From positions 310,001 to 374,000 of the forward strand of contig NZ_JACJPL010000015.1 of the NCBI RefSeq assembly GCF_014696065.1: a stretch of 64,000 nt of DNA, read 5' to 3'. How positions within the stretch are numbered: position 1 is the stretch's first letter; each line of letters opens with the position of its first letter. This document shows, in pieces, positions 1 through 64,000 of the stretch. Source of the DNA: Leptolyngbya sp. FACHB-261 (GTDB lineage Bacteria > Cyanobacteriota > Cyanobacteriia > FACHB-261). The translations under genes and the position numbers were made by a program. Under the pieces are notes generated by a model. That model worked only from the letters and a program-made list of their open reading frames with translations. It ran no database searches and was not told the origin of the DNA.

Positions 1-1924
1 CCTCATTATCCCGAAGGGTGCCATCTGATGCGGCATAGGGAGGCAGCGGGTTGCTCAGCTCTAGCCGTTGCCCAACAATCAGCCGTAGTCCCTTGGCTCT
101 TGCACGGCGTTCCCAGTAACCATCCAGACCAACTGAATCCTCATCGCCTCCAGATTTCGGCCCCTCCCGGATTAGATCATCTCCTAATAGTTCAACCTGA
201 CCACCAGTAATGAGCTGATCCGTTGCAACAATTTCATCGCCAATATTTTTGGCAATTTGTTGGCTAAATTGAACCGCTGAACAATTGCCAGTCGTATCGT
301 CCCGGGTCGCCCTTTTGTAAGTTGGCTTAGGACCGTAGCGATTGTCAGCACGATAGGTGTCGTCAATGTAGGGCAAGCAGGACCTATCCCCATCTCCCAA
401 AATCTTGATCCGGTCTGCCACATCTCTGTTTTCCCAAGGCGCGGCTTTCGCGGTCCTGTAAGTAGCGTCTCCGCCCCTCGGCACAGAAGCATCCCTGGTA
501 ACAATCTGCAGAGGGTCTAGTGCCAGATTGATTGGGTCTGTGTTGGCGTTGCCATCAACAACAGAATCCTCTACGTTGTTAACTCTCTCTGAGTCTGTCG
601 GTGCGCTAGCATCGCCAGGGTGAACATCAAAAGTGACATTGTCTCCGGAGTAGGCGTTATCACCAATGGTGCCAACTGCAAACAAGCCCCGCGCGCTGAC
701 TTCGGAGTTCGCTGCTGGCAAGTAATAGCAAGAAGCAGGTGAACTAATTAGATAAGAGCGGAAGCTATCTCTAGTGGTGAACAAACTACCTTCAGTGCGA
801 ATCCGTCCGTTCCAGTTGAAGGCATCGCCAGCGAAAACTTCCAGATCATTTCGGAACAACGCTCCAAAAGTATTACCCGGTTCGACTTCTCGATCTTGCT
901 GATACTGAAGTGCCGCAATCGTCGAATTGAGAGGACTACCAGCAGCATTTCCTGTGGCTACGTCAGTAGGCAGGGTTACGGCGTAGATCTGAAAATCTTT
1001 TCTAGAAGCCCCATCACGAACTCCGCTAAACCAGCCGGCTCTACCTCGGCTGAAACTACCCGCCTGACAAACATTGCCTGTGGCACCAGTTGGACCATTG
1101 CGAACAACTAACGCGTTTGCTTTAACGTTGTCAGGAGAGTTAATCGTGATGTCTTCCGGATCTAAGACATCATTATCCCCATTGGTATCAACCTGTGTCT
1201 TCAGGAAAACGCCATAAACCGTTGTGGTGTTATCCGCAGGGTTAACAAACTTCCAGGCAGGCACTGGGTCAGCCGCCTCAATATTGCCGTCGGCGTTGAA
1301 ATCGACATTGAGGTCAGCTTCGGTTAGCTGAGTCTCATCTGGAAGGCTGTTGTAAGGATTGCTCGCCAGAGCACCGGCACCGCCCAAGCCATTGTTGAGC
1401 AACATGCCCGCGATGTATTCCTCAGAAGGCTCCCCAGTGGGCAGACGACTATCCTTCGTGAACAAATACTCCAGCTTGGCCTTAGCCCGGTCAATCGCAG
1501 GTGCAGCCGCGTTTTCGATTAGTTTTTCCTGGCGCGAACCAATGTTCTGGTTGGTACGGTTGTAAGCCCGGAACACTAGCAGACTCACCACCAGCGTCAT
1601 GATCAACAGCACAAACACCGTAGTCGGCAGCACGAAGCCCGAGGCCGCCCGACCCCGTACCCTACCAGGGCGTACCAGGAAGCCGCGCAACAGCCACCGC
1701 TGCAACGATTGCCCCACCCGCTTGCAGAATCGACTCGACACCCGCAACACCTGGCTAAGCCCTAGCCCCTGCCCATCCGGCCTGGCGCTTGGGTTCGAGG
1801 TTCTTCGTGCGCGAGGACGCCAACTCTCTACACGACGCCTCACGGCAGCCAATGGCTCAGCAATCACACGCTGGAAAAATGAAGGTCGGCGCTGGCGACG
1901 CTTTCTCTGTGCAGAACGTGACAT
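1..1924 (-). CDS. hpsA: HpsA-like hormogonium polysaccharide pseudopilin, 3' end off the left edge
   Basis: The minus strand is open from an ATG at 1922-1924 to the left edge, about 641 codons. A basic N-terminal region (about residues 1-90) is followed by a prepilin-like hydrophobic segment near residues 95-118 (ASGFVLPTTVFVLLIMTLVV), then a long soluble part. That part contains the family-typical stretches RAKAKLEYLFTKDSRLPTGE, WNGRIRTEGSLF and, near the edge, GLRLIVGQRLELSNPLPP. HpsA proteins belong to the pilus-linked system that secretes hormogonium polysaccharide for gliding in filamentous cyanobacteria. The C-terminus lies outside the window. I read the frame by eye without meeting a stop. 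The family call is confident; a role in gliding is inferred. Confidence 0.85.
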   Translation of the reverse strand, partial: MSRSAQRKRRQRRPSFFQRVIAEPLAAVRRRVESWRPRARRTSNPSARPDGQGLGLSQVLRVSSRFCKRVGQSLQRWLLRGFLVRPGRVRGRAASGFVLPTTVFVLLIMTLVVSLLVFRAYNRTNQNIGSRQEKLIENAAAPAIDRAKAKLEYLFTKDSRLPTGEPSEEYIAGMLLNNGLGGAGALASNPYNSLPDETQLTEADLNVDFNADGNIEAADPVPAWKFVNPADNTTTVYGVFLKTQVDTNGDNDVLDPEDITINSPDNVKANALVVRNGPTGATGNVCQAGSFSRGRAGWFSGVRDGASRKDFQIYAVTLPTDVATGNAAGSPLNSTIAALQYQQDREVEPGNTFGALFRNDLEVFAGDAFNWNGRIRTEGSLFTTRDSFRSYLISSPASCYYLPAANSEVSARGLFAVGTIGDNAYSGDNVTFDVHPGDASAPTDSERVNNVEDSVVDGNANTDPINLALDPLQIVTRDASVPRGGDATYRTAKAAPWENRDVADRIKILGDGDRSCLPYIDDTYRADNRYGPKPTYKRATRDDTTGNCSAVQFSQQIAKNIGDEIVATDQLITGGQVELLGDDLIREGPKSGGDEDSVGLDGYWERRARAKGLRLIVGQRLELSNPLPPYAASDGTLRDNE

Positions 1925-2439
1925 AGATCGCTCTCTAGACTCCGTGTGTTACCGGGTCAGCTACACTGACTGCCCTGATCAATTCCGTGGAAAGACTGTA
2001 CTTCTGAACCGACTAGGCTCTTAGGCTGAAAATGGAAAGTTCTGACTGGATTCAGCGAGTTTCCTCAGCTTTTCTCCCCCTGTTCCGGTTGGCCGCCTCA
2101 AGAACTGACTTAAGTAAGTAGTAGTTCTGGCACTGTGGCTGCTACAAGCAGTTAGGCTCTAGTTTGCCAAAAGTTTACCCACTTAGGCCAGCCAAACGAT
2201 CTGCCTACCGGAAATTTGCTACCTACCAGAAATTTGAAGTTCAAGGTGAACTCCCCTTCGAATCTCAGGCTGAATCTCAGGCCATCTAACCCACTGCCTG
2301 CCCAGCTCCCAAAAAAGCCGCCACATACAATAACCCGACCTTAGCCCCCAGCCCTGCTTCAAAAGAAGCAGCCTAGGACCAAGACCGGGCCATCGCGTAA
2401 CCCACAGGTTGTTCTGTCGAGCCCTCAGGGCCAGCCGAG
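1925..2439. other. Intergenic region with tandem repeats and a small hairpin
   Basis: No convincing gene. It separates the divergent-side end of hpsA from the 3' end of rpmB. It contains two tandem duplications: a 15-bp unit at 2204-2218 and 2222-2236 (one mismatch), and an 11-bp unit at 2260-2270 and 2272-2282. A perfect 7-bp-arm hairpin with an AAAA loop lies at 2354-2371, about 70 bp past the rpmB stop. It has no T-run, so it is a weak terminator candidate. Confidence 0.6.
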
Positions 2440-2676
2440 CTAGAACTTGTTGAGATTGATCCCAGCTTCCAGTGCAAAGGCATCGATGCCCTTGAAATTG
2501 AGAGTTTTGATTGCCTTGGTAGACAGACGCAGGCGAACCCAGCGGTTGCCCTGAGGCCACCAAACCCGCTTCCATTGCAGATTGACTTCTTGAAGCTTCT
2601 TGGTCCGACGGTGAGAGTGGGAAATCGCGAAGGCGTTGTTGGCTTTTTTGCCCGTCAGGGCGCATTGGCGTGACAT
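2440..2676 (-). CDS. rpmB: 50S ribosomal protein L28
   Basis: 78 residues, the usual bacterial length, starting [16 protein letters not shown] and ending GINLNKF. The conserved HSHRRTKK and [14 protein letters not shown] segments are present. L28 is a small, basic, non-essential-to-decoding protein of the large ribosomal subunit. The zinc-binding cysteines of some L28 forms are absent, so this is the zinc-free type. It stands alone on the minus strand, with the overlapping longer frame at 2219-2707 being a shadow. Confidence 0.97.
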
Positions 2677-2825
2677 AGTCAGAGTTCTCCAGTGAGTTGC
2701 GGTTCACGATAGCTGCAGCCCCCTATTGTACAGTCTAGGCTCAACCCTTCTGGCTGGCCCACAAGCGCCGAGGCGATGAGGGGTAGTAATACTCTCAAAT
2801 TCGGCTCCCTGGCCCAATATCCAGA

Positions 2826-3809
2826 TCACGCACCGAGACTTACGTTGGCGAGCGACAGGCTATGCAATCGCGAACGCCAATCCGCCACAGCTTTAGCTAA
2901 ATCACCCGTCAGCCAGCTGTCGTATTGAGCATAGATGGGTAACCGAGGCACCAGTTGCCAATCAGCTGCGGCCAAAGTTGCTGCCAACTGCCGGTCTAGC
3001 GGATGGGGGTAATCCGGATTCACATGATCCAATGGGCCAATACCGCCTAGATCCCGCGCTCCCAAGTCCAGACAGCGCAGCAAGTGCTCGTCACTCACCA
3101 CCAAATTGGGCGGCACCTGTAGAACAACCTCTGGCGGCAATACTTCTCGGGCCTCGGCAATCACCTCGCATAGCTCAGTCGGCGCTAAGCTTGCCCCCGC
3201 CCAGCTCTGAGAACTACCAACTGTATGCGGTTGAAAGATGACTTCCTGAATATGCCCCCACTGCCGCTGAACCTCAGCAATAGCTTGCAGGCTTTCCCGA
3301 CGCTCAGCTCGGGTTTCACCCAGACCAAGCAGCAACCCAGTCGTAAATGGAATGCCCAGTTCACCAGCCTGGATCAGCTGGGCTAGGCGCAGCTCAGGGC
3401 GTTTACTGGGCGCGTGGCGATGGACCGTCTTGAGCAGCCGGGGCGTGACCTGTTCCAACATCAGCCCCATCGAAACATTGACCGACTTCAACTGAGCCAT
3501 TTCGCTTCGGCTCAGCGGTCCTGCATTGGTGTGAGGCAAAAAACCTAAACTGAGGGCCAGTTCGCAGAGATCGTAAATTCGTTGTAGCCAAGCCCCTCGC
3601 CGCGCATCCTGAGGATGCACCTCTCCACTCAAAATCAGAACCTCGATCACGCCCTGCGCTTGCAAAGGACGCAAGGCGGCCTCAGCTGCCGTCAGGCTCA
3701 ACCAAGGGCTTTGGTGTGGGTCGGCCCGAAAGTTGCAGTAAGTACAACGATTGAAGCACTCGTAGGTCGGAACCAGGGTGAAGGCGGGACTGTAGGTAAC
3801 AAGACGCAT
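2826..3809 (-). CDS. cofG: FO synthase subunit 1 (CofG), radical SAM
   Basis: Radical SAM enzyme. With CofH it makes the deazaflavin FO (7,8-didemethyl-8-hydroxy-5-deazariboflavin), the chromophore of cyanobacterial photolyases and core of F420. The cluster motif CFNRCTYCNF lies about 17 residues after the start, preceded by the family-typical TYSPAFTLVPTYE. Later stretches DLGGIGPLDHVNPDYPHP and LLGLGETRAER also fit. I chose the ATG at 3807-3809 (327 aa) because the CofG match begins there. ATG 3822-3824 is possible, while the longer frame up to 3971 runs through a large palindrome and is unlikely. CofH is not in the window. Confidence 0.92.
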   Translation of the reverse strand: MRLVTYSPAFTLVPTYECFNRCTYCNFRADPHQSPWLSLTAAEAALRPLQAQGVIEVLILSGEVHPQDARRGAWLQRIYDLCELALSLGFLPHTNAGPLSRSEMAQLKSVNVSMGLMLEQVTPRLLKTVHRHAPSKRPELRLAQLIQAGELGIPFTTGLLLGLGETRAERRESLQAIAEVQRQWGHIQEVIFQPHTVGSSQSWAGASLAPTELCEVIAEAREVLPPEVVLQVPPNLVVSDEHLLRCLDLGARDLGGIGPLDHVNPDYPHPLDRQLAATLAAADWQLVPRLPIYAQYDSWLTGDLAKAVADWRSRLHSLSLANVSLGA

Positions 3810-3863
3810 CGGAAGGCTGAGCATGATAGGCCCAAGGCTGAGATCACAGCAGTCGAACCCATA

Positions 3864-3907
3864 TAAAGTGCTGCCTACATAGGAAAACCTACGTAGGCAG
3901 CACTTTA
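3864..3907. repeat. Long palindrome in the cofG leader
   Basis: Two 20-bp arms (3864-3883 and 3888-3907) pair around an AAAA loop with a single mismatch (A3879 against C3892). No T-run follows on either strand, so it is not a standard terminator. It ends about 55 bp before the chosen cofG start. It may be an attenuator or RNA-stability element, or a small palindromic repeat. Confidence 0.85.
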
Positions 3908-3911
3908 ATAT

Positions 3912-3940
3912 TCTGACAGCAACTCTGACGGCAATTCTGG
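3912..3940. repeat. Tandem 12-bp repeat upstream of cofG
   Basis: The unit TCTGAC(A/G)GCAA(C/T) occurs at 3912-3923 and 3924-3935, with a partial third copy (TCTGG). It directly abuts the palindrome at 3864-3907 and lies between dps and cofG. Confidence 0.75.
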
Positions 3941-4043
3941 TAATAAAAGGCAAGTTGGTAGAAATGGGCAAAGTTTAGCTCTCTACCCACTCTTATCTTG
4001 CCTTGTTCAGGCTAGTAACTTAGCGACCCCAAAGGACCTGCAC

Positions 4044-4604
4044 TTAGAGCATCGGATGCATAGCACGGGTCAGGCTTTCGAGGGCCAGGTAATGCTCCAA
4101 GTGATGCGCGTATTCCTCACGCTCCACAATGATTTCGCGCAAGATCTGCTCACTTGCAAAGTCGCCCAAGCCATTGAACCTGCGGATCAGTACCCGCAGC
4201 ATTGAGATGATATCGCCTTCAGCATTGAGGTCATGTTCCAGCATCTGACGCAAATCGAAAACGCCTTCTGGCTCTGTCTCAAAGCAAGCTAGTTCCTGCT
4301 GCCGTGCAGGTGTAGAAACCGGCACACCGCCTAAAGCTGTAATCCGTTCGGCAACCTTGTCAGCTTGATCGTGCAATTCGGAATAGCCATCTTTTAGAAA
4401 ATCATGAAGCTGGCCAAATTGAGGGCCAGTCACGACCCAGTGATGCTTTTGATACTGATGAAACAGTGTAAAGAGACTACCGAGCAATGGATTAAGGTCA
4501 TTGACCACACTGCCCGCCAAATCCCGTTCTAGTCGCAGTACATTGTCTGCAATTACATCAGGAGCCTGCCGCAGGATGCTGCTGTGGTTAGTGGTGGTAT
4601 TCAT
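4044..4604 (-). CDS. dps: Dps family ferritin-like DNA-protection protein
   Basis: 186 residues from the ATG at 4602-4604, which has a good ribosome-binding site (AAGGAGACAAGGAA) just upstream. A longer frame reaches 4658 but lacks such a site. The Dps signature is clear: LFTLFHQYQKHHWVVTGPQF followed by LHDFLKDGYSELHDQADKVAERI, carrying the inter-subunit ferroxidase His and Asp/Glu ligands. Dps forms a 12-subunit shell that oxidises iron with hydrogen peroxide, limits Fenton chemistry and can bind DNA. The C-terminal helix ends LESLTRAMHPML. Confidence 0.95.
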   Translation of the reverse strand: MNTTTNHSSILRQAPDVIADNVLRLERDLAGSVVNDLNPLLGSLFTLFHQYQKHHWVVTGPQFGQLHDFLKDGYSELHDQADKVAERITALGGVPVSTPARQQELACFETEPEGVFDLRQMLEHDLNAEGDIISMLRVLIRRFNGLGDFASEQILREIIVEREEYAHHLEHYLALESLTRAMHPML

Positions 4605-4943
4605 TTCCTTGTCTCCTTGCTGAATCACGAACTGCTGGTGGGCAGCTCGATGATCCAAGTATAGGTTCAGTAACCCGAAAAAAACTCTTTAGTCTGCGTC
4701 TGCCATTACTACAAAACATTCTCAATAAACACAGAAAATAAATATCAATTGGACTGACTACAACCCAGGTATTACAGGGGGCTTAGACAAACTAAATGCT
4801 AGTTTTTCTAGCCAATTGACCGCGACTAATTGTAATTTCTAGCAGTAGCTCATAATAATTTTTGTTGGCAAATTCATATTTAGCCTCAGGCCAGCTTTGG
4901 CAGGTTCGGCATATATAGTGAAGCAACAGCAGGAGACTGCACA
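4605..4943. other. Divergent intergenic region dps/parA
   Basis: An AT-rich spacer between the divergent dps and parA genes. It must hold both promoters, but I could not place a convincing regulator box (no clear Fur or PerR palindrome). Short frames on the minus strand here (4792-4992) look accidental. Confidence 0.5.
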
Positions 4944-5696
4944 GTGCTAAAGGTCGCAGTGGCTTCCCAGAAGGGAGGCGTGGGCAAATCAACTCTGGTG
5001 ATCACTTTAGGAGCAGCTTTAAAAGCGCAGGGACTCTCAGTGCTGATCGTGGACGCCGATCCTCAGGGCTCGGCTACTTACGGGATGGGTTTCACCGAAG
5101 CTCAGGGGCTGGCGGGATTGGCAGCTCTGCTGGCAGGTAGGTTGGAAATTCAGACTGGCAGCGGCCCCTGGCCAGATCTAATTGCAGGGGGTGAAGCTAC
5201 TGCCTTTCACGCCTGGCAAAGTACAGAAGACCTCAGAAAAGCGCTGATGCCCCTGGCTCCCCGCTACGATCTCTGCTTGATTGACTGTCCGCCCAGCTTG
5301 TCATCAATATTGATTGCAGCAATTATGTCTGCCGATCGAGTGTTTATCCCCGTGCAGGCGGATCCACTGGTCCTCCGGGGCTTGGGTAAGTTAGTCCATC
5401 TCATCGACTCCACCCGCTTGGGTTCAGGCGAGAATCCTGGAGCCTATCCTGTTGATGTGGTGCGCAGTCGCTACCGAGCCCAGCTGCGTCTGACCGCAGA
5501 GGCTGATCAGCTGCTTGCTACTTCTGAGCGTTGGCAAGTGTGGCAGACTACTATTCCTGAACAGGTGAGCATCGCTGAAGCTGCAGGTCACGGCCAGCCG
5601 ATCATCACTTACAGTTCCTGGTCTACAGCCGCCCGAGCCTTTGAAAATCTGGCCGTCGAAGCCATAGGTCGTTGGCAGTTGAAAGAAGGCCGTTAA
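4944..5696 (+). CDS. parA: ParA family partition ATPase
   Basis: 250 residues. Deviant Walker A at residues 9-18 (SQKGGVGKST), Walker A' LIVDADPQGSAT and Walker B LCLIDCPPSLS. These define ParA/Soj ATPases, which form dynamic gradients on DNA to position plasmids, chromosomal origins or large protein cargos. The next gene (5718) is 21 bp downstream and is the natural partner in place of a canonical ParB. I see no parS-like repeats. Because the neighbours are core chromosomal genes, a chromosomal or protein-positioning role is more likely than a plasmid remnant. Confidence 0.92.
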   Translation: MLKVAVASQKGGVGKSTLVITLGAALKAQGLSVLIVDADPQGSATYGMGFTEAQGLAGLAALLAGRLEIQTGSGPWPDLIAGGEATAFHAWQSTEDLRKALMPLAPRYDLCLIDCPPSLSSILIAAIMSADRVFIPVQADPLVLRGLGKLVHLIDSTRLGSGENPGAYPVDVVRSRYRAQLRLTAEADQLLATSERWQVWQTTIPEQVSIAEAAGHGQPIITYSSWSTAARAFENLAVEAIGRWQLKEGR

Positions 5697-5717
5697 GGGA
5701 AGGCAGCCCAGAGAACC

Positions 5718-6329
5718 ATGAGTGAAGTCATACCCCCGCGTTTAGGCCGCAACCCACTCGGCGACTTGGTTGAGCCGGCGGTAACAGGGCAGAGTCTAGA
5801 ACAACTCTTGCAAAGTTCAACCTCCTTGCTAGGGCCGTTGCTGCCTGCTGTGCCTGCACCCAAGGGCTCTCCTCGACCAGAAGACGTAGAGAAGCCACCA
5901 ACCTCACTGTTCGCTTCCCCACGAACCGCTAGTTACCCACAACCTAGGCGCTCACAGTCATCAACCTCAAGAACGCAAGGCTCGACAAGTGGCTTGGTTC
6001 GTAAATTAATCAGTGCCTCCCAACCGCAAACATACCCTCCTACGCTGGAGTTAAATCTGCGGCTACCGATCCCTTTGCACCAACGCCTGCAACAGGTTTT
6101 GGACCACTTGGCTGCTCTTGCCGCAGAGCGTCAGCTACCATCCCCTGATACTTCTCAGGTGGTCGCGATCGCGCTAAACGACTGGCTAACTCAGCTCGAA
6201 AAGCTTGACTCAACCACTCTGCTAGAAGCCTTACAGGACTACGCTGAAGCTCAGACTCAAACTCAGAGCCAAGCTCCAGAGCAAGCCCAAGAGAGTATCG
6301 AATCCATGAACGAGCCGCTGGACGAGTGA
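5718..6329 (+). CDS. Hypothetical ParA-partner protein
   Basis: 203 residues, 21 bp after parA and 3 bp before tsaC, so probably co-transcribed. The first ~115 residues are low-complexity, rich in P/S/Q. A predicted helical segment follows at about 118-170 (LRLPIPLHQRLQQVLDHLAA ... VVAIALNDWLTQ), whose strand-helix-helix spacing resembles ribbon-helix-helix DNA-binding proteins. The tail is acidic and Gln-rich. It does not match ParB. By position I infer it is the adaptor linking ParA to DNA or cargo. No family recognised with certainty. Confidence 0.7.
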   Translation: MSEVIPPRLGRNPLGDLVEPAVTGQSLEQLLQSSTSLLGPLLPAVPAPKGSPRPEDVEKPPTSLFASPRTASYPQPRRSQSSTSRTQGSTSGLVRKLISASQPQTYPPTLELNLRLPIPLHQRLQQVLDHLAALAAERQLPSPDTSQVVAIALNDWLTQLEKLDSTTLLEALQDYAEAQTQTQSQAPEQAQESIESMNEPLDE

Positions 6330-6332
6330 CCC

Positions 6333-6941
6333 ATGAGCTTGGTAAGCATGTCTGCCTTAGTGAAGGCAGCATTAGAAGGACAGGTCGTCAGCTTTCCCAC
6401 CGATACAGTACCGGCCTTAGCTGTTCGACCCACCGATGCGCCTCAGATCTTCAAACTCAAAAACCGTCCTGCCAACAAGCCCTTAATCTTGATGGCGGCT
6501 GAACCAGACCAGTTGTGGCAGTTGGCTGCTGGCAGTGACACCGAGCGCGAGGCGTGGCAAGCGTTGGCCGCTCAGGGTTGGCCTGGTCCTTTAACCCTGG
6601 TGCTTCCCTGTAGTTCAGCCGTACCAGATGTAGTCAATCCTGGGTTGACCAGTATTGGCCTACGCATCCCCGATCATCCGATAGCGCTCAAGATCTTGCA
6701 GCAAACTGGGCCTCTAGCAACGACCAGCGCTAACGTATCTGGGGAAGCACCGCTCCTTGATCCTCTAAGTATTGAGGCTGCATTTCCAGCCGTGCAGGTC
6801 TTGGCATGGGAGCAGAGTGAGCAGGCAATACATAGCGGCTTGCCCTCAACCGTTGTTGAATGGCAGGGAGTAACAGCAATTGAGGGTAAGCCAAGCTGGC
6901 GGCTATTGCGACAGGGGGCCTTTCAGTTGCCATCTGAGTAA
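6333..6941 (+). CDS. tsaC: L-threonylcarbamoyladenylate synthase (Sua5/YrdC/TsaC)
   Basis: 202 residues of the YrdC fold. It makes threonylcarbamoyl-AMP from Thr, bicarbonate and ATP, the first step of the universal t6A37 tRNA modification. Visible motifs: VVSFPTDTVPALAV, IFKLKNRPANKPLILM (KxR-x-KPL type substrate loop), WPGPLTLVLP and GPLATTSANVSGE. It is the single-domain TsaC form without the Sua5 C-terminal domain. MSALVK (6348) is an alternative start. The partner tsaB is also in this window at 11145. Confidence 0.93.
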   Translation: MSLVSMSALVKAALEGQVVSFPTDTVPALAVRPTDAPQIFKLKNRPANKPLILMAAEPDQLWQLAAGSDTEREAWQALAAQGWPGPLTLVLPCSSAVPDVVNPGLTSIGLRIPDHPIALKILQQTGPLATTSANVSGEAPLLDPLSIEAAFPAVQVLAWEQSEQAIHSGLPSTVVEWQGVTAIEGKPSWRLLRQGAFQLPSE

Positions 6942-7004
6942 GCTAGGCTCAGTGAACTCTTCTCTGTTGCCGCTCTCTCAACCCTCTATCCGTGAACGGT
7001 GTGA

Positions 7005-7805
7005 ATGGAATCCATTAAAGACCTGAAGCACAAGTTAGAGCAGGCTGAATTAGCCTGCCGCTTACTGGAAGAAAGCAACCGCTTTAAAGCAACCTTCCTA
7101 GCTCGCACCTCCCACGAGTTGCGCTCGCCTCTCAACGGCATTATTGGCATGCACCAGCTCATTCTGGGTGAACTCTGCGAGGGACCAGAGGAGGAGCGAG
7201 AGTTTTTGCAAAAGGCCCACGAATCTTCGCTGAAGCTACTGGCCCTGCTAGACGACTTGATCGACGTATCTAAGATGGAGTACGGCACAGCCCAGTTGCA
7301 AACAGCGCCGCTACCGCTGGCCCGCTTGCTCCACGAGGTTCAGCAATTAGCCCATTTGCCTGCCCAGAACCGTAACCTGCGCCTGGAAGTCACGCTGCCA
7401 CCAGAAGATTTGCACGTACTGGCAGACTACCGCCGCCTGAAACAGGTGTTTCTCAACCTAATTGACACTGCAATCAGTCAGATGCCCGAGGGTTCTATTC
7501 GGGTCTTCTCGCATCTAGAGCCCAATCAATCCCAAGTCCAGGTTTACGTCGAAGATCAACGTCCACCGCTTCAGGAGTCTGAAACACAAACCCGGAGTCC
7601 TGCTAAGGAGCCAGCAGATAGTGCAGGACTGAACCTAGCCTTGGCGGCTCAGCTCGTTCACTTGATGGGGGGTGAACTGCGCGTCTTACCACCGGGCACA
7701 CCCACACCAGCACCCGTTTCAACCACTCAAGAACTACTAGCAACCGAGGACTGGCCCGCGACCGTTGTCTGTTGCTCCCTTCCCTTGGCCACGCCTGGTA
7801 GTTAG
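7005..7805 (+). CDS. Degenerate sensor histidine kinase
   Basis: 266 residues. A short coiled-coil leads into a normal HisKA dimerisation domain with phospho-acceptor H37 (FLARTSHELRSPLNGIIGMH). The ATPase part is eroded. The N-box reads QVFLNLIDTAISQ, with Thr where the Mg-binding Asn of LxNA is expected. The G1 box DxGxG is replaced by VEDQRPP. The G2-like GLNLALAAQLVHLMGG remains. There is no sensor or membrane segment. It is probably a pseudokinase, phosphotransfer partner or phosphatase rather than an active kinase (inferred). Confidence 0.8.
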   Translation: MESIKDLKHKLEQAELACRLLEESNRFKATFLARTSHELRSPLNGIIGMHQLILGELCEGPEEEREFLQKAHESSLKLLALLDDLIDVSKMEYGTAQLQTAPLPLARLLHEVQQLAHLPAQNRNLRLEVTLPPEDLHVLADYRRLKQVFLNLIDTAISQMPEGSIRVFSHLEPNQSQVQVYVEDQRPPLQESETQTRSPAKEPADSAGLNLALAAQLVHLMGGELRVLPPGTPTPAPVSTTQELLATEDWPATVVCCSLPLATPGS

Positions 7806-7852
7806 CGGAGAGCGGATAGTTAAAGCCAGCTAGCAAGAAATTTGGGAGCACT

Positions 7853-8278
7853 TCACAGCGATTGCTCTGCTCTCTGCTTCAGGCTTTGCAGGCTACGTTG
7901 TGCCTCTCGGCTGAACACTCTCTTCTGGGTAGGGTACAAGAGCCAGGCCAGCCAGCCTTTGGAGTGAACCCGCCAGAGTAAACGGCAGCTATCCCTGTTA
8001 TGAGCTTCAAGCACACGCTCAAATATGACCCGAATGCCAGGGAGCTGCACCTGGTATTCAAGCTGAGCCATGGGCTCCACACGCAGCAATTGTAACGGTA
8101 GCTTCATGCCATTGGCCGATTGCAGAATTCCAGTAGCACCGGCGGTTGCAGAGCCATCTAGCGTCACCTTAAGCAAACTGGGATCCCACTGGGGCCAAGC
8201 TTCCGGTTGAGCTAGCAGTGCCCAGATTTGTTCTGGTTTGGTATGGATGATTACAGACTGCTCTAACAGCTGAGGCAT
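7853..8278 (-). CDS. SRPBCC (START/polyketide-cyclase-like) protein
   Basis: 141 residues. The start EQSVIIHTKPEQIWALLAQPEAWPQWDPSL is the typical first strand and helices of the SRPBCC ligand-binding fold, followed by GILQSANGMKLPLQLL and a long C-terminal helix. Members bind hydrophobic ligands in a deep cavity, and the ligand here cannot be read from sequence. It is convergent with the degenerate histidine kinase (47 bp apart). Confidence 0.85.
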   Translation of the reverse strand: MPQLLEQSVIIHTKPEQIWALLAQPEAWPQWDPSLLKVTLDGSATAGATGILQSANGMKLPLQLLRVEPMAQLEYQVQLPGIRVIFERVLEAHNRDSCRLLWRVHSKGWLAWLLYPTQKRVFSREAQRSLQSLKQRAEQSL

Positions 8279-8681
8279 GAGGGTTTTCTAGTGAAGTTCT
8301 AGCCAGAGCCCAGAACTTTGGTGAAAGTTTACAGGGCTATTGCTTCCCGTGAAATTTCGGAGAAACCTCCCTTAAACACTCTCGGGGACTCCCACGTCAA
8401 GGATAATAACCTCAGGGTGTAGTGGGCTACGACAGCAACAGGCAGGCTGTCTGAAGATTCGTCCCTTTGGCTTTAAGTAGATCTGCGCAATTCTGAGACA
8501 ATTTCTGCAAAATCCGGTCTGAGTTGCCGTATTTTTCGGGTTTCTTGGTTGGGCACAACTTAGGACAATTAAAAGTCATGAGAGGCAACTGAAGCAGGCC
8601 CTTCGATTAGAACAGGTAGGGCAAGCGCTACAGTCGTCGACTAGCCAACATGACACTAGTTATGGAGTCTTGAACGCAACC
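8279..8681. other. Intergenic region
   Basis: No gene seen. It separates the divergent SRPBCC gene and the small conserved gene at 8682, so it must hold both promoters. Nothing specific was recognised apart from short GC-rich and T-rich patches. Confidence 0.5.
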
Positions 8682-8876
8682 ATGACTGTCAAGCACGTCA
8701 TCCGCCAACTGGTTGAAAAGGCACTCTACATCCGCAGCCTCACTCCGGATATTGAGGACGAAATCAATTTCGAACTCACCCGCCTTGGCTATATTTCCGA
8801 TGTCGACTACGAAGCTTTGGAACTGTTGATGAGTGAGATGGACGAGGGGCGGATCAAACTGGTGAGCCGTTGCTAA
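8682..8876 (+). CDS. Small conserved cyanobacterial protein of unknown function
   Basis: 64 residues from ATG 8682 (a TTG at 8670 is also in frame). The sequence MTVKHVIRQLVEKALYIRSL ... DEGRIKLVSRC is acidic and mostly helical, with no membrane segment or metal motif. Codon use and the long conserved-looking reading frame argue for a real gene. I recognise it only as a kind of small protein common in cyanobacteria. Confidence 0.7.
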   Translation: MTVKHVIRQLVEKALYIRSLTPDIEDEINFELTRLGYISDVDYEALELLMSEMDEGRIKLVSRC

Positions 8877-8957
8877 GCCCTTGCTTAGCCCTGATTTAGC
8901 TAGCTGAGCCGGAAACGTCTCTTCCCTCATCCAATTCGGAAGCATCTTACTACCCCC

Positions 8958-10412
8958 GTGTCATTCTCGAAACAATGGCCGAGTTTGCTGGTTGGGTTCC
9001 TCACCCTATTGGCGCTTGGCGCTTGTCAGCAGACCCGCCCAAAGGCCAAGAATACGCTGCCTGCCCTACCTCAAGAGGGGCAAATCCAGGTTTACTTCAA
9101 TCGGTCTCAGGCTACCTACTACACGGAGCCCTACCGTCCCATTGAACGCTACGGCGACAACCTGGAACAGACTTTAATCGATAACATCGCTACAGCTCGC
9201 ACCAGCATTGATGTAGCCATTCATGAGTTGCGTCTGCCTGGAGTTGCTCAAGCTCTAGCAGAGCGTCAGCGTGCTGGGGTACCCATCCGGGTTGTTCTGG
9301 AAAATAGCTACAGCCGCCCCTGGAGTGGCTACACCTCGGCCCAAATTGCAGGCCTGGAGAAACGTGGCCAGAATAGCTATCGCGAGGCGCAGGCGATGGC
9401 AGATCTCAACCATGATGGCCAGGTGAGCGCTAGCGAGTGGGAGCAACGGGATGCTCTCAATATTCTGCGGCAAGCAGGGGTGCGCTGGATTGATGACACG
9501 GAGGACGGTTCAGCAGGTAGCAGCCTGATGCACCACAAGTTTCTAGTGATCGATCAGCGAGTGGTCATCGTCGCCTCTGCTAATTTCACTCCTAGTGACG
9601 TTCATGGAGACCAGCTGCAGCCTGAAAGCCGAGGCAACGCCAATCACCTCTTACGCCTCGAAAGTCCAGAGCTAGCAGCAATATACAGCCAGGAATTCGC
9701 CTTGATATGGGGCGATGGCCCAGGCGGGCAGCAGGACAGCCGATTTGGTCTGAAGAAGCCCTATCGGCCCGCGCAGGCCGTTCAAGTAGGCGGCGTTAAA
9801 GTTGAGGTGCAATTTTCACCCACCAGTGGGACTCGCCCCTGGCAAGAGAGTGTCAATGGCCTGATCGGACGGGCACTGCAAAGTGCCCAGCGGAGTGCTC
9901 ATCTGGCCCTGTTTGTGTTCTCCGATCAAAATTTGGCCAATGTCTTAGAGGTAGACCACCGGCAGCGAGGTGTGGCGATAGAAGCGGTCATTGATCCTGG
10001 TTTTGCCTACCGCAGCTACAGCGAGGCTCTAGATCTCTGGGGCTTGTCCCTACCTCAAGATTGCCGCCTAGAGGCTGGTAACCAGCCCTGGCAAACAAGC
10101 GTGCAAACGGTGGGTGTGCCTGTGCTGTCACCAGGCGATCTCCTACACCACAAGTTTGGGGTAGTAGACGCTCAAACCGTCATTACTGGCTCTCAGAATT
10201 GGAGCGAGGCTGCTAACCAAAGCAACGACGAGAATTTGCTTGTCATTCACAGTCCTATCATAGCGGCTCACTTTGAACGTGAGTTCAGTCGCCTCTACGA
10301 CTCAGCTGTGCTGGGGCCTACCAAGCGTCTGCGCCAACAAATCCAAAAGCAGCAGTCTCGCTGCGCCTCTGTCCAGCAGCTTAAAGTCTCCAAGCCAGAT
10401 GAACCCAGTTAA
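8958..10412 (+). CDS. Phospholipase-D-like lipoprotein with an embedded EF-hand loop
   Basis: 484 residues from a GTG start. A lipoprotein signal peptide (LLVGFLTLLALGAC) predicts attachment at Cys24 or so. Two HxK-x4-D motifs define a PLD-superfamily phosphodiesterase: MHHKFLVID near residue 192, with SANF after it, and LHHKFGVVD near residue 396, with SQNW after it. Inserted before the first HKD motif is a perfect EF-hand loop at residues 149-160 (DLNHDGQVSASE). The enzyme probably acts in the periplasm on lipids, nucleic acid or another phosphodiester. Calcium control is inferred. Confidence 0.88.
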   Translation: MSFSKQWPSLLVGFLTLLALGACQQTRPKAKNTLPALPQEGQIQVYFNRSQATYYTEPYRPIERYGDNLEQTLIDNIATARTSIDVAIHELRLPGVAQALAERQRAGVPIRVVLENSYSRPWSGYTSAQIAGLEKRGQNSYREAQAMADLNHDGQVSASEWEQRDALNILRQAGVRWIDDTEDGSAGSSLMHHKFLVIDQRVVIVASANFTPSDVHGDQLQPESRGNANHLLRLESPELAAIYSQEFALIWGDGPGGQQDSRFGLKKPYRPAQAVQVGGVKVEVQFSPTSGTRPWQESVNGLIGRALQSAQRSAHLALFVFSDQNLANVLEVDHRQRGVAIEAVIDPGFAYRSYSEALDLWGLSLPQDCRLEAGNQPWQTSVQTVGVPVLSPGDLLHHKFGVVDAQTVITGSQNWSEAANQSNDENLLVIHSPIIAAHFEREFSRLYDSAVLGPTKRLRQQIQKQQSRCASVQQLKVSKPDEPS

Positions 10413-10539
10413 CCAAGGTCACAAACAGCAGTCGTGAACACCAGTCAGAACCCCATCAGAACCCCAATTGTTGAGGCAGTTGTGCGGACGAAGGAGCTGA
10501 TAGACTGCAAAAGTTGGTTACTCAACCTGGTAAAGCACA

Positions 10540-11070
10540 ATGGCAATTTTGGATCCCCAGGGACGTCTGTTTGGCAAAATCAACCTGCTAGATTTCGGGG
10601 CGATACTGGTGATTCTGTTGTCCGTAGCTGCCGTCTTTCTCTTCCCAGGCCAGTCAGGCTCCTCTGTTGCCCAGATTGGTACAAAGACCGAGTCGGTGGA
10701 AGTCGATATGATCATCCGGGGCTTGAGTGTTGCCAATCCCCAGGAGTTGCTCAAGGCTGGTGAGAAAGCCAACGTCATTATTCGGAACCAGCCCTACGGC
10801 GAGATTGACGTCAAGGCTGTCAAGATATTGCCCCAAGAAGCTTTGGTGCCCATGAGTGATGGCACTGTCAAGGTTTTGAAAGACCCACGCATCGCTGAGG
10901 GACTGGTGCGCGACCTAATTGTGACTCTCAGCGGACAGGCTCAAGTTACCCCAGATGGCGTGGTTCTAGGCAACAGCAAGCTCAAAGTAGGTACGCCAAT
11001 TCAGCTTGAGGGTTTCAAGTACGACCTACGTGGCGGTGTTATGGATGTCCGCGTCCTAGGCAAAAGCTGA
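10540..11070 (+). CDS. DUF4330 membrane-anchored protein
   Basis: 176 residues. The start MAILDPQGRLFGKINLLDFG, a single transmembrane helix at about residues 18-36 (GAILVILLSVAAVFLF) and an extracytoplasmic beta-rich domain match the cyanobacterial DUF4330 family. Function is unknown. It lies 127 bp after the PLD lipoprotein, on the same strand. Confidence 0.85.
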   Translation: MAILDPQGRLFGKINLLDFGAILVILLSVAAVFLFPGQSGSSVAQIGTKTESVEVDMIIRGLSVANPQELLKAGEKANVIIRNQPYGEIDVKAVKILPQEALVPMSDGTVKVLKDPRIAEGLVRDLIVTLSGQAQVTPDGVVLGNSKLKVGTPIQLEGFKYDLRGGVMDVRVLGKS

Positions 11071-11084
11071 GCTTCTGACGCTCG

Positions 11085-11112
11085 CCCTTAACGATTACCC
11101 CTTAATGACTAC
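11085..11112. repeat. 14-bp tandem duplication
   Basis: CCCTTAACGATTAC at 11085-11098 is followed immediately by CCCTTAATGACTAC at 11099-11112 (two mismatches). It lies in the spacer between the convergent DUF4330 and tsaB genes. Confidence 0.75.
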
Positions 11113-11144
11113 ATAAAGTAGAGGGGTTTAGATAGAGGGGGGAT

Positions 11145-11885
11145 CTACCCTACCAGAGTGATGGCAGGTCGGCGACCATAGTGTGGCAGCGCTTGAACCC
11201 AACTGGGGCGTTCTCCGTGTTGCCATAGGCAAAGCGCTAGATCCAACAAACTTAGGACAGGAGCAGGTTCATGAGACTCAGCATTCACTCGTTCCGCTTG
11301 TGGCCACTGAGTCAGGTTTTGCTCCCAGTCTTCAAGCTGCCAAAGCTGTTCGGGTTGGTGGATCAGTAGTTTTGGAGGCTCGACGGTTCCAGGGATACCA
11401 GGCACAAATTGATATAAACCGCCGAAGACCTCGCCCTGCTTTGCAGCCATTTGTACGGCAAACAGACGGGGATCAGCACAAAATAACTCTCTATGGAGAG
11501 AGCTATGTAGCCAAGCCAGGATTGCTAAGCTTGATACAGAATACACAGGAATCCCTAGTTGCTGACCCAACGTTCGCGCCACGGTTACGCCAATTCGGAT
11601 GCCTGTGAAGCTGCCTGGCCCTCCAGCTACGGCGATCAACTTCAAGTTTGACCACTGCTCAGGGTGCCACTTGGGCTGCAGGCTCACAAACTCTAGCAGG
11701 TGCTGATGCAAGACAGACGCCAGACTACGGCCTACTGCCCAGGTTTGCTGCTGTCCCTGCCCTTGTAGGTTGCATATAGCTAAACCGAGCGTGTCGGTTG
11801 TGGTGTGGAGCCCAAGAGCAAGACCAGTCTGCCCTAGTTCACCTACATCGTGTTCGTCAGCGTCCAACTTAACAGAGCCCAGCAC
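11145..11885 (-). CDS. tsaB: tRNA threonylcarbamoyladenosine complex subunit TsaB
   Basis: TsaB is the ASKHA-fold partner that stabilises TsaD in transfer of threonylcarbamoyl to tRNA A37. Motifs: GLALGLHTTTDTLGLAI at the N-terminal beta-hairpin and IAVAGGPGSFTGIRIGVTVAR. The frame stays open up to an ATG at 12011, but that would overlap the divergent gene at 11906, and the first ~40 residues do not resemble TsaB. I prefer the GTG at 11883-11885 (246 aa); TTG 11867 is possible. No strong ribosome-binding site decides it. Confidence 0.88.
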   Translation of the reverse strand: MLGSVKLDADEHDVGELGQTGLALGLHTTTDTLGLAICNLQGQGQQQTWAVGRSLASVLHQHLLEFVSLQPKWHPEQWSNLKLIAVAGGPGSFTGIRIGVTVARTLGQQLGIPVYSVSSLAILAWLHSSLHRELFCADPRLFAVQMAAKQGEVFGGLYQFVPGIPGTVEPPKLLIHQPEQLWQLEDWEQNLTQWPQAERVNAESHEPAPVLSLLDLALCLWQHGERPSWVQALPHYGRRPAITLVG

Positions 11886-11905
11886 TTCACGAAGGGTAAC
11901 AGAAA

Positions 11906-12697
11906 ATGACTGCACAATTTCTAATGCGGCCTCCACTGAGCGGTTTAGGTAAAATTGCCCAGCGGGAGTGGCAGCATTTTTATGAACTTTTGGCGGGCGT
12001 TCTGGGTGCAACAGTAGAGGTGCTGCCGGGTAGTGATCACTTAGAGCAGATTCAGCTTAGTGCTCAGGCGATTGCCTTTAACGGTCAAGTCATTGGTCAG
12101 TCTTCTGTGGATCTGACCCTACAGCAGTGGTGTGAGCGTCGGGAGTGGCAGTGGATCAAGGCAGACATTGCCCTGGATGGCCGTGACTGGCGCTGGGACG
12201 AGATGCGGCAACTCTTTTGGGTCGGTCTGCGGCCTGGGGAGCAACGGCTGCTTCGACAAACGTACCAGAGCTTTGCAGGGACTGCTCAACCAGAGTTAGT
12301 GCCGCTAACCCTCGCTCATCCTCTAATTCGGCACCTAGACGAATGCTTTTGCCCACTGCCAAACGGTCAAGTGCTCTATTACCCTGAGGCTCTTTCGCTG
12401 GATGCACTGGCTTTAGTTGAGGAGTACATCCCAGCAGACTGCCGGATTGAGGCAAGCTACCAGGACACGCTGAACGGCGCTTGTCAGGCTGTGGCAATTG
12501 GCAGAACTTTAGTGATGCACAGCGCTTCCTCTGAATTACGCAACCGCTTGAATCAACACGGTTTTCGAGTCTTTAGTTCTGACTTGACCGAGTTTGAGGG
12601 CGCTGCCAACGCCCTCTGCTTACCACTCTGTGGCCTGACTCAACCAGCATTTGTCGGCCTTTCAGAACACTGCTCACCGTCCCAGTGCTGCTCTTAG
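11906..12697 (+). CDS. Guanidino-group-modifying (DDAH/arginine deiminase superfamily) protein
   Basis: 263 residues. An N-terminal LMRPPLSG is followed by a segment corresponding to the substrate-Asp region (LPGSDHLEQIQLSAQAIAF). The HLDECFCPL motif supplies the catalytic His-x-Asp, and the C-terminal GAANALCLPL supplies the candidate nucleophilic Cys. This layout matches dimethylargininase/amidinotransferase-type hydrolases that act on guanidino groups. The exact substrate (arginine, dimethylarginine or other) is not readable. It is divergent from tsaB with almost no spacer. Confidence 0.75.
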   Translation: MTAQFLMRPPLSGLGKIAQREWQHFYELLAGVLGATVEVLPGSDHLEQIQLSAQAIAFNGQVIGQSSVDLTLQQWCERREWQWIKADIALDGRDWRWDEMRQLFWVGLRPGEQRLLRQTYQSFAGTAQPELVPLTLAHPLIRHLDECFCPLPNGQVLYYPEALSLDALALVEEYIPADCRIEASYQDTLNGACQAVAIGRTLVMHSASSELRNRLNQHGFRVFSSDLTEFEGAANALCLPLCGLTQPAFVGLSEHCSPSQCCS

Positions 12698-12727
12698 CAA
12701 GCACAGAACCTGAGTTTGATCAGGGCT

Positions 12728-12919
12728 CTAGGTAAAGCTAGAGCCTGAGTCGTTAGGAAAGGTGCGCTTAAAGTCTTCCAAAAGGTCGTCAATCTCTTCT
12801 AAGGCTTGATTGACATCAATTCGCAAAGTCCCTAAGTTAGGTTGCTCCAGCAGTTCAACTAGGGACTGGCGCTTGCTGGCAATAGCGTTGATGCGTTCAC
12901 GAATAACTTGGGGTTCCAT
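12728..12919 (-). CDS. Small conserved hypothetical protein
   Basis: 63 residues, MEPQVIRERINAIASKRQ ... with a heptad-like helix (LVELLEQPNLGTLRIDVNQA) and an acidic C-terminal half ending NDSGSSFT. Likely a short coiled-coil protein. It is convergent with the guanidino-modifying enzyme (30 bp). No function can be assigned. Confidence 0.65.
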   Translation of the reverse strand: MEPQVIRERINAIASKRQSLVELLEQPNLGTLRIDVNQALEEIDDLLEDFKRTFPNDSGSSFT

Positions 12920-13072
12920 AAGTTCGAGGCGAAGACAGGGTTAGGGGCGTCCAATGATCACATTCTATGGTCATCTTCAAATCTGTTGGAGCTCTCGCCA
13001 GGGTAGGCAACTACGCATCGATTGCGCCGGGCACTAGAATGGCTGGAGTGACTGCCTGTTAGGAGAAGACCT

Positions 13073-13975
13073 GTGCGCAATTGCCTCTCACGATTCCTGA
13101 GTATCGTGGCGTTTGCAGCGCTGGCAGGTGCTGGTCCCTTGGCCCATACCGTGCAAGCTCAGGTGCTAGTTCCCCACCAAGTCGAACTAGACCGTACCAA
13201 TCTTGAGCGGCAGGGCATGATCCTCGCCCGTGAAGCTATTCAATTGGCTCAGTTTCGGCAGACCGAGGAAGCGCTTGCTCGAGCTCGGCTAGCGGTTCGG
13301 CTGGCCCCTAGAGCCTACGAAACTTGGGCTGTTTTAGGGAGCCTCTACCTGCGCAATCAGGATTTCTCTAAAGCGATTAGCAATCTTCAAGAAGCCAGTC
13401 GCCGTGCGCCTAACAACCCTGATCTCTTGTCTAGCTTAGGCTCTGCCTATCTCCAACAAGGCAACCATGCGCAAGCAGTTCAGTCTTTGCAGAATGCTCT
13501 AAAACTGGCTGGCGGCAATTCTGCAGGCACCCGCTTCGACCTGGGCAATGCCTATTTTCAGCTGCGTCGCTTCCGAGAAGCCATCGACCAGTACAGCCGG
13601 GCTTTAGCCCTAGAAGGGAAATTCTGGCCAGCGATGAACAACATCGGATTGGTTGAGTATGAGTCAGGCAATGCTCGCTCAGCCATTCGGCGTTGGGAGG
13701 CAGCGCTAGCCATTGACAGCGAGGCTGCCGAGCCCAAACTGGCTTTGGCTGTCGCGCTTTACAAACTGGGCCAACGAGAACGGGGATTGAGCCTCGGGGA
13801 AGCTGCGCTGCGCTTGGACCCTCGCTACGCCAGCCCAGACTTCTTACGAGAAAACCTGTGGGGCGAGCGCTTGCTCACCGATGCTCGCTCAGTTCTGTCT
13901 AACCCGCGCATCCAGTCAACGCTACGTGATGCCAGACCTAGCAGCCCGCCTACGCCTGAAGCGAGTGGGAATTAA
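13073..13975 (+). CDS. Secreted TPR-repeat protein
   Basis: 300 residues from a GTG start with a clear upstream AGGAGAAG site. A Sec signal peptide (LSIVAFAALAGAGPLAHTVQA) is followed by about five tetratricopeptide repeats from about residue 40 to 255 (for example AYETWAVLGSLYLRNQDFSK and WPAMNNIGLVEYESGNARSA). TPR arrays act as protein-protein scaffolds; this one should sit in the periplasm or cell surface. Partner unknown. Confidence 0.88.
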   Translation: MRNCLSRFLSIVAFAALAGAGPLAHTVQAQVLVPHQVELDRTNLERQGMILAREAIQLAQFRQTEEALARARLAVRLAPRAYETWAVLGSLYLRNQDFSKAISNLQEASRRAPNNPDLLSSLGSAYLQQGNHAQAVQSLQNALKLAGGNSAGTRFDLGNAYFQLRRFREAIDQYSRALALEGKFWPAMNNIGLVEYESGNARSAIRRWEAALAIDSEAAEPKLALAVALYKLGQRERGLSLGEAALRLDPRYASPDFLRENLWGERLLTDARSVLSNPRIQSTLRDARPSSPPTPEASGN

Positions 13976-14011
13976 GTAACCTAACCTAGCTAGTGGCCGT
14001 TAAACACACCA

Positions 14012-16015
14012 TTAAACATCTAGGTAATCACTGGGCCGGAAGCGACGTTCTGGCCCGACTTGCGCCGTTAGACGCTCAGTCACCTCTTGCTCTGGGATAG
14101 ATTCTGGCAGAGATGGGGTAGCTGTAGTCGAGGGTTCCAGCGGTTCCACATTGCCAGTGGATAGGAGTTTTAGGCGGATCCGGACCTCAGTCCCACAGTT
14201 CTCGCCAGCACTGTAGAGATCGATCCAGCCGTCCATCAGCTTCATCAAATCGCGCGAGATCGACAGTCCCAGACCAGTACCCTGGAAGCGGCGGGTTGTA
14301 GAACCGTCGGCTTGGGCAAAGCGCTGGAACAGCTTAGCCTGCTGCTTAGGATCGACGCCAACACCAGTATCAATAACCAACACTTCAACTTCACCTTTAG
14401 CCCGATCTAAGCGGGTGCTGACCGTGACGCTGCCACTGTCGGTGAATTTAATTGCATTGCCAACCACGTTCACTAACACTTGCTTGAGTCGAACCGGATC
14501 GGCGCGAACCTGCAAAGGAGTGCCCAGTGTCTTGGGCATAATCAAGGCCAGTTTCTTTTCCTGCGCCTTGACCTCACACATGTAGGAGACTTCTAGCAGC
14601 AGGCGGTTGAGATCGACGGGTCCTAGAGTCACTTTCAGCTCTTTGCCCGATTCAATACTGGCGATGTCAAGAACGTCATTGATGATGCCCAGTAGATGAA
14701 CTGCCGCATCATCAGCTCGCTTGAGGAAGTCCAGCTCTTCTTCTTTGTTGTCGCAGAAGCCATCCCGCACTAGGCGTACTAAGTTGATGATTGCGTTGAG
14801 CGGATTGCGCAGTTCGTGAGATGTGTTTGCCAGAAAAACGCTCTTGATGCGGCTAGCTTCTTCCGCTTCCTTACTCACGACCTCTAACTCACGAGCACGA
14901 GCCTCTAGGCGATTAACCATCTCGTTGAGCGTTGCCGCCAACTGATTCATCTCACGGATGCGGAAGTTCTGCGGGATACGCATGGCATTGCTGCCCGCTT
15001 GAGGATTCAAGCGACGGTCGCGAATCCGTTGCGCTTCCTTACCCAGAGTTTCTAGGGGTAGGGCTAGGTCACGGGCAAAGTAGATGGTTGCCAGAACGTT
15101 TGCGGCTAGCAGCGCCCCTACGAGCGTAATCATGGCCAGCAGAATATCATCCAGCCCTTTGAGTTCTTGGGCGAGGGGAGAAACCATGAGTACAGCCCAG
15201 GTTCGGGCCTTAGCCTGATTAGGTGGGTCAATCGAAATAGAGCTAAAGCCTGCTAGCCATTCTTCGTTTTGCTCGTTGTAAAAGTGAGCAAAGTAGTCCT
15301 CACCGCGCAGGGCCCGACTGACAATACTTTGCAATCGCTTGGCATTTTGAACCCGCCAGATACTATCGCCAACTCGGTCAGCTGATGCGTGGGTGAGAAT
15401 GTTGCCTTGGCTATCCACCACCATGGCAAACGCTGGGGAGTCATAGTTAGTCTGAGCCTGGTTACGCACCTGAGATTGAAAACTCAGGACGTGGGTCTGA
15501 CGCCCGGTGAGGCCATAGACCGGGGCCGCCAGTACAAATGTGGGCTCTTGCCCAGGTCCAGGCGACACTGGGTCGGAGACAAAAGTTTTGCCCTTAGCTG
15601 CCGTTAAGAACCAGTCCTTCTTCAGGGTTTTGACATTCATCCTGAGGTTGGCAGGGCAACTGCTGGCCTCAATCATGCCATTGCCGGTGTTGGTCAGGTC
15701 AATACACTTCACCTCAGGAGGCACTTGCTTGACCAGCGTATTCAAAAACTGCTGGCGCACCTCCGGCACCGGATTCGTGAGCTGCCGAGCATTGGTAGCC
15801 GTTAGCAGTTGCCCCTGAGTAGTGTGTAGCCAACTCTGCATCGTTGCCGCCTGACGGAGGGCACTCTCCGCTAGATAGCGCCGGGCTTGGTCCAGCAGGC
15901 TAGTACGAGCTTTGCGATAGGCGACCGCCTCACCCAAAAGCAGCACAGGCACACTCAAGAGCAAGATACGAGTCAGTAGCGTACGTCGGAAAGAGTGTCC
16001 TGCTGATCTGGCCAT
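14012..16015 (-). CDS. Transmembrane sensor histidine kinase
   Basis: 667 residues. TM1 lies near residues 12-30, then a ~260-residue extracytoplasmic sensor domain (dCache/CHASE-like, with VVDSQGNILTHASADRVG), TM2 near 290-312, and HAMP at about 313-370. HisKA carries H400 (LANTSHELRNPLNAII). A complete HATPase follows with N-box QVLVNVVGNAIKFTDSG, G1 VIDTGVGVD, F-box FQRFAQAD and G2 GTGLGLSIS. It is an active hybrid-less kinase; no response regulator is adjacent. The C-terminal 50 residues are a Pro/Thr-rich tail. Confidence 0.93.
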   Translation of the reverse strand: MARSAGHSFRRTLLTRILLLSVPVLLLGEAVAYRKARTSLLDQARRYLAESALRQAATMQSWLHTTQGQLLTATNARQLTNPVPEVRQQFLNTLVKQVPPEVKCIDLTNTGNGMIEASSCPANLRMNVKTLKKDWFLTAAKGKTFVSDPVSPGPGQEPTFVLAAPVYGLTGRQTHVLSFQSQVRNQAQTNYDSPAFAMVVDSQGNILTHASADRVGDSIWRVQNAKRLQSIVSRALRGEDYFAHFYNEQNEEWLAGFSSISIDPPNQAKARTWAVLMVSPLAQELKGLDDILLAMITLVGALLAANVLATIYFARDLALPLETLGKEAQRIRDRRLNPQAGSNAMRIPQNFRIREMNQLAATLNEMVNRLEARARELEVVSKEAEEASRIKSVFLANTSHELRNPLNAIINLVRLVRDGFCDNKEEELDFLKRADDAAVHLLGIINDVLDIASIESGKELKVTLGPVDLNRLLLEVSYMCEVKAQEKKLALIMPKTLGTPLQVRADPVRLKQVLVNVVGNAIKFTDSGSVTVSTRLDRAKGEVEVLVIDTGVGVDPKQQAKLFQRFAQADGSTTRRFQGTGLGLSISRDLMKLMDGWIDLYSAGENCGTEVRIRLKLLSTGNVEPLEPSTTATPSLPESIPEQEVTERLTAQVGPERRFRPSDYLDV

Positions 16016-16389
16016 AGCGATCTCTTGTCAAAGGGGACGATCTCTAGCTCAGGAGCAGCCAGAGGCTGAGGGGTTTACGTTCCACAACGGCCTCAAACCA
16101 TAGGGTTCATACCTAAACCTACATACGGAGGATTTTAAGCACTAATTCTCAGTAGGAACCCTTAAATCAGGTTATGACAACCGAGTCTGACTAGAGATTC
16201 TAGCCTGCATTCTCCGCATTGCTGTCCGTAGGAAACTTACGCGCTGATCCAACCCGTGTCCGGGAGAGTATCGAAGCTTACATCGCCATGCTAGCGAAGC
16301 TGTGATTAGCCCGCAATCATGCTGCTCACACCCAGTTGCCCCCAGTCTGCCTAAACGGACTACGATAGGAGAGTAGGCCAGCATATTTC
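16016..16389. other. Divergent intergenic region kinase/def
   Basis: About 370 bp between the divergent histidine kinase and def. No gene or clear motif was seen. A purine-rich AGGAGAG at about 16367 lies roughly 14 bp before the first def ATG. Confidence 0.5.
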
Positions 16390-17019
16390 ATGGTGCGGCC
16401 AGTCCTTTTTTTGCGCTCTCCTGCCATGACCGTCCAAAAGACAGCCGCTCCCCGTAGCTCTGAGATTCTCGTTCCTAAACAGAAGCTCAAAAACCCGCCT
16501 CTCTCCCTGAACTATATGGGCGATCGCGTGTTACGGCAACCTGCTAAGCGCATCAGTAGCGTTAATCCAGAAACTCGCCAGCTGATTCGGCAGATGCTTC
16601 AGACCATGTATAGCGAAGACGGCATTGGTCTGGCTGCGCCTCAAGTTGGCATTTCTAAGCGGCTATTGGTTGTGGACTGCGACCCCGAAAATGCAGCAGC
16701 ACCGCCATTGGTCCTGATCAACCCCGAGATCAAGAGCGTCAGCCAGGACATTGCGCTCGGCCAAGAAGGCTGCTTGAGTATTCCCTCGGTGTTCCTGGAC
16801 GTAAAGCGTCCTGAGCAGATCACGGTGAGCTACCGCGATGAACAAGGCCGTCCCCAGAGTCTGACCACTGCGGGTCTCGTCGCTCGCTGTATTCAGCACG
16901 AGATTGATCACTTGGACGGGATTCTCTTTGTTGATCGGGTCGAAAACTCGATTCTGCTGGCGCAAGAACTAGCCAAGAATGGCTTTGCTCAGCGCGATGT
17001 GAAGCCGCTGCCTCGCTAG
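16390..17019 (+). CDS. def: Peptide deformylase
   Basis: Removes the formyl group from the N-terminal Met of new proteins. All three class motifs are present: GIGLAAPQVG, EGCLSIP and QHEIDHLDG, giving the metal ligands Cys, His and His and the catalytic Glu. The ORF is 209 residues from ATG 16390. An internal ATG at 16426 (MTVQKTAAP) gives 197 residues and may be the true start, since the first 12 residues are not family-like. Cyanobacterial enzymes usually carry such an N-terminal extension. Confidence 0.95.
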   Translation: MVRPVLFLRSPAMTVQKTAAPRSSEILVPKQKLKNPPLSLNYMGDRVLRQPAKRISSVNPETRQLIRQMLQTMYSEDGIGLAAPQVGISKRLLVVDCDPENAAAPPLVLINPEIKSVSQDIALGQEGCLSIPSVFLDVKRPEQITVSYRDEQGRPQSLTTAGLVARCIQHEIDHLDGILFVDRVENSILLAQELAKNGFAQRDVKPLPR

Positions 17020-17077
17020 ACCTCTTGCGCGAGGGGATTGGGCCAATAAATTGGGCTAGTAAATCCGAATCGGCTCC

Positions 17078-18775
17078 ATGAGTAACCCGCCCAATGTCAG
17101 CCGAAGGCTGAGTCAACTTGCCACGCTTCTAGAGATTCGAGGCGACAATCCATTTCGGGTCAATGCCTACAGCAAGGCAGCTCGGACTCTCAGAGCCTAT
17201 GACCTCGCTGATTTGCTTGAATCTGGCACTCTGACCTCAATCCAGGGGATCGGCAAAGGGCTGGCGGAGGAGATCACAGCTCTGGCCCAAACAGGCACTT
17301 CGCCCTTGTGGGAGCAACTGCGCACAGAGCTGCCAGTAGAGGGCCTTCTGGAAATAGCTGCGGTTCCAGGCTTGGGCACTAAGTCGATCCGTAGCATTTA
17401 CCAAACGCTCCACATCTCCTCCTTAGGTGAGCTGGAGTATGCCTGTCAAGAAAACCGGCTGGTTGAATTAGAGGGCTTTGGTGCCAGGAAGCAGAGCAAA
17501 ATCTTGCAGGAGATTGCTCGGATCAAGCGCAACCGTTCGCTGTTTCGCTATAGCGATGTTATGGCGCTAGCGAAGAGTTTAATCGAACAGTTGCTCCAGG
17601 CCAAGACGATTGCAGCCGCCTCGGTCACCGGCAAATGTCGTCGGGCTTGGGAAGTGTTAGAAGGGCTGGAGTTGGTAGTTCAAGGTGAGCCCCAAACTGT
17701 TGCTAGCATCCTGAATCACTTAGCCGCGTCCTTGGCTGAGCCAGCAGAGACGCTAGCAACAATGCTAGAGGTTGACGGCAGCACCGTCCGGACGGTACTG
17801 GATGGCTTGCCAGTGACGGTTTATTGTTGCCAAGCCCATCGCTACGGCTGGACGTTGCTGCAAACCACCGGCTCGGCTGAGCACTTGCAAGCGTTAGGCG
17901 ATCCATCGAATATTGCTGATAGTGGTAGCGAGGCAGAGATCTATCAGCGTCTAGGTTTGCCCTGGATCCCGCCAGAACTGCGAGAGGGGACAGGCGAAGT
18001 TGAAGCGGCCCGTCGTGGTGAGTTGCCGGAGTTGTTGCGCCGTTCAGATTTACGCGGTGTGCTGCACTTACACACCACCTACAGCGACGGTGCTCACAGC
18101 CTAGAGGCTATGGTCCAAGCGGCGCTTCAGCAGGGCTATGAGTATGTCGGCATCTCAGACCATTCCCAAGCGGCTTTCTATGCCGGGGGGCTCAAACCGA
18201 TTGATATTGTTCGGCAGCATCAGGAAATTGACCGACTCAATGCTGAGTACGCAGGTCAGATTCGCATTTTGAAGGGCATTGAGGCTGACATTCTGCTGGA
18301 TGGCAGCTTGGATTATGAGGCTGACGATCCAGATATTCTGCAAGCTTTTGATTTTGTAGTTGCCTCGGTACATAGCCAACTCAAAATGCCTTTCGAGGCG
18401 ATGACCCAGCGCTTGATTCGCGCCGTTTCCCATCCTCGGGTTACAATGCTGGGCCATTGGAGCGGCCGTATTCTACTAGGCCGGCAGGGCTCGCAATTTA
18501 ACCATGAGGCTGTTTTAGCAGCCGCCGCAGCGCACGGCACAGCCATTGAATTCAATGCCAGCCCCTATCGTCTAGATCTAGATTGGCGGGAACTGCGAAC
18601 AGCAACCGAGCAGGGCATTCAGATCTGCGTAAATCCGGATGCCCACTCTACAGATGGCTTTGCGGTTGTAGATCAAACCTTAGCAGTGACCCACAAAGGC
18701 TGGCTGCAGGCGAACCAAACGCTGAATGCCCAAGGAGTTGATGCATTCTTAAGCTTTGCTGCTAAACAGCACTAA
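17078..18775 (+). CDS. polX: PolX-type protein with intact PHP domain and decayed polymerase site
   Basis: 565 residues. N-terminal helix-hairpin-helix (NPFRVNAYSKAARTLR, IQGIGKGLAEEI), then a Pol-beta-like core, then a C-terminal PHP phosphoesterase domain (LHLHTTYSDG, ISDHS, GIEADIL, VASVHS, GHWSGR, NPDAH). Bacterial PolX normally fills small gaps and trims 3' ends. Here the catalytic palm motif, usually DxD, reads EGLELVV, giving G196 and E198 in place of the two Asp. The PHP metal ligands look intact. I infer a nuclease or structural repair role rather than polymerase activity. Confidence 0.88.
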   Translation: MSNPPNVSRRLSQLATLLEIRGDNPFRVNAYSKAARTLRAYDLADLLESGTLTSIQGIGKGLAEEITALAQTGTSPLWEQLRTELPVEGLLEIAAVPGLGTKSIRSIYQTLHISSLGELEYACQENRLVELEGFGARKQSKILQEIARIKRNRSLFRYSDVMALAKSLIEQLLQAKTIAAASVTGKCRRAWEVLEGLELVVQGEPQTVASILNHLAASLAEPAETLATMLEVDGSTVRTVLDGLPVTVYCCQAHRYGWTLLQTTGSAEHLQALGDPSNIADSGSEAEIYQRLGLPWIPPELREGTGEVEAARRGELPELLRRSDLRGVLHLHTTYSDGAHSLEAMVQAALQQGYEYVGISDHSQAAFYAGGLKPIDIVRQHQEIDRLNAEYAGQIRILKGIEADILLDGSLDYEADDPDILQAFDFVVASVHSQLKMPFEAMTQRLIRAVSHPRVTMLGHWSGRILLGRQGSQFNHEAVLAAAAAHGTAIEFNASPYRLDLDWRELRTATEQGIQICVNPDAHSTDGFAVVDQTLAVTHKGWLQANQTLNAQGVDAFLSFAAKQH

Positions 18776-18777
18776 GC

Positions 18778-19674
18778 TCAAGGGTGCTGAGCAGTCTGCA
18801 ACTGGGCCAGCCAATCCAGAATCAAGGGATTGACGACTTCTGGGCGCTCGTCGTGGGGGCAATGGCCAGTGTCTGGAATGCCTACAAACTGCACCTGGTC
18901 GCTATAACTCTGATAGATCCGCCCTCGGCTGATCGGCGTCCAAGGATCGGCCTCACCCCAAAGCACCAACAAAGGCCGCTCAACTTTGGGCAGCAACTCC
19001 TCAGGACTAGGGCCAGGCGGCGCACTTAGGACAGCAGTGAAAACCTGCTGCGCACCCGGATCGCAAGAGGGCTCATAGAGCAAGTCAACTAGTTCATCAG
19101 TTACCGCTGCCTGGTTGCGATAAACCTGCTGCAAGGTGCCACGGATGCGAAACTTCCGGCGCACCTGATTAAACATGAATGGGCCAAAGGCTTTGGAGTT
19201 GACCAGTCTGCCAAAAACGCCCATTACTAAGCGCAAGGGTGGATTGAGTTCTTGCGGTCGGTGATTTAAGCCTCCAGCACAGTTGAGCAACACGCCTCCA
19301 GCCGCAATCTCTGGATGGTTAGCAACCACCATTAGACTCAGCAAAGCGCCGATCGAATTGCCTACGAACACTGTAGGCTGCTGGATGTGCTCGGTCCAGA
19401 AATCCTTGATCAGCTCTTGCCACAGATCTAAGCTGTAGGCCAGTGCTGGCTTGTCCGAACCGCCGAAGCCTAACAGATCCAGAGCGAACACTCGATAGCC
19501 GCCAGCCGCTAGTACCGGAATGTTCTTGCGCCAGTGGCCCAGAGAGGCGCCAAAACCGTGAATTAATACCAGAGGCTGCCCAGCCCCCATCACGGTGTAT
19601 TGGATTTTGTGACCCTGCCAGGTCCAACTGTGTTTGTCGAGTGAGCTGAGAGTAGGCGATTGCTGCGTAATCAC
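18778..19674 (-). CDS. Alpha/beta hydrolase
   Basis: 298 residues from a GTG start. Oxyanion HGFGASLGHW, nucleophile elbow GNSIGA (Ser), acid Asp in LLVLWGEADPWTP and catalytic His in DTGHCPHDERP. It resembles the cyanobacterial/plant group that includes pheophytinase- and dephytylase-like esterases, but the substrate is not certain. It is convergent with polX, with only 2 bp between the stops. Confidence 0.85.
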   Translation of the reverse strand: MITQQSPTLSSLDKHSWTWQGHKIQYTVMGAGQPLVLIHGFGASLGHWRKNIPVLAAGGYRVFALDLLGFGGSDKPALAYSLDLWQELIKDFWTEHIQQPTVFVGNSIGALLSLMVVANHPEIAAGGVLLNCAGGLNHRPQELNPPLRLVMGVFGRLVNSKAFGPFMFNQVRRKFRIRGTLQQVYRNQAAVTDELVDLLYEPSCDPGAQQVFTAVLSAPPGPSPEELLPKVERPLLVLWGEADPWTPISRGRIYQSYSDQVQFVGIPDTGHCPHDERPEVVNPLILDWLAQLQTAQHP

Positions 19675-19981
19675 AGGCAGGATAAGTAAAGTTTTATAAA
19701 CTAGTTCTACTTTACTGCAAAGTTACTCCCCAGACTCAGGTCACCTGCTGATCCTAGGCTTGCTCTGGGACGACCCTAAGTCTCTGGAGCTAGCAATAGC
19801 CAGGAGCTGGGCAATCTTGACATCAGCAGTGCTAAGTCCCGGGATTGACATTCTCAGCAGGCTGAGTAAAGGCTTGAGGATGTTTTAGCCTCGCTTCATG
19901 GGAACTTAGGTCATGAAGTGGCGACACAGTGCTGAGGCCTGTGCTGATGGGCTCAGGTCTTGCAGAACTTCAGGGGGCTTC
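19675..19981. other. Divergent intergenic region
   Basis: About 300 bp between the divergent hydrolase and the peptidoglycan-binding protein gene. No gene or recognised motif. Confidence 0.45.
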
Positions 19982-20824
19982 ATGAACGTGTTGGCGCTCA
20001 TCCAGAGACGGCAGGATTGGCAACAGGTGACGCAGCAATTTCGCCTTCAGCTGACGACGGGCGCACTCATTGCTTTAGGGCTAGTTGCACCAGTCCTATG
20101 TCCTGCTCTGGCAATGGCCAACGAGGTGCTTGGTTTTGGGGACTTCGGCGATCCTGTAGCCGAGATCCAGCAAGCCCTGAGCAGCCAAGGCTACTACTTT
20201 GGGACAGTAGATGGAGACTTCGGCAGCGGCACTGAGCAGGCAGTCATTGAGTTTCAGCAGAGCAATGGTTTGTTTGCTGATGGTGTCGTTGGTTCAGAAA
20301 CCAGCCGCTTGCTGTTTAGAGTTGGCGAAGAGAGCACAGCCAACCGGATTTGCTTAGAGGACCCAATCGAGACCCAGCAATTGCTCAGCAGCCTGAGGTT
20401 CTACTTCAGTGCCGTTGATGGCGTGTGTGGCCCTCTCACGCAAGCTGCCATTCTCGAAGCGCAACGCTCCTATGGCCTGTTCCCCGATGGCGTTGCTGGG
20501 CCTCAAACCCTGGCAGTCCTGCGCAGTCAAGCTGCCCCAACTCCAACCCCAACCCCAACTCCAACCCCAACCCCAACGCCAATCGCTGAACCTTCAACCG
20601 GCACACCTGGCAGTAGTGCTGCTGTTGATGTGGTCGAACTTCAACAGCTGCTTCAGGCCAGGGGCTATTACTTGGGTTTTGCGGATGGCGTCTATGGTCC
20701 TGCCACCGAGGCGGCTGTTCGTAATGCCCAGTTCTTCTACGGCTTAACAGTTGATGGCATTGCTGGCCCCCGGACACTTGAAGCGCTGCGGACCCGTCCC
20801 CGCCCTGACTTCGACAGTCCCTGA
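19982..20824 (+). CDS. Secreted protein with three peptidoglycan-binding domains
   Basis: 280 residues from ATG 19982 (a longer frame from 19913 is less likely). A signal peptide ending PVLCPALAMANE is followed by three PG_binding_1 domains. Two sit before, and one after, a PTPTPTPTPTPTP linker encoded by a CCAACC/CCAACT microsatellite at about 20538-20580. Each has the GYYFGTVDGDFGSGTEQAV-type core. It has no catalytic domain, so it probably anchors or scaffolds at the cell wall. Confidence 0.9.
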   Translation: MNVLALIQRRQDWQQVTQQFRLQLTTGALIALGLVAPVLCPALAMANEVLGFGDFGDPVAEIQQALSSQGYYFGTVDGDFGSGTEQAVIEFQQSNGLFADGVVGSETSRLLFRVGEESTANRICLEDPIETQQLLSSLRFYFSAVDGVCGPLTQAAILEAQRSYGLFPDGVAGPQTLAVLRSQAAPTPTPTPTPTPTPTPIAEPSTGTPGSSAAVDVVELQQLLQARGYYLGFADGVYGPATEAAVRNAQFFYGLTVDGIAGPRTLEALRTRPRPDFDSP

Positions 20825-20867
20825 TGCTAGTTGGGAGGCTGGTTGGGTGTGCTGATTGAAGCAGGAG

Positions 20868-22130
20868 TCACCGGGATTGAGCCTCGGGATTTAGTAACAA
20901 TGAGCGCAGACAACAAGCAATCCGGCCAGCAGCCCCCGCTTCACCCATGCGTTGACGGCCATTGACTCCACAAAGCTGTAGGCGGTCAGGATCCTGTAGC
21001 AAGCTCGTGACTACAGCTGCCGCATCTGTGGGTTGTTGAACCAGAGTCAAAGAGGGGCCAAGCAGACGGGTCTGTGCTTCTGCGAAAGCATATGTAAATT
21101 GGGGACCGCCACCGGGAAAGCAAATAACTGGTTTACCCAAACCCACCAGTTGCTCTGTTGCCGTACCTGCCATCGCCAATCCCAAATGAGCCTTGTGCAA
21201 ACAATCGGCAAAGGCCCCTTGGATCAAGTGCAGATAAACTTGCTCTCGCTTAAAACTGCGTTGGGCAACCGCACGATTTGCAACCGCTGTCTCACTCCAG
21301 GATTGCTGCCGCGTGAGCTGGCCGAACTGTTCCAGATCTAACTCAGGCGAGAGAGCCGCTAGAAAAGTTACAGAACGAGCGGGTTTGTTTTGGACAATCG
21401 CCTCGACTGCGGCGAGAATTTGCTGCCAGTTGCGATAAGCTTCTGGCGCGCGCGAACCGGGTAGTAGGGTGACCACCAGGGCATCGGGTTCGCTCTCAAA
21501 CTCAAAACCTTGAGGTTCTAGACCATCCATCATCGGATTGCCCAGGTCGAACACAGGCACATGAAAGCGTTTGAGGATCTGAGCCGTTAACGGATCGCGA
21601 GGAAAGACAGCCCGACATCGTTTACGCTGCAGCAGCCAGCGCTCCCAAGGCAAATAGACTGACCCCGACCAGCCCTCAAAGCGCTCACTCCAATGCTGAC
21701 GCGGTAAGGGTCCCTGCTCATCGCGCAGATGGTATTCCGACTTGGCAGTGCCGACAAATGCGTAGGGAGCACCACTGAGCCAAGCCATCAGCAGAGGCAC
21801 AATATCGCCAACTGCTAACACCGCGTCACCAGACTCGCTCCATTGTCGAATTGCTCGCAATTGAGCCAGAGTTAGCTGCACCAAACCGCCGCCCACATCT
21901 CGTGCCAACTGCCGCCCATCCATGTAGACAAACCCACCCGAGGGCATGGCTTTAACCGGACCTACTAACGGCACATCCAGCTTGCGGTAAGCAACTCCTT
22001 GCCCAACCAACGGCAGCGCCGCCAGTTCGAGATTTTGGTCAAGATCTTGGGCCTGAAGCCGGAGCTCCTCGAGAATGCGAGCAGCAATGCTATCCTCTCC
22101 GTGACCGTTACTCAGGCAAAGTAGTTTCAT
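20868..22130 (-). CDS. Lipid-A-disaccharide synthase-related protein
   Basis: 420 residues. The start MKLLCLSNGHGEDSIAARIL and later GNPMMDGL, LLPGSRAPEAY and GLAMAGTATEQLVGLGKPVI match the LpxB-related family found widely in cyanobacteria, a GT-B glycosyltransferase fold. It is distinct from true LpxB. The acceptor is unknown. It is divergent from wecB, with about 160 bp between. Confidence 0.88.
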   Translation of the reverse strand: MKLLCLSNGHGEDSIAARILEELRLQAQDLDQNLELAALPLVGQGVAYRKLDVPLVGPVKAMPSGGFVYMDGRQLARDVGGGLVQLTLAQLRAIRQWSESGDAVLAVGDIVPLLMAWLSGAPYAFVGTAKSEYHLRDEQGPLPRQHWSERFEGWSGSVYLPWERWLLQRKRCRAVFPRDPLTAQILKRFHVPVFDLGNPMMDGLEPQGFEFESEPDALVVTLLPGSRAPEAYRNWQQILAAVEAIVQNKPARSVTFLAALSPELDLEQFGQLTRQQSWSETAVANRAVAQRSFKREQVYLHLIQGAFADCLHKAHLGLAMAGTATEQLVGLGKPVICFPGGGPQFTYAFAEAQTRLLGPSLTLVQQPTDAAAVVTSLLQDPDRLQLCGVNGRQRMGEAGAAGRIACCLRSLLLNPEAQSR

Positions 22131-22292
22131 CGCGCAGTCTGACGGTGATCAGCAGGGGCAAAAAGGGGAAGTTTTGGTGAGCGTTGTTGATGATTCTGGA
22201 ATGAGAAAATTGCTCGATGCCAGCTCGATGCCTCTTGCAAAATCGGTGCGGCTATTTTGCCACGATTTGCAGCCTGCCAGTAGCTCGGTAGG

Positions 22293-23507
22293 ATGGATCT
22301 CGCCATGATTAACTCTCTTACCGACCCAAGCCAACCTCGCATCTGCGTGATCCTGGGCACTCGCCCCGAAGCTATTAAGCTCGCTCCTGTCATTCAAGCC
22401 CTACGCCAAGCCCACAAAACCTTCGCAACTCAGGTCATTTTGACTGGCCAGCATCGCGAGATGGTTGACCAAGTGATGAATTTATTTGAGCTCAAGGCAG
22501 ATCATGACTTAGAAATCATGGCTCATAACCAAACCTTGACCGACATCACCTGTCGTAGCTTGCGCGGCTTGGAAGGTTTATTTCAAGAACTTCGGCCTCA
22601 GATGGTGCTGGTGCAAGGCGATACAACTACGGCATTCGCAGCTGCTTTAGCGGCGTTCTATCAGCAGCTTCCAGTGGGTCATGTGGAAGCAGGCCTGCGC
22701 ACCGATGACATTCTCAATCCCTATCCAGAAGAAGCCAATCGTCGGTTAATCTCACAGATTAGCCGTTTGCACTTTGCACCCACGGAGGCCGCTGTTGCCA
22801 ATCTAGAGCGCTCGGGCGTGACTGGACAGATCATCAAAACTGGCAACACCGTAATTGATGCCTTGCTGACTGTGGCTAAGCGTCAGCCGGCCTGTGACAT
22901 TCCCGGTTTGGTTTGGGAACAACATCGCGTGGTTCTAGCCACTGTTCATCGACGCGAAAACTGGGACACGCCCCTCACTCAGATTGCCGAAGCGTTTTTG
23001 CAGATTCTAGATACCTTTCCCGACACAGCACTGCTGTTACCGCTCCATCGCAATCCCAGAGTGCGAGGGGTACTAGAGCCCCTGCTGCAAAATCATCCCC
23101 GCGCCTTTCTCACAGAGCCGCTGGACTATGCCAATTTGGTGGGCGCGATTCAGCGCTCCCATCTGCTGCTAACCGATTCAGGAGGCTTGCAAGAAGAGGC
23201 ACCTAGCCTGGGCAAGCCTGTCCTCGTACTGCGCGAGACCACCGAGCGACCCGAAGCCGTCACCGCCGGAACGGCGCAGCTAGTGGGCACAGACACCGAG
23301 CAGATTGTCGCCGCTGCCACCCGTTTGCTATCGGATACGGCTGCTTACCAACAGATGGCAAATGCGATCAATCCCTTTGGTGACGGTCGGGCAGCCGAGC
23401 GGATTCTCACCAGCCTGCAAGAATTCTTCGGCTGTGCTTTGATGGCGGAAAAACCTGAAGGCATCAGGTCAGCAGACATGACCAGTAAGGGGGTTGGGGA
23501 TGGTTAG
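22293..23507 (+). CDS. wecB: UDP-N-acetylglucosamine 2-epimerase (non-hydrolysing)
   Basis: 404 residues. Converts UDP-GlcNAc to UDP-ManNAc for surface polysaccharides. Motifs: LGTRPEAIKLAPVI, VLVQGDTTTAFAAALAAFY, HVEAGLRT, NPYPEEANRR and LLTDSGGLQEEAP. An internal ATG at 22305 is an alternative start. The last 8 bp overlap the following thioredoxin-like gene. The C-terminal ~30 residues extend beyond the usual family end. Confidence 0.95.
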   Translation: MDLAMINSLTDPSQPRICVILGTRPEAIKLAPVIQALRQAHKTFATQVILTGQHREMVDQVMNLFELKADHDLEIMAHNQTLTDITCRSLRGLEGLFQELRPQMVLVQGDTTTAFAAALAAFYQQLPVGHVEAGLRTDDILNPYPEEANRRLISQISRLHFAPTEAAVANLERSGVTGQIIKTGNTVIDALLTVAKRQPACDIPGLVWEQHRVVLATVHRRENWDTPLTQIAEAFLQILDTFPDTALLLPLHRNPRVRGVLEPLLQNHPRAFLTEPLDYANLVGAIQRSHLLLTDSGGLQEEAPSLGKPVLVLRETTERPEAVTAGTAQLVGTDTEQIVAAATRLLSDTAAYQQMANAINPFGDGRAAERILTSLQEFFGCALMAEKPEGIRSADMTSKGVGDG

Positions 23508-23892
23508 AGGGTTAAAACAGTTGGGCCTAGCCTTGATGGTGGGTCTTGTGGCCGGTCTAGCGTCAGTGCTAGTTCTCCTGAGTCCTGCTGGAGCTGACGT
23601 ATCAGCTCCAGGCTTAGCTGAGCACTTAAGCCAGGTAGGGGCACGCATGTATGGCGCTTATTGGTGTTCGCACTGCGCTGAGCAGAAACAAACTTTTGGG
23701 GCTGCCTTTGCTCAAGTTCCCTACGTTGAATGCGATCCGCAGGGTGCACAAGCGCAAACGCAACTCTGCCGAGACAAGGGCATCCAGGGCTTTCCGACTT
23801 GGGAGATCGAAGGTCAGCTCTACCCTGGCACTCGCTCCCTAGAAGAATTGGTAGCGCTGAGCCACTATAACGACTTCAAATCGTCTTTCTAG
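23500..23892 (+). CDS. Membrane-anchored thioredoxin-like protein
   Basis: 130 residues from ATG 23500, preceded by a G-rich AAGGGGG site. The N-terminal membrane/signal segment is LGLALMVGLVAGLASVLVLL. A thioredoxin-like domain with YWCSHC and GFPTWEI follows. It resembles the thioredoxin half of VKOR fusions, which oxidise disulfides in the lumen or periplasm. The quinone-reducing VKOR half is absent here. The overlap with wecB suggests translational coupling. Confidence 0.87.
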   Translation: MVRGLKQLGLALMVGLVAGLASVLVLLSPAGADVSAPGLAEHLSQVGARMYGAYWCSHCAEQKQTFGAAFAQVPYVECDPQGAQAQTQLCRDKGIQGFPTWEIEGQLYPGTRSLEELVALSHYNDFKSSF

Positions 23893-23988
23893 CTCCCGAT
23901 AAGCGCTAAATAGCGTTATCTCTGCGTTGCGAAGGCAGCTCGGAGCTAGACTCGAAAGAAGCAAGAGAACTTCATACTTACTGAGTCC

Positions 23989-25461
23989 ATGATTACGATC
24001 CTGATCATGCTCGTTGCCCTGGGCATTCTGATCTGGGGCTACTACCGGGCGCAGCCCTTCGGTAAGCCTGGCGTGTTGGCATGGCTTCAGTCGGTCGTGC
24101 TCATGACCCCCTGGCTGCTGTTTTTTGGTCTGTTCACGGCGGGCATCTATATCCCTTTTGCGGCCTTGGTGATCCTGATTGTGGTGTCTACAGGGGCCTA
24201 CATTTTCCTGGGCAACCAGGTCCGGCGCTTAGCGCAAGCAGCTCCGGATGGTCTCAAGACTCAGGCTTCCGCAGGTCCTGCGCCTGAGGCTGAAATCGAG
24301 CGCAATCCTATTTCTCGGCCAGAGCCAGAACCAACGGTTCTCCTACAGGCAGCCGGCATTCCTGCTGAGGACTTGCAGGTCATTCGTGGCATTTTTGGCA
24401 TCGAAACTTTCTTTGCCACCGAAGCGACCCCCTACCGTGAGGGTGTGATTTTCAAAGGGAATCTGCGGGGTGAGCCAACCGCGAGCCATCAACGCTTGAG
24501 CGAGAATCTCAAGCAGCGCATGGGCGATCAATACTGCCTATTTCTAGTCGAGGGACAAGAAGGCAAGCCAGTGGTATTGGTGTTGCCCAAGGCAATGTCA
24601 CAAAGCCCAACCCAACCAGGGCAGAAAGCTCTGGCCCTGGCCCTACTGCTAGCCACCGTTGTAACCACACTCAGCCTTGGGGCTCAACTCAATAACTTTG
24701 ATCTGTTTGCACAACCGGAACGGGTGTTGTTAGCGGTGCCCGTCGCTGCTGCCTTGTTTGGTATCTTTACCGTGCATGAGCTAGCCCATCGCTGGGTCGC
24801 TCAACGCTACAATGTGCGCCTCAGTCCGCCCTTCTTTATTCCAGCCGCTCAGTTGGGCAGCTTTGGTGCGCTCACTCGCTTTGAATCGACCGTTCCCAAC
24901 CGCAAAGCCCTGCTAGACATTTCCTTAGCGGGTCCTGCTGCAGGTGGTTTGGTCTCTCTGGCCTTACTGCTCACAGGACTGTTTTTGTCCGGCGAGGGAG
25001 CCCAAATTCAAGTTCCAACCCTATTTTTCCAGGGCTCAATTTTAGTCGGAAGTCTGGCCCGACTGATTTTGGGTGAGGCTTTACAAACCTCTCAAATCAG
25101 CATTCATCCTTTGGTGTTGGTGGGCTGGTTAGGTCTGCTGAGCACAGCGCTGAATCTGATTCCTGCTGGGGCTTTGGATGGGGGCCGGATTGTGCAGGCG
25201 ATTTACGGGCGGCGCACCGCCAGTCGATCTACCTTGATCGCGCTGATTTTGCTGGCTCTGGCAGCTCTGGTCAACCTACTGGCGCTCTACTGGGCCGGGG
25301 TAATTTTGTTCCTGGTCCGCGATCTAGAACGTCCACCCCTAGATGAAATCAGTGAGACCGACGACCGTCGCGATGCTTTGGCGCTCTTGGCACTGTTCCT
25401 GATGGCAGCGATGCTGCTCCCTTTGTCACCGGGGCTAGCAGGACGCTTGGGCATCGGCTGA
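23989..25461 (+). CDS. Site-2 protease (M50), EGY-like
   Basis: 490 residues. Two N-terminal TM helices, then a soluble domain of about 170 residues typical of the EGY1-3/cyanobacterial branch (FGIETFFATEATPY, FKGNLRG). A multi-TM catalytic core contains HELAH and the second metal ligand in NLIPAGALDGGRI. Such proteases cleave within membranes to release regulators or process thylakoid proteins. Substrate unknown. Confidence 0.92.
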   Translation: MITILIMLVALGILIWGYYRAQPFGKPGVLAWLQSVVLMTPWLLFFGLFTAGIYIPFAALVILIVVSTGAYIFLGNQVRRLAQAAPDGLKTQASAGPAPEAEIERNPISRPEPEPTVLLQAAGIPAEDLQVIRGIFGIETFFATEATPYREGVIFKGNLRGEPTASHQRLSENLKQRMGDQYCLFLVEGQEGKPVVLVLPKAMSQSPTQPGQKALALALLLATVVTTLSLGAQLNNFDLFAQPERVLLAVPVAAALFGIFTVHELAHRWVAQRYNVRLSPPFFIPAAQLGSFGALTRFESTVPNRKALLDISLAGPAAGGLVSLALLLTGLFLSGEGAQIQVPTLFFQGSILVGSLARLILGEALQTSQISIHPLVLVGWLGLLSTALNLIPAGALDGGRIVQAIYGRRTASRSTLIALILLALAALVNLLALYWAGVILFLVRDLERPPLDEISETDDRRDALALLALFLMAAMLLPLSPGLAGRLGIG

Positions 25462-25480
25462 ATGGAGAGAGCTGCGAAGT

Positions 25481-25534
25481 GCTTGTAAAAAGCGCTTGTA
25501 ATATTTCTTTATCTTTGTTACATTCTTTAACAAG
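25481..25534 (+). promoter_or_regulatory. Candidate HLR1-like site and direct repeats before the hli gene
   Basis: GTTACATT CT TTAACAAG at 25517-25534 matches the HLR1 consensus for RpaB in 14 of 16 fixed positions by my reading; the second half is imperfect. A direct repeat GCTTGTAA lies at 25481-25488 and 25494-25501. The HLR1-like site ends only 21 bp before the ATG, so if real it would act by blocking the promoter or sit in the leader. Confidence 0.4.
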
Positions 25535-25555
25535 ATAAAGCTAATGGTGATTCTC

Positions 25556-25768
25556 ATGTCTCAGCGCACGGTGATCAAAGACGAGCAGGGCCTTCTCAAT
25601 AACTTCGCTTATGAGCCTCCGGTTTATTTGGATGAGGAGTCCCGCATTGGCTTTACACCTTTCGCTGAGCTGTGGAATGGCCGGTTCGCCATGCTAGGTT
25701 TTGCGCTATTGCTGGCGATTGAGTACACCACTGGCCACGGCCTCATTGGCTTGCTCAAAGCCCTGTAG
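25556..25768 (+). CDS. High-light-inducible protein (HLIP/Scp)
   Basis: 70 residues from ATG 25556 (the frame also opens at 25544). The single-helix chlorophyll-binding motif FTPFAELWNGRFAMLGFALL with AExxNGRxAM is complete, including the Glu/Asn/Arg pigment-ligand residues. HLIPs bind chlorophyll and carotenoid at photosystem II assembly intermediates and quench excess light energy. It is a monocistronic unit, closed by a strong terminator at 25825. Confidence 0.95.
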   Translation: MSQRTVIKDEQGLLNNFAYEPPVYLDEESRIGFTPFAELWNGRFAMLGFALLLAIEYTTGHGLIGLLKAL

Positions 25769-25824
25769 GGTCCTAAGTTTCCTGCAATTCGGAATTGTCA
25801 TACATTGTCATCTTCTGATCTGAC

Positions 25825-25852
25825 CAGACTGTCCCAGACAGTCTGTTTTTTT
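25825..25852 (+). terminator. Rho-independent terminator after the hli gene
   Basis: Perfect 9-bp arms, CAGACTGTC (25825-25833) and GACAGTCTG (25837-25845), a CCA loop and seven T residues. Confidence 0.95.
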
Positions 25853-25912
25853 GCTGCATGAATCTCAGAATCTGGGAGTATCTGTGGTGAGAAGCAGGGA
25901 TTTTTTCGTAGC

Positions 25913-26713
25913 ATGGCGACTCCTTTACCACCCGTCCGGTTATTACTCGATCTCAGTACAATTCTGTCGACCCAAACTCGACACTGGATTGGGTTTTCAG
26001 GAATTGGAGACTGTGTCGTTCCTCAACCCGTGCTTGATGAGCTAAATTTTTTGGTTGACCGAGCCCCGGAGCCAGGCCAAGAAGCGGTTGCCCGTGCCTT
26101 TGCCCGGTTCTACCCCAACAGCCACTGGGGCGTCACCTCGTGCTTGGCTACTGGTCCTCAATTTGTCACGCCTGCCGGTGTTGCTCTGAGCAAGCAGGCC
26201 CGAATTAACTTAGCCGTTGCACAATGTGCCTGCGCCGTAGCTCAGGATAATCCTGGTAGTTTGATTGTTGTCGTTGCCAATAACTCCGCCTTAGCGCGTC
26301 AGCTTCAGAATGTAAGGCAGAGCAACCTGTGTTGTATTACGCCCAATATGCTGGTGCAATGGACCAGGACACAACAACCGCCCACACCTGTGCAGCAGGC
26401 GGCTGTGGGGGCCTGGGTTCCAGGTGCAAGCTTGGCTCGTGTGCCCGTTGCAGCCACTCGTCCCAAATGGGAAACTCGTCCACAATCGGCGACGCCCCGC
26501 CCTACCTTCAGCCCTGATAGTGCAAAGCACTCCCCAAATCAGAAATCAACAACTCAGCCGCAACCAGCGAGGCCATCAGGCGCACTTCTATCTGTTTTGC
26601 TAAGTCTGACCCTATTAGTTGTCTTGGTTCTGGTTGGGTTTCATCTCGTAGCTCCTCAGCAATTCAACCAGTGGTGGCAAAAGTTGGGTCTGCCTGCCTT
26701 GCCCAAGTCTTGA
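25913..26713 (+). CDS. PIN-like protein with C-terminal membrane anchor
   Basis: 266 residues. The first ~145 residues have a PIN-like order: LLLDLSTIL near the start, PQPVLDELNFLVDRAP, ARINLAVAQCACAVAQ and IVVVANNSALARQL. The second conserved Asp position is Asn/Ser here, so nuclease activity is uncertain. A Pro/Gln/Thr-rich linker (150-215) leads to a C-terminal TM helix (LLSVLLSLTLLVVLVLVGF) and a short tail. A membrane-tethered RNase is plausible but inferred. Confidence 0.7.
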   Translation: MATPLPPVRLLLDLSTILSTQTRHWIGFSGIGDCVVPQPVLDELNFLVDRAPEPGQEAVARAFARFYPNSHWGVTSCLATGPQFVTPAGVALSKQARINLAVAQCACAVAQDNPGSLIVVVANNSALARQLQNVRQSNLCCITPNMLVQWTRTQQPPTPVQQAAVGAWVPGASLARVPVAATRPKWETRPQSATPRPTFSPDSAKHSPNQKSTTQPQPARPSGALLSVLLSLTLLVVLVLVGFHLVAPQQFNQWWQKLGLPALPKS

Positions 26714-26787
26714 AGCTTGGTGCGATCTAACTACATAGCTAGACCAGCACAAAACTTCCTCAAGCTAACTAGAAGGGCGCCCCGTAA

Positions 26788-26814
26788 AGTCTATTTTTGC
26801 ATTAAAAATAGACT
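26788..26814. repeat. Perfect 11-bp inverted repeat
   Basis: AGTCTATTTTT (26788-26798) and AAAAATAGACT (26804-26814) flank a GCATT loop. It lies 75 bp after the PIN-like gene and before a 20-codon frame at 26824-26886 (MSQHDLSSQSLKQIKDRIEE) that looks like a leader or an antitoxin-like remnant. Function unclear. Confidence 0.8.
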
Positions 26815-26891
26815 GAAGGTGCTATGTCGCAACACGACTTGAGCAGCCAGAGTCTAAAACAAATTAAGGACCGCATTGAGGAGTGAATTGA

Positions 26892-27413
26892 ATGGAAAGC
26901 TCAATCAGGGTTGGAACTGAGAACGATGCAGAAGACTTATCCTCGGTTGCAGCTCATACCTTTGCCTTAGCCTGTCCTGCGAACACTCCCCAAGCAGATT
27001 TAGAAAGCTATATTGAAAGCGAATTTTCTCCTGAGAGATTTAGAGATCTTTTTAAGGATCCAAAATCAATTTTTCAGGTGGCAGAAACTAGCGAGAAAGT
27101 AGCGGGCTATTGTATGTTATATTGCTCTGAAGTAGCTTCAGAGATACTATTAGCCAACGCTATTGAAGTGAAGCGTTTCTATGTTCTACCAGAGTTTCAT
27201 GGCACTGGCATTGCCCAGAAACTCATGCGCAGTGCTATTCAATTAGCTTTAGAGAACAAATACCAACAACTCTGGCTGAGTACTTCCAGAGAGAATCAAA
27301 GAGCTATATCCTTCTACCAAAAATCAGGATTCGTTAAAGTTGATGAGCAGACTTTTCAAGTTGGTAATGACATTCAAGACGACAACATCATGGCTCTCAC
27401 ATTAACCCACTGA
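26892..27413 (+). CDS. GNAT family N-acetyltransferase
   Basis: 173 residues. The acetyl-CoA pyrophosphate loop is VLPEFHGTGIAQKLM, followed by LWLSTSRENQRAISFYQKSGF, the standard motif A/B of GNAT enzymes. The upstream GAGGAG at the end of the preceding mini-frame serves as ribosome-binding site. Base composition is more AT-rich than its neighbours, which hints at acquisition. Substrate unknown. Confidence 0.92.
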   Translation: MESSIRVGTENDAEDLSSVAAHTFALACPANTPQADLESYIESEFSPERFRDLFKDPKSIFQVAETSEKVAGYCMLYCSEVASEILLANAIEVKRFYVLPEFHGTGIAQKLMRSAIQLALENKYQQLWLSTSRENQRAISFYQKSGFVKVDEQTFQVGNDIQDDNIMALTLTH

Positions 27414-27456
27414 AGAGCTTTGCCATTACGAAAACAGCTACGAAAATAGTAGCAAC

Positions 27457-28152
27457 TTAGCTTTTCAACTTGGCAATCATTTCGGCCCGCGCAGAAACGC
27501 CGAGTTTGCGGAACATTCGTTTGAGCGCTTGTTTCACTCCATCTCGGCTGATGCCTAAGCTCATACTGATTTCTCGATTGTTTAGACCCTGAGCAACAAA
27601 TTCGGCGATCTCCAGTTCCCGTCTCGTTAAAGTACGGAAAAAAGAATTGGCAACAGATGCAGGAATTCGTAATGTTGCCAAGCGAACGGACAGGTGCAAA
27701 CAAAGAGAACTGAGGCGAATCAAATCAGCATCGCAAAAGGGTGAAAAATGAGTCCCGCGCATAAAATAGACGCCGCCAATTAGGCGTCCATTGGCAACTA
27801 AGGGGCCAACCATGCCATGTTCAATTCCATAACCCTTAAAAAGCTGTTGATATAGTCGGCTCTGTTGCCAAGCTTGCGGAGTTTGAATGGATAAATTGTG
27901 AACAGGAATATGGTGCTGGATCATCCACTGGCTTACTGAGTCTGCATCCTGTCCCAGTGCTTGATAGCGATCTCTAAAAGTATCAGCAAGGCCATATAGC
28001 TCAGATTCAATTACCTGAGAATTACTGTCAAGGAGATCTAAACCCCAAGCTCTAGCTCCGACCAGCCTCCCCGCAACATCCATGAAGTAGGAGCGCAGTT
28101 CAGGTTCGTTCTGGATAGCCGCGACTCTTTCTCTGAAAAGAGATAACTTCAT
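27457..28152 (-). CDS. LuxR-family transcriptional regulator
   Basis: 231 residues from ATG 28152 (an in-frame TTG at 28230 would abut the divergent gene). The N-terminal ~150 residues look like a GAF-type ligand domain (VAGRLVGARAWGLDLLD, IEHGMVGPLVANGRLIGGVYF). The C-terminus is a GerE/LuxR helix-turn-helix (LTRRELEIAEFVAQGLNNREISMSLGIS). It is divergent from the MAPEG gene with 77 bp between, and is a likely regulator of it. Confidence 0.9.
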   Translation of the reverse strand: MKLSLFRERVAAIQNEPELRSYFMDVAGRLVGARAWGLDLLDSNSQVIESELYGLADTFRDRYQALGQDADSVSQWMIQHHIPVHNLSIQTPQAWQQSRLYQQLFKGYGIEHGMVGPLVANGRLIGGVYFMRGTHFSPFCDADLIRLSSLCLHLSVRLATLRIPASVANSFFRTLTRRELEIAEFVAQGLNNREISMSLGISRDGVKQALKRMFRKLGVSARAEMIAKLKS

Positions 28153-28229
28153 GGAACTGTACCCAGTTGGGGACTTGTGGTCCTGTCTATACAAATCTAC
28201 TTTGGCATTGATGTAATTCCAACGCTTCA

Positions 28230-28739
28230 ATGGCCCCTTATCCTATCCCAGTCTCAACTTTATTCATTGGGCTCAATGGCTTTATCGCTTTCGTGCTCTC
28301 CTACATTGTCGTGATCGAGCGGATCAAAACTAGACTGTGGCACGGAGAGACCAAGGAAGATGTTGCAACCCAGCCCAACTACCTTGAGCACCCCAGTGCT
28401 TGGGCAACGCTCGTCGAAAGATACACTCAGAAATCAATCGTCACTAAAACGAGTGATGATGGAGTATTGCAACGAAAAGTACGGGCTCACGCTAACTTCG
28501 TAGAGTATGTCCCCCTCGCATTGTTGTTCATTTTGGCGTTGGAGTTGAGCAATTCCCAGGTCTGGCTGCTGTGGTTTCTCGGCAGTGCACTTACGGTTGG
28601 CCGACTTGCCCATGCCTGGGCCTTGATCAAAACCTACGGTCCTTCACCTGGTCGTGCTATTGGTTTTTTTCTCACCTGGTTGGTTTACATTGTTGGTGCT
28701 GGAGCTTGTGCCTATTATGGTTTTGCTGGCGTTTTTTAA
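28230..28739 (+). CDS. MAPEG family membrane protein
   Basis: 169 residues with four TM helices. VRAHANFVEYVPLALLFIL is the family signature, and LTVGRLAHAWAL follows. Family members include glutathione S-transferase/peroxidase-like enzymes of lipid and xenobiotic metabolism. Between TM1 and TM2 is an unusually long hydrophilic loop (residues about 32-85). The physiological substrate is unknown. Confidence 0.9.
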   Translation: MAPYPIPVSTLFIGLNGFIAFVLSYIVVIERIKTRLWHGETKEDVATQPNYLEHPSAWATLVERYTQKSIVTKTSDDGVLQRKVRAHANFVEYVPLALLFILALELSNSQVWLLWFLGSALTVGRLAHAWALIKTYGPSPGRAIGFFLTWLVYIVGAGACAYYGFAGVF

Positions 28740-28906
28740 TGGCTTAAAAAGTGGCCGAAAATCTAGTATTTCGAAAATAGTTGTCAGAAAGAGCAGGCGC
28801 AATATTTGCTATTGCCTTGATTCATAAATTCACAGCAGGAATCTACCGCCTTGAGTCGCATTGGACTAATGCACAAACCCAGGCTATAACCTTTCAAGTC
28901 CTACCC

Positions 28907-30295
28907 TCAGCTGTCATCCGGCTTATCACAACCCAAGCACTGGCCGGGGCTGAGCCCTGTGGTTGGATGATGAGCTTCGAGTTGCGAAACCGGTCGTTTG
29001 CACAAATTGCGCCGGTTGCCTTCGCTCAGATTTAGAACATCCCCGAAGTGAGCTGCCGTAATATCAGCATTATCCAAGCGCGCATCACTGAGATCTGCGC
29101 CACTAAGGTCGGCACGGCTAAGGTTAGCTCCCCTCAGGTCAGCCCCACTGAGGTTGGCCCTTACCAGGTCGGCATCTTGAAGATCAGCCCCACTGAGATT
29201 AGCGCCGCTCAGGTCAGCTTCGCTAAGATTGGCTTGAACTAGATCTGCGCCGTCGAGATCGGCATCGGTAAAGTCTGCGCCCATGGCCATGCAGCCACCC
29301 AGCTGAGCCTGACTGAGGTCTGCCCCTCTCAGGACTGCATTCCATAGCGTGGCCGACTGCAAATTGGCCCCTTGCAGATTTGCCTCACTCAAGTCGGCAC
29401 GGCTGAGGTCAGCACTGACCAAACTGGCTGCCCGAAGCTCGGCCTGACGTAAATCAGCGTCCCACAAAATTGCGTGCCCAAGGCTGGCATCGGTCAACTG
29501 GGCCTCATTGAGCTGAGTATTCACCAACCGGGCCTCGCGCAAGTAAGCTCCAGCGAGGTCAGCCCGCGACAAGTGAGCATCGGAGAGATTAATTGCTTTT
29601 AGATAAAGGCCGTTCAGATTGGCGTCATTGAGGCAGGCGTGATGCAGCGGTAGGCGAGGGTATTCGCCCACAATCAGTTCAGCTACATGCAGAAATTGAA
29701 TGATCGACCCACGACCACTAGCGTCCTGTTGACTCAACACGGCTAAAGTCCGCGCTCGGGCAACCTGGATTTCAAGTTCTAAACCATTGGGATCTGCTGG
29801 AGTCAGCGGCAGAATCGGTTGCCGCAGCAGAGAGGGGGCTGTAGTTAAGGAGCGCTGCAAAACCCACTGTCCAATGCTGTCGAGGTAACGCTCGCGAGCG
29901 GCTTCTGCTGCTTGCTGTCGAGCAATATCGGCCTGTTGCTGGCTCAACAGAAACAAATCCTGCCGTCGGCGCCGGTCGAGTTGCCACTGCAATAAGCCCA
30001 GCCCAGCAGCAGTGACCAAAATAGCTGTGGGGGTAGTGATTCGAATTGCGTTAGGCCCGCGCCAATTTGCCCGTTTCGACCAAAGCACAGTGGCAGCTAG
30101 AACAGTGCTGCCTAACAACAATGCCAACACTAACCAGCGCCAGTTAACGCCTGAACGGGAAGCAGGCTGAGGCTCAGGTAACTCCTCGGCCTCGGCCTCG
30201 GCCAATTCTGGTTCGGGCACCTCACTGGGTGCGACCTCATCAAGGGACGCAGAAGGCAAGGGCTCAGAAGATAAGGGCTCAGGAGACACAGTCAT
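28907..30295 (-). CDS. Membrane pentapeptide-repeat protein
   Basis: 462 residues. An acidic E/P-rich N-terminal region comes first, then TM helices near residues 50-70 and 85-100, then a coiled stretch RRRRQDLFLLSQQQADIARQ. From about residue 210 to 445 there are about 40 A(D/N)Lxx pentapeptide repeats, which form a right-handed quadrilateral beta-helix. The repeat tract is visible in DNA at about 29040-29640. The topology of the helix side is not certain. Function unknown; such proteins often scaffold complexes. Confidence 0.9.
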   Translation of the reverse strand: MTVSPEPLSSEPLPSASLDEVAPSEVPEPELAEAEAEELPEPQPASRSGVNWRWLVLALLLGSTVLAATVLWSKRANWRGPNAIRITTPTAILVTAAGLGLLQWQLDRRRRQDLFLLSQQQADIARQQAAEAARERYLDSIGQWVLQRSLTTAPSLLRQPILPLTPADPNGLELEIQVARARTLAVLSQQDASGRGSIIQFLHVAELIVGEYPRLPLHHACLNDANLNGLYLKAINLSDAHLSRADLAGAYLREARLVNTQLNEAQLTDASLGHAILWDADLRQAELRAASLVSADLSRADLSEANLQGANLQSATLWNAVLRGADLSQAQLGGCMAMGADFTDADLDGADLVQANLSEADLSGANLSGADLQDADLVRANLSGADLRGANLSRADLSGADLSDARLDNADITAAHFGDVLNLSEGNRRNLCKRPVSQLEAHHPTTGLSPGQCLGCDKPDDS

Positions 30296-30343
30296 TGCGG
30301 CTCTGCACGGGTGGACGGTAGCCTTGGCCCTATGGTACTGGCA

Positions 30344-32020
30344 CTAGACCTGCGCTGGTTCAGGTTCAACCAGAGACTGGGGATCTAGGTCTTGCTGGCT
30401 GAAGGCCTCGCTCCGGTGTTTAAGCAGGGTGCCCAACGGCAATGGTCCCTGTAGGTGGCTCCAGGGTAGGGTTCCTACAATCGACCATTCAGCATGGACG
30501 TAGAAGGCCAAGTCGGGCAGTTGCCCGCGCAGTTCCTTAAAGGCGCGACGGAAGCTGCCAGCCGAGGCTGACTCTAGATTGCTGCCGTATTGCCGCACCC
30601 GTTCCAGCACCTGAGCGACGCGTCGGTCACCTCGCGAGATCACGGCCTGAATCACAGAGCCGTTGTAACTCTCAGGGCGAAAATCAATCCCTGCTTTGCC
30701 TAAGTGTTTTTGCAGAAATTTCAGCTTCTTTTCGGCGCCAGCATCTACACCCGACCACTGGAAAGGAGTATGAGCCTTAGGCACAAACGTGCTACAACCC
30801 AGCGTTAGCCGCAAGCCTGGCGCAACTCGCCTGAGATCCTGCATCAAACTCAGCGTGTGCTCCAAGTCGCTCCACTCTTCGCCTGGAATACCGACCATGC
30901 CATAGAGCTTCATAGCCTTCAAGCCACCGGCTTTAGCAGCGCGGGCGGCCTGTCGGATTTCTTCTTGATCCAGCTTCTTGTTAATCAGCTGCCGCAGCCG
31001 TTCAGAGCCGCTTTCCACAGCGATTGTCACCGAATGGGTGTCATGCTCAGTCAGAGTACGGGCTAGCTTTTCCGTGAGGGTGCCAGCGCGAACCGAGGCA
31101 AGGCTCAGGCGGACTTGGTCGTGTTCAGGGCGAGCGAAGTAATCGAGCAGCGTCTCAAATTCAGGGTGTTGGGTTACCGAAGCTCCCAGTAGGCCAATCC
31201 GGTCGGTGACTTGCAAGCCTCGCTCAATCGCTGGAATTAACGAAGTCTCAACGTCGGGGGTGCGGAAGGGCAGCGTTAGATAACTGGCGAGGCAGAAACG
31301 GCACATCTCTGGGCAACTGCGCACCGTCTCGACCATGTAGATATTTTCCCAGGCTGCTTTCGGCGTGACCACAGTCGACGCTGAGAGCGTATTGCCTCGA
31401 AAAGTGCGTTTGGTGATCCGGGCTGGAAAGGCAGGATCAACCGGTTCCACAGCGAGCAGTGGCCCATCAGCTGCCGCGTAAGTGGCCTGATACCCGGCAG
31501 GTACATAAACGCCAGGGACTTGCGCCAGGTGCTTGAGTTGGGTCCAGCGGTCCGAGTTGCGAACCTGTTGATAGGCATCCAGAAATTCGCCCAAGAGCTC
31601 TTCGCCGTCGCCCAGCAGAATCAAATCAAAGTAGGACGCAAAGGGTTCTGGATTGGCTGTTAGCACCGGCCCGCCGCCAAACACCAGTGGATGCTCCTCA
31701 GTACGCTGTTCGGCGTGGATGGGAATCCGGCGTTGCTCTAGCAGATTCAGAAGGTTGGCGTAGTCCAACTCCCACGAAAGAGAGAAGCCCAAAAGTTCTG
31801 GCGAGTTGCGGCTGGCTTCCCGCCAATCTGTGAACTCTCGGCTAACCCTCAGGTCAGGCCGAGAGGCCAGCATGGCCCAGATGACTTGATAGCCCAGGCT
31901 AGTAATGCCAACCGCATACTCGTTGGGAAAAGCAAAGACAACGGGCACTGCCTCTGCAGCTGGAACCGCAGGGGTAAATAGCAGGCGTTCTTCATCAAAC
32001 AGAGCGGGGCTCAAGATCAA
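30344..32020 (-). CDS. B12-binding-type radical SAM protein
   Basis: 558 residues. An N-terminal cobalamin-binding-like region (VFAFPNEYAVGITSLGYQVI, HPLVFGGGPVLTANPEPFA) precedes a radical SAM core with the cluster motif VRSCPEMCRFCLASYLTLPF. AVESGSERLRQLINKKL follows. It matches the TIGR03960-like group, the reaction of which is not known to me. It is separated from the alginate-like locus by about 110 bp on the same strand. Confidence 0.85.
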   Translation of the reverse strand: MILSPALFDEERLLFTPAVPAAEAVPVVFAFPNEYAVGITSLGYQVIWAMLASRPDLRVSREFTDWREASRNSPELLGFSLSWELDYANLLNLLEQRRIPIHAEQRTEEHPLVFGGGPVLTANPEPFASYFDLILLGDGEELLGEFLDAYQQVRNSDRWTQLKHLAQVPGVYVPAGYQATYAAADGPLLAVEPVDPAFPARITKRTFRGNTLSASTVVTPKAAWENIYMVETVRSCPEMCRFCLASYLTLPFRTPDVETSLIPAIERGLQVTDRIGLLGASVTQHPEFETLLDYFARPEHDQVRLSLASVRAGTLTEKLARTLTEHDTHSVTIAVESGSERLRQLINKKLDQEEIRQAARAAKAGGLKAMKLYGMVGIPGEEWSDLEHTLSLMQDLRRVAPGLRLTLGCSTFVPKAHTPFQWSGVDAGAEKKLKFLQKHLGKAGIDFRPESYNGSVIQAVISRGDRRVAQVLERVRQYGSNLESASAGSFRRAFKELRGQLPDLAFYVHAEWSIVGTLPWSHLQGPLPLGTLLKHRSEAFSQQDLDPQSLVEPEPAQV

Positions 32021-32130
32021 AAAAGCTCAGATTACAGGGAATCTCTATTGTAACGTGCGCCTTTCTTAACAGCCTTTGCTGATAGGTATTTGAGCCCCTG
32101 AGTGCATCCGAATTAAACGTTGACTATCTC

Positions 32131-35100
32131 CTAGGGTAGAACCCGAGATTGACGTCCTCTCAAGCGGAGATTGCTTCTGACAGCATTTTGAACAACGTTT
32201 CCCTGAAAAGTGTTGAAGTTGACTTTGAACTCTGACTCAGCAATGCCGAACCGGTGCTTCTTAGCCCCAGTAGAGCGAACACCGTTGTTGCGAACAATAT
32301 TGCGAGTTGAGAAAGTTTTGTTGTCGTCATCCAGGTAGATACCGTTGTATCTATCAGTCGAGATCAGAGAGTTATTGAGGATGGTATTGCCAACAATCCG
32401 GTTGTAGGACGAGGCTCGAACCTGAATGCCATTTCTGCCGTTTCCAGCAATGAAATTACGCTCAACAAAATTGCCGCCGAAGCCGAGAGGAGGACTGGCT
32501 AAATCTGCATAGCCAGAGCCGTAGAGGTAAATGCCATTGCCTCTGTTGCCCCGAACCGTGTTGTTGATAATTCGAATTGATTTGGAGCCAGTTTGAACGG
32601 TAATGCCATTGGAGCCATTGTTCACGGACGTGTTGTTGATCAACGTAGTGTTGAAGGACTCAGTCACCACATTGAAGCCATGCCGACCATTGTTGATCGC
32701 CAGATTGTCTCGAATCGTTGATTGTCTGAGCTTGTCAACCGTGATGCCATCGCCTTCGTTGTTTTCCGCCCGGCAGAATTGAATGGTCAGTCTAACTGTT
32801 GCTGCTCGAGTAAGCGTGTTTTCGTGCGGATCGAGGCCATAATCCCCACAATTGCGGGCATACAAATCTTCTAGAACACTGTCAGTGAAGGTGCCGTATA
32901 AGCCTTTGTTTTCTCTTAAATTTGTCTGGTTAAGGCGATTGCCATCAATGGTCAAACCAGCAACCCGTACCCCAGAAACATCAAAGGCACGCACGAGGCC
33001 AGACTCGCTCATCACCGTGTTGTCAGTGAGCCTGAGGATACTCGACCAACCCTCACCGGAGAGAGTGACATTGCTACCATCAATGAGCACGTTATTAGAG
33101 ACGTTGTAAGTGCCTCCTAGCAATAGAACTGTGCCGCCGCCCTGCGCTGCCACATCAGCAATTGCCTTATTAATGACCAGTTGATCATCAGTGCCATCGC
33201 AGAAGTACTGAGCATCTCCAGCATTGACACTGTTGCTAGCGGCAACTGCAAGCGTACGGGCACCGGTCCAGCTAATCGGATTGAGGGTCAGGCTATATTT
33301 TGAGCCAGGACTTGTGGGCGATGACCTGGAAACCCGCAGATAGTAGGTACCTGGGCCTAAGTTGCCTCGAATCGAATCAATCGGTTTGCCCTCTGATAAG
33401 CCACCCGCTGACCGCCTCAAAATAGCCCCCGTACCGCTGAGAATTTGGAAATCTAGGTGGGGCGAACTGAGACCATTGAGAAAAGTACTGAGTGCAGCAC
33501 CGCGACCCAAGCGAAAACGATAGTAATCAATCGGATCGTTGCCGTTGACCGTATCAATCAGGGTGCGTCTACCGGTTAGGAAACCTAGATTGAGCGCAGT
33601 TTGTAGATTGTTACCCGCGTCAACTGCATTGGGTTGGGCGGCTGTCGCTACAAAAGAGGACCTAGGCGTTTGAGCCTCCGGCAGAATCTTAGAGTTCAGA
33701 CCTTTGAGATCGGTGGCGCCTTTCACGGCACCTTGAACCCTATTGCCACCTAAAACATTGTAATCATCTAGCGCACTACGCTCAGCTATGCCATAGCGTA
33801 TCTTGTTGGTCGCAGTAGAGCTTATCGTGTTATCTCGAACCAGGTTATTAGTCGAATAACTGATCGTGTTATTGTCCAGATAAATTCCCATGTATTTGTT
33901 ATCAGCAAGCTGGGAATTATCGTTGATGGTATTATTAGCAACAACACTATAAGTCGCTGATCTCAGCTGCACGCCATGCCGACCATTGCCAGTTATAGTG
34001 TTCCCCCGAATCTCAGTGCTTTGGGCGAAATAAACGTAGATGCCGCTCAGGCCATTGGAGCTGACCGTGTTATTGAATAGTTTATTTCTGTCCGAGGTTC
34101 TGGAGAGATCTGAACCGGACTGCACCGTGATGCCGTTGCCGCCGTTGTTGGTCGATACATTATTAGAGAACGTATTGCCTCTAGAGGCTGTCACAACATT
34201 GATGCCGTGTCTGCCATTAGAGTCAAGGACATTGTTGGTGAACAGCGAATCAATACAATTGTCAGTGGTCAGGCCATCCACAGTATTGTGATCGGCCAAA
34301 GAATCCTTAATCGTGAGCCTGAGAGTCGGTGCTCCGGCATCGCTATTCTCGTGGGGGTCGAAGCCGTAATGCGGGAAATCATGCACCCGCATATTCTCGA
34401 AGCTGCTATCAACGTAGGTGCCATAGTTGGCATAACTATTGATAAACGAAGTGCCATTGGCCCGGTTCCCATCCAAGGCCATATGCTTGAAATGCTGACC
34501 CGAGAAGAACGGCGTTGCGGCATTGGCTGCTGAACTACTATAAGAAGACCTTAATAAACCAGCATCGTCCAGTAAGGTGTTGGGAGCCAGCCGGAGAATT
34601 GTGTTCCAACCAACACCAGACAGCGTAATGTTGTTGTAAGTAATGACAACATTATTAGAGATGTTGTAGGTTCCTCCCAACAATAGGACGGTGCCGCCAC
34701 CCTGACTCCCAACACTGGCAATGGCCTGGTTGATAATATCTTGGTCATTAACGCCAGTAGCGGTGTAATCCGCACTGCCAACATTAACCGTATTACTAGC
34801 CGCAACGGTTACCGTACCAGGGGCTTCATGGGAAACTAAATTGAGCGTGTAAGAGCTGGTATTGGCATAGAGCGGATTGCCTGTAAGCGCGGTGGGAGAC
34901 ACGCGAAGATAGTAGGTCCCTATCGCCAAACTGCGGCTGAGTGAGCCACCAGTAGTACCGCTGTTGCCTTGAGTCCAGGTAGTACCACTATTGGTTGCAG
35001 TTTGCAAAAGGTTGCCAGAACTGTCCAGCAAATCAATGGTGTTGCCAGCACTCAAGCCATTTAAAAAAGTGCTGACACCGCCAGAAACATTGACGCTGAA

Positions 35101-35415
35101 CCGGATGTAATCAACCGGGTCATTATTATTAACGACATCTGTGAAGCTAAGGCTGTTGCTTAGGAGGCCAGCATCATAAGCCGTCGCGAGTGTATTGCCT
35201 GCCAGGTCACCACTTGTTGGGCTAGTGCTGGTTAGTCTGGCTGTGCCTAGACTGGAACTACTGGCTCGGCTGCTGGTGGGACTGACTAGAGACGAAGCCG
35301 CTAATTCTCCTGACGGACTCGAACTCAAAGACGTAGAGAGTGGTCTTGTCCCTTGAGTACTAGTCAAACCGGATTGAGCCGTGTAGGTGTTCCCGTCTAG
35401 TAATTGGCTGGACAT
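32131..35415 (-). CDS. Two-module AlgE-type mannuronan C5-epimerase
   Basis: 1094 residues built as a duplication. Each half has a PPC-like beta domain (about 74-195 and 598-715) followed by a parallel beta-helix. Both helices carry the AlgE catalytic signature. Module 1 has YGFDPHE with Y350, D353 and H355, D380, and RHGINVVT with H403. Module 2 has YGLDPHE with Y859, D862 and H864, D889, and RHGFNVVT with H912. These match AlgE4 Tyr149, Asp152, His154, Asp178 and His196. The enzyme converts D-mannuronate to L-guluronate in the finished polymer. RTX-type R-modules are absent. There is no Sec signal peptide, so secretion may be by a type I route. A Lys equivalent to AlgE4 K117 is not obvious in module 1; K837 may serve in module 2. 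Confidence 0.85.
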   Translation of the reverse strand: MSSQLLDGNTYTAQSGLTSTQGTRPLSTSLSSSPSGELAASSLVSPTSSRASSSSLGTARLTSTSPTSGDLAGNTLATAYDAGLLSNSLSFTDVVNNNDPVDYIRFSVNVSGGVSTFLNGLSAGNTIDLLDSSGNLLQTATNSGTTWTQGNSGTTGGSLSRSLAIGTYYLRVSPTALTGNPLYANTSSYTLNLVSHEAPGTVTVAASNTVNVGSADYTATGVNDQDIINQAIASVGSQGGGTVLLLGGTYNISNNVVITYNNITLSGVGWNTILRLAPNTLLDDAGLLRSSYSSSAANAATPFFSGQHFKHMALDGNRANGTSFINSYANYGTYVDSSFENMRVHDFPHYGFDPHENSDAGAPTLRLTIKDSLADHNTVDGLTTDNCIDSLFTNNVLDSNGRHGINVVTASRGNTFSNNVSTNNGGNGITVQSGSDLSRTSDRNKLFNNTVSSNGLSGIYVYFAQSTEIRGNTITGNGRHGVQLRSATYSVVANNTINDNSQLADNKYMGIYLDNNTISYSTNNLVRDNTISSTATNKIRYGIAERSALDDYNVLGGNRVQGAVKGATDLKGLNSKILPEAQTPRSSFVATAAQPNAVDAGNNLQTALNLGFLTGRRTLIDTVNGNDPIDYYRFRLGRGAALSTFLNGLSSPHLDFQILSGTGAILRRSAGGLSEGKPIDSIRGNLGPGTYYLRVSRSSPTSPGSKYSLTLNPISWTGARTLAVAASNSVNAGDAQYFCDGTDDQLVINKAIADVAAQGGGTVLLLGGTYNVSNNVLIDGSNVTLSGEGWSSILRLTDNTVMSESGLVRAFDVSGVRVAGLTIDGNRLNQTNLRENKGLYGTFTDSVLEDLYARNCGDYGLDPHENTLTRAATVRLTIQFCRAENNEGDGITVDKLRQSTIRDNLAINNGRHGFNVVTESFNTTLINNTSVNNGSNGITVQTGSKSIRIINNTVRGNRGNGIYLYGSGYADLASPPLGFGGNFVERNFIAGNGRNGIQVRASSYNRIVGNTILNNSLISTDRYNGIYLDDDNKTFSTRNIVRNNGVRSTGAKKHRFGIAESEFKVNFNTFQGNVVQNAVRSNLRLRGRQSRVLP

Positions 35416-35424
35416 AGCTAACCT

Positions 35425-36324
35425 TTAATTGACAGCGAAATCAGCAAAATCAACGTACACATCTTCTGGTGTGGCCCAGGAGGGATCACCACCACCGAAG
35501 AAAGTCGAGAATAAGATACCTTCGATTCTCAAGTTTTCGGTCGTGCGGAAGGTCAGGTTGTTGGCACTCAGGACCAAATTTCCATCTACCCAGACCTGAA
35601 TTCGGCCATCGCTTTTGCCAGGAGTATTTAATGTCACCTCCTGCTCTAAGCGTTGCCAAACTCCTGGTTTAAATCGCCAGTTGCCTCGACCCAACGAAGT
35701 GCCATTCTCACTACTGGTTGGCAGATAAGCGTAGACTTCACCCGCTCCATTTCTGCGCCACATGTAGCGAGTCGAAAAGCCATTGGTTCCATCCGGAATG
35801 CGACGGCCATCATTGACCGTTCCCCCAAACAGCCCCGGCAGTTTGCCCCCTTTGACAAAATCAAAATCTTTAGAGAATTTGACGTAGTATTGCAAACGCA
35901 AACGATTGCTGGGTGCAAGGCCTAGACCACCAAAAAATTGAGCGCCACCAACAGGGGCACCAGTCTGCCGTGCAACCGTAGGGCTAGCTGAACCGGCCGG
36001 ATAACGCACTCTGAGGATCTTCTCAAACCGGCCACTGGGGTCAGCCATGACCTCGGTGTTGTCTAGACCCCAGCTTCCCCCGCGTCTGACCCGCCAACGA
36101 TTGAGCCAATCGGAACTTTCAAATTGATCAGACCAAACAGTAGCTCGGAGGGTTGGAGTTGAGGCTTGAGCAGTTGGCAATACAGACGTGGAAACTTTTG
36201 AATTCCAAGTTTTAAAAGCAGAGAGCAGAGATGACAGCGGTAATAGTTTGCTCAGCAGAAAGATAGAGGCAACGATGAGCAGTGAATGAATAAGATTCCT
36301 AGCAGAAAGAGGATGCTGATTCAT
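35425..36324 (-). CDS. Secreted PL14-type polysaccharide lyase-like protein
   Basis: 299 residues from ATG 36322-36324; the longer frame to 36513 lacks family support. N-terminal signal/anchor LIHSLLIVASIFLLSKLLPL. The beta-jelly-roll part has VWSDQFE, LRLQYYVKFSKDFDFVKGGK, LPGLFGG, FSTRYMWRRNGAGEVYAYLP and WQRLEQEVTLNTPG. These are the landmarks of polysaccharide lyase family 14, whose members cut alginate or glucuronan. It is 9 bp from the epimerase gene. It may trim or release the polymer. Confidence 0.78.
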   Translation of the reverse strand: MNQHPLSARNLIHSLLIVASIFLLSKLLPLSSLLSAFKTWNSKVSTSVLPTAQASTPTLRATVWSDQFESSDWLNRWRVRRGGSWGLDNTEVMADPSGRFEKILRVRYPAGSASPTVARQTGAPVGGAQFFGGLGLAPSNRLRLQYYVKFSKDFDFVKGGKLPGLFGGTVNDGRRIPDGTNGFSTRYMWRRNGAGEVYAYLPTSSENGTSLGRGNWRFKPGVWQRLEQEVTLNTPGKSDGRIQVWVDGNLVLSANNLTFRTTENLRIEGILFSTFFGGGDPSWATPEDVYVDFADFAVN

Positions 36325-36530
36325 AGACAGTCCCAATGGGGGAATTGAACTCAGCGCAAACTCATCATGAAGCTTTGAGTGTAAATCTGTCGAGCCTGTT
36401 CTTATTAGATTCAGGCTAGATCCAAGAGCACAAGCTTGGCCAATAAGCTTGGCCAATGAGAGACCGCGCAGCCTGAGCCTGAGGTGAACCCACTGGCTTA
36501 CTAGGCTGCGCACGTTCTCAAGGGTTAAGC

Positions 36531-37961
36531 TTAGCGGCTAGCTAATTGCGCGGTGCCGCTGGGGCTTGGCACTTTAGCCTCTGGCGCTGTTTCAAGTAAT
36601 GCGTCTGCACTCGGCTTCGGCGTGCTAGCAGTAGCCTTGCCATTCCAAGAGAGACCGCGATACTTGGCAACACCTGGTAGGGTTGGCCCATCGCTCAGAC
36701 GTACTAGGTCAATAACAGTCACGTCTTCCTTCAGGTTCTGAAGTTCGCTAGTGAACTCAGGGCGCTTCTGGCTGACGACAACTGCCTGGCAATCTTGCAG
36801 GACCTCAGCAATGTCAGAGCGCAGGATGTACTTGATTTGAGGCAACTGACGCTCTAGATACTCGCGGTTGCTACCCAGCGTTTCATCAAGCTGGACATCG
36901 GGGTCGTAAACCAGCAATTCTACGCCGTCCTGCCACAGCTCTCGGATCAGGCCGATCACTGGGCTTTCGCGCAGATCGTCGGTACCAGCCTTGAAGCTTA
37001 GACCGAGCACAGCCACGCGCCGAGCACTGCACTCGTGAACTTTGTAGCGAGCCGCCTCGATCTGCAACTGGTTGCTAGGCAGAATGCCATCCAGGATGGG
37101 CACATCGACGCCAAGGCGACGAGCATTGAAGGTCAGCGAACGCAGATCCTTGGGCAGGCAGGAACCTCCGAAGGCGAAGCCAGGCTTGAGATAAACTGGC
37201 GAGATGTTGAGCTTGGTATCGGCACAGACCAGCTTCATGATCGAGTGGCTGTCTAGACCTAGGCGGTCGCAGATACGGCCAATTTCATTGGCAAAGCCAA
37301 CCTTGAGGGCATGGAAGGTATTGTTAACCACCTTGACCAGTTCGGCCTCTTCTAGAGGAATCCGATAGAGCGGTGCTTCAACTCCTTCATACAGCCCTTC
37401 GACTAGATCGCCTGAACGGGTGTCAAGCTCACCGAGCACCGTGTAAGGGGGCGCGTAGAAGTCTTTGATTGCATCGGTTTCACGCAGGAACTCGGGGTTG
37501 ACGACAATGCCGAAGTCCTGACCAGCAGTCCGCTCAGAATGCTGCTCTAGCAAGGGCAACAACACGTTGCGGGCAACGCCAGGGAAAACGGTGCTGCGCA
37601 GCACTACCACGTGATAGCGTTCGCTCGATTTGAGGCCGCGACCGATGACCCCTGCAACGCCTTCGATATAGCCCAGCATGGCACTGCCATCGGGAGCGCT
37701 GGGGGTACCAACACAAATTAGAGAAGCATCAGCCCAGGAGACATATTGCTCGGCATCGGTGACTGCCTTCAAGCGTCCTGAGGCAATCCCTTCCTGAATG
37801 AGTTCGTCTAGGTCAGGTTCTTTAATCGGGCTGCGTCCGCTGTTGAAGGCCTTCACTTTCTCAGCGTTCAGCTCAGCACCAATAACCTCATGACCTAATT
37901 GAGCAAGGCAAGCAGCCACAACGGTGCCAACGTAGCCTAATCCCCATACTATGACTCTCAC
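36531..37961 (-). CDS. algD: GDP-mannose 6-dehydrogenase (AlgD-like)
   Basis: 476 residues. NAD-dependent four-electron oxidation of GDP-mannose to GDP-mannuronate, the alginate precursor. GLGYVG (7-12) is the Rossmann motif. CVGTPS and LNISPVYLKPGFAFGGSCLP carry catalytic C268 and read like Pseudomonas AlgD rather than UDP-glucose dehydrogenase. The C-terminal ~35 residues are a Ser/Pro/Ala-rich extension. Within this locus it supplies the donor for the synthase at 38486. UDP-sugar specificity is the alternative. Confidence 0.85.
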   Translation of the reverse strand: MRVIVWGLGYVGTVVAACLAQLGHEVIGAELNAEKVKAFNSGRSPIKEPDLDELIQEGIASGRLKAVTDAEQYVSWADASLICVGTPSAPDGSAMLGYIEGVAGVIGRGLKSSERYHVVVLRSTVFPGVARNVLLPLLEQHSERTAGQDFGIVVNPEFLRETDAIKDFYAPPYTVLGELDTRSGDLVEGLYEGVEAPLYRIPLEEAELVKVVNNTFHALKVGFANEIGRICDRLGLDSHSIMKLVCADTKLNISPVYLKPGFAFGGSCLPKDLRSLTFNARRLGVDVPILDGILPSNQLQIEAARYKVHECSARRVAVLGLSFKAGTDDLRESPVIGLIRELWQDGVELLVYDPDVQLDETLGSNREYLERQLPQIKYILRSDIAEVLQDCQAVVVSQKRPEFTSELQNLKEDVTVIDLVRLSDGPTLPGVAKYRGLSWNGKATASTPKPSADALLETAPEAKVPSPSGTAQLASR

Positions 37962-38485
37962 ACTAGCCTCCTACAAATGAATCGTGGTTGTATGCCCGCT
38001 GTACACGAAGGTGTTGCTGAGTGAAGGCTCATTTATGTTTGAAATCGAGTGGGCTAAAAGTGTTCCCATCGCAACAAACGAGTCTACCTTGGCAAAACCT
38101 AAGGATGTGATCAACGAAGTTTCAGAGCAAAAGTTCAACCTGAAATTCGCAAGCTTAAAATCTGTGGCAGGTTTGAACACTTTGGCGTTCAGATTAGCGG
38201 TTCAAGTTATTGGCCTGCCTGTTATCTCTTCTGAGAGGCAAACAGTTCTGCAATCTTGTTTAGCCTACCCAATTATCAGCGATTAGTTTCACTGTTGCAG
38301 TTGCGTGATGAACTAATTTACCAACTAACTTCTGATTGATCTCTGCGATCAGCTTTGTGACCAGCTTCTTCGTCAGTGCTAGTTGACTAACCGCCGTACA
38401 CAACAAGAGGGTCAAAGAAGATGACTCTGCGAAATTGTGGAGACCTAACTTATGCAGAAACTTACGCAGAGGGCAGCTACCTGTA
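37962..38485. other. Long gap inside the alginate-like locus
   Basis: 525 bp between the synthase stop and the algD start. A plus-strand frame at 37984-38286 (100 codons) has no recognisable domain and is probably accidental. A tandem duplication (AACTTATGCAGA/AACTTACGCAGA) lies at 38447-38470. A 7-bp hairpin spans the synthase stop (38474-38480 with 38491-38497). It likely holds a separate promoter for algD and the downstream genes. Confidence 0.5.
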
Positions 38486-40723
38486 CTACTGTAGCTGAGA
38501 GACTTCAGGCTGGCCTTGAACTACCAACGCATCCGTCTTTGTGTCGTCTGCTTCAGTCATGATAATCCTACCATTATTCCAACTACCATCAACAGTTACG
38601 TATTGGATTTTGGCGCCTTGGGTTTGATAGAGCCGTAGAGGGTTAAAGCCGCTCTTTTCTAGGTGTAAGTTCTCCAAAGTTGCTTGAGCAACCTGTTCAA
38701 TGACAATACCATCTACCTTGTACTCGGAAGCAACTGACGAGCTAGGAATTTCCTGCCTCAAGCTAAAGCCTTGCAGCTTGATATCTTGCAGCCCCGGGTC
38801 GTTTTTCTTTGAGTTTTTCGAGTCAGATGAATTTGATTGAATAGGGTGCTGGCCAGTTTGCTTGATTGTGAGCACAGCGTCACCAATATTGTGGTTAAAG
38901 TGGGCTCGTAAAACCGTACGATCAACCCCTTGCCCTTCAATAGTCGTGTGGCTGCGTTGGATTTGAACTGGCTGGAATAGGTCTAATTCACCCGCAGGCA
39001 AAACTACCTCAGCTAAGCCCTCCGCAGGCAACCCGTTCAGCAGCTTGCTGAGCGCCGCTGAGTCGTCCTTGCCATCGCTGGGAACAACACCGTAATCCAC
39101 TGCTCGTACGATTTGTGCAGACATCGCTTGAGCAGCCGCTTTTTGACCCTGTTGCAGTTCTAATAAGTCACCGACTGGATCTAAGCCTCCACCCAACCAG
39201 CACAAACAAATCACGAAGCTGAACAGGCTACTGGCATATAAAAACTTGGAGGTTCCCAATTGAACGCGACGCTTCCAAGATTCACCCTCTGAGCCCATAG
39301 TTTGTCCACCGCGATTCGCCCAACGCTGCTGCGCCAAGTTGAATTGCGTCCAGACTTTAATAATCGCAGAACCCCACTGTGACGCCAGCAGAATCGGAAA
39401 GTGAACTAGCTTGAGGTGAGACGGGCGCCCCCAGAAAATGAGCAGCAAGATGATCGGGCGGCTGAAACATACCCAGGAGAGCAACAGACTCAGAGCCAGC
39501 AACTTCAGTTGAATCAGGCAAAGGATAATGAGACCTGGGGTAATCAAAGAGGTCCACATGCTGAGCCGCTGATCGAGTAAGCAGAACCACATGAACCAGC
39601 CGGTTCGAACGGGTCCTAGTGCTAGGGCTCGGCCACTATTGCGCAGCATATTGCCGAACCAGCGCCGCATGTTCTCATAAGACCGTTTGATGACTGAGCC
39701 GGAAATATTTTCCAGGGAGTACACAATGACATCCGGGATGTACATCATGTCGTAGCCATTTTTAAGCACCCAGAACCAAGTGCTCTTGTCGTCTCCCGAT
39801 AGGAATTTAAACTCTCCCCAAAGCCAGTCGTCCAGCATGTCATTTTCAATCTGCTGCACGAAAGAAGGGTTGAGCGTGATATCAGCTCTGAACAGAGAGA
39901 AGCGCCCAGTCAAGCACATGATTTTGCGAGACAGACCCATTGAGCACATCTGAAGATGTCGCTGGCTAAATCGCAAGTGAAACCATTCAGAAAATGCATG
40001 AGAGCCAGCAACGACCGGGATCTCGTCTGTGGTTAAGGCTCCCATTTTGGGAAACAGTCGGAAGAATGGCAGGCTCTGCTGCAGCGTGCCAGGCGCCAAT
40101 TCAGAGTCACCGTCCATCAGCGCAACTACAGTGTCAGGAGGCAAATCGAGTGTCGCTAAGGCTCGAATACCCTCGGCCATAGCATTGCGCTTGCCTCTGC
40201 CCGTTTGCACAATTGAGACAAATCGGACCCAGCGTTGGAAGTCGGCACGAATGTCCTCTGCCTCAATGACTTCGGCAATCGAGTCGTTTTCATCTGCCGC
40301 ACCGCTGACCACCAAAACCGTGACCTGCTGTTCAATAGCTTTGGCTTCTCGCAAAATTGCCCGGAAGACCCGCTCATTCACCCAACGCTTTTCGCGGAAG
40401 GTAGGAACTAAGAAACAGGTATGCGGTAAGGCTTCAAGGGGAACAGCATTTGCCCGCCGACGCCAACGGGGAAAGATCAGTTGGGAGTAAAGACGAGCGC
40501 GCAAAGAGTGAAGGCCCAACCAAGCCCATCGCCAAGCTCCCACTGCCCCCATGCTAACCAGTCCTGCCCCGCCCAGCAGCGTGACCTGGCCGGGGTTGCG
40601 CAATAGAACCAACCCCAAAAAGCCTAATAGAGAAATAAGCAGAATGCCAATTAAATTGACATAAGGATCATCGAATGTCCTTGTACTTTTTTGCTCAACT
40701 GATATTGATGTAGACATCGCCAT
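38486..40723 (-). CDS. alg8: Alg8-like mannuronan synthase with C-terminal beta-helix domain
   Basis: 745 residues from ATG 40723 (a GTG at 40726 precedes it). Two N-terminal TM helices, then a GT2 domain with D205-G-D207, LTTDE, SEWFHLRFSQRHLQMCSMGL, GDDKST (311-316) and RRWFGNMLRNSGRALALGPV. The last stretch (residues about 353-372), plus WFMWFCLLDQRLSMWTSL, is close to Pseudomonas Alg8. Further TM helices lie at 398-430 and 494-514. Then comes an extra ~200-residue domain (about 540-735: DYGVVPSDGKDDSAALSKLL, IEGQGVDRTVL) resembling pectate-lyase-like beta-helices. Alg8 polymerises GDP-mannuronate. Such a fusion is unknown to me. Confidence 0.87.
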   Translation of the reverse strand: MAMSTSISVEQKSTRTFDDPYVNLIGILLISLLGFLGLVLLRNPGQVTLLGGAGLVSMGAVGAWRWAWLGLHSLRARLYSQLIFPRWRRRANAVPLEALPHTCFLVPTFREKRWVNERVFRAILREAKAIEQQVTVLVVSGAADENDSIAEVIEAEDIRADFQRWVRFVSIVQTGRGKRNAMAEGIRALATLDLPPDTVVALMDGDSELAPGTLQQSLPFFRLFPKMGALTTDEIPVVAGSHAFSEWFHLRFSQRHLQMCSMGLSRKIMCLTGRFSLFRADITLNPSFVQQIENDMLDDWLWGEFKFLSGDDKSTWFWVLKNGYDMMYIPDVIVYSLENISGSVIKRSYENMRRWFGNMLRNSGRALALGPVRTGWFMWFCLLDQRLSMWTSLITPGLIILCLIQLKLLALSLLLSWVCFSRPIILLLIFWGRPSHLKLVHFPILLASQWGSAIIKVWTQFNLAQQRWANRGGQTMGSEGESWKRRVQLGTSKFLYASSLFSFVICLCWLGGGLDPVGDLLELQQGQKAAAQAMSAQIVRAVDYGVVPSDGKDDSAALSKLLNGLPAEGLAEVVLPAGELDLFQPVQIQRSHTTIEGQGVDRTVLRAHFNHNIGDAVLTIKQTGQHPIQSNSSDSKNSKKNDPGLQDIKLQGFSLRQEIPSSSVASEYKVDGIVIEQVAQATLENLHLEKSGFNPLRLYQTQGAKIQYVTVDGSWNNGRIIMTEADDTKTDALVVQGQPEVSQLQ

Positions 40724-42096
40724 CACCTACCAGCAACGAATTTGGGCATTTGCGCGAATTTAATTGGAAAGGTTACTGAGGCATTGCTGCCTAGACCGCA
40801 AAACTGTTGAGCTTTTGCGTGCTGTGGTGGCGGTGGGATTCTAACAATCACCCGCATCAAGGACTGGCCTGCCAATTCTGACGGCACGGACGGAACCAGC
40901 GCTTGTACTTGCAAAAGATTCGATTGCCCTTCTGTCTCTTGAACGCTGTTGACCGGCTGCATCAGCTCAATTTTGCCGTCGTACTTTTCGGGGTTACCTG
41001 CTAACTGAACCCTAACCGGCCTAGAAGCATCGATTTGGTTAAACTGATCCAGATTGACTAGCGATTCGACCCAAATGTTGTTGCAGTCCAGAAGCGTGAG
41101 CAGAGATTCCGAGGAGCGAACCTGCTCACCCTCTTCGCGCTTAGTACTGTAGACAACGCCTGCAAATGGCGCTTTCACTTCCAAATCCTGACGGTTACTG
41201 TAAAGCGACCGGTCCTCTTTTAGCCGGGCTCGGGCGTTGCGCAACTCAACCTCTAAAGTGCTGATGTAGCCTTCCTGCGATTGGATGCCTGAGAGCAAGC
41301 TAGAGCGCTGCGAGAGCAAGCCTGAATCGACGTTTGGCAAGCTAGTGACCGGTTTGCCCAGTCTTGCTGCCTCTAGCGCCGCTTGTGACACTTGTAATCC
41401 TGATTCTGCTTCTCTAACTTCCGCCTGACGGGATTCCCACTCGCCGCGGAATTGCTCAGCTAGGCTTTTAGAAACAGCCCCTTCCTGTACTAGTTGGGCA
41501 TAGCGGTTGTATTTGGAACGGGCAACGGATGCCCGAGCCCGAGCTGAGTCTAACTGAGCTTGGCTCTTAGCCAGTTGTCGCTGAACAACACTCGTATCGA
41601 TGGGGCCGCTGGTCGGTCGCTGACCACTTAAGATCTTGATTCGATCATTCAAATCCTCAAGCTGGCTTTTAAGAACAGCCAAAGACTTACGGGAAGAGGC
41701 TAAGTTAGCCTCTTTGAGTTCTACCTCACCTTCCAAGCGCAAGCGGCTCTGCTGCTCTTCTGGACTGCGGCTGAGCCGAGCTAATACTTGCCCAGGATTA
41801 ACAGCAACACCAGGCTGAGCATAGAAAGCGCTGACTGCCCCATCGATAGGCGCGCGCATCCGCATAATGCGTCCATTCACTAGGCCGTTATCTACCACAA
41901 TGTGGGTGAGGCGATAGCCTATGGCGGCAATACCAACAGCAGTTGCGGCTGCACCTATCGAGAGAAACAGGGCTCCGAAGACTAGCCGTTCCCAACGTCG
42001 CTTTTTCCGCTTGTGCTGGGGGTCAGGAGGTAGTGCAACCAGCGTTCCGTTAGGAGACCGTGCAACTAGCTTCTTGGCATCAGGTGTTTCTAACAT
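40723..42096 (-). CDS. Alg44/HlyD-like membrane-fusion protein
   Basis: 457 residues. Cytoplasmic N-terminal ~34 residues, one TM helix (WERLVFGALFLSIGAAATAV), a lipoyl half, a long coiled coil (about 115-290), the second lipoyl half (KAPFAGVVYSTKREEGEQV) and a beta-barrel. This equals the periplasmic part of Alg44, but the N-terminal PilZ domain that binds cyclic di-GMP in Alg44 is absent. Its stop (TGATG) overlaps the synthase start by one base, so the two are translationally coupled. A role in type I secretion is the alternative. Confidence 0.8.
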   Translation of the reverse strand: MLETPDAKKLVARSPNGTLVALPPDPQHKRKKRRWERLVFGALFLSIGAAATAVGIAAIGYRLTHIVVDNGLVNGRIMRMRAPIDGAVSAFYAQPGVAVNPGQVLARLSRSPEEQQSRLRLEGEVELKEANLASSRKSLAVLKSQLEDLNDRIKILSGQRPTSGPIDTSVVQRQLAKSQAQLDSARARASVARSKYNRYAQLVQEGAVSKSLAEQFRGEWESRQAEVREAESGLQVSQAALEAARLGKPVTSLPNVDSGLLSQRSSLLSGIQSQEGYISTLEVELRNARARLKEDRSLYSNRQDLEVKAPFAGVVYSTKREEGEQVRSSESLLTLLDCNNIWVESLVNLDQFNQIDASRPVRVQLAGNPEKYDGKIELMQPVNSVQETEGQSNLLQVQALVPSVPSELAGQSLMRVIVRIPPPPQHAKAQQFCGLGSNASVTFPIKFAQMPKFVAGR

Positions 42097-42142
42097 GAGT
42101 CGGACTTTTCCAATGTCAATCTAGAGGTCCAAATTCAAATCT

Positions 42143-42165
42143 TGATCACGCAAAGTGATCACGCA
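42143..42165 (-). promoter_or_regulatory. Tandem TGATCACGCA boxes upstream of the alginate-like operon
   Basis: TGATCACGCA occurs at 42143-42152 and 42156-42165, a 13-bp period, each with a TGATCA palindrome. The first lies 46 bp upstream of the Alg44-like start. It is a candidate operator. Confidence 0.4.
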
Positions 42166-42518
42166 GAGGCTTCTAAGCTTTTGAACGCAGCAATGTAAGC
42201 GCTCCGTTGATAGCTAAGGCTGGGGTTCCATCAGCCATCAGAATTGCTTAAATAAGCTAAGCCTATGCGAACCGCAGCAACACACCCGAATCACTATCTC
42301 AGTTAATCTCCGCTTTTCTCGCTGCGAACTAATTGGACTGCCCGTACTTAGCAGCAATTAGTCAGCCCTTGAAAATCTCCAGCCCAATCGACTGAGCTAT
42401 TACGGCTGCCAGCGATAAGACTGCGGAACTGCTTTGAAACTTGTAGAGAGCTTGCTCGCGCAACCATTGCGTAATGGAGGGAAGAAAAGACAGTACCTAA
42501 TTCTTCCGAGAGTACCGT

Positions 42519-42758
42519 CTATCCTGCTCTGCTATTGTACCGGAGAATACTTCCGTCAAAGATGGTCATTTGCGATGCACCAAGTTCGGCAAATCTAGCA
42601 GGAGGTTCAACCTCGCTCGCACCCGGACTCACGTTCTGCATGCTCTCACCAAGGTCTTCATTTTTCAAACTTGCTCTTGCAGCTAAAACTAGCTGGCCAA
42701 CGCTGAGATGATTGCCTTTGTAAAAGCTGGGGGACAGCTTTCCTACATTGGCTTGCAT
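42519..42758 (-). CDS. Possible small protein
   Basis: 79 residues, starting MQANVGKLSPSFYKGNHLSV. Same strand as, and 420 bp upstream of, the alginate-like operon. No signal peptide, TM helix or known motif, and no clear ribosome-binding site. I keep it because it is the only moderate-length frame with balanced composition in this gap. Confidence 0.25.
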   Translation of the reverse strand: MQANVGKLSPSFYKGNHLSVGQLVLAARASLKNEDLGESMQNVSPGASEVEPPARFAELGASQMTIFDGSILRYNSRAG

Positions 42759-43276
42759 TCCGTACGCTGAAAAACGGAACTTCTTCTGCTTGCTTAGCTT
42801 ACTCCGTGAGGTATTAAGCTAGCCTGCCAGAGCTTAAGAGTTTGCCTTAGTAAGCCTCATCCGTCCGTAGGTAGATTCGAGTGAACTACGCAGTAAGTCT
42901 ATGAATATTGGGCCTAGCAAGATTAAATAGGAGGCTTAACTTTATCGTAGGTTCATAAATAAGAGCTTATTTATAAAGATAGTATAAACCGCTATATTGT
43001 GGATTATTAAGTTGCCTCTAATATTTAAGTCAGGTGATAACTGTCACCTTATACATCTATATTATAAAGATAGAGTAAGCCTTTTCAACCATCTGTGAAG
43101 AGTTGATTTGCTAAAGGGGTTGAACGCCGAGATTGTTCCCCTAGCTGCTATGTGCAAATGCTCTAAAAAACAGGGCGACCTGGAGGGCTTAGACCAGGGG
43201 GTTGGGTTCTACCAACGCAGAGCTGCTCAAAAACCATCACTACCCCTGCGCATTAGTACCTCACAATCCACAGGGG

Positions 43277-43303
43277 TGCCTGGGGGGTTTCACCCCCCAG
43301 GCA
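43277..43303. repeat. GC-rich perfect hairpin
   Basis: TGCCTGGGGGGT (43277-43288) pairs with ACCCCCCAGGCA (43292-43303) around a TTC loop: 12 uninterrupted pairs. No T-run follows. It is in a gene-poor region. Confidence 0.85.
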
Positions 43304-43784
43304 AGAGATATGTTCTTTGGCCTGGTTGTGCTTCCTAGGCTACGCAATGTCAGAGATTCTTGAATTTAGCCAGCGCTCGGCCAGCAACGAAACCTTGAGC
43401 TGAAACACATCAGAGTTTTAACCTGACCAGCGTTCAACTTAAGGCACCACCAACCGCTGAAGAGCCGTCAGGACTAGCCAGGCTGAAGATGTGGGTTAAA
43501 AGCGAAGACGAGATCTATATATAGAAATGTGTAAAACCCGTAAAGGCAAGGCGAGGTCAGCTTCTACGCGAGGAGTCGTTGAAGAGATCTCTGCCAAAAG
43601 ATCTCTGGATTTGCTGGTAGACAACCTCACCAATGTGGTTTTGAATGTAAAAGCAAGCTAGGGGTAGCTAAATACTGCTCCGCCCCCATTTGGCCAATGG
43701 GGATGATACCTGAGGTAAGTGGGGTTACAGTAATGGGTGTTCGAGTGCACCAGTTGCAACAAGTCGTGGTTCAAAGGTGAGGCG

Positions 43785-44516
43785 ATGAGCGATAGCATGG
43801 CGTTTCTAGCAGGAACTGCCTTCGCAGGGATTGCAGCGCTTGTCTTTCTCAAGGGTGGAGTGAGTCTTGGCGAGGCAACACTTCCGGTTGCCCGTGCCCT
43901 GCAAGCTCCCGTTGAACAGCCCTCGCTCACAACGTCCTTACTGACGCAGACAGCAGGCTCTCAGGATCTCTCAGCATTGGGAGACAATCTGGAGCGCCAA
44001 GTCAAAAATCAATTGGAACAGCAGCAAACCGATATCGAGCGTGTGCTGCAGCGCCAGCAAACGGAAACTGAGCGATTAAAGGATCTACTGGACCAGCAGC
44101 GAACCGAGACTGACCGTCTTAAGCTCCAGATTCGCGATCAACAGTTGGCCCTTGACACTCTGACCTCGCAGGCCAGAGCGGAAGCCTTAGCGGGGCAGGT
44201 CAGACCCCAACAACAAACGCTGTCTCTCCCAGCAACAGCGACAGCTGAGCAGTCCAATAACCCAGTCATTCCAGGCGTTCTCTGGGCGCTGGGCGGTATG
44301 GCACTAACGGTAACCGGTGGTGTTGTGCTGGCGGGGGTGTTCTCTTCACTCACACAGCAACAGCCGCGTCCAGCCCGTACGATGCAGGTGATTCACTCTA
44401 TCAACACCCCCCCCGCCCCCACCTCTCTGCCGCCTCGTCGTCGCACCGAGGTGTTACCCCCTCGCCTAGATGCTCGGAGCAGAGACATCATCGACCACGA
44501 TCGCTACAGTGGCTAG
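43785..44516 (+). CDS. Coiled-coil membrane protein, unknown
   Basis: 243 residues from ATG 43785, with AAAGGTGAGG upstream. N-terminal hydrophobic segment (MAFLAGTAFAGIAALVFL), a coiled coil at about 75-145 rich in Q/E/R (RQQTETERLKDLLDQQRTET), then a second TM helix (IPGVLWALGGMALTVTGGVVLAGVF) and a Pro/Arg-rich tail. No family recognised. The tail suggests a cytoplasmic interaction region. Confidence 0.75.
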   Translation: MSDSMAFLAGTAFAGIAALVFLKGGVSLGEATLPVARALQAPVEQPSLTTSLLTQTAGSQDLSALGDNLERQVKNQLEQQQTDIERVLQRQQTETERLKDLLDQQRTETDRLKLQIRDQQLALDTLTSQARAEALAGQVRPQQQTLSLPATATAEQSNNPVIPGVLWALGGMALTVTGGVVLAGVFSSLTQQQPRPARTMQVIHSINTPPAPTSLPPRRRTEVLPPRLDARSRDIIDHDRYSG

Positions 44517-44537
44517 AAGAATGGCTAGAAGGCGCTC

Positions 44538-45011
44538 CTAGAAGGCAAACTCAACACCGCAGGTGCGGCAAGTTTGGATCAACTTTGAAGCGGGAGTCTG
44601 CACATTGCCGCAGGCAGGACAGGCACAGAGGGCTTGCTGTTGACAAGGACACAAGCCTGCTGTGCCAAATCGCTTTTTGCCAAATAAGCCCGAGTCGATG
44701 GGCAGTGCAACGAAGCGCTTCACCGCAGATTCCAAGCCACTCATGGGTTGAAACAGGGTCGCGAGCAGAGCCGTGCTCTGAGATTTGCCAGCCTCCAAGC
44801 TCTCTCCCAAACCCGTGTAGATGAACTCAATCTCTTCGGGGCAGAATGGACAACGACAAGAAACGGGTTGCTCCCGCACATTTTTCAGATAAAAGCGCTC
44901 TGACAAAGCTTGAGTCTCCGTAGCATGTGCCTCATATTGTAACGAGGACCCTTTGCCCCGGTCTTCTGTCGTGTGTCTATGTTTCTGCCTACTCCCCGGT
45001 GTGACTTTCAC
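44538..45011 (-). CDS. Zinc-ribbon protein
   Basis: 157 residues as opened at ATG 45011. The real start is uncertain, because the first ~30 residues overlap the divergent creatininase gene. GTG at about 44883 (REQPVSC) is a possible later start. Four CxxC-type pairs (CRCPFC, CPCQQQALC, CPACGNVQ, CRTCG) suggest two zinc ribbons. In between is a hydrophobic stretch (residues about 75-100). Function unknown. Confidence 0.65.
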   Translation of the reverse strand: MKVTPGSRQKHRHTTEDRGKGSSLQYEAHATETQALSERFYLKNVREQPVSCRCPFCPEEIEFIYTGLGESLEAGKSQSTALLATLFQPMSGLESAVKRFVALPIDSGLFGKKRFGTAGLCPCQQQALCACPACGNVQTPASKLIQTCRTCGVEFAF

Positions 45012-45782
45012 TCGCTGACGCGGCGCTCTAGTGCTCAGATTGCGGCCCTATCCAAGGACCCTGGTGTGGTGATTCTACCGATCGGTGCGGTAGAGCAGCA
45101 TGGCCCCCATCTGCCTTTGCACACAGACTGCTTGGTGGCAGAGGCAGTGCTAGAGCGTACGCTAGGTCTGCTACCCGAAGAGAGCCCAGTGTGGGTGTTG
45201 CCAACCTTGGCCTACACCAAAAGCAATGAGCATGTAGGCTTTGCAGGCACGATTGCCCTCAAGGCCACCACCCTCATCGAAACGCTGACCCAGGTTGCTG
45301 AGAACCTAGCGCAAAGCGGCTTTAAGCGTCTGGTATTGCTGAATGGCCATGGTGGCAACCCAGCGGTGCTAGATATCGTGGCGCGCGATGTGCGTCAGCT
45401 GGCGGACTTACTGGTCTTTCCAGTGACCCCGTTCAGGCTATTGGGAGATCTGTCCCATCTATTTGACCCAGAGGAACTGCGCTTTGGCATCCATGCCGGT
45501 GACTTTGAAACTTCAATTTTGCTAGCGATCGCACCGGAGCAGGTGCAAGTAGAGGCCTACATCGCGGAACTGCCTGCCGTACGCAAGTCTTTGAATCTGC
45601 TGGATATTGAAGGGGGTTTAGGCTTCGGTTGGCTAACTAGTGATCTCTCTAAGAGCGGAGTTCTGGGTGATCCACGCCCTGCCACTGCTGCTAAAGGCGA
45701 GGAGGTGCTGGATTTGATGGCTCAGAAACTGGCACCAGCCCTGTTAGAAATTTGTGCTTTTTCGCTGCCACAACCGGGTTGA
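44979..45782 (+). CDS. Creatininase family protein
   Basis: 267 residues from ATG 44979 (GTG 44973 is also in frame). Metal-binding motifs VILPIGAVEQHGPHLPLHTD, LNGHGGN and GIHAGDFETSI mark the creatininase/MftE-like amidohydrolase family. Members hydrolyse creatinine or formamidopyrimidines, or trim peptides. The substrate is not readable. Its first 33 bp lie antisense to the zinc-ribbon frame. Confidence 0.9.
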   Translation: MFLPTPRCDFHSLTRRSSAQIAALSKDPGVVILPIGAVEQHGPHLPLHTDCLVAEAVLERTLGLLPEESPVWVLPTLAYTKSNEHVGFAGTIALKATTLIETLTQVAENLAQSGFKRLVLLNGHGGNPAVLDIVARDVRQLADLLVFPVTPFRLLGDLSHLFDPEELRFGIHAGDFETSILLAIAPEQVQVEAYIAELPAVRKSLNLLDIEGGLGFGWLTSDLSKSGVLGDPRPATAAKGEEVLDLMAQKLAPALLEICAFSLPQPG

Positions 45783-45955
45783 GATCTCAATTCTGCAAGC
45801 TCTGTTTGGGATAGAGTTTTTAATCGGTGAAATTGAGAGAAATAAATGTCTGACTGAGCTAGGTTCGAGCCTGGAAATTAGACGAACCAACTCTATAAAC
45901 CCAATCAGTTTCGGTAGCGATGTCACCTTGCCCTTGCCCCTTGCCTAAATAGCCT

Positions 45956-46525
45956 TTACTCACCGACGGGAGCCCATAGGTCGGGTTCAAGATCGGTAGG
46001 CCAGAGGTTAGAAACAGTCAATTCCCAACCGGGTAGCAAGTCGGGCAGGGTCAAGATGTCACCGTCTTCAAACACAATTGGCTCCCCTGTGGGGCGATAG
46101 ACGGTCACGGTCCGTTTGCCTGGGTTGAGCAGAAGCCCAATTTGAACTCCCAATTCTAAAAATTGCTGCATTTTCTTGTGTAAAGACTGGTTTTGGTTAG
46201 CTTGAGCTTGAACCTCGACTACCAAATCTGGAACCAAGTCACTACAGGAGGGTGGGCATCGTCTGAGCCCTTCTTCTATCACAAGCGAAATTGCTGGGGC
46301 TCGCAGATCAGTACCTGGTAGGACAAAGCAACTACTAGACTCAAAGACCCGTCCCAATTTACGGGGTTTGATCCAATTGCGGAGCTGGCTAGCTAATTCT
46401 GTGCAGAGCTGGTTGGACTGGATGTTAGCCGGTCCTGTGATGATGATCTTGCCGTTTACTAGCTCCATCTGCCAGTCGGGATGCTCTGCCTGGACTTGCT
46501 CTAGGTCTGCGATGGTGAGGGACAT
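45956..46525 (-). CDS. Uma2 family (DUF820) endonuclease-like protein
   Basis: 189 residues from ATG 46525 (frame extends to 46567). PD-(D/E)XK-type layout with PDLVVEVQAQANQNQSLHKK, preceded by ISLVIEEGL. In most Uma2 proteins the core is ExxSPSD; here the Ser-Pro is replaced by QAQA. Uma2 genes are abundant in cyanobacteria and their role is unsettled. It opens the accessory zone. Confidence 0.88.
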   Translation of the reverse strand: MSLTIADLEQVQAEHPDWQMELVNGKIIITGPANIQSNQLCTELASQLRNWIKPRKLGRVFESSSCFVLPGTDLRAPAISLVIEEGLRRCPPSCSDLVPDLVVEVQAQANQNQSLHKKMQQFLELGVQIGLLLNPGKRTVTVYRPTGEPIVFEDGDILTLPDLLPGWELTVSNLWPTDLEPDLWAPVGE

Positions 46526-46995
46526 GGGACCGCCTCTGGCCTCTTGATGCGCATGATACTGATTCAAGCGAATCGATGATAGGTCAATATTGCTGCCTGC
46601 CTGTCGGGTTCTTCGATCAATTTCAATAAGTTGGTAGTCAAAGCATTTGCTAAGGCTAGAAAAGCCAGGTCTAACTCATCTTGCAATCTACTCTACATGG
46701 TGAAGTTCTCGAAACCTGTAAGCAGGAGCCATTGCCTAAGTAAGGCTTTATGATTCGCGTAGGATTGCAATTTCAATTTAGAGAACTCATCTCCTAAGCA
46801 ACTCTAGCCCTCAAACACCTTTATCTTATGGAGAGGGAGAGAGCCTTCTAGGTTCTCTGCATAATTTAATTTATAGCTAGGCTGGTTGCTTATATTAGCT
46901 GCTCTGGCACGGTCCCAATTTTAGTTGAAGTGAAATAGCTTAATCTCAATACATTTAGGAACATTTAGGAAGGATGCCGGAAAATTGAATATTGG
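46526..46995. other. Intergenic region in the accessory zone
   Basis: No gene seen. It contains a perfect 10-bp tandem repeat (ACATTTAGGA twice) at 46951-46970, just beyond the VapC stop. AT-rich, with no recognised IS end. Confidence 0.5.
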
Positions 46996-47382
46996 CTAAG
47001 GATAAGGCAGGAGATCAAGTTCTTGAATGAATCGATAATCGCGCTGGTTCTTACTGAGCAAAGACATCTTGAATTCTATAGCAGTTGCAGCAATAAATGC
47101 GTCAGCAATCAAGAGACCGTGGCTAAGACGGTAGATGTGCAAGAGTTCTACTGCTCGCTCTGATATTGACCGGTTAAGGGATAATATCTCAAATCGTCGA
47201 AGGAATCGGTCTAAGCTCTGAAGCTCAAGCTGGTTGCGGCACCCAACGATCAATTCCATTTGGGTTATGACGCTGATTGCTAGGGTGGAGGTTTGCAACG
47301 CCAATTCAAGACGGCTAACTGCAGGCTGAACTCCACGCCCAACATCGATCAAGATATCAGTGTCTATTAAGAGGCGAGTCAT
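46996..47382 (-). CDS. vapC: VapC-type PIN toxin
   Basis: 128 residues. The PIN acidic residues are all visible: Asp7 in LLIDTDILIDVG, Glu43 in QMELIVG, and Asp in LLIADAFIAATA and QRDYRFI. VapC toxins are RNases that cut tRNA or rRNA until neutralised by the antitoxin. The gene follows the antitoxin gene with no gap. Confidence 0.9.
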   Translation of the reverse strand: MTRLLIDTDILIDVGRGVQPAVSRLELALQTSTLAISVITQMELIVGCRNQLELQSLDRFLRRFEILSLNRSISERAVELLHIYRLSHGLLIADAFIAATAIEFKMSLLSKNQRDYRFIQELDLLPYP

Positions 47383-47610
47383 TCAATCAAGCCATTCTCG
47401 CTGCCGCAGTGTGCGAACCCACTGGCCGCTGTCCTGAAAGTCTTCTCGATCTTTCCAAACACCAACAAAGGATTCCTGTTGCAAATCCTGATGAGTTAAA
47501 GGTTCAGGTGATGGGTCGCGCTGCTTCAGGAAAGCAATAAAGTCAGCTACTTCTTGTTGAGCGTTAGGAGGTAGGCTTGCAAATTGCTGCCGGAGACTTT
47601 CAAATTCCAT
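47383..47610 (-). CDS. vapB: VapB-like antitoxin
   Basis: 75 residues from ATG 47610. An in-frame TTG gives a longer form to 47688. LRQQFASLPPNAQQEVADFI is the DUF2281-type antitoxin helix, with a C-terminal tail RTLRQREWLD for toxin binding. It immediately precedes vapC. Confidence 0.82.
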   Translation of the reverse strand: MEFESLRQQFASLPPNAQQEVADFIAFLKQRDPSPEPLTHQDLQQESFVGVWKDREDFQDSGQWVRTLRQREWLD

Positions 47611-48278
47611 ATCTGCAAAGGTACGGACTTCACCCCTATCATAGCTTGAACTTAAAATTGGAGCTTTAGTAATCTGTTGCAGAGTCAATCTTTAGGTACA
47701 GAGTGTCGTGTGCATCGAAATCTTGCTGGAACTTGACGATATTCTAGTCCAATCTACAGTTCAAGTACTGAGTGTATAAGTAGTGCATAATTAATTTTGA
47801 ATCAAAGCGGTGTAAGCAGAAGCTTTTTTAGTAGCTATTTGAATGAGTTTATCTATCTCGTTACAGAATTTCTCTAGAGCTTTTCAACGATTTGATTTGT
47901 TAGTTTTTAACAATAATGTTTCCGGCTCAGAACAACTTTGGCAGCAGGCTTGATTCTCTAGGGTCTGGGAAAGATCTGTTCCAACCTATTGGAAGTGCGT
48001 AGCTGATACTGTACATGAAACTTAATCCGGAAAACGGACTGTGGACCTGTGAGAAGCATAAAGGGATGCTCCGTTTTAGGGAGAAGTGCTTGTGTATGGG
48101 GATGTAGGTCATGGAGGCTTTGAGGAACAGTTCGGCCCAATTGGAGTTATATCTTTATGCTGTGGCTGTATTACAAGAAACTTTTTTAAAATCTTTACCT
48201 AAGGATGGCTCTTCCTTGGATAACAACCTGTCATAGTTTCCTAAGTGGTAGTGAAGCTTGAATAAGACGCCTGGACTT
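47611..48278. other. Intergenic region with a candidate two-tier stem-loop
   Basis: AT-rich and apparently without a gene. AAAACGGA (48031-48038) can pair with TCCGTTTT (48070-48077), enclosing GCAT/ATGC (48056-48069). The small minus-strand frames at 47927-48140 do not look like proteins. A structured RNA is possible but unproven. Confidence 0.4.
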
Positions 48279-49292
48279 ATGCCTGAGAAGCCTAGTGAAA
48301 CTTCCATCGCAATGCTTTGGGCAAAGCGATACATTCGTTTTCTAGGTGAACCTACCTTTACAGAAGTAGACCAACGGGTACGAATTGGCTCAAGCCAAGA
48401 TCTGCTTCATTTGCGCACGGCTCAGAAGGTTAAAGATAGCCTGTCACTGGTGCTAACCCAGGCTCTCTCGCTAACTCACCAATTTCTAGATGAGGTTATC
48501 CAACAGCAGCGCCTTGACCCACGCTATCTGGACCCGTTGCAGATTCTGGTCGATAACCGCAAGCTGTTTGAGATGGTGCTGGATGTCTTTAGGGAGGGAC
48601 ATGGTCCGGACCGGCTCTCTGTTCAGGGTAGTTGGGAGTTTGGTCGGGTGAGACAGCGCTATACGCAGCAGGATGGCCGCGTGTTGGGCTTTGTTGGCAT
48701 GCACGTTCACTATGCGAGCCTGGGGTTGCTGGAGAAGCTGACTCTGTCGGAGCAGGCTTGTTTTGAACCTTACTTGCAGGTGATGATCGATCACTTATAT
48801 ATTCCGTTGCGGGCTTGTTATGAAGCGGCGGCGGAGCATGAGGAGGATTCGCTGGCTTTGCAGGCGGTTCAGGCACTATTACCCCGCAGTAGTGAGATTG
48901 CTAATCTGGTGTTTGAGCAAGCGTGTCTTCAGGTTCCGGGCTACCACAGTTACAGTGGTGAATTGATCTCGCCAGCGGTTCGGCAATCGACAATTCGAGA
49001 TATTGAGATGTTCCAGGCTTATCTCTGTCTATGTCTGCTGGAAGACAATATTCGCTCGGTGCAAAGAGAGCTATTTCCTCTATGTGTGTTGCTTTACCCA
49101 CGGCTTAAAGTGAGTTGGGAAATGGTTCGCCTGATGATCCGAGAAATTGAGATCAGTATGCAGCGGCTGATTCCCCGAGAGTTGGTTGGGCCATTTATGC
49201 CTTACTTGAGGGATATGAAGGATATGTTTTCTCCTGAGGTGTTTCAGGAGCTGGTGTTTATCAGTTCTTATGGGCGAAACAGCAGTTTTTAG
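48279..49292 (+). CDS. Conserved helical protein, unknown
   Basis: 337 residues from ATG 48279 (a TTG at 48258 is in frame). Predicted almost all-helical, no signal peptide or TM helix, and no catalytic motif I recognise. Distinctive stretches are LWAKRYIRFLGEPTFTEVDQ and VGMHVHYASLGLLEKLTLSE. The clean long frame supports a real gene. Confidence 0.75.
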   Translation: MPEKPSETSIAMLWAKRYIRFLGEPTFTEVDQRVRIGSSQDLLHLRTAQKVKDSLSLVLTQALSLTHQFLDEVIQQQRLDPRYLDPLQILVDNRKLFEMVLDVFREGHGPDRLSVQGSWEFGRVRQRYTQQDGRVLGFVGMHVHYASLGLLEKLTLSEQACFEPYLQVMIDHLYIPLRACYEAAAEHEEDSLALQAVQALLPRSSEIANLVFEQACLQVPGYHSYSGELISPAVRQSTIRDIEMFQAYLCLCLLEDNIRSVQRELFPLCVLLYPRLKVSWEMVRLMIREIEISMQRLIPRELVGPFMPYLRDMKDMFSPEVFQELVFISSYGRNSSF

Positions 49293-49315
49293 AATTGGCG
49301 GCTTAGGTTTGTGCA

Positions 49316-49936
49316 TTAGCCACGATCTTGGAGCATTGTCACTAGGATTCGCAGCAAATCCTCTAGATCTGCCGGGACTCGGTACAGGTTGATATCCTGC
49401 ACAATTTGTTTGGTTTCGCGATGCAAGATGCCGAACTGCCAAATGTTGCCCATTGAAACTGCGCCATACAGAAGCGGAGTTTCGGAGGGGGACCAGAGAT
49501 CAATTGCGATCAGTTCGACAGCTAGTTGGGTAAAGCCGCGTTGCAGGTCTGCGTTTTTGGCCTCAATCACCAGCAGTTGGTGTTCTGATTGCAGGTAGTA
49601 ATCTAAGGTTCCTTTGAGTTGGTCATTGACTGTCAGAGGGTATTCAACTCTCAGCCGAGCATGAGTGTAATGGATTAGCTCCATCAAGACAGGTGCGATT
49701 AGAAATTCGCGTCGGGCAGTCTCACTGGTTAAGCTTAGATAAGGCAGGCTTTCTTCTAGGCGCTGCTTTAGGTCTTGTAGGCGTTCTAATGGTTGATCAG
49801 TTTTAGACAGTTCTAGAGCTTGCGGCTGAAATGTATAACCGAAATATCCCAGGATGTCTTCTGGCTCGTAGTTTAGTTTGAAGTAATCTGCAAATGTATA
49901 GGATTGACCGGTTTGGATAATGGCAGCTTTTGACAT
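49316..49936 (-). CDS. PD-(D/E)XK-like hypothetical protein
   Basis: 206 residues. A nuclease-like core is visible as LKGTLDYYL ... HQLLVIEAKNADLQRGFTQL (Asp ... Glu-x-Lys). It is common in cyanobacterial accessory regions. Function unknown; it could be a restriction-type or DNA-repair nuclease. It is convergent with the helical protein gene. Confidence 0.78.
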   Translation of the reverse strand: MSKAAIIQTGQSYTFADYFKLNYEPEDILGYFGYTFQPQALELSKTDQPLERLQDLKQRLEESLPYLSLTSETARREFLIAPVLMELIHYTHARLRVEYPLTVNDQLKGTLDYYLQSEHQLLVIEAKNADLQRGFTQLAVELIAIDLWSPSETPLLYGAVSMGNIWQFGILHRETKQIVQDINLYRVPADLEDLLRILVTMLQDRG

Positions 49937-50070
49937 TTTTTTCCAGATTTTACTTTAAAGTTAGCAGCAAATTTTCTACTCATTCGAAATTGCGAGCACG
50001 TTTAACTTTCTGCCTACTATCAGCATCAATATCCCTAGCTCCTCTCTGATCATTGCGCAAGTCATTGTCC

Positions 50071-50256
50071 TCAATAATCCCTGAGCCCCCCTCGGATATC
50101 CGACTTGTCCTGAAAGATAGGAAATTTTTCGCCCGTTTGCACCTGCACCTCTGCTTCTAATCGTTTGCGGAAGGTAGTTAGCGCTTCATCATCGTGTTGG
50201 TCGTTGAAGCGGGCGTAACTCATGAACGCCGCTGGTTGCCGGTTAGACATCTGCAA
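50071..50256 (-). pseudogene. TIR-domain protein remnant
   Basis: 61 codons. MSNRQPAAFMSYARFNDQHD and FPIFQDKSDI match the first third of a cyanobacterial TIR domain. The frame then ends at a stop after a G6 run (near 50086-50092). One base shift there would extend it about 34 codons to another stop, but that tail does not resemble TIR. The catalytic part is missing. TIR proteins act in anti-phage defence by consuming NAD. Confidence 0.65.
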
Positions 50257-50661
50257 ATTTCAGAGGCAAAGCTTTCTCAAGTCTGGCTCTATCTAAACTC
50301 GTCTTGAAAGGGGGTGGGTAAGATTGAGCCCTCTCACTGCGAGCCTTAGAGCCTTTACGGTAGTCTCTAGTAGTCTCTTACAAGATGTCTAAGCGGGTTT
50401 CTGTCAGCTTCAAAAATTTCTGTTAGGCACTAAATTCATTCTCTTAAGCTGGGGCTAAGCCTGCCGAGGGTGGGACCATCTCCGTAACTTCTGGGATAAA
50501 GACTGTTAGCACTTGGGACAATTTCCGCGATTGCTGGGACGCCTGCTGTTTGGGGTGGGAGTTAACTTGCGTTTGGGTGGGACGAAGGGTGCCATTGAGA
50601 CAACAAAGGCTTTACTGATTCGCACCCCTAGTCCCATCCTTTTCTCCAAGAGTCCCACCCC
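50257..50661. other. Intergenic region with GGGTGGGAC repeats
   Basis: About 400 bp upstream of the helical protein gene. GGGTGGGAC occurs at 50468-50476 and 50575-50583 and inverted (GTCCCACCC) at 50652-50660, with further TGGGA copies between. No gene seen. Confidence 0.55.
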
Positions 50662-51330
50662 ATGCGCCAACTTAGTTTCAATTTGCCTGAAGAAATCGTT
50701 TTACAGCAGGCCAAAGCCAAACTAGATATTGCCCGCGACCTGCTCAGCGACTTGGCGACTCTGGGCATGACCGAACAGTGGTTCGACCAGTTCGAAGCCT
50801 TGATTCAAGCTTACGAGCGCCTGCCCATTGACGATCGGTTGCTGTCGCAACAAAAAGCGCTCACGATTCACAAAGACAGCGCCCTTAAACAAGCCATAGA
50901 TTGGAGCAGCCTTCTACGCGACCGCTGCAAATTTGCCTTTGGCAATACGCCCCACAATCCCTTTCCCACTAGCGACTTCCGCGCCAGCCTGCGCAGCGAA
51001 GCCAAGCTGCTGCAAATCTTGCCCAACCTAGTTGCCATTGCCAGCAGCTACGCCGAACTCCTCAAAACCCTGGGCCAACCCCACGACTACGCTGCCCAAG
51101 GACTCGCCCTGCGCGAACGCCTCGACCAACTCAACTGCCAGCAAGAGCAAGCCAAACGCCAGCGCAAGATCGCCACTGAAAACCGGCGTCAGGCGATTAG
51201 CGCCGTCTATGAGCGACTGACCTACCTCAACACCATTGGCCGCGCCGTTTATCGCAACCGGCCCGACCAGCGCGACCTGTTCAAAAATCCTAGCCGCCGT
51301 CCTGCCGCAGCAGCCAAGCCCAAAGTCTGA
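50662..51330 (+). CDS. Helical hypothetical protein
   Basis: 222 residues, starting MRQLSFNLPEEIVLQQAKAK. Helical throughout, with a basic coiled-coil C-terminal half (QQEQAKRQRKIATENRRQAI) and an Ala/Pro/Lys tail. No family recognised. The adjoining spacer (51331-51492) contains C-rich intergenic filler and an inverted CTCCCC/GGGGAG pair near 51433-51456, typical of scattered cyanobacterial intergenic sequences. Confidence 0.65.
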   Translation: MRQLSFNLPEEIVLQQAKAKLDIARDLLSDLATLGMTEQWFDQFEALIQAYERLPIDDRLLSQQKALTIHKDSALKQAIDWSSLLRDRCKFAFGNTPHNPFPTSDFRASLRSEAKLLQILPNLVAIASSYAELLKTLGQPHDYAAQGLALRERLDQLNCQQEQAKRQRKIATENRRQAISAVYERLTYLNTIGRAVYRNRPDQRDLFKNPSRRPAAAAKPKV

Positions 51331-51492
51331 TGGCCTTGGCACTACACCCCAATCTTTCCAGGTTTGATACTCTTAGCAAATCAAAACCCCACCCCCCAAC
51401 CCCTGCCCCTAGTAGGCAAACGGGAGATCTGCTCCCCTCGCCACAACGGGGAGGAGCCCAGGGAAGGGTCTCGCTAACTTCTGCCCCTATCT

Positions 51493-53196
51493 ATGCCCAT
51501 TCAATTTGGTGAGCCTGGACTAACGGTTGAGCGCGACGTGGCCATCCCCATGCGCGATGGCGTCAACTTGCAGGCCGACATCTACCGACCGCAGGTGTCC
51601 GACCCCTTGCCAGTGCTGCTCATGCGCCTGCCCTATGGTCGCGCCATTGCTTCCACCGTCACCTACGCCCACCCCGCCTGGTACGCCCGCCAGGGCTACA
51701 CGGTCGTAATCCAATCTGTGCGCGGCACCGACCGATCCGGCGGCGACTTTTACCCATTTGCTGCCGAATATGACGACGGCTACGACAGCGTGAAGTGGTG
51801 CGCTCAAGACCTGCCCGGTTCCAATGGGCGTGTGGGCATGTATGGCTTCTCCTACCAGGGCGTCACCCAGTTTCAGGCTGCCGTCGAGCAACCCCCAGGC
51901 TTGATCACGATTTGCCCCGCAATGGCCACCGCCGACTTTTACCATGGCTGGTACTACTTCGGCGGGGCCTTAGCCCTGGACTTTGCGCTGCCCTGGGGCT
52001 TGCAACTAGCCCAGAACAAAGCCTGGTTCCAGGGCATCGAACCCCAAGCAACCGATTGGCAAAAAGCTCAAGCCCAGATTGGCAGTTGGCTCGACAGCAC
52101 CCCGCTTAACCAGTTCCCGCTCCTCAAAAGCAGCGAACTAGGGAGTAGTGAACTAGGGCAACACTATTTCGACTGGGTTAACAACCCGCAAGCCGATGCC
52201 GCCTACTGGCAGCAACTTAATCCCCTCTCGCGCTTCGAGCACTACAACCTGCCCGCCCTCCACATTGCTGGCTGGGCTGACTTATTCATCGAAGCCACCC
52301 TCAACACCTATACTCAGGCGCAGCAAGCTACTACTCAGCCCCAGAAATTGATCGTGGGGCCCTGGCGACATCTGCCCTGGCTGCGGCGAGTGGGCGAAGT
52401 CGATTACGGCTCAGCAGCCGTCGCCCAGATCGACCGAACTCAAGTGCGCTGGTTCGATTACTGGCTCAAAGGCGAAGCCAACGGCATTCTAGAAGAGTCG
52501 CCGGTTCAGTCCTTCTTGATGGGCGAGAACCGCTGGCTGGATCTCAGCCAGTGGCCGCCTGAAATCACCTCAACCCGTATCTATCTCCACAGCAACGGCA
52601 TGGCGCACGGCCCAGATGGCGACGGCGTGCTCTCGACCGAACCGCCCACAGACCAGCCGCCTGACTTCTATATTTATGACCCGCGCATCCCTAACCCGAG
52701 CACTGCTTACGGCCCCTACGACCAGCGCAGCGTTCACCAACGCACCGACCTAGTTAGCTATTGCAGCGCTCGCCTGGATTACACTTTACCGATCGCAGGC
52801 ACACCGGTGTTTGAACTGTATGCAGCCACCAGCGTCCCCGACACCGACTGGGTCGTCAAGCTCATGGACGTGGACGAGAACGGCAGTAGCTTGCTGATCA
52901 CTTGTGGCGTATTGCGGGCGCGTTACCGTCACTCTTGGTCAGTACCGGAATGGGTGCCTGCCGACCAGGTACAGCGCTACCGCATCAAGTTGCGCCCGAC
53001 CTGCCACAGCTTCGCCCCAGGGCATCATATGCAAATCACGATTGCCTCAGCTGCCTTCCCGCTAATCGACCGCAACGCCAACACCAAAGTCTGGCCCCAC
53101 GAGGCACGAGTCAAAGACTTTCAGATGGCTACCCAGCAGATTCATCACAGCCCCGAGTTTCCCTCCTGCCTACACCTGCCGATGCTGGTTAGCTAA
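51493..53196 (+). CDS. CocE/NonD family hydrolase
   Basis: 567 residues. MRDGVNLQADIYRP, VRGTDRSGGDF and the nucleophile elbow MYGFSYQGV (Ser), with a GWADLF acid region and a C-terminal jelly-roll (GHHMQITIASAAFPLIDRN), match the S15/CocE family of ester and amide hydrolases. There is no signal peptide. Substrate unknown; the family includes cocaine esterase and acylamino hydrolases. Confidence 0.93.
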   Translation: MPIQFGEPGLTVERDVAIPMRDGVNLQADIYRPQVSDPLPVLLMRLPYGRAIASTVTYAHPAWYARQGYTVVIQSVRGTDRSGGDFYPFAAEYDDGYDSVKWCAQDLPGSNGRVGMYGFSYQGVTQFQAAVEQPPGLITICPAMATADFYHGWYYFGGALALDFALPWGLQLAQNKAWFQGIEPQATDWQKAQAQIGSWLDSTPLNQFPLLKSSELGSSELGQHYFDWVNNPQADAAYWQQLNPLSRFEHYNLPALHIAGWADLFIEATLNTYTQAQQATTQPQKLIVGPWRHLPWLRRVGEVDYGSAAVAQIDRTQVRWFDYWLKGEANGILEESPVQSFLMGENRWLDLSQWPPEITSTRIYLHSNGMAHGPDGDGVLSTEPPTDQPPDFYIYDPRIPNPSTAYGPYDQRSVHQRTDLVSYCSARLDYTLPIAGTPVFELYAATSVPDTDWVVKLMDVDENGSSLLITCGVLRARYRHSWSVPEWVPADQVQRYRIKLRPTCHSFAPGHHMQITIASAAFPLIDRNANTKVWPHEARVKDFQMATQQIHHSPEFPSCLHLPMLVS

Positions 53197-53306
53197 GTGA
53201 CTGAGTGGGTTGGAGCTAAGCCGCGAAAAGCCTCCTCCTGCGAAGGGGAGATGGCAAAAATCGCAGTTTTCGGTTGAATCAAACTGGAGACCTTAACAGA
53301 GATGCC

Positions 53307-53516
53307 ATGTTTTTGCAGCACAAAGAATCGTCAGAACTCGTGGAAGTGGTGGGAGTGACAGAACTAGTCAACCCCGCACAATCCCAAGTTCGCGCTAAAT
53401 CCCAATCCGGTCAGGAAGAACAAGATTCAGCCAGCTTCGAGAAGTCAGAACTCGTGTTTCCTAGTGGCGAAAGTCTGCCCCGTTGTTGGGTTGATCCGCA
53501 CTACAAAAACGCCTAA
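53307..53516 (+). CDS. Small conserved protein
   Basis: 69 residues from ATG 53307 (TTG 53274 is in frame). MFLQHKESSELVEVVGVTEL ... LVFPSGESLPRCWVDPHY resembles a small protein I associate with cyanobacteria. The DNA is followed by a spacer to 53660. No function known. Confidence 0.7.
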   Translation: MFLQHKESSELVEVVGVTELVNPAQSQVRAKSQSGQEEQDSASFEKSELVFPSGESLPRCWVDPHYKNA

Positions 53517-53659
53517 ACCTCCATTTCCCTCTCTTTCCTGCTTCGAATCATCCCAACTCTGAAAGAGAGGGGCTCACCGTTTGCGGCTCTTGTCACTTAG
53601 CCCTAAAGGCTAAAACCCTCAGGGCTATAGAAAGAGCCATACAAGACCCTATAAAAGCG

Positions 53660-54232
53660 TTACAAATAAGGCCGATCTAGATCCCAAGCTTTGGCCTGGG
53701 CCAAAATATGTTGCGCTACTTCAGCTTTGCGTAGCCCGGTATAACGATCTATCTCGTGCGCATCAAAGCTCAAGTTATAGCAGTCTACACAGGCTCCCTC
53801 AGCACTAGAAACATAAACTAATCCCAATTGAGCCCGCAAATTCTCGGCGGTGTCAAAGGGAGTTGTCTTCAAGCGAATATGGCCGTTGGTCGGTAGATTA
53901 GCATCCAAGATGCGGTCGCCCAAACTCAACCAATAGTAAGGACCCGGCGAGTGCGGGAATTCACGCGTGGGTATGAAAGCCCAACCCTGATATTCCTTCG
54001 CTTCTGCATTTTGTACCCGAGGCAAATCAGGGTAGCGTTCCGGATCTAAATAGAGAACACCCCTGCAAACTGCAGGCGCTAAACCCAACTGCGCCAGCGC
54101 ATTGCCTAACACCTCGCAGGACGGGCCACAATCTCCCTCGAAATGGCATTCCGCCAGCCCCATAGCGGCGTAGCCCTTCAAAACAGCAGAGAGAGTATTT
54201 TCATCGCAAGACAGAGTTTGGGTCATAGCCAT
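53660..54232 (-). CDS. Hypothetical protein with Cys/His-rich motifs
   Basis: 190 residues from ATG 54232; the frame stays open to 54280. It has a CGPSC segment (FEGDCGPSCEVLGNALAQLG) and later HSPGPYYWLSLGDRILDANL, whose Cys ... His ... Asp order is reminiscent of transglutaminase/NlpC-like folds. More cysteines (GACVDCYNLSF) follow. This is a weak inference. Confidence 0.65.
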   Translation of the reverse strand: MAMTQTLSCDENTLSAVLKGYAAMGLAECHFEGDCGPSCEVLGNALAQLGLAPAVCRGVLYLDPERYPDLPRVQNAEAKEYQGWAFIPTREFPHSPGPYYWLSLGDRILDANLPTNGHIRLKTTPFDTAENLRAQLGLVYVSSAEGACVDCYNLSFDAHEIDRYTGLRKAEVAQHILAQAKAWDLDRPYL

Positions 54233-54477
54233 AGCAGCCCTAGCCGAGGTAAAAGACCATATACACTGGGCGATGCCCAATATCTTCTCGGTCTAAATCC
54301 AGTCTAGGGGTCACCTGCTGCGCCATCGCAACTGCTCATAAATATTCTCATAAACGTTCAACGTTCTAAATACGCAAATTCAAGTTGAGTTCACGTCGGC
54401 AGCTTAAAAGTTTGCATTAAAGCTTGAGGTTGGGCAGGGCTAAGGTGAGAGTTGAGTAATTCGGGGCAGCCTCTTCA

Positions 54478-54500
54478 TTAGCAACACAATTAGCAACACA
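54478..54500. repeat. Tandem repeat before the acyltransferase gene
   Basis: TTAGCAACACA at 54478-54488 and 54490-54500, with a partial third copy (CTAGTAACA). It lies 38 bp before the ATG at 54538. Confidence 0.75.
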
Positions 54501-54537
54501 CCTAGTAACAAAGCTTGGATAGCTTTAAGGACGAGCG

Positions 54538-55920
54538 ATGAGCCACTGGCTCCAGGCCCAACCACCTCTATCATTTCTGCCACCTGCCTTCAACCCCTGG
54601 GTTTTGCGTCTGACTTGCTTGGCCCTACCCGGCTGGCTACAGCTACGAACTCAGGTTGCACAAATCGAAACACGAAACCTGGAAACTCTAGCGAAACTGT
54701 ACCAGGAGTTCCAAACTGGCAAGGTTCGTTTTTTGTTGGCCTTTCGGCATCCCAGCGCCGATGATCCCTTCAGCTTGTTATATCTACTTAACCTGGCGGT
54801 GCCTCAAGCAGCCCGACGGTTTGGCATCCCCTTGCAGCCTCCCACCCACGCCCATTTCATCTATGACCGAGGCATTCCCTTGTGGGCGGGGCAGTTCGTC
54901 ACCTGGCTCTATCCTCGCCTGGGCGCTACCCCAATCCAACGGGGCAAGGTCGATCGCACAGGCTTGCGCTCAGCCCGCGACTTGTTTATGCATGGGCGCT
55001 TTCCCCTAGCCGCCGCTCCAGAAGGCGGAACCAATGGACATGGCGAAGTCGTAAGCCCCTTGGAACCAGGCATTGCCCAATTGGGCTTGTGGTGTGTCGA
55101 AGATCTAGCAGCGGCAGGGCAGCAGGCCGAAGTCATGTTGGTGCCGCTGGGCGTTCAGTACAGCTACGTCAACCCACCTTGGGCCGCAATCGACCGACTG
55201 CTGAGCCAGATGGAAGCGGATTGTGGTCTGTCTGTGGTGCCGTCGCCGCCTAGCCAGGAAGACCAGACCCGCCGAGTCAGGTTGCTGCGCTTGGGCGAGC
55301 ACTTGCTGCGCACGATGGAAGAGTTTTACCACCGCTTTTACGACCAGCCATTGCCCGAGGAGTCCTCAGCTTCGGCCCCTACCAGCGATGCAGCCTTTAG
55401 CCAACGCTTGCAAACCCTGATGAATACTGCTCTGCGGGTGGCAGAGCAATACTTCGATCTGCCTGTGAAGGGGACTGTGATTGATCGTTGCCGCCGTCTA
55501 GAGCAGGCAGGTTGGGATCGAATTTTTCGGGAGGACTTCAAACAGCCCGAACGTTTGCCGCCCTTGGTTCGAGGGCTGGCAGATCGGGTAGCGGAGGAGG
55601 CTAGCTTGCGCATGTGGCACATGCGCCTGGTGGAGAGTTTTGTCGCGGTTACCGGCAACTATGTACAGGAGCGCCCAACCGCAGAACGGGTCGCTGAGAC
55701 CGCGCTGCTCCTTTGGGATACGCTGGCCAAAATCAAGGGCAATCCCCGGCCACGACCGCGCTTGGGACGACAACGGGTACTGCTAACGGTGGGAACCCCC
55801 TTGTCGGTGAGTGAACGTGCCCGATCGATGCAGGGTCGTCGGGCTGCCAAGCAGGTAGTAGCTGACCTAACCCGCGATCTACAAACCAGCCTAGAGTCAT
55901 TGATCGTGCCCCTCAGCTAG
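54538..55920 (+). CDS. PlsC-type glycerolipid acyltransferase
   Basis: 460 residues. LLAFRHPSADDPFSLLYLL carries the catalytic H-x4-D, and PLAAAPEGGTNGHG carries the substrate-binding EGT-like motif of the LPLAT family. It is longer than simple PlsC, with a C-terminal region of about 200 residues of unknown role. It probably acylates lysophosphatidate or a related acceptor. A ribosome-binding AAGGACG precedes the ATG. Confidence 0.88.
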   Translation: MSHWLQAQPPLSFLPPAFNPWVLRLTCLALPGWLQLRTQVAQIETRNLETLAKLYQEFQTGKVRFLLAFRHPSADDPFSLLYLLNLAVPQAARRFGIPLQPPTHAHFIYDRGIPLWAGQFVTWLYPRLGATPIQRGKVDRTGLRSARDLFMHGRFPLAAAPEGGTNGHGEVVSPLEPGIAQLGLWCVEDLAAAGQQAEVMLVPLGVQYSYVNPPWAAIDRLLSQMEADCGLSVVPSPPSQEDQTRRVRLLRLGEHLLRTMEEFYHRFYDQPLPEESSASAPTSDAAFSQRLQTLMNTALRVAEQYFDLPVKGTVIDRCRRLEQAGWDRIFREDFKQPERLPPLVRGLADRVAEEASLRMWHMRLVESFVAVTGNYVQERPTAERVAETALLLWDTLAKIKGNPRPRPRLGRQRVLLTVGTPLSVSERARSMQGRRAAKQVVADLTRDLQTSLESLIVPLS

Positions 55921-56037
55921 CAGACTTCTCGCAGTAAGGACGGCAGGACTGCTAGCGCACTTCCGGATGAAGGCAGCCTGAACTGGTATTAGTTACAAAT
56001 CAGCCCAACCAATTAGCCCCAACCAATCAGCGCAGAC

Positions 56038-56067
56038 TTCAGAGTCATTGAATTCAGAGTCATTGAA
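56038..56067. repeat. Perfect 15-bp tandem duplication before tenA
   Basis: TTCAGAGTCATTGAA at 56038-56052 and 56053-56067. A second degenerate duplication (CCCAACCAATTAG/CCCAACCAATCAG) lies just upstream at about 56004-56030. Confidence 0.85.
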
Positions 56068-56085
56068 TTAGGAGCTACCAACTGT

Positions 56086-56703
56086 ATGAGCGTTGCTAAG
56101 ATTCTGTGGCAGGAGAACGCCGATTTGGCTCGGGCCATCCTGGAGCATCGCTTTGTACAGGGCTTAGGTGATGGCACACTGCCACGGCCTAGCTTTGAAA
56201 ATTATATTGGTCAAGATGCTTATTTCTTAGAAGCCTTTGCCCGAGGCTATGCCCTAGCTCTAGCTCATAGCCCAGACCGCGAAGGGCTATATGCATTCGC
56301 AGAACTGCTGATTGGCGTCACCAATGAGCTTCGCCTCCACGCTAGCTATGCGGACCGTTGGGGTGTAGAACTCACCGACATTACCCCCAGCGAGGCGACT
56401 CTCGCCTACACCGACTTTTTGCTGGCGATTGCTGGAACGCGGACCATTGGTGAGATCTGCGCGGCGATGACGCCCTGCATGCGGCTATATGCCTTCTTGG
56501 GGCAGCAGTTAGCCGAGGCCAAACCAGACGCGCAGCATATCTATGCAGAATGGATCCACACTTACTCCGATCCCAGCTTTGAGGCTCTGGCGCAGCGACT
56601 GGAGGATTTGCTCGACCGTTATACCAATGATGGTCCGGTGCTGCGCTACATCTACCGGCGCGCCATGCAACTAGAGTTGGGCTTCTTTGAGTACAACTCC
56701 TAA
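56086..56703 (+). CDS. tenA: TenA family thiamin-related hydrolase
   Basis: 205 residues. Asp in YIGQDAYFLEAFARGYAL, nucleophilic Cys in AAMTPCMRLYAFLG and Glu in MQLELGFFEYNS are the three TenA active-site residues. TenA hydrolyses aminopyrimidine from degraded thiamin for salvage. The AGGAG site lies about 9 bp before the ATG. No TPP riboswitch is seen upstream; the spacer holds tandem repeats. Confidence 0.92.
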   Translation: MSVAKILWQENADLARAILEHRFVQGLGDGTLPRPSFENYIGQDAYFLEAFARGYALALAHSPDREGLYAFAELLIGVTNELRLHASYADRWGVELTDITPSEATLAYTDFLLAIAGTRTIGEICAAMTPCMRLYAFLGQQLAEAKPDAQHIYAEWIHTYSDPSFEALAQRLEDLLDRYTNDGPVLRYIYRRAMQLELGFFEYNS

Positions 56704-56751
56704 GATCTCCCAGTTCTTGAACTCGGGATTCTTGAGATTCAATTCTTGCCA

Positions 56752-56782
56752 AATGTAACGTTGGTTGGCCAAACGTTACATT
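56752..56782. repeat. Inverted repeat after tenA
   Basis: AATGTAACGTT (56752-56762) and AACGTTACATT (56772-56782), 11 perfect pairs around GGTTGGCCA. No T-run, so it may aid mRNA stability rather than terminate. Confidence 0.8.
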
Positions 56783-56820
56783 AACTGGAAATCCAGGGTC
56801 TCTGCTTGCCAACCGTCTGT

Positions 56821-56929
56821 AGCCTTGTTAGGCTGAGGGCTATGAAGAATTCTCAGTTCTGGTACAGCTTTACCTTTAGGAGCGCCACAGGGGTGCGCCA
56901 CAGGTCAGGCTGACGAAAATACCAGAACT
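56821..56929 (+). promoter_or_regulatory. Structured leader before aroF
   Basis: A closing helix AGTTCTGGTA (56855-56864) with TACCAGAACT (56920-56929) encloses a GC-rich multi-stem region, including GCGC/GCGC near 56882-56898 and GTCA/TGAC near 56904-56914. AGCCT/AGGCT (56821-56834) forms a small stem before it. With the terminator at 56942-56980 this has the layout of an aptamer plus expression platform. The class is not recognised. An independent small RNA is the alternative. Confidence 0.5.
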
Positions 56930-56941
56930 TCGTTAACACTG

Positions 56942-56980
56942 AACCCGCCTCCCCTAGAAATTTGGGAGGCGGGTTTTTTT
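56942..56980 (+). terminator. Intrinsic terminator in the aroF leader
   Basis: CCCGCCTCCC (56944-56953) and GGGAGGCGGG (56964-56973), ten perfect pairs (twelve counting A42/A43 with T74/T75), followed by seven T. It lies 94 bp before the aroF ATG, so it can either end a short upstream RNA or attenuate aroF. Confidence 0.93.
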
Positions 56981-57074
56981 GTGGTTCCAGTTCATTGCTC
57001 TAGTCCAGTTCTCTAAAAGTTCATTCTTCAACCGTTACTCACTCACTCTCACTCACTTAAACGGAGACCTCGCT

Positions 57075-58100
57075 ATGATTATCGTGATGGAAGCTGATGC
57101 TAGCGAACAACAGATTGCCGAGATTTGCGCCTACGTGCAAAATCTCGGCTTCGAACCGCACCGCTCTCAAGGCGTCGAGACAACAATTGTGGGCATTATC
57201 GGCGATGACCGCCGCCTAGATGCCAATGTCTTTCGCGCTCTTGAGGGAGTAGGGCAAGTGATTCCCGTACTGAAGCCCTACAAGCTCGCTAGCCGCGACT
57301 TCCAACCTCAGGACAGCCTGGTCGATATTGGCAACGGCGTGGTCCTGGGTGGACCTGAAGTAGCGGTGATCGCTGGTCCCTGCTCCGTTGAAGGAGAGCA
57401 AGCGATTCTGGAAGCAGCTCAAGCTGTCAAGCAGGCTGGTGCCGTTGCTCTGCGGGGCGGTGCCTACAAACCGCGCACTTCCCCTTACGGATTCCGGGGT
57501 TTGGGGGAAGTAGGGCTGGATTATCTGGCGTCAGCCAGAGTTGCTACGGGCTTGCCGGTTGTCACCGAGGTGATGTCGCCTGCTCAGGTTGAGTATGCCT
57601 GCGAACGCGCTGATGTCCTGCAAATTGGCGCTCGCAATATGCAGAACTACGATCTGCTGCTGGAAGTAGGCCGCACCCGCAAGCCTGTGATGCTGAAGCG
57701 GGGCCTGTCGGCCACGATGAATGAATTTCTGTTGGCAGCAGAGTACATCCTGTCTCAAGGCAACTGGCAGGTGATTCTGTGTGAGCGTGGCATTCGCACC
57801 TTTGAAACCCACACGCGCAACACGCTCGACCTCAATACCGTCGTCGCACTGAAGGGACTGACCCACTTGCCAGTCGTCGTTGATCCCAGCCACGGCACCG
57901 GCAGACGCGAACTGGTGTTGCCGATGGCGCGTGCTGCGGTGGCCTGTGGCGCAGATGGCATCATCGTAGAAGCTCATCCCATCCCAGATGCCTCCATCAG
58001 CGATGCCCAGCAGGCGATTAGCCCAGCGATGCTAGCGGAGCTGGTGAAGGATGTTAAAGCAATTAGCCAGGTCGTACGTAAGATGGCAGTAGTAGCGTAA
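57075..58100 (+). CDS. aroF: 3-deoxy-7-phosphoheptulonate synthase (DAHP synthase)
   Basis: 341 residues from ATG 57075 (CGGAGACC precedes it). The N-terminal ~90 residues form a ferredoxin-like/ACT-type regulatory domain ([20 protein letters not shown]). The DAHP synthase barrel follows with [32 protein letters not shown] and [13 protein letters not shown]. It condenses phosphoenolpyruvate and erythrose 4-phosphate to start the shikimate pathway. The terminator-ended leader suggests transcriptional control. Confidence 0.95.
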
Positions 58101-58133
58101 ACTGCTTTTAATTTCTTCTTAACTTACGATTGC

Positions 58134-58176
58134 AAGCCAGAACCTCAGCTTTGTCTAGGGCTCTGGCTTTTGTTTT
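58134..58176 (+). terminator. Terminator after aroF
   Basis: AAGCCAGA (58134-58141) pairs with TCTGGCTT (58162-58169) over a 20-nt loop, followed by a T-rich tract with a single G. Confidence 0.85.
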
Positions 58177-58244
58177 TCTCACCTTAAAGAAGGATGACAA
58201 TCTACCCAGATTGACTCACTCCAGCAGCTAGCTGAAGCAAAAAT

Positions 58245-58286
58245 GTAACATCAGATACGATTGGCCCCAGACACGGGTGATTTAAT
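58245..58286 (+). promoter_or_regulatory. NtcA-activated promoter of the urt operon
   Basis: GTA-N8-TAC at 58245-58258, followed 22 bp later by TTTAAT (58281-58286) as a -10 box. This is the class II NtcA promoter layout (site to -10 spacing of 20-24). It lies 101 bp before the urtA ATG. Confidence 0.75.
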
Positions 58287-58386
58287 GACCAGCGTGTAAT
58301 CGAGTAGCGCCAATGCTGCTCGCGTCCCTGTGAAGAGCGCTCAAGATGGGACCGCACAGAGTCAACATCACTCAGTGGAGCACTCA

Positions 58387-59703
58387 ATGACTCGACAGTT
58401 TGGTCGGCGCAAGTTTATTAAATACGGCACTATTGCTCTTGGCAGCAGTGCTTTCCTCAAGGCTTGCTCAGGAACCACGGGCAGTACGACGGGTACCGCA
58501 ACTCCTGCGGCTACTGAAGCCGCAGCTACGGCTGCAGGCGGCGAAACCATTAAGGTTGGCATCTTGCACTCACTAAGCGGCACGATGGCAATCAGTGAAA
58601 AAAGTGTGGTCGATGCCGAACAACTTGCAATCGCCGAGATCAATGCCGCTGGTGGCGTTTTAGGTAAGCAAATTGAAGCCGTTGTTGAAGACGGCAACTC
58701 TGACTGGCCAACTTTTGCCGAAAAGGCCAAGAAGTTGATCGATCAAGACAAGGTGGCCACGGTGTTTGGTTGCTGGACTTCAGCCAGCCGCAAGGCTGTG
58801 CTGCCAGTCTTCGAAGAGAAAAACCACATGCTGTGGTATCCCGTGCAATACGAGGGCCAAGAGTGTTCCAAGAACATTTTCTATACCGGCGCTGCTCCCA
58901 ACCAGCAAATCGAGCCTGCAGTTGATTGGCTGCTGAAGAATAAGGGCAAAGACTTCTTCCTAGTTGGTTCTGACTACGTTTTTCCCCGCACCGCCAACAC
59001 AATCATCAAAGCGCAATTAGAAGCGCTAGGTGGTAAGACGGTGGGTGAGGATTACTTACCCTTAGGCAACACGGAAGTAACGCCGATCATCACCAAAATC
59101 AAGCAAGCTCTGCCCAATGGCGGCGTGATCTTTAATAGCTTGAATGGAGACAGCAATGTTGCCTTCTTCAAGCAATTGCAGGGTGCTGGCCTGGGACCGG
59201 ATAAGTATCCCACCATGTCGGTCAGTATTGCCGAAGAAGAAGTGAAGGCCATTGGCGTTGAGTACCTTAAGGGCCACTACGCTGCCTGGAACTACTTCCA
59301 AACGGTGGACTCACCTTCCAGTACCAAGTTTGTGGAAGCATTCAAGGCCAAGTACGGCTCCGACCGTGTGGTCAACGACCCGATGGAAGCTGCTTACATC
59401 ATGGTCTACCTGTGGAAGCAATCAGTTGAGAAAGCCGGTAGTGCTGATGATCTCGAAAAGGTACGCGCCTCAGCCATTGGTCAAACCTTTGATGCGCCCG
59501 AGGGCAGAGTGACAATGGAGAGCAACCATCACCTGGCTAAGTTTGTGCGATTGGGTGAAGTCAGAGACGATGGTTTGTTCGAAATCGTTTACGAAACCAA
59601 GGAAGCGGTCAAGCCCATTCCCTGGAACCAGTTTGTAACTGAAACTAAGGGTTTTGCTTGCGATTGGTCAGACGCAACTAAGGGTGGCAAATACAAGATC
59701 TAA
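58387..59703 (+). CDS. urtA: Urea ABC transporter, substrate-binding protein
   Basis: 438 residues from ATG 58387. N-terminal [20 protein letters not shown] then Cys is a twin-arginine-like signal with a lipobox-type cysteine. The mature part has [40 protein letters not shown] and [14 protein letters not shown], all UrtA hallmarks. UrtA captures urea in the periplasm. First of five urt genes, behind an NtcA-type promoter. A longer frame to 58330 exists but lacks family support. Confidence 0.96.
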
Positions 59704-59809
59704 GCCGTGACATGAGGGCAATTCGCGTCGGCTAAAACTTGCGCGAATTGCCTTTACATACCAATGCCCAAAGAAAGGGCAAAAGAGAAAGGGCAAGAGG
59801 AAGGGTAAA

Positions 59810-60967
59810 TTGCTACAGCTTCTAGATGGTCTGTTCAACGGAGTCAGCATTGGCTCTGTTTTGCTATTGGCAGCGCTGGGGCTGGCAATTGTATTTGGGC
59901 TGATGGGCGTGATCAATATGGCCCACGGCGAGTTAATGATGTTGGGAGCCTACACTACGTTTGTGGTGCAGAACGGCTTCAAGTTGCTGGGAGGACCTTG
60001 GTTCGAGCTCTATATCCTCTTTGCCCTGCCTCTAGCTTTTATAGTCACGGCGCTAGTCGGCCTAGTGCTGGAAAAAGGGGTAGTGCGTTACCTCTACGGA
60101 CGACCGCTAGAAACCTTATTGGCAACTTGGGGCGTGAGCCTAATTTTGCAGCAGTTTGTGCGTAGTGTGAATTGGGTTTTAACCATCAGCATCGCGCTCT
60201 TCTGTTTACTTTTTTTCGGTGGCTTGCAGCTTCTGCGCACTCGCTCTAATTTCGATCAGATCCGTAACTGGGCGATTGCCATACTGCTGCCACTCTCGCT
60301 AGCTATTGTTAGCTTGACAGGCGTCTTTCTATCGCAGACTTACAAGCTAGCGGTGACGAGACCCTGGTTTGGAGCTCAAAATGTGGACGTAACAGCACCG
60401 AGTTGGCTACGAGGTGGCCTGCCGATTGGTGCTTTTCAACTGCCTTATGCTCGTCTGTTCATTATTGTCTTGACGGCACTTTGCGTTGCCGGAGTTTACC
60501 TATTTCTACTGCGTTCGCCTTGGGGCTTACGGATTCGAGCAGTCACCCAAAATCGCAGTATGAGCGCTTGCCTGGGCATCCCAACGCAGAAGGTAGATGC
60601 GCTCACCTTTGCTCTTGGATCTGGGCTAGCTGGCGTTGCTGGTTGTGCCGTTAGTCTCTTAGGTTCGGTGGGTCCAAATACGGGCCAGAACTACATCGTG
60701 GATACGTTCATGGTGGTCGTGGTCGGTGGAGTTGGCAAGTTGGTGGGCAGTGTAGTGGGGGCCATGGCAATTGGCGTTGCTAGTTATCTCATTGGCTCCG
60801 GCACGCTGGCCTTATTGCTGGCACCCATTCAACCCTTGGCTGACTTTTTCACCTTCTTCGCCACAACCAGTATGGCGAAGGTGATGGTGTTTATTCTGAT
60901 TGTCACTTTCTTGCAATACCGACCTGCGGGCATCTTCCCACAGAAAGGACGAACCGTTGATGCTTAG
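59810..60967 (+). CDS. urtB: Urea ABC transporter permease UrtB
   Basis: 385 residues from a TTG start with GAGGAAGG upstream. A hydrophobic LIV-type permease with about ten TM helices. GLMGVINMAHGELMMLGAY and VTQNRSMSACLGIP are typical. The insert at about 165-210 (RPWFGAQNVDVTAPSWLRGG) is normal for UrtB. Confidence 0.95.
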   Translation: MLQLLDGLFNGVSIGSVLLLAALGLAIVFGLMGVINMAHGELMMLGAYTTFVVQNGFKLLGGPWFELYILFALPLAFIVTALVGLVLEKGVVRYLYGRPLETLLATWGVSLILQQFVRSVNWVLTISIALFCLLFFGGLQLLRTRSNFDQIRNWAIAILLPLSLAIVSLTGVFLSQTYKLAVTRPWFGAQNVDVTAPSWLRGGLPIGAFQLPYARLFIIVLTALCVAGVYLFLLRSPWGLRIRAVTQNRSMSACLGIPTQKVDALTFALGSGLAGVAGCAVSLLGSVGPNTGQNYIVDTFMVVVVGGVGKLVGSVVGAMAIGVASYLIGSGTLALLLAPIQPLADFFTFFATTSMAKVMVFILIVTFLQYRPAGIFPQKGRTVDA

Positions 60968-60981
60968 AGGATGCGGCTGCT

Positions 60982-62109
60982 ATGGCTGATGCGGCGATTG
61001 GAAGGCCAGGGGTTGATGTTGCTAAACGACGGGCCTTGTTGCTGGAAGTAGGGGTAGTCGCGTTGATCGCGCTGGCACTGATTTTTATCGCACCAGCTCT
61101 GCTGTCGGGCTTTCGGATGAACTTGTTGGGGCGATTTTTGGCCCTGGCAATTGTAGCGTTGGGCATCGACCTGATTTGGGGTTATACCGGCATGCTCAGC
61201 TTGGGGCATGGCGTGTTTTTTGCCTTGGGTGGTTACGCCCTGGCTATGCACTTAAAGTTGCAAATTCCCCTTGATGCCAGCGTGCAATTGCCGGAGTTCA
61301 TGACGCTCTATGGTGTGACCGAACTGCCCTGGTTTTGGCGACCGTTTTACTCCTTTAGCTTCACGTCCTTAGCAGTGTTTCTGGTACCCGCATTGCTAGC
61401 AGCAGTGCTGGGCTATCTAGTGTTTCGCAATCGCATCCGGGGCGTCTATTTCTCGATTTTGACCCAAGCAACGACGATTATTTTCTTCAATTTCTTCAAT
61501 GGTCAGCAAAAGCTGATCAATGGCACCAACGGCTTGACCGATTTCAAGACCCTGTTTGGCGCAGCAGTGAGCGATGCACGGTCTCAGTTTATCTTTTACA
61601 CTGCAACAGTGCTGCTTTTAATCGCTGCTTACGGGCTCTGTCGCTGGTTGACGAGTGGCCGCTTTGGCCGTTTGTTAATTGCGATTCGAGATGATGAGAG
61701 CCGAGTGCGGTTTTCGGGCTACGATCCCACTGGTTTTAAGGTCTTAGTCTTTGCTGTCTCAGCAGCCCTAGCAGGAGTTGCAGGAGCCCTGTATACCGTT
61801 CAGTCCGGCATCATTTCCCCGAAGGCAATGGACATTGCCTTTTCGATTGAAATGGTGATTTGGGTGGCGGTGGGCGGGCGCGCCAGTCTAGTTGGAGCGG
61901 TGCTAGGAGCAGTGCTAGTGAACTATGCCAAGAGCCTGCTGAGCGAGCAATTTCCCGATGTGTGGCTGTTCTTTCAAGGCGGACTATTTTTGCTGGTAGT
62001 CATGGTTCTGCCCAATGGTTTGGTGGGCTGGTTGCGGCATCAAGGTGTGGGGCAGCTACAAGCTTTGCGGTCTCGATGGAAACAACCCCTGCCCAGGAGC
62101 ACGACATGA
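60982..62109 (+). CDS. urtC: Urea ABC transporter permease UrtC
   Basis: 375 residues, 14 bp after urtB. GIDLIWGYTGMLSLGHGVFF and the cytoplasmic IRDDESRVRFSGYDP loop mark UrtC. The stop overlaps the urtD start (ATGA). Confidence 0.95.
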   Translation: MADAAIGRPGVDVAKRRALLLEVGVVALIALALIFIAPALLSGFRMNLLGRFLALAIVALGIDLIWGYTGMLSLGHGVFFALGGYALAMHLKLQIPLDASVQLPEFMTLYGVTELPWFWRPFYSFSFTSLAVFLVPALLAAVLGYLVFRNRIRGVYFSILTQATTIIFFNFFNGQQKLINGTNGLTDFKTLFGAAVSDARSQFIFYTATVLLLIAAYGLCRWLTSGRFGRLLIAIRDDESRVRFSGYDPTGFKVLVFAVSAALAGVAGALYTVQSGIISPKAMDIAFSIEMVIWVAVGGRASLVGAVLGAVLVNYAKSLLSEQFPDVWLFFQGGLFLLVVMVLPNGLVGWLRHQGVGQLQALRSRWKQPLPRSTT

Positions 62110-62897
62110 CAAGAATTCTAGAAATCGAGAATTTGACAGTTAGTTTTGACGGCTTCAAGGCGCTGAACCATCTAAATTTCAGCATGGAGACGGGCGAGTT
62201 GCGGGTGGTCATTGGCCCTAATGGTGCGGGCAAAACCACGTTCTTAGATGTGATTACAGGCAAAGTCAAACCGACTGAAGGACGCGTTTTATTTAAAGGC
62301 CGTTCGTTACGCTCATTTTCTGAACATCAAATTGCTGTTCACGGCGTAGGTCGCAAATTCCAAACGCCTCGTGTGTACCTGAATTTAACGCCCCGCGAGA
62401 ATTTGGAGTTGTCGTACAACCGCCACAAAAACGTATTTTCAACCCTGCTTGAACGACCTTCAGTTACAGAACGCCACAAAATCGCCGACCTGCTCGCCAC
62501 GATTGGCTTAACCCAAAAAGCGGATATCCAAGCCGGTTTGCTATCTCATGGCGAGAAGCAATGGCTAGAGATTGGCATGGTGATCGCCCAGGATCCCGAT
62601 TTGCTTCTGGTAGATGAGCCAGTTGCGGGGCTAACCGATGAGGAAACCGAAAAAACTGGCGAGCTACTGATGTCGTTGGCAGGCCAACATTCTGTGTTGG
62701 TCATTGAGCATGACATGGTATTCGTGCGTCAGATCGCACGCACCGTTACTGTGTTGCATGAGGGATCCCGGCTTTGCGAAGGCACCATTGATGATGTGCA
62801 AAATGACCCTCAAGTGATTGCAGTTTATCTGGGCCAACCCGAAACTGAACATCAAGCCGAGCGCCAGAACGAATTGGTCAATGAGGTGGCAGGCTAA
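62106..62897 (+). CDS. urtD: Urea ABC transporter ATPase UrtD
   Basis: 263 residues from ATG 62106, overlapping urtC by 4 bp. Walker A GPNGAGKTTF, signature LSHGEKQWLEIGM, Walker B LLLVDEP and H-loop VLVIEHDM. Longer frames starting at 61860 run antisense to nothing and are translations of urtC in another frame. Confidence 0.95.
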   Translation: MTRILEIENLTVSFDGFKALNHLNFSMETGELRVVIGPNGAGKTTFLDVITGKVKPTEGRVLFKGRSLRSFSEHQIAVHGVGRKFQTPRVYLNLTPRENLELSYNRHKNVFSTLLERPSVTERHKIADLLATIGLTQKADIQAGLLSHGEKQWLEIGMVIAQDPDLLLVDEPVAGLTDEETEKTGELLMSLAGQHSVLVIEHDMVFVRQIARTVTVLHEGSRLCEGTIDDVQNDPQVIAVYLGQPETEHQAERQNELVNEVAG

Positions 62898-63647
62898 ATG
62901 ACCCAAACCCAGCGCTTAGACCCAGCCGATACAACCACTGTATCGATGCTAGAGGTTAGTAACCTCGACGTTTATTACGGCCAGAGTCACATTCTTCGCA
63001 ATGTCGAGTTGGTGGTGCCTCAAGGCAAAATGGTTTGCCTGATCGGGCGCAATGGTGTTGGCAAAACCACCCTGCTCAAAACTGTGATGGGCTTGCTGAA
63101 TCCACGGCAGGGGGTGATCCGTTTGGGTGGTCAAAACATCACCCGCCTCAGGCCTGATCAACGGGCTAAGCAGGGGATTGGTTATGTCCCGCAGGGACGC
63201 GAAGTTATTCCTCGGCTGACAGTGTTTGAGAATTTATTACTGGGTCTGGAAGCCCGGAGCGGTCGAGGGAGCAGCACGAGAACAGTCCCCGATGAGATCT
63301 TTGAACTCTTTCCAGTCTTGCGGACCATGTTGGGTCGAATGGGTGGCGATCTGAGCGGTGGGCAGCAGCAGCAACTTGCCATTGCTCGGGCACTAATGTC
63401 GTCGCCACGCCTATTGGTGCTCGACGAGCCGACCGAAGGCATTCAACCCTCGATCATTCTGGAAATTGAGTCTGCTGTGCGTCAGATTATCAAAACCCAC
63501 AATATCTCGGTTTTGCTTGTTGAGCAGCATTTGCATTTTGCGCGTCAGGCCGACATCTATTACGCCATGCAAAAGGGAGCCATCGTCGCATCAGGAACGA
63601 CCGATGAACTCTCCAATGACGTTATCCAACGTTTTCTGGCGGTTTAA
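62898..63647 (+). CDS. urtE: Urea ABC transporter ATPase UrtE
   Basis: 249 residues, directly abutting urtD. Walker A GRNGVGKTTL, signature LSGGQQQQLAIAR, Walker B LLVLDEPTEGIQP and VLLVEQHLHFARQ, as in LivF-type ATPases. An internal ATG (MLEVSNLDVYY, 62946) is an alternative start. Confidence 0.95.
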   Translation: MTQTQRLDPADTTTVSMLEVSNLDVYYGQSHILRNVELVVPQGKMVCLIGRNGVGKTTLLKTVMGLLNPRQGVIRLGGQNITRLRPDQRAKQGIGYVPQGREVIPRLTVFENLLLGLEARSGRGSSTRTVPDEIFELFPVLRTMLGRMGGDLSGGQQQQLAIARALMSSPRLLVLDEPTEGIQPSIILEIESAVRQIIKTHNISVLLVEQHLHFARQADIYYAMQKGAIVASGTTDELSNDVIQRFLAV

Positions 63648-63945
63648 AGTGTAACTCCAACGGGATAAACCCAAGCAATCACCCGAGGGTTGCACTCAAA
63701 GCCCATAACACAGACAAGCAAAGGCAAGCCAGCATAAACTATGCATAAACACTAGATCAAAATCATTAACTCTTTCTTAAATCCATTGGTGCTTTTAAGT
63801 AGCTTGTGACCTGTTGCTCAGTTGTTGATTAAGGTCAGGAAGTAGTAGTATACGTTGTTACACTCTGGCAGCTACTGCAATGTTAAGGATGTTGTCGAGT
63901 GTAACGAAGTGAACGGCAGAATGGAACATTAGAGAGTTAACTAAC
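63648..63945. other. Spacer with a possible second NtcA site
   Basis: GTA-N8-TAC at 63848-63861, with a weak -10 candidate near 63883-63890. A short tandem duplication GCATAAAC lies at about 63732-63750. No gene is seen before the frame at 63946. The consensus alone is expected by chance every few kilobases, so this rests on context. Confidence 0.35.
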
Positions 63946-64000
63946 ATGCTTAAGAAATTACAGAATTCTCGTACCTTCGTGACAGGAATGCCACGGGTAG
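63946..64000 (+). CDS. Start of an unidentified gene, cut by the right edge
   Basis: ATG 63946 opens a frame to the window end: MLKKLQNSRTFVTGMPRV. Only 18 codons are visible. The upstream AGAGAG is a weak ribosome-binding site. No identity can be given. Confidence 0.5.
   Translation, partial: MLKKLQNSRTFVTGMPRV

Follow-up and report, generated by a model that had tools for sequence, protein, structure and literature searches.

Does the gene at positions 38,486 to 40,726 encode a single protein in which an Alg8-like synthase continues after its last transmembrane (TM) helix into a pectate-lyase-like beta-helix, and what would such a tail contribute to the formation of the polymer? An earlier note on this DNA had read the gene as a mannuronan synthase with such a fusion, and had suggested that the tail, if outside the membrane, could modify, guide or hold the emerging polymer. 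The window, i.e., the whole stretch of DNA analysed, comprises 64,000 nucleotides of Leptolyngbya sp. FACHB-261. The gene and the parts of its product are as follows:

38486..40726, minus strand: Alg8-type GT2 synthase with C-terminal right-handed beta-helix, 746 amino acids; the start may be the ATG at 40723
39653..40423, minus strand: Glyco_tranf_2_3 catalytic domain, residues 102-358 (Pfam, 3.8e-35)
39194..39280, minus strand: last predicted TM helix, residues 483-511
38516..39115, minus strand: right-handed beta-helix domain, presumed periplasmic, residues 538-737
38897..39106, minus strand: conserved cap and first coils, residues 541-610

Integrity and spread of the fusion

The open reading frame is free of internal stops and yields 746 amino acids if counted from GTG; the ATG at 40723 is just as plausible a start, would give the coordinates of the earlier note (38,486 to 40,723) and shares the letters TGATG with the stop codon of the HlyD gene upstream. 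The gene is present in one copy in the FACHB-261 genome, and its product contains the motifs quoted earlier, GVVPSDGKDDSAALSKLL and IEGQGVDRTVL. As expected for an Alg8 protein, the GT2 catalytic domain carries the motifs of a processive synthase, with DGD (205-207), TGR (273-275), GDDK (311-314) and RW (355-356) invariant in the domain region. A direct PDB search with the whole protein retrieved nothing for the glycosyltransferase (GT) half; profile and fold searches did match, and Foldseek led to processive hyaluronan, cellulose and chitin synthases. The GT part is 33-37 % identical to Alg8-like proteins of Loktanella, Rhizobium and Tateyamaria, whose loci contain AlgD- and AlgA-type genes together with beta-helix proteins.

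The fusion was looked for, as the earlier note had proposed, in 390 cyanobacterial genomes of the class, among which the source genome is the sole member of its order. A contig scan with the single protein gave no relatives; a scan of species genomes with an alignment profile gave 36 loci, 32 of them cyanobacterial and one each from Verrucomicrobia (L062), Microvirga (L063), Rhodospirillaceae (L064) and Kiritimatiellae (L065). About 30 of the 390 cyanobacterial genomes carry the fusion, and every cyanobacterial homologue with a readable C-terminus has the tail. Since the fusion is continuous in about 30 independent genomes, a sequencing error, misassembly or frameshift joining two genes was ruled out. 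One intact frame, the predicted fold and the profile matches thus bear out the synthase fused to a pectate-lyase-like beta-helix. Within the open-licence papers, no report of an Alg8-beta-helix fusion was found.

Most non-cyanobacterial Alg8 relatives terminate directly after the last TM helix. The proteins of L062, L063 and L065 are tailless and stop within about 10 residues of residue 518; upstream of the verrucomicrobial gene lies a separate one for a 932-residue protein with a pectate-lyase-like segment (L062:5737-8532). The Rhodospirillaceae MAG (L064, 7673-10387) encodes an Alg8 whose beta-helix tail is longer, at about 390 residues. This tail can be aligned in order to the cyanobacterial tail profile with 33 bits in a small database, and the L064 gene adjoins one for a PilZ-HlyD (Alg44-like) protein. 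Stand-alone relatives of the L064 tail were observed on Thermus thermophilus plasmids (L070). In the GT-domain tree the cyanobacterial fusions form one clade (100/99) with L064 outside, the outgroup branches being flagged as long.

Fold, placement and conservation of the tail

AlphaFold2, run on the whole protein with a 34-sequence alignment, gave a mean pLDDT of 85 and folded residues 538-737 as a strand-rich repeat with pLDDT mostly above 90 except for a loop at about 620-645; the tail alone reached a pLDDT of 86.6 and a pTM of 0.81. Foldseek matched the tail to beta-helix polysaccharide enzymes, namely the lyase RbmB, AlgE4, AlgE6 and GH28-type hydrolases. The profile Pect-lyase_RHGA_epim matched residues 541-627 weakly in the whole-protein scan (1.1e-4, below the cut-off), at the cut-off with the tail alone (4.8e-6, 27.0 bits), and 20 of the 30 homologous tails at E<=0.01. 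Profile match and predicted fold together place the domain among the pectate-lyase-like beta-helices (PF12708).

According to the positive-inside rule, basic loops mark the cytoplasmic side of a membrane protein. In the hydropathy profile, two hydrophobic segments lie at the N-terminus and two more follow the GT domain; then come a basic loop (seven K+R against two D+E) and one last segment. Nearly all homologues have a net acidic tail, with a mean charge of -7.1. Because of this five-TM pattern, the basic loop before TM5 and the acidic tail, the predicted topology places the tail in the periplasm. P. aeruginosa Alg8 is described with five TM helices and a cytoplasmic GT2 domain (PMC8461298). 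That the domain follows the last TM helix, as had been claimed, is evident from the residue numbers; its position outside the membrane is most likely.

Compared with the window protein, the homologues are on average 0.62 identical over the GT domain, 0.51 over residues 541-610 and 0.12 over the linker; in the distal coils the value falls to 0.34 and then 0.18. Cap and first coils are thus under a constraint near that of the GT domain, and the remaining tail decays or is lost: the cyanobacterial tails run for about 145 to 243 residues past residue 518, some of them for only about 145-175. D551, D554, D555 and G579 are invariant across 30 homologues, R591 and R603 are present in 29 of the 30, and position 597 is often basic. 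In part, these cap residues are typical of pectate-lyase-like N-caps in general, and their conservation may reflect folding alone.

The neighbouring genes and the probable polymer

The genes around the synthase are:

40723..42096, minus strand: HlyD-type adaptor, Alg44-like without PilZ, overlapping the start of the synthase gene
36531..37961, minus strand: AlgD-like GDP-mannose 6-dehydrogenase (1mfz, 412 bits)
35425..36513, minus strand: PL14 polysaccharide lyase, alginate-lyase type (PL14 profile; best structure alginate lyase 5gmt)
32131..35415, minus strand: bimodular AlgE-type mannuronan C5-epimerase, 1094 amino acids (YGFDPHE and YGLDPHE; PPC-like domains)

A UDP-glucose dehydrogenase was rejected for 36531-37961, as the best PDB score of this type was 256 bits versus 412 bits for 1mfz. 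The PL14 assignment of 35425-36513 relies on the family profile with alginate-lyase structures as top match, from which alginate is the predicted substrate. A second PL14 gene of the FACHB-261 genome (G000:C31:672772-673542) is 66 % identical to the copy in the window. The product of 32131-35415, two genes away from the synthase, belongs to the AlgE-type epimerases by homology to the A-module (AlgE6, 5.8e-37; AlgE4, 1.6e-32) and by its motifs of the YGFDPHE type. Epimerase-related genes in two other loci (L045 and L056) bear RTX calcium-binding repeats. The AlgX profile had zero matches in the genome and zero in the controls too; the AlgE-porin profile (PF13372) had no match in the genome either, the control genomes being barely a test of that model.

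Because AlgD, the PL14 lyase, the AlgE-type epimerase and the HlyD adaptor are neighbours of the synthase, the locus most likely serves alginate biosynthesis, the polymer being predicted from gene content. The mannuronan assignment of the earlier note thus finds support in FACHB-261, where the supply of GDP-mannuronate by AlgD is encoded together with the synthase, as it is not in about 25 other fusion genomes. Five of the 390 genomes have a close AlgD (above 600 bits); the same five, and no others, have a close AlgE-type epimerase, and each of them carries the fusion. PL14 is present in 29 of the 30 genomes with the fusion and in 8 without it (Fisher 2e-35, a value inflated by shared ancestry). 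The roughly 25 fusion genomes lacking a close AlgD may therefore make another uronan, e.g., from UDP-glucuronate. A search for residues that distinguish AlgD-positive from AlgD-negative synthases returned only two weak columns, and the window protein shares neither.

Wherever the sequence of a cyanobacterial locus reaches far enough upstream, a HlyD gene adjoins the synthase gene. In the window adaptor Pfam recognised HlyD only, with no PilZ, EAL or receiver domain, so that an Alg44 partner combining PilZ and HlyD is missing from the window. A phylum-wide survey of 2015 had not detected any Alg44-type PilZ-HlyD protein in cyanobacteria (PMC4594306). Seven loci encode an adaptor with an N-terminal EAL domain where Alg44 has its PilZ domain (confirmed by Pfam in L032, L035, L042, L045 and L060), and one an adaptor with a receiver domain:

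L032:7790-9907, L033:119-2236, L034:4363-6498, L035:7772-9895: EAL-HlyD adaptors
L042:6954-9797, L045:5434-7704, L060:7696-9714: EAL-HlyD adaptors
L056:489-2360: REC-HlyD adaptor (receiver domain PF00072, 2e-27)

DDFGTG and AEGVE are consensus motifs of EAL domains. The EAL copies retain the E of the EAL-type motif and have lost both of these, which would fit degenerate binders of c-di-GMP better than phosphodiesterases. Within the open-licence papers, EAL-HlyD proteins in cyanobacterial polysaccharide synthesis were likewise not encountered.

Role of the tail and comparison with known systems

In the mechanism we propose, the Alg8-family synthase would polymerise GDP-mannuronate to polymannuronate on its cytoplasmic GT2 domain and extrude the nascent chain via its own TM channel. 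The C-terminus would leave TM5 on the periplasmic side and fold into a right-handed beta-helix that is short and non-catalytic. Most likely this module would serve at the channel exit as a structural platform that docks the HlyD/Alg44-like adaptor, receives the emerging chain, or does both. Export and the subsequent epimerisation by the separate AlgE-type enzyme would thereby be kept in order. The constant adjacency of the HlyD gene makes the adaptor the natural candidate for docking. A structural or docking role fits better than an enzyme because the proximal part is conserved and the distal part decays; the active site of an enzyme would be expected in the central coils. We therefore regard the tail as more likely a non-catalytic module in the periplasm, serving as docking platform or exit guide, than an enzyme that modifies the polymer. 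The net acidic tail, ill suited to broad binding of a polyanion, argues against the platform, and an alginate synthase with such an exit platform, its side, role and polymer all being predicted, has in our view about an even chance of being correct.

Of the earlier proposal, guiding or holding of the polymer survives as a possibility. As a carbohydrate-binding guide the tail might hold the nascent uronan via Arg591, Arg603 and the often basic residue 597, the two arginines being nearly invariant and the beta-helix a common polysaccharide-binding fold; the title of Jain et al. 2003, as cited in PMC9734138, credits AlgG with a function in secretion in addition to epimerisation. The acidic net charge of nearly all homologous domains speaks against such a guide and leaves it a minor possibility. 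The longer homologous tail of L064 makes an enzymatic ancestor of the tail possible, and with the shorter distal coils of the cyanobacteria it could suggest a decaying relic of a fused enzyme that now caps TM5 or stabilises the synthase. We consider this improbable, as cap and first coils are conserved nearly as the GT domain and never lost in readable cyanobacterial homologues, and as the position of L064 in the GT tree leaves a common descent of both fusions unsupported. Similarly improbable is an enzymatically active tail that works on the emerging chain as epimerase, lyase or hydrolase, a built-in AlgG-like function: the relatives in sequence and fold are polysaccharide enzymes, including RbmB and the AlgE4 and AlgE6 epimerase modules, and L064 has the longer tail, but the DPH(E) motif of AlgE/AlgG-type C5-epimerases is absent from all 30 tails, these are roughly half as long as enzymatic beta-helices with the distal half variable or lost, and the locus already has a separate epimerase and PL14 enzyme, so that the suggested modification of the polymer by the tail is unsupported.

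The fused tail offers a single-chain route to study how a processive synthase passes its polymer on to partners in the periplasm, which for alginate has been described as a poorly understood step. The presence of AlgD, Alg8, the Alg44-like adaptor, the lyase and the AlgE-type epimerase together makes alginate production by a cyanobacterium directly testable. More tentatively, the cyanobacterial loci could represent a uronan synthase machine of a distinct kind, a minimal set consisting of an Alg8 with a periplasmic beta-helix exit module, an HlyD adaptor with PilZ dropped or replaced by EAL or receiver domains, and PL14, which would export without an AlgE-type porin and in most species produce a polymer other than alginate.

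With Alg8 of Pseudomonas and Azotobacter the FACHB-261 synthase has in common the GT2 family, about five TM helices, a HlyD-type partner and AlgD in the locus; it differs by the additional beta-helix after TM5, by a partner without PilZ and by the lack of a porin match, with the reservation on the controls given above. The AlgG and AlgE mannuronan C5-epimerases share the right-handed beta-helix fold with the tail; the tail, in contrast, is short, part of the synthase polypeptide and devoid of the DPHE motif. BcsA cellulose synthase, a fold match to the GT half, is likewise a processive GT2 enzyme with an extra C-terminal module; in BcsA a TM helix and a cytoplasmic PilZ domain follow the gating region, whereas the module of FACHB-261 is a presumably periplasmic beta-helix. 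The closest counterpart in architecture, with a tail alignable in order, is the Alg8 of L064, although its tail of about 390 residues contains an insert and extra distal coils and its GT part falls outside the cyanobacterial clade.

Follow-up and report, generated by a model that had tools for sequence, protein, structure and literature searches.

The window analysed here is a 64-kb stretch (64,000 nucleotides) of the Leptolyngbya sp. FACHB-261 genome in which aroF, the gene for a DAHP synthase, the enzyme that opens aromatic amino acid synthesis with its first step, lies downstream of a TenA-like gene on the same strand. Between the two genes we find a short open reading frame rich in aromatic codons, a set of overlapping RNA stems and an intrinsic terminator. 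The features of the locus are listed below with positions counted from the first letter of the window.

56752–56782, strand not assigned: perfect 11-bp inverted repeat with a 9-nt spacer, a candidate element from a sequence scan
56835–56838, + strand: Shine–Dalgarno-like GAGG, from anti-SD duplex energy
56842–56913, + strand: leader peptide ORF encoding MKNSQFWYSFTFRSATGVRHRSG and a stop codon, from translation, uniqueness in the window and shuffling
56855–56929, + strand: protector hairpin (1:2) with internal stems, from minimum free energy folds
56889–56955, + strand: antiterminator (2:3), from folding without the protector's 5′ arm
56941–56980, + strand: intrinsic terminator (3:4), a 13-bp stem and seven T, from folds
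57075–58100, + strand: aroF, type I-beta DAHP synthase and proposed controlled gene, from NF006421 and TIGR01361

Genes and a putative leader peptide at the aroF locus

The aroF product is assigned to the type I-beta DAHP synthases by NCBIfam NF006421, at 477.5 bits over a cut-off of 335, and by TIGR01361, at 369 bits over a cut-off of 267.75. It is one of two DAHP synthases of the same Pfam family and different lineages in this genome. The other copy, outside the window (G000:C31:564149-565177), is the common cyanobacterial beta type, which is matched in 285 of 388 class genomes at E <= 1e-60 with 75–86% identity among the listed matches other than its own entry. The aroF of the window represents a second lineage that groups with four members of family f14 at support 100/96 in a tree of 87 proteins, and a class search at E <= 1e-100 recovers it in only 7 of 388 genomes, comprising itself, five f14 proteins and one match at 50% identity that the tree places with the common type. 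The genome carries 18 phycobilisome-family matches, several of them flanking the window to left and right on its contig (C15 160946-165560 and 469242-469664, with the window at C15:310001-374000), and among 14 control genomes only Synechococcus elongatus matches this family. Gene content thus identifies the host as a cyanobacterium and the window as part of its genome, not a stray contig.

The leader ORF of 23 codons (56842–56913) was overlooked in the preliminary description of the locus, as was the alternative antiterminator fold described below. Its codons at 56857–56877 read F-W-Y-S-F-T-F, placing a cluster for the end products of the pathway directly ahead of a DAHP synthase gene. Among ATG ORFs of 8–40 codons on both strands of the 64-kb window, the leader is the sole one to reach the threshold of our aromatic-leader screen, at least five F/W/Y in eight residues. 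Comparable aromatic ORFs arise in 9 of 3000 shuffles of 56704–56941 when an ATG start is required and in 27 of 3000 when ATG, GTG and TTG are all allowed. The ORF is preceded by its own putative ribosome-binding site, GAGG, at a short spacing of 3 nt, and the predicted anti-SD duplex of the leader (−6.1 kcal/mol versus −6.6 kcal/mol for aroF) makes its Shine–Dalgarno sequence about as good as that of the gene itself. We take translation of this short ORF to be probable.

A scan of 56600–57200 found no consensus promoter, and the best relaxed pair upstream of the leader is TTGAGA at 56732 with TGTAAC at 56754–56759 (9/12). The perfect inverted repeat at 56752–56782 overlaps this candidate −10 box and may, speculatively, bind a repressor of leader transcription. 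We rejected the repeat as the operator of a regulon, as a genome-wide search for the inverted-repeat pattern found no second copy.

Leader RNA folding and a proposed attenuation switch

Folding of 56821–57074 gives a minimum free energy of −85.2 kcal/mol, compared with −67.45 ± 4.25 for 200 dinucleotide shuffles (z −4.18), none of which is as low. In this fold a 10-bp stem pairing 56855–56864 with 56920–56929 closes the domain 56855–56929 over internal stems, and a second stem of 13 bp pairs 56941–56953 with 56964–56976 around a 10-nt loop and runs into seven T at 56974–56980, so that an intrinsic terminator stands between the leader ORF and the gene. A simple terminator scan reported no sites, because its loop limit of 3–8 nt rules out the 10-nt loop present here. 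The hairpin and terminator are real features beyond chance expectation, and folding confirms the closed 10-bp domain, the terminator ahead of aroF and the 94 bp between its T run and the ATG at 57075 that the preliminary description had reported.

The reading frame and the hairpin occupy the same nucleotides. The Gln-Phe-Trp-Tyr codons of the leader ORF are the 5′ arm of the hairpin stem, and the Phe-Trp-Tyr-Ser-Phe-Thr-Phe run lies on and immediately 3′ of that arm. This overlap bears on whether 56855–56929 could instead be the aptamer of a metabolite-binding riboswitch that recognises an aromatic amino acid or shikimate intermediate and acts through the terminator. A compact closed domain followed by a terminator ahead of a biosynthetic gene is the arrangement such a riboswitch would have, but one arm of its stem would then double as in-frame coding sequence for aromatic residues. 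The Rfam evidence points the same way. Searches with Rfam 15 at the gathering threshold returned no match to any family across the 64-kb window, riboswitch and T-box classes included, and we rejected a T-box; the preliminary description had likewise been unable to match the element to TPP, cobalamin or another known class. A permissive local search at the leader produced only weak matches to unrelated families. This domain has no conserved relative in the class, in contrast to riboswitches that are known to be widespread. We consider a riboswitch very unlikely.

A stand-alone small RNA ending at the terminator, with targets in trans and no link to aroF, would also show a stable fold and a strong terminator. 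No RNA family is matched above its gathering score, however, and the leader codons, the switch and the neighbouring gene suit control in cis. An independent small RNA is not needed to account for a short transcript, because the terminated leader of an attenuator would itself be one, and we regard this explanation as extremely unlikely.

To describe the alternative fold we removed the 5′ arm of the protector and folded the RNA to 56955. The resulting antiterminator pairs 56911–56917 with 56929–56935, 56905–56908 with 56939–56942, 56895–56897 with 56946–56948 and 56889–56893 with 56951–56955. An available 5′ arm instead lets the protector hairpin form, leaving the terminator arm open. In a model limited to RNA that the ribosome has not yet reached, upstream pairing of the terminator's 5′ arm has a probability of 0.07 without a ribosome, of 0.63, 0.77 and 0.74 with a ribosome at Tyr8, Phe10 and Phe12, and of 0.11 with the ribosome at the stop codon. 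None of 600 dinucleotide shuffles reaches the observed switch score, and 3 of 600 synonymous recodings with a shuffled spacer do so. Judged by energy, the antiterminator is only modestly unusual: across three choices of 5′ boundary, 128, 67 and 17 of 1000 shuffles fold at least as stably. Within the downstream-RNA model the antiterminator thus excludes both protector and terminator and is released by a ribosome on strand 1; the whole-leader model is less clear-cut and the energies are modest. When the entire leader is folded and the nucleotides under the ribosome are kept unpaired, the terminator is the dominant equilibrium structure in every state (0.83), and with the ribosome at the stop codon the terminator arm also pairs with upstream sequence at 0.63–0.68. 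Because the terminator wins at equilibrium in this model, the switch would have to be kinetic, as is the attenuation switch of the trp operon. Together, these models support a two-state switch without proving it.

Sequence and computation establish the ORF and its codon cluster, the terminator, two folds that exclude each other and the identity of the gene. Our best reading of them is a transcription attenuator of the trp/phe type, ribosome-mediated and sensing aromatic aminoacyl-tRNAs (probability roughly 0.8). From an upstream transcription start, which we infer along with leader translation, stalling, the response to amino acids and the dominance of any one of the three, the leader RNA would be transcribed first and a ribosome would translate the 23-residue peptide. 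With plentiful charged Phe-, Trp- and Tyr-tRNA the ribosome would reach the UGA at 56911–56913 and cover the 5′ half of the antiterminator core, leaving the terminator at 56941–56980 to form and aroF off. With charged tRNA scarce, the ribosome would stall on the F-W-Y-x-F-x-F codons, which make up the protector's 5′ arm and continue beyond it, so that the protector hairpin could not form, strand 2 would pair with strand 3, and the antiterminator would take up the 5′ arm of the terminator and let polymerase continue into aroF. If no ribosome were present, the protector hairpin would form and transcription would stop. The preliminary description had proposed a riboswitch or attenuator controlling aroF that might sense an aromatic amino acid; the leader ORF, codon cluster and exclusive folds uphold the attenuator and support aromatic amino acid sensing by way of charged tRNA and the ribosome, and a ligand-binding riboswitch is not the favoured form.

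Aromatic leaders at other DAHP synthase loci

No match to the leader DNA turned up in phages or in any of the 388 class genomes except the window's own, leaving 387 without one. In a search of 59 relatives, none closer than class, the only hit other than the window was a marginal one of 26 bases (E 0.0075), and the matches to four plasmid records fall within the coding part of aroF. We scanned up to 350 nt upstream of cyanobacterial DAHP synthase genes for an ATG leader with five F/W/Y in eight residues. Such a leader was present at one of seven loci recovered by the search with the window-type aroF, the window itself, and at none of the six others; it was found at none of 30 loci of alpha-type enzymes, none of a further 20 alpha-type loci and none of 30 loci of the common beta type, one of which is the second copy of the window genome. 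The same genome also yielded no convincing leader at seven loci (three chorismate-binding, three HMGL-like and one prephenate dehydratase) or at the second DAHP synthase. One locus in this genome (L153) has a weaker ORF with 4 F/W/Y far upstream, and a chorismate-binding, trpE-like gene (L152) has a strong terminator about 130 nt before its start and no matching Trp-rich peptide. Either the device is rare in this genome or a screen by codon count misses others. The missing homologues, the lack of leaders at these other amino-acid genes and the absence of a consensus promoter count against the attenuator, which draws no support from conservation or covariation.

A leader common to no relative is what would be expected if the terminator were the ordinary terminator of the upstream TenA-like gene, with aroF transcribed from its own promoter after the terminator and the small ORF present by chance, and the terminator does sit 240 nt past the stop of this co-directional gene (56703). 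This explanation, however, makes both the aromatic ORF (9/3000 shuffles) and the two-state fold (0/600) accidents that happen to precede an aromatic-pathway gene, and the best promoter-like pair after the terminator scores 7/12 against 9/12 upstream, which is weak evidence. We therefore judge an ordinary terminator unlikely and retain the ribosome-mediated attenuator as the preferred reading.

Outside cyanobacteria, 80 loci of this enzyme family were fetched and 77 were kept after three were left out for short upstream sequence. An aromatic leader occurs at 9 of these 77 loci, compared with 9 of 1182 control stretches from the same loci, a contrast that counts in favour of the attenuator. Five of the nine leader-bearing loci belong to sister Woesearchaeota, and about four lineages are represented in all. 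In the five metagenome-assembled genomes labelled Woesearchaeota (L010, L011, L013, L014 and L015), a conserved small ORF ending ...IGFAFYRLFSS F[RK]YFFFYFK[HF] precedes the gene for the same kind of DAHP synthase; many differences among the five copies look like third-position changes, and a TTTAAATA box stands ahead of the ORF in four of five. From its sequence this ORF possibly encodes an aromatic leader peptide of DPANN archaea, a group in which attenuation by ribosomes would be unexpected. At two Oscillospiraceae loci (L064 and L071) the aromatic leaders MSNLRFAAQFYYFNYYFFYCRK and MSRNYFTAYFYFYFRS precede a terminator that lies about 20 nt ahead of the DAHP synthase, and both loci resemble additional attenuators of this type. 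At four loci of Thalassotalea and another member of the Colwelliaceae (L062, L076, L081 and L088), a conserved small ORF, MLTT[KR]VKSWFIWWLQPIYAG, lies about 33–99 nt upstream of the DAHP synthase.

Relation to known attenuators

A 2016 survey of leader genes states that no reliable data exist on attenuation in cyanobacteria (PMC4833913). Our search of the open-access literature found no report of a cyanobacterial leader-peptide attenuator. On balance we favour the view that the aroF leader is the first well-formed example in cyanobacteria, one that pools Phe, Trp and Tyr through consecutive F-W-Y codons and two further Phe codons, and that controls an additional DAHP synthase, the housekeeping enzyme of this genome having no such leader. 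If this is true, transcription and translation in this cyanobacterium are coupled closely enough for such switches. The locus offers a concrete and easily tested case for ribosome-mediated attenuation in the phylum, and a simple means of asking whether the coupling of transcription with translation there can sustain it. It may also act in a phototroph as a natural sensor for the supply of aromatic amino acids, with uses in shikimate-pathway engineering. The design itself is already known, and what is new is a phylum with no documented case in the open-access literature searched.

The trp and pheA attenuators of enterobacteria consist of a leader peptide, a protector, an antiterminator and a terminator. 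The logic proposed for the aroF leader is the same as in these systems (Rfam Trp_leader and Phe_leader), although the gene and phylum differ and the window leader is no member of the Rfam family by sequence or structure, scoring 20.1 bits against Phe_leader (RF01859) where the gathering score is 55. Closer in the gene controlled is Corynebacterium glutamicum, an actinobacterium whose aroF is described as having a putative leader peptide with Phe-Tyr-Phe (PMC4046766). Compared by description, both loci have an aromatic leader peptide within an attenuator-like transcript ahead of a DAHP synthase gene, with the difference that the C. glutamicum motif lacks Trp whereas the leader described here has consecutive Phe-Trp-Tyr and two more Phe. 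The uORFC-13-1 motif precedes aroF in Acholeplasma (PMC8632094). As described there, it is restricted to Tenericutes and is Phe-rich instead of combining F, W and Y, and it shares with the leader of the window a small Phe-containing upstream ORF closely followed by a terminator ahead of aroF.
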